A stretch of DNA of 33,143 nucleotides from a virus. A program made the position numbers and the translations under genes. The DNA is taken from the IMG/VR virus record IMGVR_UViG_3300050821_010836, positions 1 to 33,143 of that record; one strand, written 5' to 3'. Positions within the stretch are counted from its first letter, which is position 1; each line of letters starts with the position of its first letter. The notes below the pieces were generated by a model. The model made no database searches. It saw only the letters and a program-made list of their open reading frames with translations, and had not been told where the DNA came from. Below, one piece after another: positions 1-33,143 of this stretch.

Positions 1-97
1 AATATCAAATAGAGAAATATTCACCCACAAGCTATAATTTCGGAGAAATATAATGATTAGAACTATTTTCGATTTTCTTATGCCGTTAATTGCCTTC
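1..97. repeat. Left copy of 97-bp terminal direct repeat (circular join)
   Basis: These 97 bases are identical to the last 97 bases of the window (33047-33143). The repeat covers the last codons of the gene at 32704-33099 and the first codons of the gene at 53-256, so reading straight through the join gives a continuous operon. The simplest reading is a circular or circularly permuted genome opened at an arbitrary point, with an assembly overlap of 97 bases. A true biological terminal repeat would not normally cut through the middle of an operon like this. Confidence 0.95.
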
Positions 98-256
98 TAT
101 GGCTTCTTCATGGCAGTTCAATACCCGATTGTTGCCGTTTTGGTTGTTTTGGCGATAATTGGTATTCTGGTGATATGGAATATCATCGACGCAATATTCT
201 CTGTAGGTAATTTTGCAGAAAGAATAATAAATCACATAGATAAGACAATTGATTAG
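53..256 (+). CDS. Small two-helix membrane protein, unknown function
   Basis: This encodes a 67-residue protein dominated by hydrophobic residues. Two likely membrane segments span about residues 4-21 and 25-45, followed by a charged tail ending HIDKTID. The ATG overlaps the TAA of the gene that ends at 33099 on the circular map (TAATG), with GGAG upstream, so it is the last gene of the nuclease operon (32236-33099). I do not recognise the family. Phage proteins of this size and topology include holin or antiholin-like proteins and superinfection-exclusion proteins, but its place after a nuclease gene, away from the lysis cassette, does not decide between them. Confidence 0.75.
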   Translation: MIRTIFDFLMPLIAFYGFFMAVQYPIVAVLVVLAIIGILVIWNIIDAIFSVGNFAERIINHIDKTID

Positions 257-263
257 TTAGTCA

Positions 264-300
264 TTGCCATCGGAATATCCACTTCGACACCTGATGGCAA
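264..300. terminator. Hairpin between convergent genes, possible terminator
   Basis: A perfect 8-bp inverted repeat (TTGCCATC at 264-271, GATGGCAA at 293-300) with a 21-base loop lies between two convergent genes, 53-256 (+) and 308-637 (-). Position suits a bidirectional terminator, but there is no clean T-run on either side, so termination is an inference. Confidence 0.4.
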
Positions 301-307
301 ATACTCA

Positions 308-637
308 CTATCTCGCAGACGATTTGCCTATTGTTTCGTCGATAGATTTCCAAGGTCTATAAGAAATATCTGGAGTCGTAGAAGGAATGGGTAAGTTGAG
401 GAAATCACCAAATAATTCCCTGCACCCAGGAAGAATACGATCTGTCATGAAAGGAGTCATTTGCTCTTCGAGAAGCTCAATCTTTTTCCGCTTCTCTTCG
501 TACTTTTCAGCTCGTTTCGACAGTATGAGAGCTCTCAAAGTTTCTCTCACATGGGGATTTGTTCCATCCAGTTTTACTTTGCTTTTTTTCTCAACCATTG
601 TGATAGCTTTGTCTACGTCTTTTTCCATGTTTTTCAT
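308..637 (-). CDS. Small charged helical protein, unknown
   Basis: From the ATG at 637 this encodes 109 residues; AGGA lies a few bases upstream of that codon. A longer reading starting at 670 lacks a ribosome site, so the shorter start is preferred. The protein is highly charged, and a Lys/Glu-rich helical stretch at about residues 40-52 (AEKYEEKRKKIELLEEQ region) looks like coiled coil. The C-terminal third is proline-rich and less structured. It lies downstream of the replication-initiator-like gene on the same strand, separated by a repeat-rich noncoding stretch. I do not recognise the family; a role in replication or its control is only suggested by the neighbourhood. Confidence 0.6.
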   Translation of the reverse strand: MKNMEKDVDKAITMVEKKSKVKLDGTNPHVRETLRALILSKRAEKYEEKRKKIELLEEQMTPFMTDRILPGCRELFGDFLNLPIPSTTPDISYRPWKSIDETIGKSSAR

Positions 638-689
638 TTTTTGATCCTGTTGCCTAAGGTTAAGATGCATGAGTAGAGAAAGATTAACT

Positions 690-915
690 ATTTGTAAAGT
701 GAGAATTACGGTTTACAGCAAAAATAATCTAGTTATAATAAAGATAGACTGGCATGCGCTGTTTCTTCCCGAAGTTAATAGCCTCAATATTCTTTTGCCT
801 AAGGATGTCGTTTTAGCATGTCAGTCTTTACTTTTACCATCACTGCTCTATATCAATACCGACTGGCACTTCCTTTGGGAATTTTGATTAGCGGTAAGTA
901 TGGTGTGCCAGTCAC
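690..915. other. Repeat-bearing noncoding region, candidate replication origin
   Basis: The 284-bp gap 638-921 holds no convincing gene. It has an AT-rich stretch (about 698-746) followed by four copies of an 8-base box, GACTGGCA: plus strand at 747-754 and 861-868, minus strand at 906-913, and minus strand at 820-827 with one change (GACTGACA). The first two share a longer form, AGACTGrCATGC. The copies form two inverted pairs. Repeated boxes beside an AT-rich stretch and next to a Rep-like gene are typical of an iteron-type origin, but they could also be sites for the resolvase or a repressor. No clear DnaA box was seen. Confidence 0.45.
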
Positions 916-921
916 TCTAAA

Positions 922-2142
922 TTACACAGAAGAACAATTCACGCTGAGTCCTGCTAATTTTCTCTCAAGTATATCATCCTCATGCATTTTATTGATCCTG
1001 GACATAATCTGGTCTGCTTCAGTTCGCTTGCTTTCTTGCAAACCGAGACGCACATACTGGGTTATTAGTGAAGCTGAGATTTTCTCATTATCCTTGTTGA
1101 ACCAACAATAACGCCTGCTTTCCGGAGGTTTAGTAGAACCTCTATCTCCCCTGATGACAATGTCTGGCTCTTGATAAGGTTGATAAGATTGATTGTTACT
1201 CACTTTGTATCCTGTTAAATGCCATTTTTCTTTGATTAATTTTGGAACGTATTGTTTTTGCAGTATATTTAGCAGATTTGACCGAGTTGAACTCCTCACC
1301 CAACCGATGCATTGCATGCTTCTTTCCTGAAATCTTCTGAATTCGAATGGTATTCGACCCATGCTCACTCCGGCAGAGAAGAAAATCTTATCAACAGACG
1401 AGTCCTGATAGAGATCATTCACCGAAATAATCTTCTCAAAATGACAAGTTTGCTTTTTCGATCTTTGGGAAACCTTATAATTACTTGTTATAGGTTTTAT
1501 AGGTATAGAAGGGTTTTTTAATGTCTGCTCAATTTTTTTGGCGGCAAAGTTCTTGGTTAGAATCCTTTTGTCGCCCTTCAATACGCTCATGAGGTAGGTA
1601 GGAGTGATGCCCATCTGCCAGAGAAGATCGTAGTTTAGGCTCCAGCAACGAGTGTTGTCGCGCTTACCTGCGCCAAAACGCTTTTTGATCTCATTAGGTG
1701 CTTCTTCCTTGATGAGTATTCCCAGTTTTACCAGCTTCTCGAAGTCGCGTCTTATGGTGCTCATGGAAAGGTTCAATGCGCTGAGGTGGTAAGAAGAGAA
1801 CTTCTTATAGCTTGAGTAAATAGCGGAACCGTTGTTGCGCTCCTGCTGGTTATGGAGATGTGCAACCTCAAATGCCAATCTTTTGCACCCGAGAAGTAGC
1901 ATCAAGTTGCCGCGATAGTCACAAGGAACATCTTTTCCCTTCCGGTGGTAATCTTTCTTGCTCTTCCATTCACGCTTATCTGTAGAGCTTAAACAATCAG
2001 TTGCAAACAAATCTTGAGGAATTAGATTCGCTTTTTGTTGTTGACAGTGTTGGGGGAGGGATGTATACAATTGAAGATATTCTTTTTCTCGCTGGAAAAA
2101 TAATATGTATATATCGGGTTGGCGCCCATATGATATATACAC
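922..2142 (-). CDS. Winged-helix replication-initiator-like protein
   Basis: This encodes up to 406 residues. Residues about 85-170 look like a winged-helix DNA-binding domain: a helix (LAFEVAHLHNQ), then a helix-turn-helix around LSMSTIRRDFEKLVKLGIL (125-143), then a basic wing (KKRFGAGKRDN). A basic central and C-terminal part carries WHLTGYKV and tryptophan/arginine-rich stretches. The layout resembles plasmid Rep proteins and phage O-like initiators, but I cannot name a family. The start is uncertain: the longest frame begins with GTG at 2142 without a ribosome site, just after a short leader ORF (2159-2251) that has a strong one. Translational coupling, or a start further downstream, is possible. 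Its neighbours are recombination genes upstream and a repeat-rich noncoding region downstream. Confidence 0.55.
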   Translation of the reverse strand: MYISYGRQPDIYILFFQREKEYLQLYTSLPQHCQQQKANLIPQDLFATDCLSSTDKREWKSKKDYHRKGKDVPCDYRGNLMLLLGCKRLAFEVAHLHNQQERNNGSAIYSSYKKFSSYHLSALNLSMSTIRRDFEKLVKLGILIKEEAPNEIKKRFGAGKRDNTRCWSLNYDLLWQMGITPTYLMSVLKGDKRILTKNFAAKKIEQTLKNPSIPIKPITSNYKVSQRSKKQTCHFEKIISVNDLYQDSSVDKIFFSAGVSMGRIPFEFRRFQERSMQCIGWVRSSTRSNLLNILQKQYVPKLIKEKWHLTGYKVSNNQSYQPYQEPDIVIRGDRGSTKPPESRRYCWFNKDNEKISASLITQYVRLGLQESKRTEADQIMSRINKMHEDDILERKLAGLSVNCSSV

Positions 2143-2158
2143 GGTGAATTTTATTTTG

Positions 2159-2251
2159 TTAGATACTAGGTATTAATTTAGATATCATCTTTTTAAAAGA
2201 GCGTCTAACAAAATAATACTTTATATGGGCTAAACAGGTAAGTGGATTCAT
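2159..2251 (-). CDS. 30-residue leader ORF upstream of the Rep-like gene
   Basis: An ATG at 2251 preceded by TTAGGAGATAGG opens a 30-codon frame ending in TAA 17 bases before the GTG of the Rep-like gene. The peptide is basic (FVRRSFKKMISK in its middle). The 15-mer TTAGGAGATAGGATG covering the ribosome site and start is identical to that of the annealing-protein gene at 3501, which argues that this start is really used. The Rep-like gene has no ribosome site of its own, so this ORF may couple or attenuate Rep translation. It could equally be a small functional protein. No family is recognised. Confidence 0.5.
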   Translation of the reverse strand: MNPLTCLAHIKYYFVRRSFKKMISKLIPSI

Positions 2252-2291
2252 CCTATCTCCTAAGTTAGCATATCTATTTCTTGCTTAGTTC

Positions 2292-2346
2292 ATTGTGCGT
2301 GACAGCGTGTATTCTTACATAAGATTTACACGCTGTCTAGCGCAAT
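2292..2346. repeat. Long inverted repeat upstream of Rep-like gene
   Basis: The arms at 2292-2311 and 2327-2346 match in inverted orientation at 17 of 20 positions, with a perfect 11-bp core (GACAGCGTGTA, 2301-2311; TACACGCTGTC, 2327-2337). The 15-base centre contains a second small palindrome (TCTTA-CA-TAAGA). Further GACAG boxes follow at 2399-2403 (plus), 2411-2415 and 2423-2427 (minus). The location upstream of the Rep-like operon fits an origin element, an autoregulatory operator or a crossover site for the serine recombinase. The sequence alone does not separate these. Confidence 0.7.
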
Positions 2347-2415
2347 CTTCATGTGTATACGAATAATTATAATCACGTTTAAGACTTGGGACTGCCTAGA
2401 CAGATCAAAACTGTC

Positions 2416-2490
2416 CTATTGTCTGTCTTTATAGTGATGCATCATATAAGCTATAGCACAGAGTAACAGGGCTAAAAGAAATCCTTCCAC
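2416..2490 (-). CDS. 24-residue membrane micro-protein
   Basis: Immediately after the stop of the HTH gene at 2492, an unusually strong ribosome site (AAGGAGG) lies six bases before a GTG at 2490. The frame is 24 codons. It has an acidic start, about 15 hydrophobic residues (FLLALLLCAIAYMM) and a charged tail (HHYKDRQ), which fits a single-pass membrane peptide. Such micro-proteins are easily missed because of length and the GTG start. Function is unknown; proximity to the excisionase-like gene suggests co-transcription with it. Confidence 0.5.
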   Translation of the reverse strand: MEGFLLALLLCAIAYMMHHYKDRQ

Positions 2491-2491
2491 A

Positions 2492-2704
2492 CTAATCCTC
2501 CTTAGAAGCAGCACTTATCCTACTTACCCCGATAAAGTCGTCTAGATCTTTTTTAGAATACCGCGTGGGCGCATTACGACCATCGCCTAATTTTACAAAT
2601 TTGGGTCCAACACCCTTAAAAGCCCAAGTATTGAGCAATCCGTATCTGATATTCAAATATTCTGCTGCTTGTTTCCTAGTCAATAGGACTGGCATATCTT
2701 CCAT
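2492..2704 (-). CDS. Excisionase-like helix-turn-helix DNA-binding protein
   Basis: This is a 70-residue protein of the HTH_17/MerR-like excisionase type. It opens with LLTRKQAAEYLNI, the first two helices of that fold, continues with a turn and a wing (GPKFVKLGDGRNAPTRYSKKDLDDFI), and ends in a short charged tail. Members of this group bind DNA as phage Xis or AlpA-type regulators. The ATG overlaps the stop of the annealing-protein gene (TAATG), so the two are co-translated. There is no tyrosine integrase in this genome for it to partner. A role as transcriptional regulator, or as architectural partner for the serine recombinase or Rep, is therefore more likely than classical excision. Confidence 0.8.
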   Translation of the reverse strand: MEDMPVLLTRKQAAEYLNIRYGLLNTWAFKGVGPKFVKLGDGRNAPTRYSKKDLDDFIGVSRISAASKED

Positions 2705-3501
2705 TACATACCCAATTCTTGTGGTTGATCATCCATTAGCACTGGTGCCATGGGCTTAAAACGTTCTTCTAAAGGAACATTGTACTTACTCTCCATCATC
2801 TCCACCTCTTGCTCCCGTTTGCGTGACATTTCTGCCAGTTGAGAAGCAATGCGAGGAGCACTTTTAGCGAACAATGTGAGCTCTTGCTTGTGATCTTCTT
2901 TCCATTCTTTGTATTCGTTCAGACTATCTTCGCCGATAATCGCCTCTATCTTCCCGCGAATATAAGAATGCGCGGCCGCGAAGTTCATTTCTACATCATC
3001 TAACTTGAATGTATCAGCTTCAGCAGGAGTCACGTCCTTTATAGTTTCAACCTCAGTTTCATCTAACATTCCCAAACCGACAATACCTAGAGTGGCTCGC
3101 CTTATAGCTTTGGTTTCTGCCTTCAAATAGGCGTTGACTAACGCGTCACCCTTCAAGCCCTGAATTGCTGCTCCGCCAGTAGCTGTATGCAGCCTACCAG
3201 AAGCATCAGAGGCATCGACAGTCACAAGTACTATGCCGTCCTTATCGCGCTCTCTCATATTCATGATGCTGACATTGTGAATCTTGCGCAATTGATCAGT
3301 GGCATCCTTTCTGGCATATAAAGTGAGTTTGCCGTTCAATGTTATGTATTCAAAAGGCTTAGTCAAAGGATTGAGCCCCAGTGAATCACACAGTTTGTTG
3401 TAATAATCGAGTCGTTGATCTGGACTCAGCGCACTTAAATTGCCCGACACCAGAACTTGCTCCAATGCAGTGGCATTATTCCTATTAGCTATACTAGTCA
3501 T
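2704..3501 (-). CDS. RecT/Bet-like single-strand annealing protein
   Basis: This is a 265-residue protein. Residues 30-75 (LDYYNKLCDSLGLNPLTKPF, then LTLYARKDATDQLRK) and residues 127-150 (LKAETKAIRRATLGIVGLGM, then LDETEVE) are the hallmarks of the phage single-strand annealing proteins grouped with RecT/Red-beta. The C-terminal 100 residues are charged and helical. It would anneal complementary strands during phage recombination or replication. No partner 5'-3' exonuclease of the lambda Exo or RecE type was recognised; the small VRR-NUC-like nuclease at 32236 is a possible partner. The ATG has a strong ribosome site (AGGAG, then ATAGG) and a promoter just upstream. It is the first gene of the minus-strand recombination/replication operon. 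Confidence 0.7.
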   Translation of the reverse strand: MTSIANRNNATALEQVLVSGNLSALSPDQRLDYYNKLCDSLGLNPLTKPFEYITLNGKLTLYARKDATDQLRKIHNVSIMNMRERDKDGIVLVTVDASDASGRLHTATGGAAIQGLKGDALVNAYLKAETKAIRRATLGIVGLGMLDETEVETIKDVTPAEADTFKLDDVEMNFAAAHSYIRGKIEAIIGEDSLNEYKEWKEDHKQELTLFAKSAPRIASQLAEMSRKREQEVEMMESKYNVPLEERFKPMAPVLMDDQPQELGM

Positions 3502-3531
3502 CCTATCTCCTAAATATGATACTGTGAGAAT

Positions 3532-3560
3532 AGTATAGTGTAAAAGAGAATTAAAAGCAA
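3532..3560 (-). promoter_or_regulatory. Promoter of the recombination/replication operon
   Basis: On the minus strand, TTGCTT (3560-3555), a 17-base spacer and TATACT (3537-3532) lie just upstream of the ribosome site of the annealing-protein gene. Hexamers and spacing fit sigma70. Confidence 0.6.
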
Positions 3561-3858
3561 CTACTAAATATCAAAAGGAATAAGAAAATGCCAATAATCA
3601 AGCATTACCTGGCGGTAGAATAAGCGCAAACCGTGTCTACGGAGGACGACAACGTATACTAAATGGCCTGCGCTATGAGGTAATAATATGAGAATAATGG
3701 ATTTTGTCTATAAGGATCGAGTGAATCACCTCTAGGATAGTTACAATGGCTACCCCAATATCAAATTGGGGGTTTACTCGCCTTTTAGTTATATGCCAAT
3801 AAGTGGCCGGTTATTGTCTATTCTCCATATTATTCTGTATACAAACGAATAATTATCG
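3561..3858. other. Long intergenic stretch: micro-ORFs and a hairpin only
   Basis: No convincing gene lies between the divergent annealing-protein and 3921 genes. On the plus strand there are two micro-ORFs, an 11-codon frame at 3588-3623 (AAGGA upstream) and a 15-codon frame at 3688-3735 (GAGG upstream). They are followed by a perfect 7-bp hairpin, CCCCAAT (3753-3759) and ATTGGGG (3765-3771), with a 5-base loop. The hairpin is followed by GTTTACTCGCCTTTT, so it is at best a weak terminator. The decamer ATGCCAATAA occurs twice (from 3588 and near 3793). A small RNA or a regulatory leader is possible. Confidence 0.35.
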
Positions 3859-3864
3859 TATAAT
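3837..3864 (+). promoter_or_regulatory. Likely promoter/operator of the resolvase operon
   Basis: A perfect TATAAT at 3859-3864 lies 57 bases before the TTG start at 3921. Upstream, GTATAC-AAAC-GAATAATTAT (3837-3856) closely matches GTATAC-GAATAATTAT at 2355-2370 near the Rep-like gene, so the two may be sites for the same regulator. No good -35 hexamer was seen, which would fit an activator-dependent promoter. Confidence 0.4.
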
Positions 3865-3920
3865 GTCCAAAAACACACGCACTATCATACTTCAGTTAAT
3901 ATACGTTTGTTGGAGGGATT

Positions 3921-4241
3921 TTGTCTTCATCTTTGACTGGGAGGCATCTTAGCTTCGTTAAAATGTTCCGAACACACTTCGATCATTATATTCGCAGGAA
4001 TTTCGAAGTGGATTATCTTACAAGAGAAGATCTTGTCGCTAGATTAGCACGATTAGCGCGTCAGATCAACTTTGAAAGATTTTCCGAACTCAATGTGGAT
4101 CATGGGATGTATATGATCAATTATTTCATGTACTTAAAGATGGATATGAAAGTAAAGGATGAAGTCAAATTTGATATAGATGAAAAATTATGGGAATGCT
4201 TTGGGCACACTTTTAAGGAAATGACAGGATACACATTATGA
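3921..4241 (+). CDS. Small helical protein in the resolvase operon, unknown
   Basis: This encodes a 106-residue protein. The start is a TTG at 3921 with a strong GGAGGG five bases upstream; no ATG nearby has a comparable site. The sequence is predicted mostly helical, with a basic-rich segment (LTREDLVARLARLARQINFERF, about residues 34-55) and an aromatic/methionine-rich segment (MYMINYFMYLKMDMK, 63-77). No family is recognised. Its stop overlaps the ATG of the membrane gene at 4238 (ATGA), and that gene in turn overlaps the resolvase start. The three are therefore one translationally coupled operon, and the protein may work with one of the other two. Confidence 0.65.
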   Translation: MSSSLTGRHLSFVKMFRTHFDHYIRRNFEVDYLTREDLVARLARLARQINFERFSELNVDHGMYMINYFMYLKMDMKVKDEVKFDIDEKLWECFGHTFKEMTGYTL

Positions 4242-4405
4242 TAGAGGAATTTTCCGCTAAACTCATTTATTTGCTCTTAGGAATATTGGTTGGATGGGTC
4301 ACCACAGTTGGAATTTATCAGAAATATCTATTCCTGACCAACAAAAGGATGGATGAAATATCCGTACAAGTGAAAAGACTGAGTCGATCGAGAGTGTGGA
4401 AATAA
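4238..4405 (+). CDS. 55-residue single-pass membrane protein
   Basis: The frame runs from ATG at 4238, overlapping the previous stop as ATGA, to a TAA that overlaps the resolvase ATG as TAATG. After an acidic start the protein has one strong membrane segment (LIYLLLGILVGWVTTVGIY, about residues 9-27) and then a basic, helical C-terminal tail (ISVQVKRLSRSRVWK). The topology suggests an N-terminal anchor with a short cytoplasmic or periplasmic coiled tail. No family is recognised. The tight coupling on both sides is the best evidence that it is real. Confidence 0.65.
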   Translation: MIEEFSAKLIYLLLGILVGWVTTVGIYQKYLFLTNKRMDEISVQVKRLSRSRVWK

Positions 4406-5040
4406 TGTCGAATATTGTTGTTGGTTATGCACGCATATCTACAGGTGATCAGACACTTAATCTGCAATTAGATGCCCTGGAAAAGGCAGGCTGCCATAAA
4501 ATTTTCACAGATCAGTGCAGTGGTGCAAAAGATAAACGCCCTGGCTTGGATGCTGCCTTAGACCAGCTGCGCCCTGGGGATACTCTGGTCGTGTGGAAAT
4601 TAGACAGACTAGGACGCAGCGCACAGAAATTAGTAACCCTAATGAACGAGTTCAATGATGACAACATCTGCTTCAAAAGCCTCACTGATGGTATTGATAC
4701 CACTACTTCTATGGGTAAGCTCATTTATACTATCATGGCAGCATTTGCAGAGAACGAACGAAATCTCATTGTCGAACGTACAAGAGCCGGTATTAATGCG
4801 GCCAGGGCTAGGGGAAATGTCGGAGGAAGGCCGGAGATTCTAGCCAAAACTGATATTCCTATATTCAAATCAATGTTCATGAATAGGGAAATAACCATCA
4901 GGCACATAGCTGAGTACTTTAAGATGAGCCCTTCTTGTGTTTATTACACTGCCACGAAACTCGGCGTGTCTTCGTCTCAAAGAAAACTTCCTAATGAAAC
5001 TTCTATCATAGATATCAATCCTTCTGCTTTAGCCTCGTAG
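4405..5040 (+). CDS. Serine recombinase, resolvase/invertase family
   Basis: This is a 211-residue Tn3-type small serine recombinase. The catalytic domain has the GYARIST signature (R10, nucleophile S12), WKLDRLGRS (R68, R71), and the long E-helix around AAFAENERNLIVERTRAG. It is followed by ARGNVGGRP and a C-terminal helix-turn-helix (ITIRHIAEYFKMSPSCVYYTATKLG). These enzymes cut and rejoin DNA between two short sites to resolve dimers or invert segments. They are not large integrases. The ATG at 4405 overlaps the preceding stop; an in-frame GTG three codons earlier lies inside the upstream gene. In this phage it could resolve genome multimers, as Cre does in P1, or invert a fibre-gene segment. 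No obvious invertible fibre cassette was found, so resolution is favoured. Confidence 0.92.
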   Translation: MSNIVVGYARISTGDQTLNLQLDALEKAGCHKIFTDQCSGAKDKRPGLDAALDQLRPGDTLVVWKLDRLGRSAQKLVTLMNEFNDDNICFKSLTDGIDTTTSMGKLIYTIMAAFAENERNLIVERTRAGINAARARGNVGGRPEILAKTDIPIFKSMFMNREITIRHIAEYFKMSPSCVYYTATKLGVSSSQRKLPNETSIIDINPSALAS

Positions 5041-5209
5041 AGCGAGTATCCGCAATAAACTTATCTATAAGTATAGATATGAAATTGGAAATGCTTCTAT
5101 ATTCCATTTTAGCAAAACGTTTGATCTCTTCTACCTTGTGTTTTTCCACTCGGCAGGACAACACTGTCAGATGATTTTTGTCCAGTTCGTCATACATAAT
5201 ACACCACAC
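5015..5209 (-). CDS. Ribbon-helix-helix transcriptional regulator
   Basis: This is a 64-residue protein. The core reads HLTVLSCRVEKHKVEEIKRFAKMEYRSISNFISILIDKFI, given here as motifs: a beta strand (LTVLSCRV), helix A (HKVEEIKRFAKM), the turn (RSIS) and helix B (NFISILIDKFI). This is the Arc/CopG-type ribbon-helix-helix pattern, a dimeric repressor fold. AGAGGG lies eight bases before the ATG. Its 3' end overlaps the resolvase 3' end by 26 bp on the opposite strand. Its -10 box (5239-5234) is overlapped by an ATTGCAAT palindrome, consistent with autorepression. The same palindrome recurs at other promoters, so this is the best candidate for a genome-wide regulator. Confidence 0.7.
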   Translation of the reverse strand: MWCIMYDELDKNHLTVLSCRVEKHKVEEIKRFAKMEYRSISNFISILIDKFIADTRSTRLKQKD

Positions 5210-5227
5210 ATAAAAATTACCCTCTGG

Positions 5228-5293
5228 ATTGCAATTATAATGAATTTTTGCAATCTACAGTATACAATCGACTATAGAGGTGTTAATTGCAAT
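5228..5293. promoter_or_regulatory. Divergent promoter/operator region with three TTGCAAT boxes
   Basis: Between the RHH gene (minus) and the lysis cassette (plus) lie ATTGCAAT at 5228-5235, TTGCAAT at 5248-5254 and ATTGCAAT at 5286-5293. A perfect minus-strand TATAAT at 5239-5234 serves the RHH gene, with two boxes flanking it. On the plus strand, TATAGA at 5273-5278 with TTGCAA 19 bases upstream may serve the lysis genes. Boxes that overlap or flank -10 elements fit a repressor operator. Confidence 0.6.
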
Positions 5294-5309
5294 CAAAAAG
5301 GGTAAAACT

Positions 5310-5573
5310 ATGCTTCCAAGTCAAAAAATAGAGCCGGTTAGGATATTTACGCACAATGCCAAAAGCTCTAAGTTGCTATTAAAAGCAGTGAGCTGCTTAT
5401 TCGGTGTAATTCTTGTCATCTGCGGATTCCTTTTTTCCAATTTCTATGGAGAATTCAAGGATCTTGAAGGCCAAGTCAATTTACTAGAACATAATTTTGA
5501 TACCCTCAAAGCAGAATTTAATATGCTTGTAAATCCCCTGGGTCACCCAGCAATATATGAGCCAGAAGCATGA
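5310..5573 (+). CDS. Membrane-anchored coiled-coil lysis-cassette protein
   Basis: From the ATG at 5310 (AGGG eight bases upstream) this is an 87-residue protein; an earlier in-frame GTG at 5280 has no ribosome site. It has a basic N-terminus, one membrane segment (AVSCLFGVILVICGFLFSNF, about residues 26-45) and a heptad-like tail (FKDLEGQVNLLEHNFDTLKAEFNMLV), then a proline-rich end. A single anchor plus a periplasmic coiled coil resembles an i-spanin (Rz) or an antiholin. Its stop overlaps the holin start as ATGA. No o-spanin lipoprotein was found, so the exact role in lysis is inferred from position. Confidence 0.65.
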   Translation: MLPSQKIEPVRIFTHNAKSSKLLLKAVSCLFGVILVICGFLFSNFYGEFKDLEGQVNLLEHNFDTLKAEFNMLVNPLGHPAIYEPEA

Positions 5574-6010
5574 TTACTATCCTCGCATCTCTACTCGGAT
5601 TCATGGGTTCCACCTTACCAAACTTGTTTAAGATATTCGAAGATAAGTCTGATAAGGCTCAAGAATTAGCTATAATGGGAATGCAAATCGAATTCGCAAA
5701 GTTGAACCTGGCTACACAATTACACGAAGTACAAATTGGCGCCGATGCGCAGGAGATGAAGACACTCTACAGTACTTACTCCACTGGTATTCCCTGGGTA
5801 GATGCTCTCAATGGGTGCGTGCGGCCCGTAATAGCTTTCGCCTTCTTTGGTTTGTTCTTTTTGGTGAAAATTCCCGTTATAATTATGGCGCTTCATAATA
5901 TGAATAATATAGCTGATTTCAATATGTTATGGACTCAAGAAGACGGTGCTATCTTCGCAGGAATTATCAGTTTCTACTACGGCAGCCGTGCAATGCAGAA
6001 ATACAAATGA
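5570..6010 (+). CDS. Holin, GTA-type three-TM family (probable)
   Basis: This is a 146-residue protein with an N-terminal hydrophobic helix (ITILASLLGFMGSTLPNLF), an amphipathic charged middle (FEDKSDKAQELAIMGMQIEF and following), then two hydrophobic segments (RPVIAFAFFGLFFLVKIPV, about 87-105; AIFAGIISFYYGSRAM, about 127-142). The motif of W-x-DALNG-x-RPVIA followed by the C-terminal YYGSRA is typical of the gene-transfer-agent-type phage holins. It would form inner-membrane lesions that release the lysozyme encoded next door. It overlaps both neighbours by ATGA, which indicates coupled translation of the lysis cassette. Confidence 0.75.
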   Translation: MITILASLLGFMGSTLPNLFKIFEDKSDKAQELAIMGMQIEFAKLNLATQLHEVQIGADAQEMKTLYSTYSTGIPWVDALNGCVRPVIAFAFFGLFFLVKIPVIIMALHNMNNIADFNMLWTQEDGAIFAGIISFYYGSRAMQKYK

Positions 6011-6447
6011 TTATTCCCCCCGTCCCACAAGCAGCTCTTGATATGATAAAGCGATTTGAAGGTTTGCGTCTTGCAAGATATGATGATGTAGACGGAAATG
6101 GAACCATAGGTTACGGACATCTATGTAAACCGGGAGATCATCTCAATGTCATTACAGAAGATACTGCAGAAAACCTATTACATGATGACAGCTTACTTGC
6201 TGCTGCTGCTGTTACTCGATTTACTACCACTCCACTAACCGATAACCAATATGCCGCTTTAATCGATTTCGTTTTCAATACGGGCGGCGGTTCTTATCAG
6301 CGATCCACTCTAAGACAGAAAATAAATAGGAGGGAATTCAATGATATATATAAGGAACTTAATAAATGGGTTTATGGCAATGGCAGGAGAATTCCTGGGA
6401 TTGTCAAACGTAGACAGGCCGAAGCTATACTTTTCATGCAGGCATAA
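6007..6447 (+). CDS. Endolysin, GH24 lysozyme (T4-lysozyme-like)
   Basis: This is a 146-residue muramidase of the phage GH24 family. The ATG at 6007 overlaps the holin stop (ATGA), so the longer upstream reading frame is not used. The catalytic triad follows the E-8aa-D-5aa-T rule: E18 in RFEGL, D27 in YDDVDG, and T33 in GTIGYGH. The usual downstream blocks are present (LTDNQYAALIDFVFNTGGG; STLRQKIN; GIVKRRQAE). No signal peptide or SAR anchor is seen, so export should depend on the holin. It would cleave the N-acetylmuramic acid-N-acetylglucosamine bond of peptidoglycan at the end of infection. Confidence 0.93.
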   Translation: MIIPPVPQAALDMIKRFEGLRLARYDDVDGNGTIGYGHLCKPGDHLNVITEDTAENLLHDDSLLAAAAVTRFTTTPLTDNQYAALIDFVFNTGGGSYQRSTLRQKINRREFNDIYKELNKWVYGNGRRIPGIVKRRQAEAILFMQA

Positions 6448-6473
6448 AAAACGATTCTATCTAAGGAAAAGAA

Positions 6474-6956
6474 ATGAGAAAAATAAATGATGACCATTTG
6501 GATTCTACTTGTAAAAAAGCCATCGACTTCATCAAATTAATCGAAGGGTTCAGTCCAAGAAGATACAAGGATAGCAATGGTCGAGATAAAATCGGATATG
6601 GCCACAAATGTGAGCCCAATGACGATCTAGATAAGGTCACGGAAGAAGAAGCGCTGGAGCTTCTATATGAGGATATAGGCAGAGCTATATCTCAAGCCAA
6701 ATATCTGACTACAGCCCCTATCAATAATAATCAGTTGAATGCCTTGATCGCTTTAATTTACGACATAGGAAGAGACAAATTTCATGATTCTGCGGTCAGA
6801 AAGATCATCAATATTAATGATGCACATTTTACAGCAAGATTTTTACAGGAAGCTTTCTTGGAATATTCAACCGTGCGCGGAGAACATACAAGCCTAGAAT
6901 TACTCAGACGACGTCTAGCGGAACTAGAAATGTTTCAAACGCCAATAGAGGTCTAA
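6474..6956 (+). CDS. Second GH24-like protein lacking the catalytic threonine
   Basis: This is a 160-residue protein with its own ribosome site (AAGGA), clearly homologous to the lysozyme just upstream (LIEGFSPRRYKD; KIGYGH; NNNQLNALIALIYDIGR). The catalytic Glu (E24) and Asp (D33) are conserved with the correct spacing. The third residue, threonine in active family members, is lysine here (K39), and the Asn of the NxG motif is Asp. It therefore looks like a diverged tandem duplicate that may bind cell wall without normal hydrolysis, or may have altered chemistry. The last bases overlap the stop codon of the convergent gene at 6953, leaving no room for a terminator. Confidence 0.85.
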   Translation: MRKINDDHLDSTCKKAIDFIKLIEGFSPRRYKDSNGRDKIGYGHKCEPNDDLDKVTEEEALELLYEDIGRAISQAKYLTTAPINNNQLNALIALIYDIGRDKFHDSAVRKIININDAHFTARFLQEAFLEYSTVRGEHTSLELLRRRLAELEMFQTPIEV

Positions 6957-7189
6957 TCGTTCCATTCCCATGGAGCTTGGTTGCTATACTCGCGGCCTGA
7001 GTAATTGCTTATCAGGCGCTCTCTAGGGACGTTTCTAGAGGCTTTTGTGCGCATTAAGGGCTCGTCACGGTCACGTCCTGGCTTTTTTGTCTTCTCACCA
7101 GTCAATTCTATAATCGCATGGTTGCCGTAGAATTTTTTAAATCCACCGCCCCAACGACGTTCTTCATTCTTTCTGGTCAGCTTAGTCAT
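6953..7189 (-). CDS. Small basic protein, last of the small-gene cluster
   Basis: From the ATG at 7189 this encodes 78 residues. The ATG lies within the end of the previous gene (AATGACTAA), so the two are coupled; longer readings have no support. The protein is basic and glycine-rich near the start (RKNEERRWGGGFKKFYGNHAI), arginine-rich in the middle, and ends EWND, similar to the ELWND end of its neighbour. No family is recognised. It converges on and overlaps the second lysozyme gene by four bases. Confidence 0.55.
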   Translation of the reverse strand: MTKLTRKNEERRWGGGFKKFYGNHAIIELTGEKTKKPGRDRDEPLMRTKASRNVPRERLISNYSGREYSNQAPWEWND

Positions 7190-7427
7190 TCCATAACTCC
7201 GAAAATCCGTATTCTTTTTCGTAGGGAGTAGTTCTATAACGTGATTGCTGCCATAGAGGATTGTAAGGGTTGGGATTAGGAGTGTGTCCCATATAGGAAT
7301 CAGTTTTGTAAGGGTCGTAGGCAACATTATCTACGCCTTCACCAGTTTCACCACGTCCCATGCCGGTATTATAAGCCGCACCACCCATTTTCTCTAGTTT
7401 CATTCTTTGAGCTTTGAGATTTTGCAT
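7182..7427 (-). CDS. Small Gly/Tyr/Pro-rich protein, unknown
   Basis: This is an 81-residue protein. A basic start (MQNLKAQRMKLEKMGG) is followed by a low-complexity Gly/Asn/Pro/Tyr-rich body (GMGRGETGEG; HTPNPNPYNPLWQQSRYRTTPYE). The ATG at 7427 has only a weak ribosome site, and M9 or M14 are alternatives. The composition resembles disordered small virion-associated proteins, but no family is recognised. It is seven bases from the preceding gene and overlaps the next. Confidence 0.55.
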   Translation of the reverse strand: MQNLKAQRMKLEKMGGAAYNTGMGRGETGEGVDNVAYDPYKTDSYMGHTPNPNPYNPLWQQSRYRTTPYEKEYGFSELWND

Positions 7428-7434
7428 ATGGCTA

Positions 7435-7575
7435 CTAACAAATTTTGCCGAATTTGCTCATCAGCTTACCTTCTTTGCCATGTTCCTTCTTCATTTCTTT
7501 TTCGATCTTTTTCGCTTCTTTGGAAACAGTCTTTGGCTTTTTCACTTCTTTTTTTGCTTCACGGGTCTTGGACAT
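7435..7575 (-). CDS. 46-residue lysine-rich protein
   Basis: An ATG at 7575 with GGGAGA upstream (inside the end of the previous gene) opens a 46-codon frame. About a third of the residues are lysine, with glutamate interspersed (TREAKKEVKKPKTVSKEAKK; KIEKEMKKEHGKEGK). It should be a single highly charged helix or disordered. The ribosome site and the tight packing between 7577 and 7427 support it as a real gene. Function is unknown; nucleic-acid binding is a guess from charge only. Confidence 0.6.
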   Translation of the reverse strand: MSKTREAKKEVKKPKTVSKEAKKIEKEMKKEHGKEGKLMSKFGKIC

Positions 7576-7576
7576 G

Positions 7577-7780
7577 TTATCTCTCCCAGATGGCAGCTAC
7601 TTTAGCTATATTTTTAAGTATACCTTTGTGCTTATTGGAAATATCTAGATCACGATAAACCATTCGCTCTCTTTCTGCTTTGTATTTGTCTTCATACTTA
7701 TTTTCTGTATCAGGACCGCCAGAAAGTTTCTCAGGACGCTTATTGCTTTCATAAATACCCTTACGATTGATAGTAGCCAT
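7577..7780 (-). CDS. Small basic protein of the small-gene cluster
   Basis: This is a 67-residue basic protein rich in Lys, Arg, Glu and Tyr (RKGIYESNKRPEKLSGG; KYEDKYKAERERMVYRDLDI) ending in a hydrophobic/aromatic tail (ILKNIAKVAAIWER). The ATG at 7780 overlaps the stop of the preceding gene by one base (TAATG). Unknown function. Confidence 0.6.
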   Translation of the reverse strand: MATINRKGIYESNKRPEKLSGGPDTENKYEDKYKAERERMVYRDLDISNKHKGILKNIAKVAAIWER

Positions 7781-7962
7781 TATTTCTTCCTAAAACCCTT
7801 TAGAGTTTCGGCCAGCACAGCTCTCTTCTTCAAGGTTGGATTCTTGCTTTTCTCGGCCTTTTCCAGTTTCTTTTCGGGAATTTTTTCGCCTTTCTTTACG
7901 TGCAGTTCTTTCCTAAGCGCGCCAGGTTTCTTGATAGCTCCGGCAATCCATTTTTCGGTCAT
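7780..7962 (-). CDS. Small conserved-looking lysine-rich phage protein
   Basis: This is a 60-residue protein ([55 protein letters not shown]). The pattern of a W-I[10 protein letters not shown] start, KGEKIP and a C-terminal LAETLK helix is one I associate with a recurrent family of very small phage proteins from environmental phages, whose function is unknown to me. Overlaps of ATGA with the gene upstream and TAATG with the gene downstream show coupled translation. Confidence 0.7.
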
Positions 7963-8096
7963 TTCTTCTTCTCCGATGCTTTGCGCTTAACAGAATATGC
8001 TATCGCCACTGCCTGACGCTGGGGTTTTCCAGCGTCAATTTCACGTTTTACGTTTTCTGAAAATGCTTTTTTGCTTTTGGATTTAACCAGAGGCAT
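7959..8096 (-). CDS. 45-residue conserved-looking basic phage protein
   Basis: The frame from ATG 8096 to TGA 7959-7961 encodes 45 residues: a run of [16 protein letters not shown], then [19 protein letters not shown] and a lysine tail. The [14 protein letters not shown] motif is characteristic of a widespread family of tiny phage proteins of unknown function. The ATG shares one base with the upstream TAA and the stop overlaps the next ATG. It is below typical gene-calling length but the motif makes it one of the more certain small genes here. Confidence 0.8.
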
Positions 8097-8485
8097 TATT
8101 CAGAATCCTTCCAATAGTCATATTGCTTATTATCAGAGAATTTCATCTGATTAGCACGATCATTTTCCATCGCAGAAGTACGTGCACCACGTGCCATTAC
8201 TTCTTCTTGGCTTTCTTGGAATTGGCTAAATGGATTGGTCATTGATGTCAGTGAGGAAGCAAAAGGTTCGCCGCTGTCATAAGGAGGAATACCCATTTCC
8301 ATGGTGCCGAGGCCCATGTGATGTCCGCCTTCATGTCCATAAGCCCGCGCACGATGTTCGCGATGTCCGTACATTTCATGACGATCATGAGTTTTACCAT
8401 CCATGTGATGTTCACGTTCACGGCTCATATTAGCGTAGCCTTTTTTCTCAAATTCGCCCATTCTGTTTCTTGGTTCTTTTTTCAT
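8096..8485 (-). CDS. Histidine-rich protein heading the small-gene cluster
   Basis: This is a 129-residue protein with a strong ribosome site (GGGAGG, five bases before the ATG). The N-terminal 20 residues are basic. Residues 26-56 hold nine histidines (H26, H27, H33, H36, H41, H44, H51, H55, H56) mixed with Arg, Gly and acidic residues. The C-terminal half is Gln/Ser/Met-rich ([15 protein letters not shown]) and likely disordered or helical. The His cluster could bind metal or act as a pH-sensitive segment. No family is recognised. It is the first gene of a seven-gene overlapping operon with its own promoter. Confidence 0.7.
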
Positions 8486-8511
8486 GATAACCTCCCAGTT
8501 ATTCTGATCTA

Positions 8512-8540
8512 ATTTTACTCTGTTTAATGTCTTATTTCAA
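8512..8540 (-). promoter_or_regulatory. Promoter of the small-gene cluster
   Basis: On the minus strand, TTGAAA (8540-8535), a 17-base spacer and TAAAAT (8517-8512): five of six consensus bases in each hexamer. A near-match to the ATTGCAAT box (ATTGCATT, 8546-8539) overlaps the -35. Confidence 0.65.
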
Positions 8541-8581
8541 TGCAATTACAGAAATTTGCATGTGATTGTTAAAGTGAAATA

Positions 8582-9331
8582 TTATGGAATAGATCCGCAT
8601 GCGGTTATACTTCCTCCCACTTGAGTGAATGACGAACCCATCGATCCTAGATTAGTCAAATCTGCTGAATTGCCCTTCCAATATATGGCCGGTTGGGTAC
8701 CGGTCGGAGCAGACCCATCAGAACCAAGATACACTGGAGCACCTGAGTTATAGAATTTGGCCCTGTTTCCTGACACTGTAAAATCTAAGAACTGATTAGG
8801 AGCAAAATACACTTCGCTCACACACCCGGTAAAATCAGAACTAGTGCCAGCAATGGCGTATGGATTGTTGTATGGAAGCGATATTGTGCCACCGCTTCCG
8901 CTCGGAGTAGTAGTTTGTTGAACATTGTTCAGATAAAAATTCATGATCTGACTACCAGGAGATCCCGTCGAATTCCATGAAAACAGCAAATTGTACCAGA
9001 CACCTGTGGTCAGGGAATTGGCGTATAACCAGTCGTTGCTATTTCCGGATCCGTCATTCAGAGTGATATCGATACCAGGACCATTGTTGCTGTATCTTAC
9101 TCTCAGAAAATTACCTCCAGCAGTCGGCAAAAATATTATATACTGCGCAGCCGAAAGGACAGAGAAATTCACCCACATGCTGATAATTCCAGTAGTCCCA
9201 GAACCACCTGCATAAGAATTCGGAGTTTTTATGTAATTTGATCCACCGAAATTCGAAGCATATACGGTAAATACTGGTGGGACATTAGTATTGCCAGCAG
9301 CCATTAACATTCTCGTTGAACTAAAAGCCAT
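8582..9331 (-). CDS. LamG/concanavalin-like tail appendage protein
   Basis: This is a 249-residue protein with the repeated beta-strand pattern of a LamG/ConA-like jelly roll: FGGSNYIKTP, GIISMWVNFS, FLRVRYSNNGPGIDITL, TGVWYNLLFSWNST, MNFYLNNVQ, YAIAGTSSDFTGCVSEVYFAP. It ends with YWKGNSADLTNLGSMGSSFT and a short Cys-containing tail. Such domains bind sugars and are common on phage fibres and capsids. It is the last gene of the fibre block, nine bases after the fibre gene at 9340, so a host-surface binding role is likely. There is no catalytic signature. Confidence 0.75.
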   Translation of the reverse strand: MAFSSTRMLMAAGNTNVPPVFTVYASNFGGSNYIKTPNSYAGGSGTTGIISMWVNFSVLSAAQYIIFLPTAGGNFLRVRYSNNGPGIDITLNDGSGNSNDWLYANSLTTGVWYNLLFSWNSTGSPGSQIMNFYLNNVQQTTTPSGSGGTISLPYNNPYAIAGTSSDFTGCVSEVYFAPNQFLDFTVSGNRAKFYNSGAPVYLGSDGSAPTGTQPAIYWKGNSADLTNLGSMGSSFTQVGGSITACGSIP

Positions 9332-9339
9332 AATTCATC

Positions 9340-10680
9340 CTATGATGCGAAATTCAATCCAGCTACGAATGCTCGCCACGTAGTTCCAGCATTCGTAGTG
9401 ATCATCGTTATAACGTCGACGTGTCCAGCCGTCGTAGTCAATGTTGGAGCCGTGCCTCCTGGCCATATCACGGATCCTGGCCAGGTCGCCGTTCTGCTAC
9501 CCGTACCATCTTGGATCAAGAATAACGTGATGGAGGAAGCATTGGATGCTGGAACATTACTAAAGGCAAATGTGACATTCCCAGTCAATGTCAGACTGAA
9601 AACATTTCCATTAGCAATATTGATAGTGTAAGAAGTGCCCGTCGATGCAGCGGTATTGATCTCAGTATAATCTTGAACCTGTGCACTCCAGGTGCCTGTG
9701 GTAATGGTACCCACGGAAGACAAGGAGGATAGCGTGGCAACGCTATTGGTGATCAGTGTTCCTGTTACAGGCAATGTTACGTTGGTCGATCCAGTGGTCG
9801 TCAATGTGAGAGCATTAGCTCCGGAAGTAGTGAAACTGCCTGCAGTGCTTATATTTCCGCCAAGCGTAATTGTATCAGAACCATTGTTGACACCAGTCCC
9901 ACCGTATGTACCAGTGATAATCGATCCGTTCCACGTTCCAGTGGATATGGTTCCGAGCGTAGTAATACTAGTTTGACCTACATATCCGCTGTCGATCGAA
10001 ATTGTGGGATTTCCTGAAACACCGTTGCCATTACTAACATCAATTTGCGATGCCGTGCCTGTGATTGTTCTGGCAGCATAAGTATTTGTTGCCGTCTCAG
10101 CCAACATACCGCTGCTAGCAAATCCATTCCAACCGCTAATTCCACTGGCTAGGGTTATGTCCGTGCTAGCATTTCCAGAATTGTCAGTAGCCACCAATCC
10201 AGTAGCAGCGAAGTTCAGAATGGATCTCGCCGTCACAGGAGTGCCATTATTCTCCACCTCAACGTAGGCTGAAATTGGTTCCGTTCCAGTTGTGTAACCA
10301 TATACATTAGTTCCACCATTATAGGTTTGGAAAACGAACGTATCAAACGAGGCTGCTGCAGTATTGAGAACAGGAGCTGTTCCTTTAACCCAAGTGACTG
10401 ATCCAGGCCAAGTGACAGTACGACTTCCAGTGCCATCCTGGACTAAAGTCACTACGAATCTAGTGAGATTAGTGGATAGAATATTGCTGAAACTAAGCGT
10501 ACAATTTGCAGTCAGAGTGATATTAAACTCATCGGCAGTTGACAAATCTATAGTATAGGAACTGCCACTACTAGCTGCAGTAGTGACAGTGTCCGTGGAA
10601 GTTTTGGTGACCACATTACCCGTCATTGTTCCACCGGTAAGTGGTAAGTAGATATCATTGACTGAGTTTTGGGTCGCCAT
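9340..10680 (-). CDS. Tail fibre protein with internal domain duplication
   Basis: This is a 446-residue Thr/Ser/Gly-rich protein. It opens with YLPLTGGTMTGNV, a common fibre entry motif, and has fibre-type repeats (LGTISTGTWNGSIITGTYGGTG; VGTITTGTWSA). A domain of about 98 residues occurs twice: about 34-131 (SYTIDLS, QDGTGSRTVTWPGSVTW, GTAPVLNT) and about 343-441 (SYTINIA, QDGTGSRTATWPGSVIW, GTAPTLTT). The two copies are separated by a beta-rich shaft. No enzyme motif is seen. It is probably a trimeric adhesin; the duplicated knob at both ends of a shaft is unusual. It starts 7 bases after the stop of the upstream fibre gene (10688). Confidence 0.75.
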   Translation of the reverse strand: MATQNSVNDIYLPLTGGTMTGNVVTKTSTDTVTTAASSGSSYTIDLSTADEFNITLTANCTLSFSNILSTNLTRFVVTLVQDGTGSRTVTWPGSVTWVKGTAPVLNTAAASFDTFVFQTYNGGTNVYGYTTGTEPISAYVEVENNGTPVTARSILNFAATGLVATDNSGNASTDITLASGISGWNGFASSGMLAETATNTYAARTITGTASQIDVSNGNGVSGNPTISIDSGYVGQTSITTLGTISTGTWNGSIITGTYGGTGVNNGSDTITLGGNISTAGSFTTSGANALTLTTTGSTNVTLPVTGTLITNSVATLSSLSSVGTITTGTWSAQVQDYTEINTAASTGTSYTINIANGNVFSLTLTGNVTFAFSNVPASNASSITLFLIQDGTGSRTATWPGSVIWPGGTAPTLTTTAGHVDVITMITTNAGTTWRAFVAGLNFAS

Positions 10681-10687
10681 ACTTCAC

Positions 10688-11401
10688 CTATACGTAAGTA
10701 ATATTACCAGTGCTGCTAAGAACTTGGAAAGTGGTGTTAGCAACTGTGCAAAGAACATGGATACTATCACCTTTTTGGGTGGAGGCAAGCGATCCGGTGA
10801 TTCCCGTAGTAGTAGCAACGTCACCGAATTGAATCGATTGACCGGCTAGCTGAACGATGTTCCATCCACCGGACGTGGTACCAGTAGTAATGTCAAACAC
10901 TGTGCCATACGCCGCAGTGGCTGGCAACGTGAACGCGACGGAACCAGCATTACTAGCGGTATAGCCAGTATTGACCGCAATAGTTTGCGTCGCACCCGTG
11001 ACATTCACCCATGCTTCAGCACTTCCGGTGTTGCTGATAGTGATCGAACCAGAAACGCTGGAAATACTGATCCCTGTTCCTGCAGTAAGTGTTGCAGCAG
11101 CAGGATCGCTCGCAGTGGTACCAATCAGAACTTGACCAGCAGTAAGAACGATTGGAGTGATTGGAGATGTGCCCTCACCGATCAATATACCATGAGCCGT
11201 TAAGCTAGTAGCGCCTGTGCCACCATTTGCTACACTAACTGGGGCAGTAATATCGAAATTAAGCGAGCCTGCGCCGGTTGTGATCGTTAAAGAACTTCCT
11301 GAGCTAGTAGGAACAGCCGAAACTGGATTCGCGCCTGTAGACCCTATCCAGAGCTGCCCATTGGTCAGACTATTTGTATTAATACTATTATTTGTTGCCA
11401 T
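10688..11401 (-). CDS. Short tail fibre protein
   Basis: This is a 237-residue protein. The N-terminus (TNGQLWIGSTGANPVSAVPT; VANGGTGATSLTAHGILIGEG; GQVLIGTTASDPAAATLTAG) is a chain of the 'GQxxIGxT..P' repeats found in phage fibres. The last 108 residues form a module (TLPATAAYGTVFDITTGTTSGG..., GQSIQFGD..., NTTFQVLSSTGNITYV) that is also the C-terminus of the spike at 11419. The shared end module suggests a common trimerisation or receptor-binding tip. It is probably an accessory fibre. Confidence 0.75.
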   Translation of the reverse strand: MATNNSINTNSLTNGQLWIGSTGANPVSAVPTSSGSSLTITTGAGSLNFDITAPVSVANGGTGATSLTAHGILIGEGTSPITPIVLTAGQVLIGTTASDPAAATLTAGTGISISSVSGSITISNTGSAEAWVNVTGATQTIAVNTGYTASNAGSVAFTLPATAAYGTVFDITTGTTSGGWNIVQLAGQSIQFGDVATTTGITGSLASTQKGDSIHVLCTVANTTFQVLSSTGNITYV

Positions 11402-11418
11402 ATTATCCCTCTTATCCC

Positions 11419-13398
11419 TTAAGCGACTGTTATATTACCATTCGAATCCGCTACCACGAATGTGGTATTGGCATTCACTGCTACGATGTCTAGGCAATCA
11501 GAAACCAACGTTGAGGTCAGATGTCCTGATGTACCAAGAGTAGTACTTGTGCTCCCCCAAGCGATCGATTGTCCTGCATTTTGGTTAATCGTCCAGCCAC
11601 CAGCATAACCAACAATCCTAATCTCTGCGCCCGCTGGGAAAGTGGTTGGAAGCGTCAAAGTCAATTGACCAACTGCATTCACAATATATCCCATGTTGGC
11701 AGCTAAAACTGTATTAGAGGTGATCACTGACCAGCTAAATCCTCCCCCCGATGCAGGCTGGAAGGTAGGAGCAGATACAGCTCCGTTCGAAGTTAGTACA
11801 TATCCAGCTGTACTAGAAGATATAGGCGTTACATTTCCAGATCCATCGCTGGCTAAAGCAGAATAAGTGGTGATCATAGGGAGCTGAAGCACCCCAGAGT
11901 TATTCAATTGGAATAACAAAATGGATTCTGTGTAATCATACATTTGGAAAGAGGAAGTATTCAGACCAAAAGTAGTCTGCACTCCTCCCGTACCACCACC
12001 CGTGGAATTATTACCGTTAAGGTAGATAGCTCCTCCTAGAGTACTCGTTCCGCCACCAAAGATTTGAATCCAGCTCTCATTTAATCCTCCATCGGTACGG
12101 AATATTGTTGCTCCACCGCCAGGATTGCCCGCAAGTTCCAAATGGTTCCCATGTCCGTGTGAGCCAGATGGATCGCTTGTAACCTTCAAAACCGTATCCA
12201 CTGTCAGAAGAGATGACGGCTGCATGATCGAAAGCGTGTAAGTAGAATCATTCCAATTAAAATTGGCATTGTCCTGAGTAAGTTTTGTTCCATTGGAAAA
12301 GATCACCGAACCAGCAGTGAAAGGGCCCATTACCCCAGTGGAAGCGACTTCATCCAGTGCTTGTGCCACCTGTGTAGGCACTGTAGGCCAATTACCTGAT
12401 ATAGCAGGAGTGTAACCTTCGTATTTAGCAAGACTGAGATAAGTGACCAATCCGCCATTCGTCTGACTGAGAGTACCAGCATTCAAACTGACTTCATCAG
12501 CGGATAAAGTAGTAGTTGCTTGGTCTACCTGCAAAGTCCCAGACACTTGAGAGGATATCATTGTAGGCGCCATGGTATTGCCAGATCCACTAGAAGTGAA
12601 TTCAACGCCACCAAAGAAATCTACACCCGTGAATTCTGGGCCAATGGCTTGCCCCGTAACTCCTGCGGTGTTGAATACGCAATTATTCGCGAAATATCCA
12701 CCAAACCAGATTTCCTGCATCGCAGAGCTGGTGTAAGTACCAAATATTTGGTTATTATCCCCAGTGATATAATCACTTCCACGACCTAATAGTGTAACAT
12801 TGCCGGCTATCTGGCAATTGACGAGATAAATGTCGTTAGATCCCGACCCACCAATGGACTGAAAGTTGATGTCGAGACCAGTGCTGTTGATCAGGTTGAG
12901 ATTTTGAAATCCTATCCTTTCGGATCCCGCACTGAAAGAGGCAGAATTGATCTTGATAGAGCCAGAAGAATCGATAATCTTCGTAGGCTGCTGCATAGCT
13001 CCGACCAGAAACACCCACACAGGAACTTCCAATCCGGTTTCCGAATAGGTTCCCGCGTTAATCATCACCACGTAGGGTTTGGTAGATGAACTCGTCGTTA
13101 TCTTCGATAAAGCATTTCCGATGGTGAGATAAGGATTCACTACGGTACCATTGCCCGTTGAATCATTACCGTTAGGATCTACATAGAGAACTTGCGCGAA
13201 AGGAACCGCACTAGATCCTCCGCCGGGGATGTTCACTATGGTAGCGACTCCAGGGTTATCGCTAACCGTGACACCTATTCCGGTGAAATTGATCGTAGTC
13301 TCTGATGGGAAAGGCGTACCATTATCTTGAATAATGGAATAGCCACTTCCGCCTCCGCCACCGCCGCCTCCAGAAACTGCACCAATAATATCAGCCAT
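11419..13398 (-). CDS. Tail spike, beta-helix type
   Basis: This is a 659-residue protein. A glycine-rich start (eight Gly in a row, residues 10-17) and an N-terminal domain are followed by VDPNGNDSTGNGTVVNPYLTIGNAL (given here as VDPNGNDSTGNG and PYLTIGNAL), which is the entry motif of pectate-lyase-like right-handed beta-helices. A long series of short beta-strand rungs rich in N, G and V follows (residues about 95-340). A second fibre-like part contains LQLPMITTYSALASDGSGN. The last 108 residues match the C-terminal module of the 10688 gene. The beta-helix could be a depolymerase, but I cannot assign catalytic residues. Confidence 0.75.
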   Translation of the reverse strand: MADIIGAVSGGGGGGGGSGYSIIQDNGTPFPSETTINFTGIGVTVSDNPGVATIVNIPGGGSSAVPFAQVLYVDPNGNDSTGNGTVVNPYLTIGNALSKITTSSSTKPYVVMINAGTYSETGLEVPVWVFLVGAMQQPTKIIDSSGSIKINSASFSAGSERIGFQNLNLINSTGLDINFQSIGGSGSNDIYLVNCQIAGNVTLLGRGSDYITGDNNQIFGTYTSSAMQEIWFGGYFANNCVFNTAGVTGQAIGPEFTGVDFFGGVEFTSSGSGNTMAPTMISSQVSGTLQVDQATTTLSADEVSLNAGTLSQTNGGLVTYLSLAKYEGYTPAISGNWPTVPTQVAQALDEVASTGVMGPFTAGSVIFSNGTKLTQDNANFNWNDSTYTLSIMQPSSLLTVDTVLKVTSDPSGSHGHGNHLELAGNPGGGATIFRTDGGLNESWIQIFGGGTSTLGGAIYLNGNNSTGGGTGGVQTTFGLNTSSFQMYDYTESILLFQLNNSGVLQLPMITTYSALASDGSGNVTPISSSTAGYVLTSNGAVSAPTFQPASGGGFSWSVITSNTVLAANMGYIVNAVGQLTLTLPTTFPAGAEIRIVGYAGGWTINQNAGQSIAWGSTSTTLGTSGHLTSTLVSDCLDIVAVNANTTFVVADSNGNITVA

Positions 13399-13401
13399 TA
13401 T

Positions 13402-13779
13402 CTATATCCCTTGAGCGGTTACACTTAAACTAGTAGTGCCTGTAGCACCTGAGATTACGCACCGGAAAAGATCGCCCTTAACCATGTTCTCTAAAGTAAC
13501 ATTGCCATCAGCAGTAAAAGCAAACACAGATCCAGTAGTAGCATTAATAATCGGCACGAAATATCCCACATCTCCGCTCTCCAGAATAGGTACTCCAGTT
13601 TGGAATATGACGCTGGCACCCCCCCATGTTCCCCAGAACTTCAATGTCGCTCTTTGCATAGGAAAAACGAAACTATAAGCGGTCGAATTCCCGTCAGCAG
13701 TTTGATCCTGGAAGAGCACTAGATTAGTGGGACTAGTGCCAAATGCAGGATTGGCATAGTTAAAGTTAGATGTTGTCAT
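13402..13779 (-). CDS. Small beta-rich virion protein, unknown
   Basis: From the ATG at 13779 (AGGAG eight bases upstream) this is 125 residues. The start lies inside the last codons of the peptidase-like gene (14-bp overlap); a longer reading to 13815 would overlap further without a ribosome site. The protein is beta-rich with few charges (VLFQDQTADGNSTAYSFVFP; ATLKFWGTWGGASVIFQTG; FRCVISGATGTTSLSV), resembling small decoration or fibre-associated proteins. Its position between a peptidase-like gene and a spike suggests a virion role. Confidence 0.6.
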   Translation of the reverse strand: MTTSNFNYANPAFGTSPTNLVLFQDQTADGNSTAYSFVFPMQRATLKFWGTWGGASVIFQTGVPILESGDVGYFVPIINATTGSVFAFTADGNVTLENMVKGDLFRCVISGATGTTSLSVTAQGI

Positions 13780-14305
13780 CTCTGTAGCTCCTATAGATCT
13801 CTCTATCAATTTCACTTGGCAAATAAACTTCGAGTGGTGTAATTCCGCTTACATCTTGCAGATGGATACCGCCAGAGTGGTGAAATCCACAGGTATCATT
13901 TTCAATAAACAATTCATGTTCGGTACAAATATCTTCGAATAATTCTACTCTTGCATCACTATTTTGAATGTCTATTAGATGATCTCTATCAATCAATTTT
14001 ACATCAGCTGCTCTTCCCCAATTATGCCAACAAAATCCAGGCAGCGCGTTAGTTTGGTATTTGCTTTTAACTGTATGGGCGCACATCAAAACTGTGCTGA
14101 GAAAAGGACAATTTTCATTCTGCAATTTAGCTATCGCTTCATCTATTGCTCGATCCTGACGCGATTGTTTCCAGATTTCCGCATGAAGAAAAACATTCAC
14201 AAATCCGAGAATAGGCTGCACAACAATTCCTTTTTTCATGCATTCAGCACGCATGCTTAGGAATTTGTCTGAAAAAGCCACATTCAAAGCGTCAATAGAG
14301 AACAT
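13766..14305 (-). CDS. M15 peptidase-like protein (D-Ala-D-Ala carboxypeptidase fold)
   Basis: This is a 179-residue protein. The zinc-site block HNWGRAADVKL (H94, D101) matches the HxxGxAxD motif of the M15 family, and GGIHLQ (H148) matches the third zinc ligand region. Family enzymes cut peptidoglycan cross-link peptides. The residue three positions before H148, normally the catalytic Asp/Glu, is Gly145, and the usual early Arg of the substrate pocket is not evident, so activity is doubtful. It lies among tail genes, away from the lysis cassette, which fits a virion-associated wall-binding or wall-opening role at DNA entry. Confidence 0.7.
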   Translation of the reverse strand: MFSIDALNVAFSDKFLSMRAECMKKGIVVQPILGFVNVFLHAEIWKQSRQDRAIDEAIAKLQNENCPFLSTVLMCAHTVKSKYQTNALPGFCWHNWGRAADVKLIDRDHLIDIQNSDARVELFEDICTEHELFIENDTCGFHHSGGIHLQDVSGITPLEVYLPSEIDREIYRSYRDDNI

Positions 14306-14306
14306 T

Positions 14307-14669
14307 TTAGCTCAAAACAAAGTAGGAAACCGAAGATGTATCTGCACCTGAAGCCGAATGGATAACAAATCCAGTACCTGGAGTAATTACGTATCCAAGC
14401 GCATTTGGAGTCGCATTTGCTTCATTTAAGAAGATTTTGCTGGCTGCAGTGATCGCAGGAAGTGCAACAGTAGCAGTACCCGCTGCTAAAGTAACAGTTC
14501 CAACACCCAAAGTCACAGATCCGCCTAAAATCGTGCCCATAGTGGTATTCAACGGAGAATACTGGCTAGGAACATCATAATTAAAACGTTGGATAACAAT
14601 TAAATCTGAAGGCAAAATGGTTGTAACTCGGACACCCTCTGCCTCTAAAATACCTGATCTTAATCCCAT
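14307..14669 (-). CDS. Small beta-rich structural protein
   Basis: This is a 120-residue protein with GGGAG seven bases before the ATG. After a mixed N-terminus (LRSGILEAEGVRVTTILPSD) comes a Gly/Thr/Val strand-rich body (GGSVTLGVGTVTLAAGTATV) and a C-terminal domain reading SKIFLNEANATPNALGYVIT, GTGFVIHSASGADTSSVSY. That C-terminal pattern (GTxTV..., S-x-I-x-L, GFVIHSASGAD) is common in small phage virion proteins. It has its own promoter just upstream, so it begins the separately expressed tail-appendage unit. Confidence 0.65.
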   Translation of the reverse strand: MGLRSGILEAEGVRVTTILPSDLIVIQRFNYDVPSQYSPLNTTMGTILGGSVTLGVGTVTLAAGTATVALPAITAASKIFLNEANATPNALGYVITPGTGFVIHSASGADTSSVSYFVLS

Positions 14670-14695
14670 ATCATATCTCCCTGATGATTTTATAA

Positions 14696-14724
14696 ATTAT
14701 AGCAATTCTAGATTGCAATGTATA
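14696..14724 (-). promoter_or_regulatory. Promoter of the tail-appendage genes, with an ATTGCAAT box
   Basis: On the minus strand a perfect TATAAT (14701-14696) has a perfect ATTGCAAT palindrome (14712-14719) in the spacer, TTGCAA starting 11 bases before the -10 hexamer. The 17-base-spaced -35 would be TATACA, which is weak. The arrangement is the same as at the 28450-28478 promoter. Confidence 0.6.
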
Positions 14725-14743
14725 GCAACTTCGTAATCTGCGA

Positions 14744-16465
14744 TTACGATAATGATTCTATGAATCTCTGTACGTCATCTTTTTCTTCTTCTGGCTTTGT
14801 TTCGTCGTCGATAATGTCTCTCATGAATTTACTCGCATCATCATCTCCAGAGAATTTATGAGCTTCTTCAACACCTTCTTTGAACAACTTAACGTCTTCC
14901 TTTAACTCTGGATGCGTATGGCGAATATCCTTCAGAGTTTTTAGAATGAAAGATTTCTGTTGACCAACACCCTTAATTTTGGAGGCTTTATACAAACCAT
15001 CGATAAATTCAGGAATAGGAAGTAATCTAGGCGATACAGTGGCAAGATAATAACCACCTAATGCACCAGCTGGTCCGCCGACACCTGCACCGATTGCAGC
15101 TCCTCCCAGTTTATTGAGTGCTTTTCCAGGTCCTTCTCCGATATCCATTAGCTTCAAAAATTTTTCTTGCGAAGATTTGGGCAGTCCAGATAAAATCACT
15201 TTTTGAGCATTCTTTTCTAAACCCTTGAAATTCTTGATAAATGTTCTGAATCCAAAGTCGTTTTCTGCATTCTTGCCAAGCTCACTTATCATAGAACTGC
15301 TGAGAGTTTCTCTGTCAGCTTTATCTAGATGTTTCATTGCTACTTCAAATTTTTTGGCATCCACATTCTTCGCGTCAGACAGAACCTTCTTAAAGGCCCC
15401 TGTTCCAGATTCTTCTCCAATCAATGTATTGAAGATATCGCGATCTCTTTCACTGAGTTTTTTATAGAAATCATTGGCAACCCCAAGAGCATTATAAGCT
15501 TCTGGATTGGTTTTTTTCAGATTAGAGGAGATTTCATTATCCAATATGGAAGTGATATTTTTTATTCTCCCCTGCGCCTTGTTCCCTAGTTGGCCATGAG
15601 TGGTAACGAGATCCGAAAGCTCATCTTTGTACAATTTAGCTGTTTCGTATGGCAAATGGCCTTCATTCACGGCAATATCGTTACGGATATTCTCAAGTAA
15701 TTTTCCAGCAGGAGAATCTCTTAGTAGCTTTTCATGCCCAGCGGTTTTGCCTGCTAGCATAGATTCGATCGTTTCCCGCGTTTTGATTAGTGGGACAGCC
15801 GCATCATTATCAATCAGTTTTTCTGCCGCACCATAAAGTTTGTTTGATTCGCTATTCGCATAATCTCTGTACTTGGATGCACCCTTCTTTATGAGCTCGC
15901 CTGCTTCCTCGATAGGTTTAGCCTGTGATAACCTACCTTCCTTCTCCAGAAACTCGCCAGCGGTCTTTTCTGGACCTTTAGGAACTCTTGCATTGGCTAT
16001 ACGACCACCAAGCAACGCGCCGCCGATGGATCCCAGTGCAGGATTTTCTGGTAAAGCTTCTTCTCCTAGAGCAGACCCTGCTCCAGCAGTGGCAAGACCA
16101 GCTAGTTCGCGACCAGATTGTGGTAATAATCCGGGAATGGCTTTGCCCGCAACTTTATAAGGAATAGATCCTATTCCACCAGCAGCAAACTCAGCTGCAC
16201 CGGCTCCCAGTTTTTCACCCAATGTCTTAGGCTTATATTTATCTCCAGAAAGAGTATCGATAGCTTTTCTGACTTTTTCACTAGGGTATTCGAATTGCTC
16301 AACGGGTTCATTGATTTTTTCTCCGCGGAGTTTCTCCCCGACATATCGACCAGCTAAAGATCCGAGATTAGAAGCCAAGAAAGGCAAATTAGCGAGTCCT
16401 GCAGCACCTGTAGCAAGACTCCTACCAAGAATTCCAGCGGTACGTTTTGCAGAACTTTCAGCCAT
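14744..16465 (-). CDS. DNA ejection (internal virion) protein, P22 gp16-position
   Basis: This is 573 residues from the ATG at 16465, which has GGAGG six bases upstream; an adjacent ATG at 16468 is the alternative. It is Lys/Glu/Ala-rich and mostly helical, with glycine-zipper hydrophobic stretches near the N-terminus (GILGRSLATGAAGLANLPFL) and at about residue 460-485 (GGAAIGAGVGGPAGALGGYY). Amphipathic helical proteins with such patches in this gene position are the ejection proteins of P22-type phages, which leave the capsid with the DNA and cross the envelope. No lytic domain was recognised. The start overlaps the stop of the gene before it (TGATG). Confidence 0.65.
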   Translation of the reverse strand: MAESSAKRTAGILGRSLATGAAGLANLPFLASNLGSLAGRYVGEKLRGEKINEPVEQFEYPSEKVRKAIDTLSGDKYKPKTLGEKLGAGAAEFAAGGIGSIPYKVAGKAIPGLLPQSGRELAGLATAGAGSALGEEALPENPALGSIGGALLGGRIANARVPKGPEKTAGEFLEKEGRLSQAKPIEEAGELIKKGASKYRDYANSESNKLYGAAEKLIDNDAAVPLIKTRETIESMLAGKTAGHEKLLRDSPAGKLLENIRNDIAVNEGHLPYETAKLYKDELSDLVTTHGQLGNKAQGRIKNITSILDNEISSNLKKTNPEAYNALGVANDFYKKLSERDRDIFNTLIGEESGTGAFKKVLSDAKNVDAKKFEVAMKHLDKADRETLSSSMISELGKNAENDFGFRTFIKNFKGLEKNAQKVILSGLPKSSQEKFLKLMDIGEGPGKALNKLGGAAIGAGVGGPAGALGGYYLATVSPRLLPIPEFIDGLYKASKIKGVGQQKSFILKTLKDIRHTHPELKEDVKLFKEGVEEAHKFSGDDDASKFMRDIIDDETKPEEEKDDVQRFIESLS

Positions 16466-17481
16466 CATTCTCCTCCAGTCAAAGGATTGGCATCGACAAA
16501 CCCTTTCCAACGTTCTTGAAAGCCTTCAGTAGTGCCAAACTTCTTACGATAGGCTTTCTTCGCCGTTATCATCTTTTCCGCACGACTAAACTGTGCTTCC
16601 AATGATTTTAGTATGCTTTCATTACCAGCCTTACTTTTTCCCAGGCTAGGAATTTGTTTGAGTAAGAATTGCACGTCTTTATCAGATAACGCGCCTTTCA
16701 TTTGTTGGATTTTAGGAGCAATTAAATCAAATGATTTTGCAGAAAAATCTTCCGCTGCAGCTGTTCCTCCAACATCCCCTATTACAGATGTGGCAAGAGG
16801 AGCATATTTATAGGCAGTTTCAGCACCAGGACCTGTATAGGCAATCTTTTTTAGATCTTTACGCATGCCTTTCAAAGCACTTTTGGCTTCAGAGATCGAA
16901 TTCAGTTCTGCACTATCTTCTTCAGACTCTTTTGCTTCTCTTCCCATACGTTCTTGGGCCAACTTTGGATTCTCATATGGCTGCACATTTGCTTGGCCGC
17001 CAATTTCTCCTGGATTAAATTCTGCGAACCCTTGAGCGGCTTGACCTTGTATGGGATTTCCTAGGCCTGATCCTCCGCCACCGACGATTCTTCCCCCTTG
17101 TTTCCTGACAACTTCTCTTTCGCCCGTGACTGGATTAAAAAGTACACTTTCATTTATATCAGGCGTAATGCTTTTGAGAATTACAGAAGCCTCTTGCGGG
17201 GTGAAACCGAGGCGAGCGAATTCGCCAAACGCCTGCTGAGGATTATTAGGATCGATTCTGGACAATATTTCTGGCAGAGCCTGTTGCAATTCCATCTGTC
17301 TTTGGTCTTGCATTTGTTTATATTGCTGCTGCTGTTGATGACGACCCTGTTCTTGTTGCAATAATTGCAATTGCGCAGCATTGGCTAGATGATTACCCAC
17401 ACTAGTGCCGCCAGCACCACCGATCATATTTAGACCTGCAATAAAAGCAGGATTGCTCATTATTTGATTAAAATCAGCCAT
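16465..17481 (-). CDS. DNA ejection (internal virion) protein, second of three
   Basis: This is a 338-residue protein. Residues 37-68 are strongly glutamine-rich (LQLLQQEQGRHQQQQQYKQM), a glycine/glutamine-rich linker spans about 128-160, and the C-terminal half is helical and charged (ALKGMRKDLKKIAYTG; QMKGALSDKDVQFLLKQIPS). Its position between two other ejection-protein candidates and the helical, Gln-rich make-up fit the P22 gp20/gp7 role. The start overlaps the previous stop by one base. Homology at the sequence level was not checked. Confidence 0.6.
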   Translation of the reverse strand: MADFNQIMSNPAFIAGLNMIGGAGGTSVGNHLANAAQLQLLQQEQGRHQQQQQYKQMQDQRQMELQQALPEILSRIDPNNPQQAFGEFARLGFTPQEASVILKSITPDINESVLFNPVTGEREVVRKQGGRIVGGGGSGLGNPIQGQAAQGFAEFNPGEIGGQANVQPYENPKLAQERMGREAKESEEDSAELNSISEAKSALKGMRKDLKKIAYTGPGAETAYKYAPLATSVIGDVGGTAAAEDFSAKSFDLIAPKIQQMKGALSDKDVQFLLKQIPSLGKSKAGNESILKSLEAQFSRAEKMITAKKAYRKKFGTTEGFQERWKGFVDANPLTGGE

Positions 17482-18632
17482 TATCTATACCCAAATGTAG
17501 GATTGAACCCTCTATTTCCCCGACTTATTCCACCATATCCACCATATCCGCTACCAAATCCAGCCGGAAGCTGAGGAGGTTGCTGATAGTTAGTTTGTAA
17601 TCCTATAGATCCTGCTACAGGGGCTGAACTTTGGCCTCCAAACGCATTTGTGAACATAGAACCAATGTCTCCGAAAGATTTATTGCCAGCCAAACCGCCG
17701 AGTGACGTTGCTATTCCGGCTAACTGGTCTGCGAAATTGGGTTTCGTAGGAGGCTGATACCATTGCTGACTCATTGAAGTTGGACTTTCCCCAGGAATCA
17801 GACCAAGCATCTGTCCAAATCTAGCTGTTCTGTTTTGCGGCAAAGCAGCCTGCAGTTGAGGCTGAAGAGCATTGAGATATTGCTGGCCATGCTCCTGGAT
17901 CGCACCTCCGGTTGTCAATAAATCCCCGAGACCTTGTCTTCGGAGTCCCAATGCATTTTGGAAGGCGTTTGCTTGTGCTTCCTGTTCTAACTCACCATAA
18001 TTTCTCTCAAGTGCCCCACGTTGAGTGGCGAGCGCCGAGCCGTGCTGATATCCTAGATTTCCTGCTCCAGAGCCAGTCAGTGCATTTTCTAGCACTTGAC
18101 GTTCTCTTTGGTTTCTCTCCAAAGTAGGATTCAATACATATTTATTATATAGATCCATATAAGGTCTGAGTTGGCTTTCCAAGCCAGGGGCATTTGCTGA
18201 TTCACCGATCTGATTAAAAGCTCTCGTCTGAAATTCATGGAAAGGTTCTACCACACCCAGAGGCATAGCTCCGTTACCACCCGCAAATGGGCTTCCATTC
18301 TGGTTATAATATTGCTGAAGTTCCTGCAAACCTCTGGATGCATAGGGACCGGTAGCTGCTTGCCCCATCGGCCCAGCATTATAGGGGCCGGTTGATTGAG
18401 CCTGAATCTGAGGCAAATATTGCTCTAGATAAGCTTTCTGTAATTCTGGAGGTAATGTTTGGAATCCGCCTTTATTAGAGCCAGTAAGCTGAGCTTGCAT
18501 GGCGGGGGCTTTCTTGTTTCCGCCCAGAGCTCCACCTAGAACTGCACCAGCTGCCGCTCCACCTGGCCCACCAAGAAATGCTCCTCCAACAGTGGTAGCA
18601 ATGGGGAGTACCTTTTTAAAAAATCCGGCCAT
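17481..18632 (-). CDS. DNA ejection (internal virion) protein, first of three
   Basis: This is a 383-residue protein. The first 40 residues (AGFFKKVLPIATTVGGAFLG, GGAAAGAVLGGALGG) form a glycine-zipper hydrophobic segment that could insert in membranes. The rest is Gln/Gly/Pro/Tyr-rich, with a helical middle (YVLNPTLERNQRERQVLENA; ERNYGELEQEAQANAFQNAL) and a Gly/Tyr-rich, probably disordered C-terminus (GFGSGYGGYGGISRGNRG). This organisation is typical of P22-like gp7/gp20 injection proteins. It is a tight operon member, sharing one base with the next gene. Confidence 0.65.
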   Translation of the reverse strand: MAGFFKKVLPIATTVGGAFLGGPGGAAAGAVLGGALGGNKKAPAMQAQLTGSNKGGFQTLPPELQKAYLEQYLPQIQAQSTGPYNAGPMGQAATGPYASRGLQELQQYYNQNGSPFAGGNGAMPLGVVEPFHEFQTRAFNQIGESANAPGLESQLRPYMDLYNKYVLNPTLERNQRERQVLENALTGSGAGNLGYQHGSALATQRGALERNYGELEQEAQANAFQNALGLRRQGLGDLLTTGGAIQEHGQQYLNALQPQLQAALPQNRTARFGQMLGLIPGESPTSMSQQWYQPPTKPNFADQLAGIATSLGGLAGNKSFGDIGSMFTNAFGGQSSAPVAGSIGLQTNYQQPPQLPAGFGSGYGGYGGISRGNRGFNPTFGYR

Positions 18633-18641
18633 TATATTCTC

Positions 18642-18920
18642 CTAAAATGTGCTCCAGGGAGATCTAACCCAGTTGAGAACACCAGCATTATTTATCAGTG
18701 TATACTGATAGTTGATATCTCTCACTATATCATAAAGTCGATCTGGCGTCTCGATATCAGTGCTACTTGAAGGTGCATTTCTATCCGTTCTAAGTCTGCC
18801 CTGAAGAAACGTACTTGGTAGGCTTATTTCTAAAGCATTGATCTGATCTTCAGTGCGCCGGAGTCGCTCTTCAGCAATGGATCCGCCAGTTACAGCATTT
18901 TGTTCAGTAAATCTGGACAT
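18642..18920 (-). CDS. Small tail-associated protein, unknown
   Basis: This is a 92-residue protein. The N-terminal half is charged and helical (IAEERLRRTEDQINALEISL) and the rest is mixed, ending in a hydrophobic/aromatic stretch (INYQYTLINNAGVLNWVRSP). In P22 the genes between gp10 and the ejection proteins are the tail needle (gp26) and gp14. This protein is much too short for a needle, so gp14-like or an assembly factor is possible. It sits two bases after the gp10-like stop. Confidence 0.55.
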   Translation of the reverse strand: MSRFTEQNAVTGGSIAEERLRRTEDQINALEISLPSTFLQGRLRTDRNAPSSSTDIETPDRLYDIVRDINYQYTLINNAGVLNWVRSPWSTF

Positions 18921-18922
18921 AA

Positions 18923-21709
18923 TTACCTCGTGGACGACTCTTTGACTTCTTCATAGCAATTACCCATCAAAAAGTTGCCGCCGATGACATTACTTTCAAA
19001 ATAATATTGGCGCTGTCTTCCAACTTTCATTATGTCGACTTTCTGGGTCGTAGGTAGCAAAGTATACATTCCTTGGAAACTTGGGTTCTCATTTATTGAG
19101 ATAGGAGCCTGTGCATATAGTTTCACATTGACACCTAGTGACATCTCACCTGATTGTTTAATATCTGGGTATAAGCTATAGATAATCATAGTATTATCTC
19201 CATCTTGTATTTGAGCATAACAAGTCGTAGCATAAGAAAGCATGGGAGCAGATTGATCCTCTTGCGGCTCTGTTTTCGGATTAAATGCAGGATTATAATC
19301 ATCCACGCCGACTTCATGTTGGAATAATCTATCCGAGACGGAGTAAGTAAGCATAACATTAGGTCCACCAGAATCTATCACCCGACTAGTGCTATAAACT
19401 CCAGAAACATCAGTAGCAACTTGCTGGAAAGTCCCAGTAATATACCTAACTGTCGATGTTGTATTGACTGCATAGGCTGGTATTCCACCAATTCCAGCAG
19501 CACCAGTAATTTGAAGAGTATCTCCTATATTTACTGTTGTAAGACCAGAATTTATACCAATGATTGATGTACCAATAGTGATATGGCTTCCACCACCTGT
19601 CCCAGATGAGGTCGCAGCCGATCCAGCAGTGAAGGTAATACCCTGAAGGGGAGCATCTCCATAATTACCAACTCCATATAAACCTGAGCCATACCCAATT
19701 GAAGTGGTACTTGAGGTTATTGTCCTAACCCCATTGATATTACTTGCTAATATTCCATTTGTATCCGTCGCACCACTAATGAATACCGTATCTCCCGGTT
19801 CAAGGAACACATCAAGATTGACTTCTGCAGTGACTGTATCTGAAGTGTTCACAGTTGTCAGAGGATTAGCGCCAAGGGTATAAAAGAAAGTACTCAAGGA
19901 ATTTGGGATAGGAATAGTATTCACAATCTGGCTTTGAATCATCAAGGGCTGAGCATTGACATTCGTTGGTTCTTCTGCTGCTGTTCTCGGCATTGTACCA
20001 ATAGACCAATGACTCTCTTTGTAATTATAGATCACATAATTATTTGGATCTATATCTTGTCCTGAGGGATAAAAGAACCAGACCTCACTAAACTCTACAT
20101 TGGCAAATACAAAGCATTTCCAACTCTGACTCCAGTTTATGTTATCGTAAACATAGCGTTTAACGGTATTATTAGGTAAAACATTGACTGTATATCCATC
20201 GAATACATAAAAATCTCCCTGTCCCATCCAAAATACTGCATCCTCAATCTCTGCACGTGCTTTTGGCCCTACAATACCGTCTGTAGTAAAAAGCTTCCTA
20301 ACAAGCCAGATATTGGGTTTATTGATGAATTGGAAGTTGTAAACCTCACTTGATGTGAAGATCAAATCATGATTTCTAGCTGACGCTTGGCTAATAAACG
20401 GCCCAGATTGCTCTAATATAGTCGTATAAGCATACGTACTTGGTAGTATATCCCATTGGTCGTAGCCATTGCTTGGGAATGCACCAGTAGGGTTTGCCTG
20501 ATCACTGGAATAGAATTGATTTAATATGGCATAAGATTGCCCAAAAGCAGCTACCATGCATCCTACTAGGCATACTGAATTATTAGATACATAAAGCCAT
20601 CTAACCCCAGTAGGTATTGGTTGAGATCCAACAGCTGTGATGAGTACAGGCGCTACAGTTATATCAAAGTTCATCCAAATATATACATTTGGAGAAGCAT
20701 CGGGGCCGTCCCCTGGCGTCAAAACGAGATTAGATCCATATTTGTCCATTGACCAGATGCGAGGGTAAGCAACTACATCTGTGTTATTAAATATCTTAGA
20801 GTCACCATATGCTCCTGCACCATACTGACCTCCTCCATAGCCATAACCAAGTGATACGTTTGCATTTCCAGCAGCAATTTGCGTTTGCAAAGTTGTCGAT
20901 GATCCGCCTGCCGCAGTAACTAATGATGTTGCCACTGTTCCTGTCTGGATAGTAAAAACATCTTCGCTGACAATATTGGTAACAAGTTGCTCTATGTTGA
21001 TCGCAGCAGCTAAAATATTAGCAACATCTGTCGATCCTTGAATTTTGATACGGTCACCTTGAGGTAGTCCAAATGCAGGATAATTTACATAAAGATAACC
21101 TGCAGCCCAAGTCATGGTTAGAGCAAAATACCCAGTGGAAGTGGCTGGAGTTCCTACATTGATCTGAATAGATGCATTATTTAGCGCATTAACTAAGAAA
21201 CTGCCATTTATAGACGAAGCAGGTATTCCAGCATATGTGCCACTGACACCACTTATAACGATCTCATCGAAATCCTGGAAATAGTTAGGTAATTCCAATG
21301 TCACAATCGGACTGTGAATAGTCGTCTGCATAGGGACAGTCACAGATGCATTATATTCCGTGCTAAATGAATTTGGAATTGGAATGGTTGTGGTATTTAA
21401 AGGCGTAATATTATAGAAATTCTGACCATTTTCAGGAACATACGCGTATAATCTTGTATGCGTTCCGATGATGGTTATAGGATCGCCATAAGCATCTCTG
21501 CATGAAAATATGTTTCTTGCAGCTCCTGTAATGCGTTCAGGTTCTTGAGAAAATATACGTTTCCACCCACCGATCTTCTTCAGTTTGGCTTCTTGAAACC
21601 TAATCTTATCACCATCAGCGAAAATAATAGTATCGAGGGGTGTCGAGTCTTCCGATGGATTGACCCCAGGTATGATCGGTAATTTGACGCGTTTTCCTAG
21701 GGTTGCCAT
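18923..21709 (-). CDS. P22 gp10-like packaged-DNA stabilisation protein, expanded
   Basis: This is a 928-residue protein, about twice the size of P22 gp10 (472). The N-terminus (DTIIFADGDKIRF; LKKIGGWKRIF; GTHTRLYAY) and the middle (YVSNNSVCLVGC; DILPSTYAYTT; VFWMGQGDFYVFDGY; WFFYPSGQ; YNYKESHWSIG) follow the gp10-type hub that closes the tail after packaging. Two extra beta-rich blocks interrupt it, at about 105-300 and 598-760. Each begins with TIPIPNS(F/L)ST, contains two related units (for example DEIVISGVSG...GIPASSING and DTVFISGATD...GILASNING), and carries a GYGxGxYGxGxYGD loop. The C-terminus is gp10-like again (YYFESNVIGGNFLMG). The inserts may project as extra surface domains. Confidence 0.8.
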   Translation of the reverse strand: MATLGKRVKLPIIPGVNPSEDSTPLDTIIFADGDKIRFQEAKLKKIGGWKRIFSQEPERITGAARNIFSCRDAYGDPITIIGTHTRLYAYVPENGQNFYNITPLNTTTIPIPNSFSTEYNASVTVPMQTTIHSPIVTLELPNYFQDFDEIVISGVSGTYAGIPASSINGSFLVNALNNASIQINVGTPATSTGYFALTMTWAAGYLYVNYPAFGLPQGDRIKIQGSTDVANILAAAINIEQLVTNIVSEDVFTIQTGTVATSLVTAAGGSSTTLQTQIAAGNANVSLGYGYGGGQYGAGAYGDSKIFNNTDVVAYPRIWSMDKYGSNLVLTPGDGPDASPNVYIWMNFDITVAPVLITAVGSQPIPTGVRWLYVSNNSVCLVGCMVAAFGQSYAILNQFYSSDQANPTGAFPSNGYDQWDILPSTYAYTTILEQSGPFISQASARNHDLIFTSSEVYNFQFINKPNIWLVRKLFTTDGIVGPKARAEIEDAVFWMGQGDFYVFDGYTVNVLPNNTVKRYVYDNINWSQSWKCFVFANVEFSEVWFFYPSGQDIDPNNYVIYNYKESHWSIGTMPRTAAEEPTNVNAQPLMIQSQIVNTIPIPNSLSTFFYTLGANPLTTVNTSDTVTAEVNLDVFLEPGDTVFISGATDTNGILASNINGVRTITSSTTSIGYGSGLYGVGNYGDAPLQGITFTAGSAATSSGTGGGSHITIGTSIIGINSGLTTVNIGDTLQITGAAGIGGIPAYAVNTTSTVRYITGTFQQVATDVSGVYSTSRVIDSGGPNVMLTYSVSDRLFQHEVGVDDYNPAFNPKTEPQEDQSAPMLSYATTCYAQIQDGDNTMIIYSLYPDIKQSGEMSLGVNVKLYAQAPISINENPSFQGMYTLLPTTQKVDIMKVGRQRQYYFESNVIGGNFLMGNCYEEVKESSTR

Positions 21710-21718
21710 TGCGACCTA

Positions 21719-22600
21719 TTATAGATATTCAATAATACGGATTATTCCAGGGGCTCCTGCCCCCGAAGCGGCCATAAATCCACCGCCTGCACCACCACTA
21801 CCATAACCATAGCCTGTTTTTCCTGCTACATTTTGAAGTGAACCGCCAGTGAGCTGACCAAATACAGGACTGCTTCCACCACAACCACTAAGAGGAGAAA
21901 TACTACCGAGTCCATCTCCTCCTGGGAGATTCACTAATCCACCAATAGCCACAGCTCCACCTATACCAGGAATACTATTAGAAGGATTACCTCCAGTCCC
22001 GCCATAAGCAGTCATTAGAGATCCAAAACTGGTGTTCTGTCCAATATTGCCGCTATTTGTAGGAGATACTCCTGCCCCACCAGCACCGATAGTGATTACT
22101 TGTGATGCGCCTATAGTCCCAGCATTCATTATAGACCAAAAATAGCTTCCTCCACCACCTCCTACGCATCCAGCAGCATTACCTGAAGAAGCCGATCCTG
22201 AACCTCCGCCAGCCACACCTTCAACAATGGCGTAGACCAATCCAGCGGACGGAGTGTAAGTCCCAGAACTAGTGAAGATTCTCACGTTAGGTATACCAGA
22301 AGTTCCAACGGGAAAGAATGCATGTGCGATAGGATCGATCGTCCCCATCTGCACCCATTGTGAGCCATCGTAAATATTGAAGATATAAGCGGAAGGATTC
22401 GTATTATTTATCCAAGTGGATCCTGCCGTCAGAATGGGAGATACAGGAGCTGTATTGCTTATATTATTAGTAAATGCCGACAACAACAGAGTGTCTTGAG
22501 AGGATATATTGCCATTAAGCTCGGTACCCCAAACATTCGCATCAACGGGAGAATTTGGTACCGGGAGTTGCCATCCAAAATTAGGAGTAGAAGTTGCCAT
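21719..22600 (-). CDS. Glycine-rich tail fibre/adhesin
   Basis: This is a 293-residue protein. The N-terminal 100 residues (FGWQLPVPNSPVDANVWGTE; LNGNISSQDTLL; GSTWINNTNPSAYIFNIYDG; WVQMG) are of the type that joins short fibres to the tail hub. Residues about 130-290 are strongly glycine-rich (VEGVAGGGSGSASSGNAAGC; GGGGGSYFW; GYGYGSGGAGGGFMAASGAG) ending PGIIRIIEYL. That matches the glycine-rich domain found in tail fibre tips and adhesins, where polyglycine helices display variable receptor-binding loops. Host recognition is the likely role. It lies between the gp4-like adaptor and the gp10-like hub. Confidence 0.75.
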   Translation of the reverse strand: MATSTPNFGWQLPVPNSPVDANVWGTELNGNISSQDTLLLSAFTNNISNTAPVSPILTAGSTWINNTNPSAYIFNIYDGSQWVQMGTIDPIAHAFFPVGTSGIPNVRIFTSSGTYTPSAGLVYAIVEGVAGGGSGSASSGNAAGCVGGGGGSYFWSIMNAGTIGASQVITIGAGGAGVSPTNSGNIGQNTSFGSLMTAYGGTGGNPSNSIPGIGGAVAIGGLVNLPGGDGLGSISPLSGCGGSSPVFGQLTGGSLQNVAGKTGYGYGSGGAGGGFMAASGAGAPGIIRIIEYL

Positions 22601-22601
22601 A

Positions 22602-23306
22602 TTATAAACTCAATGCATTAATTGTTGAACGATCAGACGTGCGTGATTTGAGTCTCTCCATTGCCTGCTCAGAGCGGTCCATATCACTTTGCGCAAGTTC
22701 AGGAGACTGTAGTGAATCACGATAAAATATTGCTCTCGCACGGTAACGCGTCACATCCTGAGTGAAATCACCAAGCCAAATACTTGTATCATTCGGCTGA
22801 CTCGGATAATAACCGTCGCGGAAATAATAATAGAGATGCAAATAGTAATAAGCATCAGATTGGGGATATATCTCGATGTTATTGCCGTATAAAGCCCACT
22901 GCCCAGGCAGACCAATAGAGTGATTGAAGTAACGATAAGTCTTCAGCTCATACATAGTCGTGACGTTAAATCCACGCGCCTGAGTCCATACCGTAAATCC
23001 TTGATTAGGGCCATATGGAGGCGGCGGAGGAGGCGGGGGTAAAGGTTCGCCGGGAGGGACCATTTGCTGATTGGGCGGAGATATGAGCGTTAACTGAAGC
23101 ATATTGATAAAATCTTCAGGCAGAGGAATTGTCTCCTGATATGGGTACATCAATATGAAAGTATCTTTTTGGTTGAAGAACATCTGAGATGTTTCCAACT
23201 CTTTGATGGCTGTCACAATCGCATTTTGCACTTGTGTGGAGAAGCTATCATCACGGAAAGTCTCAGATAAAATCTGGGAAGTCATCTGTCCGAATGTAAG
23301 TGCCAT
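22602..23306 (-). CDS. P22 gp4-like head-tail adaptor with polyproline run
   Basis: This is a 234-residue protein. The first 70 residues (FGQMTSQILSETFRDDSFST; AIVTAIKELETS; DTFILMYPYQETIPLPEDFI) and the later part (ALYGNNIEIYPQSDAYYYLH; YPSQPNDTSIWLGDFTQDVT; YRARAIFYRDSLQSPELAQS) fit the gp4-type adaptor that docks under the portal. Its place after the coat genes also agrees. The odd feature is eight consecutive prolines (P90-P97), encoded by mixed codons, inserted in a Pro/Gly-rich loop. Such a run would stall ribosomes without EF-P, so it may affect expression level. Confidence 0.7.
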   Translation of the reverse strand: MALTFGQMTSQILSETFRDDSFSTQVQNAIVTAIKELETSQMFFNQKDTFILMYPYQETIPLPEDFINMLQLTLISPPNQQMVPPGEPLPPPPPPPPYGPNQGFTVWTQARGFNVTTMYELKTYRYFNHSIGLPGQWALYGNNIEIYPQSDAYYYLHLYYYFRDGYYPSQPNDTSIWLGDFTQDVTRYRARAIFYRDSLQSPELAQSDMDRSEQAMERLKSRTSDRSTINALSL

Positions 23307-23321
23307 AATGTCTCCATGTTA

Positions 23322-23372
23322 CCGGGCCAGCGAGGGCTGGGGGAAGAAAGCGTCGGCTGACCCGGTTTTCTT
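23322..23372 (+). terminator. Three-way-junction-like hairpin with T-tract
   Basis: In the 72-bp gap between two head genes, an outer stem CCGGG (23322-23326)/CCCGG (23361-23365) encloses two hairpins: CCAGC-GAGG-GCTGG (23327-23340) and AGC-GTCG-GCT (23349-23358). TTTTCTT follows on the plus strand (23366-23372). Read on the plus strand it looks like a Rho-independent terminator, but the genes here are on the minus strand. It may stop antisense transcripts or act as a structured mRNA element in the head operon. Confidence 0.5.
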
Positions 23373-23378
23373 ATGCTA

Positions 23379-23888
23379 CTAGATCAGACCTGAGCAACGA
23401 TACTTGAAGTAGAAGAAGATCGTTCCAGAAGTCACTGCAGTCGCAGGAGCTGCGGTTACAGTCCATACGCCATTCCAGTATCCTGCATTTGTTCCAGGGG
23501 TTTGTTGGTCATTATTGTAATGATAACCAATTCCCACGGTTTGAACACCGCTTGTGAAGGCAGGCGTCACGTTGCTGAAGTTTTTGATTTGGGTACCTGC
23601 TCCCCCCATAGGAGCATTGAGAAGGAAGCGAGCTGTTTGACTTCCATCAGTCTGGTTATCCCCAAAATCGTATGTGCCAGTTGGTGTAGCATTGCTATCC
23701 AAAGGAGTGTGGTAAACCAGCACTTCCGTGACATCAACACCTGCAGGAGGCACCATGTTTGGAAAAACAATTGTATCACCGAGTACGAAACCGGCGCTAA
23801 AAGTGTAGTAAGCGGCAGCTACCATATCCTCACCTGGAACCCAAGGCGATTGAGGTTGAATAGGTGTCGCGGTATAAACAGTAGACAT
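23379..23888 (-). CDS. Putative head decoration or accessory virion protein
   Basis: This is a 169-residue beta-rich protein with low charge (DMVAAAYYTFSAGFVLGDTI; VDVTEVLVYHTPLDSN; TARFLLNAPMGG; VQTVGIGYHYNNDQQTPGTN; GTIFFYFKYRCSGLI). It follows directly after the major coat gene (18-bp gap), a position where decoration proteins are often encoded. No family is recognised. An alternative is a head-completion factor, but those are usually helical. Confidence 0.6.
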   Translation of the reverse strand: MSTVYTATPIQPQSPWVPGEDMVAAAYYTFSAGFVLGDTIVFPNMVPPAGVDVTEVLVYHTPLDSNATPTGTYDFGDNQTDGSQTARFLLNAPMGGAGTQIKNFSNVTPAFTSGVQTVGIGYHYNNDQQTPGTNAGYWNGVWTVTAAPATAVTSGTIFFYFKYRCSGLI

Positions 23889-23906
23889 CGTATAATTCTC
23901 CTATAA

Positions 23907-25034
23907 CTATTGGTTGACGTTGGTTTGTGCAACGTAAGTGGGAAGCACGATCACACCATGGTCAATGCCATTGAATTGGAGTTTTTTAATACCCCAGATA
24001 GCACTGATAGCGATACGTCTAACCTGTTGAATATCCTGGGTATCTTGACGAACAATGAAACCTGGAACGATTTCTTTACCATCATTAAATCCACGACCAA
24101 GAGCAATAGCAGCAGCATCACGTCCACAGAAAACTGCACGACGAACGTTTGGCAATACCAAGTTAGTAGAAGAAGAAACACCGCAAGGCAATTTGTCAGA
24201 ACGGAACACTTCAGTTTGGCCGTAAACAAAACTACGAGCAATTCCACCATCCGTTTTACCAGCCATTACCAAGTTGCCGTAAAGGTCACGGAATTGGATA
24301 GGAGCTGTGGTATCTTGGATGAGCTGGAAGTACTGCCACGTGTGAACATACAAGTGATATTTAATACCACTGCGCTCAGAGATCGGACGGATATACGGCT
24401 GAATCGTTTCTGCCATGCCTTCAAGTTGATCGATATAGCTAAGTTTCATCGTCGCAGTAGGATCAGCTTGAACTTGATCGTCAGTGGTATAACCATTTGG
24501 ATAGTAAATACGCTGAGCAGACGGAGCAAGAACTGGGTTCATACCTTGCAAGGATGTCTTAGGAATGTTGGATGTACCATAAGTGGTGCCATCATAAGTA
24601 AAGTAAGTGGGGTTGAATCCAGCCAGCTGGTTAAACACACTCACTGTACCGCGCACAGATAACCAGTCCATGGAGATCTTATAAGAATCTTCAGGCAAGT
24701 CATACAGAACACGTTGCTGAGCAATAGTTTGAACGTTAGGGATCGAAACTGGGTTACGCAGTTGATCAATCACCATTTGTTCAGTGAAATACAACGGAGA
24801 AGTTTCTTGACCATCAGCCGCTTGCATACCAACGAGACCAGGATTGGTCAGACGTTGTAAGAAGCTCATTGTGACGGTGTCACCCGCACCACGTTGTGGT
24901 TGTTCTTGTTTGGAAACGATACCAGCTTCAAGCATGGAGCTTAAAAGGCCGGAATCAGTAATAAAATCTTTGTAAATCCTGTTGGACCATAACTTGACAA
25001 CCTGTGTGTCAGTGGTCGCGTAGCCTAATGCCAT
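23907..25034 (-). CDS. Major capsid protein (N4-gp56/P22-coat-like)
   Basis: This is 375 residues from the ATG at 25034, where GAGGG lies six bases upstream; a TTG five codons earlier has no such site. The N-terminus (LGYATTDTQVVKLWSNRIYK) and the blocks QPQRGAGDTVTMSFLQRLTN, YLHVHTWQYFQLIQDT-like text (YHLYVHTWQYFQLIQ), LGRGFNDGKEIVPG and the C-terminal AISAIWGIKKLQFNG follow the N4-gp56-type coat family with an HK97 fold. It lies directly after the scaffold gene, as expected for a procapsid system. It has its own promoter and a structured 160-base leader, consistent with the very high expression needed for a coat protein. Confidence 0.85.
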   Translation of the reverse strand: MALGYATTDTQVVKLWSNRIYKDFITDSGLLSSMLEAGIVSKQEQPQRGAGDTVTMSFLQRLTNPGLVGMQAADGQETSPLYFTEQMVIDQLRNPVSIPNVQTIAQQRVLYDLPEDSYKISMDWLSVRGTVSVFNQLAGFNPTYFTYDGTTYGTSNIPKTSLQGMNPVLAPSAQRIYYPNGYTTDDQVQADPTATMKLSYIDQLEGMAETIQPYIRPISERSGIKYHLYVHTWQYFQLIQDTTAPIQFRDLYGNLVMAGKTDGGIARSFVYGQTEVFRSDKLPCGVSSSTNLVLPNVRRAVFCGRDAAAIALGRGFNDGKEIVPGFIVRQDTQDIQQVRRIAISAIWGIKKLQFNGIDHGVIVLPTYVAQTNVNQ

Positions 25035-25199
25035 AGTAAACCCTCGCAAATTGAATAAGACGTTGAAGTCGATTATTCCCAGACGATCGGTTTACCGTGG
25101 CGATTCACGAGAGCGTTACCGTGAGCTCACACGAGAAAAGTGGCGGTTTTACATGACGCCGCATGAAGGTGATAACGTTCACCTTGGGATGATGCTATA
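25035..25199 (-). promoter_or_regulatory. Structured 5' leader of the coat gene
   Basis: The leader contains two copies of TTACCGTG-N6-CACGAGA (plus-strand reading, 25092-25112 and 25116-25136), identical in both arms but different in the six-base centre, each able to fold as CGTG/CACG. Nearer the promoter is a 7-bp stem (25166-25172 with 25179-25185). Conservation of arms with variable centres points to selected hairpins or paired protein sites. They could stabilise the coat mRNA or allow coat or scaffold feedback. Confidence 0.55.
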
Positions 25200-25228
25200 A
25201 GTATAACTAAAGTAATCTGTAGTTGCAA
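25200..25228 (-). promoter_or_regulatory. Coat gene promoter
   Basis: On the minus strand, TTGCAA (25228-25223), exactly 17 bases, then TATACT (25205-25200). The -35 is part of a TATTGCAA box related to the ATTGCAAT motif. It lies between the scaffold and coat genes. Confidence 0.65.
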
Positions 25229-25243
25229 TAGGTTATTATCGCA

Positions 25244-26281
25244 CTAAACTTCATTCATTTGCTTTTGCAATATTGCCAGTTGCCTATGGAACTCAGTCTC
25301 ATTAACACCACGACCACCTTCATTCATCGTAAGGCGTTCAAAATCTCGGAGTGGAATTGCAGGACCATCGGGTTTTCCAAGTTTTGTTGATACTGCGGGC
25401 ACTTCACGAGTTGCATCAGCTGAAGCTCTTTGATTCTTGGCTAAAGTGGAAATAGATGCAGTTTTTGGGGCATTTTTAGCTGAATATCCAATGTTTTTAG
25501 ACATTTCGTAGATCATTTCAGGCACATTTCTGCCATTATTCAGCGCAAATTGAGCCATATTATACAGCTTTTCACGCACAAATCCTTCGGCCTGATTCTC
25601 GCTTATGCCTTGTAAAACAGCATTCTGTTGTTCTTTTTCCAACAAATAATCATAGGCTTTATCGAAATCAGGGACAGCTTTCGCAAATTCTTCTTGTTGC
25701 GTATTCACGGCGGTCGCAAACTGACTGAGCTCAGTGTTTTGCTTCATTATAGCTTCTTGCTGGGCAATCTGATTCTTTAGAGCATTGAGCTCACGCATAT
25801 AGAAAGCGTGGGCTTCTTGATCAACAGGGTCTATTTCCTCTTTAGGAGCCTGCTGAGGGGCATTGATCTTATTGACCGCTGCATTGTATAGCTGAAGCTC
25901 ATGTTGGGCCTTAATTCGCTCTTCTCGTTCGAGATTCAACTGCTCTTCAAGTGCTTTGCGTTTCTCAATCTCTTTATTGAGCCGTTTCTTGGGAATAGTT
26001 TTTGCTTCCGAATAATCGTCTTCTTCTACAGCGGGAGCTTGCACGCTTGTTTCAAGTTCAGCAAGGTTAGATGACTCTTCTTCTGGTTCATGAGTCTCAT
26101 CGGAGAGAGGAGGTTCGCTGACTTTGATATCGTCATTACTGCCTTCATTCTCACCGATTGCTATCGGATTCTCATTTTCCCATACTGCTTGGACGGCTTT
26201 AATGAAATCCTGCTCATTTACCGGACCTGGTTTGCTAAATAAATCACTGTGATTATCTGTCACTGGGGCACTTTCTGTCAT
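25244..26281 (-). CDS. Scaffolding protein
   Basis: This is a 345-residue, highly charged protein. The first 100 residues are acidic (NENPIAIGENEGSNDDIKVS; ETHEPEEESSNLAELETS). A long coiled coil spans about 98-210 (KKRLNKEIEKRKALEEQLNL; EREERIKAQHELQLYNAAV; ALKNQIAQQEAIMKQNTELS), and the C-terminal third is helical and more basic, ending AILQKQMNEV. Position between portal and coat and this composition are those of phage scaffolds, which nucleate coat assembly and leave or are recycled. The start overlaps the portal stop by four bases. Confidence 0.8.
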   Translation of the reverse strand: MTESAPVTDNHSDLFSKPGPVNEQDFIKAVQAVWENENPIAIGENEGSNDDIKVSEPPLSDETHEPEEESSNLAELETSVQAPAVEEDDYSEAKTIPKKRLNKEIEKRKALEEQLNLEREERIKAQHELQLYNAAVNKINAPQQAPKEEIDPVDQEAHAFYMRELNALKNQIAQQEAIMKQNTELSQFATAVNTQQEEFAKAVPDFDKAYDYLLEKEQQNAVLQGISENQAEGFVREKLYNMAQFALNNGRNVPEMIYEMSKNIGYSAKNAPKTASISTLAKNQRASADATREVPAVSTKLGKPDGPAIPLRDFERLTMNEGGRGVNETEFHRQLAILQKQMNEV

Positions 26282-28401
26282 ATAGCTCTCTCTGCTTTGT
26301 TAGACTCCCCTCTTCCCCTATTTGAATGTTCACGGTGCATGCGCATGGCATCCATGTCTAAGTTCCCCAACTCTTTGACACTCCGCACTTGATCATAATC
26401 AGCAGATGCGGCTTTCTTTTTCATATCGATTGCAGCTTCTGCGTCATAATTTTCTAATTCTTTTTGCTTTAGCATGGCTTCTATGGCTGATCTTGTGGCA
26501 TCAGCTTCTTGTTTAGCGGCCTGGGCTTGCTTGAGCCTTGCCTCGCTTTGCAAAAGATCCTGCGTTAGTGGATCTGGGCCAGTATCTTCTGGAGGCGCCA
26601 TCATTTGTTTGATCTTGCCCTTAACTTCACCATCAAGCGGTGCAAATTCCATAATAAGCGGCGTAATATCGATTGGATTTGCTTTATTGAGTAGAACCCC
26701 ACTAAGCTCCAATAGTTTCTCAAATACGCGTTGTTTCTCATCAGGAGTATATGGAAGCTCTTCGACTACGACTTCATATTGCGCAGCCAAGTTGTCTTCT
26801 AATAACGGAACGAATTGTTGTGAGCCTTCTTTGGTAACATGCTTAACCAGAATTCCTTCGCCATTTTCCATCAAAACTCTGAGACAATCCAAGAAGATAT
26901 AGCCTTCATTTAAAGTAAATTGTGTCAATGCATCGAAGTATGGGGCAAGCACCATTAAGCCCTGTCTGACCATCTGGCTATTAAGTTGTGCTGTCATCAG
27001 CTTAGAGTCTGATTGCCCCATAAATGCATCGGTCACCCCAACTACTTCCATCAGTGTCTGATTCGCGTATTGGATCATGCCGAGGATGCTATCTGGAATT
27101 GGAGGCGCTACTTTTGGCTGTACACGCCCTTGGGTAAGCGCACCATTCTCGAAGACCGTGACCTGGGCGGCCTTAACGTACGTGTCTAGGAAGCCTTCCA
27201 AGCTCTTCACAGCACCCACCTCGATGTTCACACCACCCTTTGGAATAGTAGCTAGGAAACCTTCAAAGTCTGATACAGCTTTATTGAGCAGGCGTTGTGG
27301 CTCTTTCATAGAGCGCACCAGGCCGTAATAACATTGACGGATTTCATCGTACTTTCCAGTCATACACTGAAGGCTGAAGCCATTCTGTGTGAAGTTCTCT
27401 GACTTTCTGATGACCTGATTCCCAACGATATCCGCGCGGTAGTATTTCCATTTCTTCTCAGAAACGTATTCCAACCGATTGTAGCCAAGCAAAGACATAG
27501 TTTTCTGGAACTGTTTCTTGTCTTCCTCGGGAATGGCTATAATGCTGTCCAATGACGGGTCGCATTTGTACTTATCCTTCATTAATTTAGCCATTTCAAC
27601 AACGTGTTGAGTATGAGGATCATTCGGATCGCCCTCAAATCCTTTCAGTGGATTCTCAAAGCGATAGAATGTTTCGGTATCACGCCATTGATAATGGTAG
27701 ATTACACCAAGCGATTTGACGATCATCACAGTGTCAAAGAAGTCTAAGAAACGCGCATCCACAGCCGAACCAAACTCAGCATCAGCTTCATCTTTTTCAT
27801 CTGGAGTTAGCCCAATCAGCCATTGGTGCAGCTTCTCTCGATCAACGATTTGGGCTCTACAAACCCAATTGGCGCCTTCGAGGCTGCGATTATCGAGATT
27901 CTGACTGCGAGTAGTGATGTCCCACATCATAAAGTAAGGAAATATACGCTCACAATACGCTTCACCATTGGGGTTATTCATATAATCGATATTGGTATCG
28001 ACCCATCCCATTCCGCATATCAGCATATCCCGCATAGCAAGAGACTTCTTATACTGGAATCTGGCAGTATCCTGAATCCATTTCACGCCATCATTGGCTA
28101 GATCGGAGAATCCCTGCTCTTCAGCGCTTTGAATGCGTGGAACGTATTTTAATTCAGATCTGTTTTGGATCTCAAACCCAGTAATCGCGTCAAGGATGGG
28201 CTGAATACGATTGATTGTACGAGTTGGCATATTATTTGCCATCTGCCTTTCGTAATCATTCTGAAGCCATTGAGATCCCTCATAAAGTCCGTAATTATCG
28301 CGGATTTCATTGGCTCTCCACCATGCGGTAACTAGTAGGTTATCTTGGATGCCTTGATGAGCTTCCGCGACGATATCATAGTCAGACTTCATTTTGCTCA
28401 T
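26278..28401 (-). CDS. Portal protein, P22 type
   Basis: This is a 707-residue protein, close to P22 gp1 (725). It starts with a helical region (DIVAEAHQGIQDNLLVTAWW) and NYGLYEGSQW; then come NRIQPILDAITGFEIQNRSE, MRDMLICGMGWVDTNIDY and GLVRSMKEPQRLLNKAVSDF, all usual blocks of this portal family. A charged helical C-terminal part (LLQSEARLKQAQAAKQEADA; ELENYDAEAAIDMKKKAASA) forms the barrel-like extension seen in P22-type portals. It forms the dodecameric channel for DNA packaging and exit. It is the first gene after the inverted moron, and its own promoter was not found. Confidence 0.9.
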   Translation of the reverse strand: MSKMKSDYDIVAEAHQGIQDNLLVTAWWRANEIRDNYGLYEGSQWLQNDYERQMANNMPTRTINRIQPILDAITGFEIQNRSELKYVPRIQSAEEQGFSDLANDGVKWIQDTARFQYKKSLAMRDMLICGMGWVDTNIDYMNNPNGEAYCERIFPYFMMWDITTRSQNLDNRSLEGANWVCRAQIVDREKLHQWLIGLTPDEKDEADAEFGSAVDARFLDFFDTVMIVKSLGVIYHYQWRDTETFYRFENPLKGFEGDPNDPHTQHVVEMAKLMKDKYKCDPSLDSIIAIPEEDKKQFQKTMSLLGYNRLEYVSEKKWKYYRADIVGNQVIRKSENFTQNGFSLQCMTGKYDEIRQCYYGLVRSMKEPQRLLNKAVSDFEGFLATIPKGGVNIEVGAVKSLEGFLDTYVKAAQVTVFENGALTQGRVQPKVAPPIPDSILGMIQYANQTLMEVVGVTDAFMGQSDSKLMTAQLNSQMVRQGLMVLAPYFDALTQFTLNEGYIFLDCLRVLMENGEGILVKHVTKEGSQQFVPLLEDNLAAQYEVVVEELPYTPDEKQRVFEKLLELSGVLLNKANPIDITPLIMEFAPLDGEVKGKIKQMMAPPEDTGPDPLTQDLLQSEARLKQAQAAKQEADATRSAIEAMLKQKELENYDAEAAIDMKKKAASADYDQVRSVKELGNLDMDAMRMHREHSNRGRGESNKAERAI

Positions 28402-28449
28402 TAAGCGGCCACATCAGTAGGTTTAGTTACAAATTCTACCTAATATTAC

Positions 28450-28478
28450 TTACAATTGCAACCACAAGTGACTATAAT
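28450..28478 (+). promoter_or_regulatory. Promoter of the inverted gene (moron), with an ATTGCAA box
   Basis: TTACAA (28450-28455), a 17-base spacer and a perfect TATAAT (28473-28478). ATTGCAA (28455-28461) lies 11 bases before the -10, the same geometry as the 14696-14724 promoter on the other strand. Confidence 0.65.
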
Positions 28479-28506
28479 TCAGCATAATAATAACTAGGAG
28501 TTATAT

Positions 28507-28881
28507 ATGAAACAGCATGTTAAGCGCTTTTGTGCGCTGCACAACAATATCCAAAAAGCGTGCCTCGTGGCGGATAATTCCAATGACATATTCCTGAATA
28601 TTGTTAGTGGTTTCAAAGACTTTTTGCGACATGCTGATGTATACCTTGAAGTGAAAGATATCTTTATAGAACAAATCATCTACATGCGTGATGATAGACG
28701 ACGTTATCGATCATGTAGCCTGTGCATTATGTGCGAGCCCAATTCACAAAAGACTTTAACAATGTCTGCTAAGCATTTGAGTTGTATACTTAAATCTGAG
28801 AATATTTCTCATGAGAAAGTAGAATGGGTCGCGCCCAACAAACTGCGTATTGTGCTGTTTGAGATAGCTAGTCTTAAGTAA
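28507..28881 (+). CDS. Moron-type gene: small basic cysteine-containing protein
   Basis: This is a 124-residue protein with a strong ribosome site (AGGAG, seven bases before the ATG) and its own promoter. It is basic, with six cysteines (C9, C19, C70, C73, C76, C93), including CxxCxxC at 70-76 after an arginine cluster (RDDRRRYRSC), so metal binding is possible. Helical (FLNIVSGFKDFLRHADVYLE) and strand-like (KVEWVAPNKLRIVLFEI) parts suggest a folded alpha/beta domain. It is the only gene on the plus strand inside the 25-kb virion block, between TerL-side genes and the portal, and is followed by a large hairpin. No family is recognised. As an independently expressed insertion it may act during early infection or lysogeny (exclusion, anti-defence or host modulation). 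Confidence 0.8.
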   Translation: MKQHVKRFCALHNNIQKACLVADNSNDIFLNIVSGFKDFLRHADVYLEVKDIFIEQIIYMRDDRRRYRSCSLCIMCEPNSQKTLTMSAKHLSCILKSENISHEKVEWVAPNKLRIVLFEIASLK

Positions 28882-28906
28882 TTAACTTGGTCAAATAACT
28901 TATTGC

Positions 28907-28978
28907 CAACAAATAGAGCTTAGCCTTTCAAGGCAGCGTATTTCAAGCATTTGCGAAAAGGCTAAGCTCTATTTGTTG
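28907..28978. terminator. 22-bp perfect inverted repeat, probable bidirectional terminator
   Basis: The arms at 28907-28928 and 28957-28978 are perfect inverted copies over 22 bp (outer CAACAAATAG, inner AGCCTTT) around a 28-base loop. It lies between the convergent ends of the inverted gene (28881) and the 29016 gene. A stem this long is unusual for a terminator and lacks a clean T-run, so an insertion footprint or recombination site is also possible. Confidence 0.65.
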
Positions 28979-29015
28979 CTAATTTCTCCTAGTACCCTTA
29001 GCCCTATTTTACTGA

Positions 29016-29291
29016 TTATCTATCAGGGCAATATACGAGTCTACATTCGTCGCTCATGCCATCTGGACCAACTAAGCCATAGAGTTGCATCATGAGGGAA
29101 TCAAAATACTCCATAGCTTTCTTTTCGGTCTTGAATGACTCGCTGACATAGCTCTCATTGGTGCCGAATATGATCTGCACAGCATGTTTCTTATCCTCTA
29201 GCTTCATGACATGCATGAACTTTATGTGCTCGACATTCACAAGTATGCCAGGTTGTTTGTCGGTCGCGCCTATAAGTATGAATTTAGCCAT
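29016..29291 (-). CDS. Small alpha/beta protein, unknown
   Basis: From the ATG at 29291 this is 91 residues; a start six codons earlier (29309) lies inside the upstream gene and is the alternative. The sequence alternates strands and helices: AKFILIGATD, PGILVNVEHIKFMHVMK, HAVQIIFGTNESYVSESF, KTEKKAMEYFDSLMMQLYGL. The pattern resembles small phage proteins of the 'sequence of strand-strand-strand-helix' type seen in flagellar-FlbD-like or KTSC-like folds, but I cannot assign one. It lies downstream of the terminase and is separated from the portal by the inverted gene. Confidence 0.6.
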   Translation of the reverse strand: MAKFILIGATDKQPGILVNVEHIKFMHVMKLEDKKHAVQIIFGTNESYVSESFKTEKKAMEYFDSLMMQLYGLVGPDGMSDECRLVYCPDR

Positions 29292-29293
29292 TA

Positions 29294-29494
29294 TTAATTT
29301 CCATTCCATGTTGGTTTATCATCTTCTTCGTCAATGTATTTCTCAAGCAAATCGACTAAATCGTTGGCTATGAGCGTTACACCCTGGTGTCCTTTCTGCT
29401 CTAGTTTGTAATCTTCGCCAGCAAACCCTTTGACAGTGTCAATCAGGTAATCTTGGACAATTTTTACCATCTCATCTTTGTGATAATTCATCAT
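29294..29494 (-). CDS. Small acidic helical protein, unknown
   Basis: This is a 66-residue protein (or 65; two adjacent ATGs at 29494 and 29491). GGAGA lies upstream. The body is helical and acidic (MVKIVQDYLIDTVKGFAGED; LIANDLVDLLEKYIDEEDD). The start overlaps the TerL stop (ATGA), so it is translationally coupled to terminase. A packaging or assembly accessory role is possible from position only. Confidence 0.6.
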   Translation of the reverse strand: MMNYHKDEMVKIVQDYLIDTVKGFAGEDYKLEQKGHQGVTLIANDLVDLLEKYIDEEDDKPTWNGN

Positions 29495-30960
29495 CTATCT
29501 CCATATAAACTATAATAATCAACTTCCCCAACTCCAGGCCAAATAGGCTCTATGTCACATAATCTACTCATCGCATCCATGGCGTCGTCATGCAAGCCCA
29601 CGGGGAATGCTAAGTATTCTTCCTCGATCAGCTCATGGATAATGTCTACGACTTTGCCTTCATAGTTAGTCTTCATCAACGTGCGAGGGAAATAGAACCT
29701 ATGATCAGAGAAGTAAGTCTGCAGGCGCTTAATACGCTCCTCTTTACGCAAGATACCACCTACTTCCTCTATGTAAAAGCGGTAATTCCTATGCTCCATA
29801 GCCTGACGCATAAAGTCTGCATCAATCTGCATGCCATACTTCTCGTAGACTACAAGCTTAGGACGATACTTTCTATGCATTTGGAATATCGCATCTTCAC
29901 GTTCCTTCAGGTTTAGTTTGTCTCTGATCATATCGACCAAATAGACATTCTCGTCAGGACCAAGACCAAGGATGCATATCACGGTGTAATCAGAGGTAGA
30001 CTTTTTAGAGTTAGCAGGATCCACAAACATGTACATATTAAGACTAGGAAGGTCGATCTTTTCATAATATTCAATCCACTCACGTCTGAATTCTCCACCA
30101 CCTTCCGGAGATGGGGTCTGTTGATATTGCCCGGCAAAGCCATAAGGACCGAGTTGACGCTTCAGGGAAGCTATTTCCAATTCGCCAATACGATCTGGAT
30201 GTAAAGTCTCACCTTCTTTGAATAACTTCTTGAATTTCCCGAAATCATAAACTGTATCTTGTTCGGATATGAGTGGAATCTTTAGATGTTCCCAGCCACC
30301 CTGTTCCAGTAAATGTCCAGTAAGATCATTCATATGCAGCCTTTGCATGATCAGGATCATAACGCCAGATTTAGGATCATTAAGGCGAGTAGTCCAAGTA
30401 CGATCGTGCCAACGATTAGCTGATTCTCTGACAACCATGGAGTCTTGCTCTTTAGCATTAAGAGGATCATCCACAATAAGGAAGTCACCGCCGTGACCAG
30501 TAATAGTTCCGCCCACACCTGCAGCATATCTAGCTCCTCTTTCTGTTGTTACGAATCGTTTCTTTGTATTTTGATCTCCGACGAGTTTTGTTTCAGGAAA
30601 TATTCTCTGGTACCAGGGGGACTCTAGAATAAGCCTGCAATCGACTGAGAGACTTTCAGCGAGTCCCATGGCATAACTACTGCACATCACCTGTGTAGAA
30701 GCATCGCGGCCAAGAAGCCATGCAGGAAATGCTATAGAGCAAATGATAGACTTCATAAAGCGGGGAGGGATGTTAATGATGAGTCGCTTGATTTCCCTAT
30801 TCTCGCAGGCCATCAGGTACTCAGAGATACAGTCCAAATGCCAGTTATGGCTGTATATGGATCCAGGGGATACCATGCTGAATACTTTCCTGGTAAACCA
30901 AGAGAAATCAGTTCGGCATAGTCGTAGATAAGCATCTTCATCATCAATCGGGTTTGTCAT
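29491..30960 (-). CDS. Terminase large subunit
   Basis: This is a 489-residue packaging motor. The ATPase half has the deviant Walker A PPRFMKS (65-71; the usual form is PPRxGKS), preceded by LIINI, and Walker B LIVDDP (161-166). The nuclease half has FVDPANSKKSTSDYTV (D314), VVYEKYG (E373) and HDDAMDA (457-463), the acidic cluster of the RNase-H-like terminase nuclease. The Met in place of Gly in Walker A is noteworthy but still leaves the essential Lys-Ser. It overlaps TerS by 17 bp. The C-terminal nuclease with headful-type relatives agrees with a circularly permuted genome. Confidence 0.93.
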   Translation of the reverse strand: MTNPIDDEDAYLRLCRTDFSWFTRKVFSMVSPGSIYSHNWHLDCISEYLMACENREIKRLIINIPPRFMKSIICSIAFPAWLLGRDASTQVMCSSYAMGLAESLSVDCRLILESPWYQRIFPETKLVGDQNTKKRFVTTERGARYAAGVGGTITGHGGDFLIVDDPLNAKEQDSMVVRESANRWHDRTWTTRLNDPKSGVMILIMQRLHMNDLTGHLLEQGGWEHLKIPLISEQDTVYDFGKFKKLFKEGETLHPDRIGELEIASLKRQLGPYGFAGQYQQTPSPEGGGEFRREWIEYYEKIDLPSLNMYMFVDPANSKKSTSDYTVICILGLGPDENVYLVDMIRDKLNLKEREDAIFQMHRKYRPKLVVYEKYGMQIDADFMRQAMEHRNYRFYIEEVGGILRKEERIKRLQTYFSDHRFYFPRTLMKTNYEGKVVDIIHELIEEEYLAFPVGLHDDAMDAMSRLCDIEPIWPGVGEVDYYSLYGDR

Positions 30961-31507
30961 TGATCTTCACTGATTCGATAATGCTTTGCTTGTACTGCTC
31001 GAGGATTTCTTGGTCGCTGCCTTGGAGCGTGTATTCTTCAGTTTGCGCACGAATTGCACTGACTACTTTAGACTCGAAGTTCTTGCGCACAGAATCCAGT
31101 AGATCTAATAGGCTTTTGGCTTCAGACGGAGTAAGCACACCTGCTGTAGCACCCTCGACTATCTTAACACTGGCAGCTGCAATCCCTTCCAAACTATCGA
31201 ATTTAGGAGTTTCCACATTCAGTGCGATATCTTTACGCGGAGGTACTACTCTCTCCATTACAAGTCGCATGGCAGTTGTATCGCCCTTCAGAGCCCGTTC
31301 TATGCACTTCTGAGTAAGCTGCTCTAATTGGCCATCCATAAGCGCTAGAGCAGCACGAGTGGCATTATGAGTAGCACCCTTTGGTTTTCCAGCAGGATTA
31401 CCGGATTGTCCTTTCTGGAACTGCCAATACTTATCTGGTTTCACTGACTGAACTACGTCAGTATTTTCAGTGGGTTGTGAGACATTGTTAATGTCATCGT
31501 TTACCAT
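30944..31507 (-). CDS. Terminase small subunit (DUF5681-type)
   Basis: This is a 187-residue protein. The block QFQKGQSGNPAGKPKGATHN near residues 27-46 is the DUF5681 signature found in proteins encoded next to terminases. It is followed by a helical segment (ALALMDGQLEQLTQKCIERA, KGDTTAMRLVMERVVPPRKD) and a Lys/Glu/Leu-rich C-terminal coiled region (LTPSEAKSLLDLLDSVRKNF). This protein would recognise phage DNA and load TerL. The gene overlaps both neighbours. The position directly before TerL makes the assignment likely even though the family is only weakly defined. Confidence 0.8.
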   Translation of the reverse strand: MVNDDINNVSQPTENTDVVQSVKPDKYWQFQKGQSGNPAGKPKGATHNATRAALALMDGQLEQLTQKCIERALKGDTTAMRLVMERVVPPRKDIALNVETPKFDSLEGIAAASVKIVEGATAGVLTPSEAKSLLDLLDSVRKNFESKVVSAIRAQTEEYTLQGSDQEILEQYKQSIIESVKINDKPD

Positions 31508-31737
31508 ACTTGTACCATATCAAGTCTAGGATCATATTTTAGAACATCAGATAATGTGTATTTAATGCTCTGTACTGTATCTTCAGCATCCTCAGCCAGA
31601 TCCATTTTAGTTTCCAACAATTGCATTGTATAGATTCTAAGCATTCTAGAACGAGCCTGCGGGGTGCAATCTTCGTAGCAAATAGCATAAAATAGGTCTG
31701 CCATGTCATCGGATAATTCGGAAGTGATTAGACTCAT
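31501..31737 (-). CDS. Small acidic helical protein upstream of terminase
   Basis: From the ATG at 31737 (AGG upstream; ATGA overlap with the preceding stop) this is 78 residues. It is acidic and helical (LITSELSDDMADLFYAICYE; LRIYTMQLLETKMDLAEDAE). It overlaps the TerS start by seven bases. Unknown function. Confidence 0.6.
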   Translation of the reverse strand: MSLITSELSDDMADLFYAICYEDCTPQARSRMLRIYTMQLLETKMDLAEDAEDTVQSIKYTLSDVLKYDPRLDMVQVW

Positions 31738-31928
31738 TCGCAACCTTTCTTTTCTATGTAAGCCAATAGCTTAAAGTATAGATTCTTCATTTTAGTAAGT
31801 TCAGCTTCGACTTTACTCTTTGCTTCCTCATCTAGCTGATCGATCCCAAAAACCAAGGATTCACGACTGTGGTCTATGAGATTCTTTAGATCAGCTAGAT
31901 GTTGCTCAACTCGTGCTAATATGCTCAT
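31734..31928 (-). CDS. Small coiled-coil protein, unknown
   Basis: This is a 64-residue protein predicted almost entirely helical with heptad character (ILARVEQHLADLKNLIDHSR; LDEEAKSKVEAELTKMKNLY; FKLLAYIEKKG). The ATG overlaps the preceding stop (TAATG) and the stop overlaps the next ATG (ATGA). Probably an assembly or regulatory factor; no family recognised. Confidence 0.6.
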   Translation of the reverse strand: MSILARVEQHLADLKNLIDHSRESLVFGIDQLDEEAKSKVEAELTKMKNLYFKLLAYIEKKGCE

Positions 31929-32140
31929 TACAGCTCGCCTTTGAACTTCTTAAATTCTGCGACAATCCAATCTTTGAATTTTTCGCCCCAGTTTTCCAAG
32001 TGCTCTTTAGTGACTGCTTCTGTAGCTTTGCCTACAGTTGCTGCTTCTGCTTCTATATGCGATGCTTCGGTTACCACATCTGCCTTTGCTTCTTCATATC
32101 CAGCTTCAGCTTCCACTTTTACTTTATCTATATCACTCAT
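31928..32140 (-). CDS. Small Ala/Glu-rich protein, first gene of the virion block
   Basis: From the ATG at 32140 (GGAG six bases upstream) this is 70 residues; longer readings to 32155 or 32188 have no ribosome site. It is Ala/Glu/Lys-rich (VKVEAEAGYEEAKADVVTEA; HIEAEAATVGKATEAV) and ends in an amphipathic helix with tryptophans (ENWGEKFKDWIVAEFKKFKG). That helix could contact a membrane surface. It is divergent from the nuclease operon, sharing the ATTGCAAT-bearing regulatory region. Confidence 0.6.
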   Translation of the reverse strand: MSDIDKVKVEAEAGYEEAKADVVTEASHIEAEAATVGKATEAVTKEHLENWGEKFKDWIVAEFKKFKGEL

Positions 32141-32176
32141 ATTAAACTCCGTCATATCAAATCTCCATTTGTATAC

Positions 32177-32221
32177 TTGAGATTGCAATTATTGTGTTAT
32201 AATGTCAATTGCAGATTGCAA
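32177..32221 (+). promoter_or_regulatory. Promoter/operator of the nuclease operon with three TTGCA boxes
   Basis: TATAAT at 32198-32203, with TTGAGA at 32177-32182 (15-base spacer, short). ATTGCAAT (32182-32189), ATTGCA (32208-32213) and ATTGCAA (32215-32221) flank the -10. The 12-mer GATTGCAATTAT here (32181-32192) is identical to that at 5227-5238. The region lies between divergent genes, so it may also control the virion block. Confidence 0.6.
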
Positions 32222-32235
32222 ATAGGAGATATTAT

Positions 32236-32631
32236 ATGGATTACAATGAGTATTTGGACACAGAAACGAAGCTATGCAAGAAATTTATGGCAGAAGTTTG
32301 GGAGATGCAGGCTTTAAATCAGTTTCCGGCACCGTTTGTAATCCTGCATATAGCCAATGAAAGGAAGTCTACCGGCAATAGAATAATGGATATGCTGCAC
32401 AATAAGCATCTAAAGGCAATGGGTATGATGAAGGGAGCACCTGATTATCTTATTCTATTCAGATTTGGAAAGGTTGCTGCTATCGAGTTTAAACGCGATA
32501 AAACGTGCAAACTCAGTGACTCACAGAAGGAATTTAAAGTAAAATGTGAAGATTTACTAATCCCGTACCTCATGACATACAGCAAAGATGAGGCAATTGG
32601 CTGGATTCATGAGCTTTGTGGAAAGTTGTAG
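32236..32631 (+). CDS. VRR-NUC-like nuclease
   Basis: This is 131 residues from the ATG at 32236 (AGGAG upstream). It carries the PD-(D/E)xK nuclease core in VRR-NUC form: an early Glu (E11), GAPDYLILFRFGKVAAIEFK (D70, E84, K86), then LSDSQKEF (Q96) and a C-terminal helix. Stand-alone small VRR-NUC proteins in phages are thought to cut branched DNA, such as Holliday junctions or replication forks. Here it may resolve recombination intermediates made with the annealing protein, or process DNA before packaging. It is the first gene of an operon crossing the join. Confidence 0.85.
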   Translation: MDYNEYLDTETKLCKKFMAEVWEMQALNQFPAPFVILHIANERKSTGNRIMDMLHNKHLKAMGMMKGAPDYLILFRFGKVAAIEFKRDKTCKLSDSQKEFKVKCEDLLIPYLMTYSKDEAIGWIHELCGKL

Positions 32632-32640
32632 TTTATTGTT

Positions 32641-32671
32641 CTTTTTAGTTGCTTTTAGTTTCTTTTAGTGC
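32641..32671. repeat. Three tandem 10-11-bp CTTTTAGT repeats
   Basis: Units at 32641-32651, 32652-32661 and 32662-32671 share CTTT(T)TAGT at near-helical spacing, in the 72-bp gap between the nuclease gene and 32704. The gap is T-rich on the plus strand. The repeats may be a protein-binding array or a bent-DNA element. Confidence 0.6.
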
Positions 32672-32703
32672 TATATTGTTTTTATCTATTTTAGGAGATA
32701 GTG

Positions 32704-33099
32704 ATGAAACCGAGCACCAAAGTTAGAAACTGGGGTAAATACCTCATAATTGCCTTTACAGAGCGAGCAGAGCTAGAATGCTCGCCAGAGGTCCTGCAAC
32801 ATGAACTTAGTTACGTGGAGCACCTTAAAACCCGTTTAAATGAGTTTATAGATCTGAGGACTAGCATAGATTGGGAACTGAACGACTATTGGGATGATTC
32901 TGCCAATAGAATTTCTACCAAGATGGAACGGTCTGAGCCAATGGGAATAAAGGATTTGGATAAAATTACGGATCTATGTGAGTTATTCTTGGAATTAATC
33001 GAAGAAGAGACGGAAAGACTTACGAATGTGTCGTTGGCTTTTGACGAATATCAAATAGAGAAATATTCACCCACAAGCTATAATTTCGGAGAAATATAA
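32704..33099 (+). CDS. Acidic helical protein in the nuclease operon, unknown
   Basis: This is 131 residues from the ATG at 32704, with TAGGAGA upstream. It is mostly helical, with aromatic and acidic stretches (HELSYVEHLKTRLNEFIDLR; IDWELNDYWDDSANR; KITDLCELFLELIEEETERL). The net charge is negative. No family is recognised. Its TAA overlaps the ATG of the membrane protein whose remaining codons are at 53-256, so it sits in the middle of a three-gene operon with a nuclease and a membrane protein. Its last 53 bases are repeated at the beginning of the window. Confidence 0.7.
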   Translation: MKPSTKVRNWGKYLIIAFTERAELECSPEVLQHELSYVEHLKTRLNEFIDLRTSIDWELNDYWDDSANRISTKMERSEPMGIKDLDKITDLCELFLELIEEETERLTNVSLAFDEYQIEKYSPTSYNFGEI

Positions 33100-33143
33100 T
33101 GATTAGAACTATTTTCGATTTTCTTATGCCGTTAATTGCCTTC
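33047..33143. repeat. Right copy of 97-bp terminal direct repeat (circular join)
   Basis: This is identical to 1-97. It contains the end of the gene at 32704-33099 and the first 45 bases of the membrane-protein gene that is complete at 53-256. Removing one copy gives a 33,046-bp circle. Confidence 0.95.

Follow-up and report, generated by a model that had tools for sequence, protein, structure and literature searches.

The gene analysed here (28507..28881, plus strand) encodes a protein of 124 amino acids of an orphan family and is termed the accessory gene in the following. It lies in a stretch of 33,143 bases of viral DNA, the window, which carries an exact 97-bp direct repeat at its ends (1-97 and 33047-33143) and therefore probably represents a genome of 33,046 bp that is closed or permuted. 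It is only distantly related to known phages: in cultured or named genomes the best portal matches reach 25-27% identity. The accessory gene is flanked by genes on the minus strand. On one side it diverges from the gene of a P22-type portal protein (26278-28401), with the Phage_capsid_3 major capsid gene further on (23907-25049). On the other side it converges with a gene for 97 amino acids (29016..29309), which is conserved in the clade, and with the packaging operon including the terminase large subunit (29491-30960).

The start codon (28507) is preceded at a distance of 6 nt by the ribosome-binding site AGGAG (28496-28500, plus strand) and further upstream by a promoter-like site TTACAA-17-TATAAT (28450-28478, plus strand), read from the sequence as TTACAA at 28450-28455, a spacer of 17 nt and TATAAT at 28473-28478. 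An earlier reading of the sequence alone had described promoter, ribosome site, 124-codon gene and a 22-bp hairpin as a plus-strand unit between minus-strand terminase-side genes and portal. All four elements are found at these positions, and profile matches confirm the neighbours. A chance ORF is ruled out by syntenic homologues, one of them 53% identical, and by the codon-position bias; the gene is real.

Behind the accessory gene and ahead of its convergent neighbour there is a hairpin (28907..28978, no strand assigned) with a perfect 22-bp stem and a 28-nt loop, its arms at 28907-28928 and 28957-28978 being exact complements. It folds with -40.7 kcal/mol (z -5.7; none of 200 shuffled sequences was equally stable) and, stretched to 27 nt, heads the list of inverted repeats of the window. 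The full stem is not directly followed by a long T-run, so that reading it as a terminator requires the core GAGCTTAGCC/GGCTAAGCTC with the flanks AACAAATA and TATTTGTT. Because the core stands between these two flanks, the terminator would be bidirectional, and we regard this as the probable nature of the hairpin. Relatives lack such a hairpin at this junction, their convergent genes overlapping instead, and as it was found in no other viral contig we rejected the idea of a repeat element of other phages.

A small serine recombinase of the resolvase/invertase type is encoded at 4396-5040, adjoining the lysis genes. Inversion of the segment by this recombinase was also rejected, since the orientation is identical in all four members of the family, and besides the hairpin no flanking inverted repeats occur among the 25 longest listed. 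The lysis genes include two tandem endolysin-like paralogues (5929-6447 and 6474-6956), the second being more divergent, while the genome of relative L006 has one.

Promoters and the TTGCAA box

Taken as a generic sigma-70 promoter, the site ahead of the accessory gene is a weak match, such sites being about as frequent in the window as expected by chance (25 sites found, 23.4 expected in shuffles). A more specific signal is the palindromic box TTGCAA at 28456-28461, which can be read in both directions: with N11-TATAAT on the plus strand towards the accessory gene, and with N17-TAGAAT on the minus strand, where it doubles as the -35 element of a promoter-like site of the portal gene (TTGCAA-17-TAGAAT, 28433..28461). 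As TTGCAA is its own reverse complement, this single copy can serve both divergent genes. The intergenic DNA of the window holds eight copies of the box (5229-5292, 14713, 25223, 28456 and 32183-32221) where 1.24 are expected, a number reached in none of 1000 shuffles, and these include copies upstream of capsid, tail and packaging genes. The spacing is N17 ahead of portal and capsid and N11-TATAAT ahead of the accessory gene and a gene at 14.7 kb. The sequence-only reading had noted that the accessory gene has the same box and 11-base geometry as the tail-appendage promoter, and this is correct: TTGCAA-N11-TATAAT occurs exactly twice in the window, at 28456(+) and 14718(-), and its plus-strand form is expected about 0.001 times in shuffled intergenic DNA.

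In the nearest relative, L009, the N17 arrangement is present ahead of portal and capsid, and in L006 ahead of portal. The TATAAT of the accessory gene is replaced in L009; the promoter details are thus not conserved. As the box is palindromic, provides the portal gene with its -35 element and is found again ahead of other structural genes, the accessory gene probably belongs to the promoter network of the phage itself. The view of a self-contained unit therefore holds only in part. A promoter-like region and a hairpin are indeed present, but one copy of the box usable by both genes, and the membership of this copy in a phage-wide set, contradict strict self-containment. Apart from this locus, a phage-wide promoter box allows part of the transcription programme to be read in a phage that is uncultured.

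Two further elements of the intergenic DNA may be mentioned. TTGCAATCT with AGTATACAA repeats is found in inverted orientation at 5243-5267 and 32169-32193, and a long leader (25050-25243) ahead of the capsid gene contains a conserved sequence, ATCATCCCAAGGTGAACGTTATCA, which is also present in the L009 genome and is possibly an RNA element. Rfam and tRNA scans found nothing.

Occurrence in related phages

Relatives were gathered by portal- and capsid-based scans of viral contigs, the last of which, by capsid, gave no further informative contig. Inverted homologues of the accessory gene at the same site were found in L009 (portal 90% identical) and in L006 and L008 (68-69%), so that, with the window counted, all four informative phages with a portal at least 68% identical carry the family there in one and the same orientation. 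No homologue is present in the nine informative contigs with a portal at most 62% identical, which were read over their whole length; several of them have terminase directly followed by portal. All nine contigs hold the terminase-portal interval, but some are near-copies of each other and together they represent about five lineages. Three further contigs, likewise without a homologue, were left out of the count, two of which (L004, L007) end before the site while the third (L033) is a short fragment. The gene is thus retained in close relatives and lacking in more distant ones. Cultured phages, bacterial genomes and PDB sequences yielded no homologues either.

On the portal tree this distribution needs one change and fits a single gain of the accessory gene, although the branch uniting the gene-bearing groups has low support (78/33). 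That the insertion is recent or specific for one strain was rejected, because four of four informative phages with a portal at least 68% identical, the window included, share the gene with its site and orientation and because it is under purifying selection.

In these phages the terminase-portal junction serves as a site of insertion. HNH endonuclease genes occupy it in L004 and L008 and, as judged by eye, an HNH-like gene in L028, which marks the site as insertion-prone. The accessory gene resembles these homing endonuclease insertions in its position within the interval. However, the HNH genes run in the direction of the portal gene and belong to a selfish family, while the accessory gene is inverted and lacks a nuclease signature. 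In L004 the reading frame of the portal gene seems to shift close to its start (500-670), beside the HNH gene, which could be an assembly error or a real disruption. In three other phages (L026, L027 and L034) the terminase is inverted relative to the portal, and a two-gene pair resembling the Phd/YefM-YoeB toxin-antitoxin systems was recognised by eye beside the terminase (2790-3343, 3888-4441 and 3926-4431, respectively).

Sequence, fold and evolution of the protein

The protein of the window is 53% identical to that of L009 and 18-19% identical to the L006/L008 type. Both types are nevertheless homologous: they score 6-9.6 standard deviations above shuffled sequences, hhalign aligns them with an E-value of 7e-5, and they have a D-x-Y-L-E core in common. 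The changes between window and L009 fall on codon positions 1/2/3 as 49/30/77, and between L006 and L008 a dN of 0.108 and a dS of 1.39 were obtained (dN/dS about 0.08). For the portal the corresponding dN values are much lower, with 0.074 versus 0.42 for the accessory gene between window and L009 and 0.016 versus 0.108 between L006 and L008. By these estimates the accessory product evolves at about six to seven times the rate of the portal, under constraint at the protein level.

The hydropathy maximum is at most 1.02 across the accessory proteins, so that there is no membrane segment, and signal peptide and membrane-length hydrophobic stretch are lacking. Judged by sequence, the protein is small and soluble. 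Its charge varies among the members (pI 9.0 in the window and 9.2 in L009, 6.7 and 6.0 in the L006/L008 types). Nor is the CxxCxxC motif (C70-C73-C76), which had been singled out in the window protein, a feature of the family: L009 keeps C70 and C76 and the L006/L008 types keep none, so that a zinc-binding CxxC cluster is ruled out.

The impression that the product matches no known family was borne out. Pfam, PHROGs, NCBIfam, PADLOC, PDB sequences and fold libraries gave no confirmed match, and PADLOC returned nothing for any of the four members at E<=1. A match of the window protein to part of the 1713-position profile PHROG 17273 (E 1.6e-4) was taken as chance, as none of the homologues matches it. 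AlphaFold2 models with the window and the L008 protein as query (pLDDT 73 and 75) both have the order alpha-alpha-beta-beta-alpha-beta-beta at moderate confidence; they were built from the same four sequences and are not fully independent. The structure-based search that had been proposed for identifying the protein did not succeed, for neither model gave a match at E<=0.001 in PDB or BFVD and TM-scores did not exceed 0.52. A family of four members and two sub-types without a match to curated profiles suits screening for anti-defence activity.

The accessory gene as a moron-like candidate

A moron is defined as a gene, usually with expression of its own, that a comparison of related phages shows to be an apparent insertion in a phage operon (PMC2629481). 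Judged by this comparison the accessory gene is a moron, being present in the window, L009, L006 and L008 and absent from nine contigs. Morons are further expected to have no part in morphogenesis or lysis, and as relatives with the same virion genes do without the accessory gene, it is probably dispensable. As to independent expression, promoter-like site and hairpin are present, but the box is common to the portal promoter and others, and -10 element and hairpin are not conserved in relatives. The designation as a moron stands on the comparative side, and the autonomous promoter has to be revised to one that probably uses a box of the structural promoters. We regard the locus as a good specimen of a familiar kind of gene, with a new protein family.

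The 'ant moron' of P22-like phages lies between gene 16 and the tailspike gene 9 (PMC2629481). Like it, the accessory gene is a variable, probably non-morphogenetic insertion that occupies a single fixed place among the virion genes, is missing from some relatives and may have regulation of its own. Unlike it, the accessory gene is located between terminase and portal, consists of one gene (two in L006/L008), matches no known sequence family and seems to be regulated through the promoter box of the structural genes. Lysogenic accessory loci are expressed from prophages and act on the host (PMC7067206). With loci of the STMMW_20121 type (PMC7067206) the accessory gene has in common that it stands alone in antisense to lytic genes, with a promoter or promoter-like site belonging to it; those loci are defined by transcription in lysogens, while ours is read from sequence alone and shows no sign of lysogeny. 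Among the titles and abstracts returned by a literature search there was no direct precedent for a gene in antisense orientation between terminase and portal.

Possible function

We tentatively favour a clade-specific gene of the moron type, inverted at the terminase-portal junction and under phage control, whose soluble product has a target in the host. The gene itself, its site, orientation and conservation and the sharing of the box are shown by the data, and for timing, termination and molecular role we infer the following. The gene would have entered the junction in an ancestor of the phage group and stayed there in inverted orientation, its promoter back-to-back with that of the portal gene and with the TTGCAA box in common with other structural genes. 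Given this common box, it is most likely activated by the phage during infection and not autonomously. The hairpin would stop both the accessory transcript and the oncoming transcript of the packaging operon and so separate the antisense units. The protein may be active in the cytosol of the host and have a host target that changes, as its rapid but constrained divergence suggests. A cytosolic protein for host interaction, in anti-defence or host takeover, is thus the most likely product, at low confidence; as no functional family is matched, the evidence for this role consists of evolution rate and position. The exclusion, anti-defence or virulence function proposed earlier is borne out by no single result, and the protein has neither signal peptide nor membrane-length stretch. 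It is a rather speculative extension that we are dealing with a new host-interaction (anti-defence) family of an uncultured podovirus-like group, with expression coupled to the portal promoter through the palindromic box.

The rapid constrained divergence and the clade-limited presence place host interaction or anti-defence ahead of two alternatives, a regulator of the divergent genes and an accessory of the virion. In divergent gene pairs one member often regulates the other through the common promoter region, and the accessory gene could encode such a regulator of the portal and structural operon. The back-to-back layout around one palindrome, the constant position at the portal promoter and the basic proteins of window and L009 would fit. 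However, profile searches gave no DNA-binding domain, the models lack helix-turn-helix or ribbon-helix-helix topology, the L006/L008 versions are neutral to acidic, and in L008 the HNH gene stands between accessory gene and portal, which makes a regulator unlikely.

It is doubtful that the product assists a virion protein during assembly, as a tail-completion-like helper or a secretion-chaperone-like one of YbjN/CesT fold. The gene is placed among virion genes, and the weak fold matches include, within the best 50 in BFVD, several proteins of tail completion or tail termination, as well as the diffocin collar and the T5 tail terminator in PDB, and, as top PDB match of the L008-query model, DR_1245, which we take to have a YbjN/chaperone-like fold. 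But all these matches have E>0.001 and TM-scores of at most 0.52, the two models disagree on the match, relatives with the same virion genes lack the gene, and it evolves much faster than the portal.

A conversion gene expressed in the lysogen to alter the host is improbable. Such expression is a known pattern of accessory loci that lie antisense within lytic regions (PMC7067206), and the serine recombinase is encoded in the window. Yet neither a phage repressor nor a large integrase was recognised among the scanned proteins, 84,980 species genomes contain no prophage relative by portal or accessory gene, and the box ties the gene to structural promoters.

Second gene and TTGTATACAA palindromes in L006 and L008

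The end of the accessory gene is overlapped in L006 and L008 by another small antisense gene (69/72 amino acids). This second gene is missing in the window and L009, and no downstream remnant of it was detected in the window; the accessory gene hence does not depend on it. TTGTATACAA palindromes lie upstream of the two-gene pair in both phages, and as this palindrome also lies ahead of their packaging operon and of other phage genes it is not specific for the pair. That the two genes form a toxin-antitoxin-like or selfish pair, as overlap and palindromes might suggest, is very improbable in view of the missing partner in window and L009, the palindromes ahead of other genes and the lack of any match to toxin-antitoxin families.

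With TTGCAA in the window and TTGTATACAA in L006/L008, both sub-types carry promoter or operator elements used elsewhere in their own phage. Operator-like TTGTATACAA sites are found in the L006 contig (G003) at 7981-8013, 12320, 15146, 15665 and 18335 and in the L008 contig (G005) at 13211-13253 and 17139. In L006 a near-copy is also located upstream of a small HTH gene and of the recombinase operon, and this HTH_38 gene with its upstream TTGTATACAA-type site may be the regulator.
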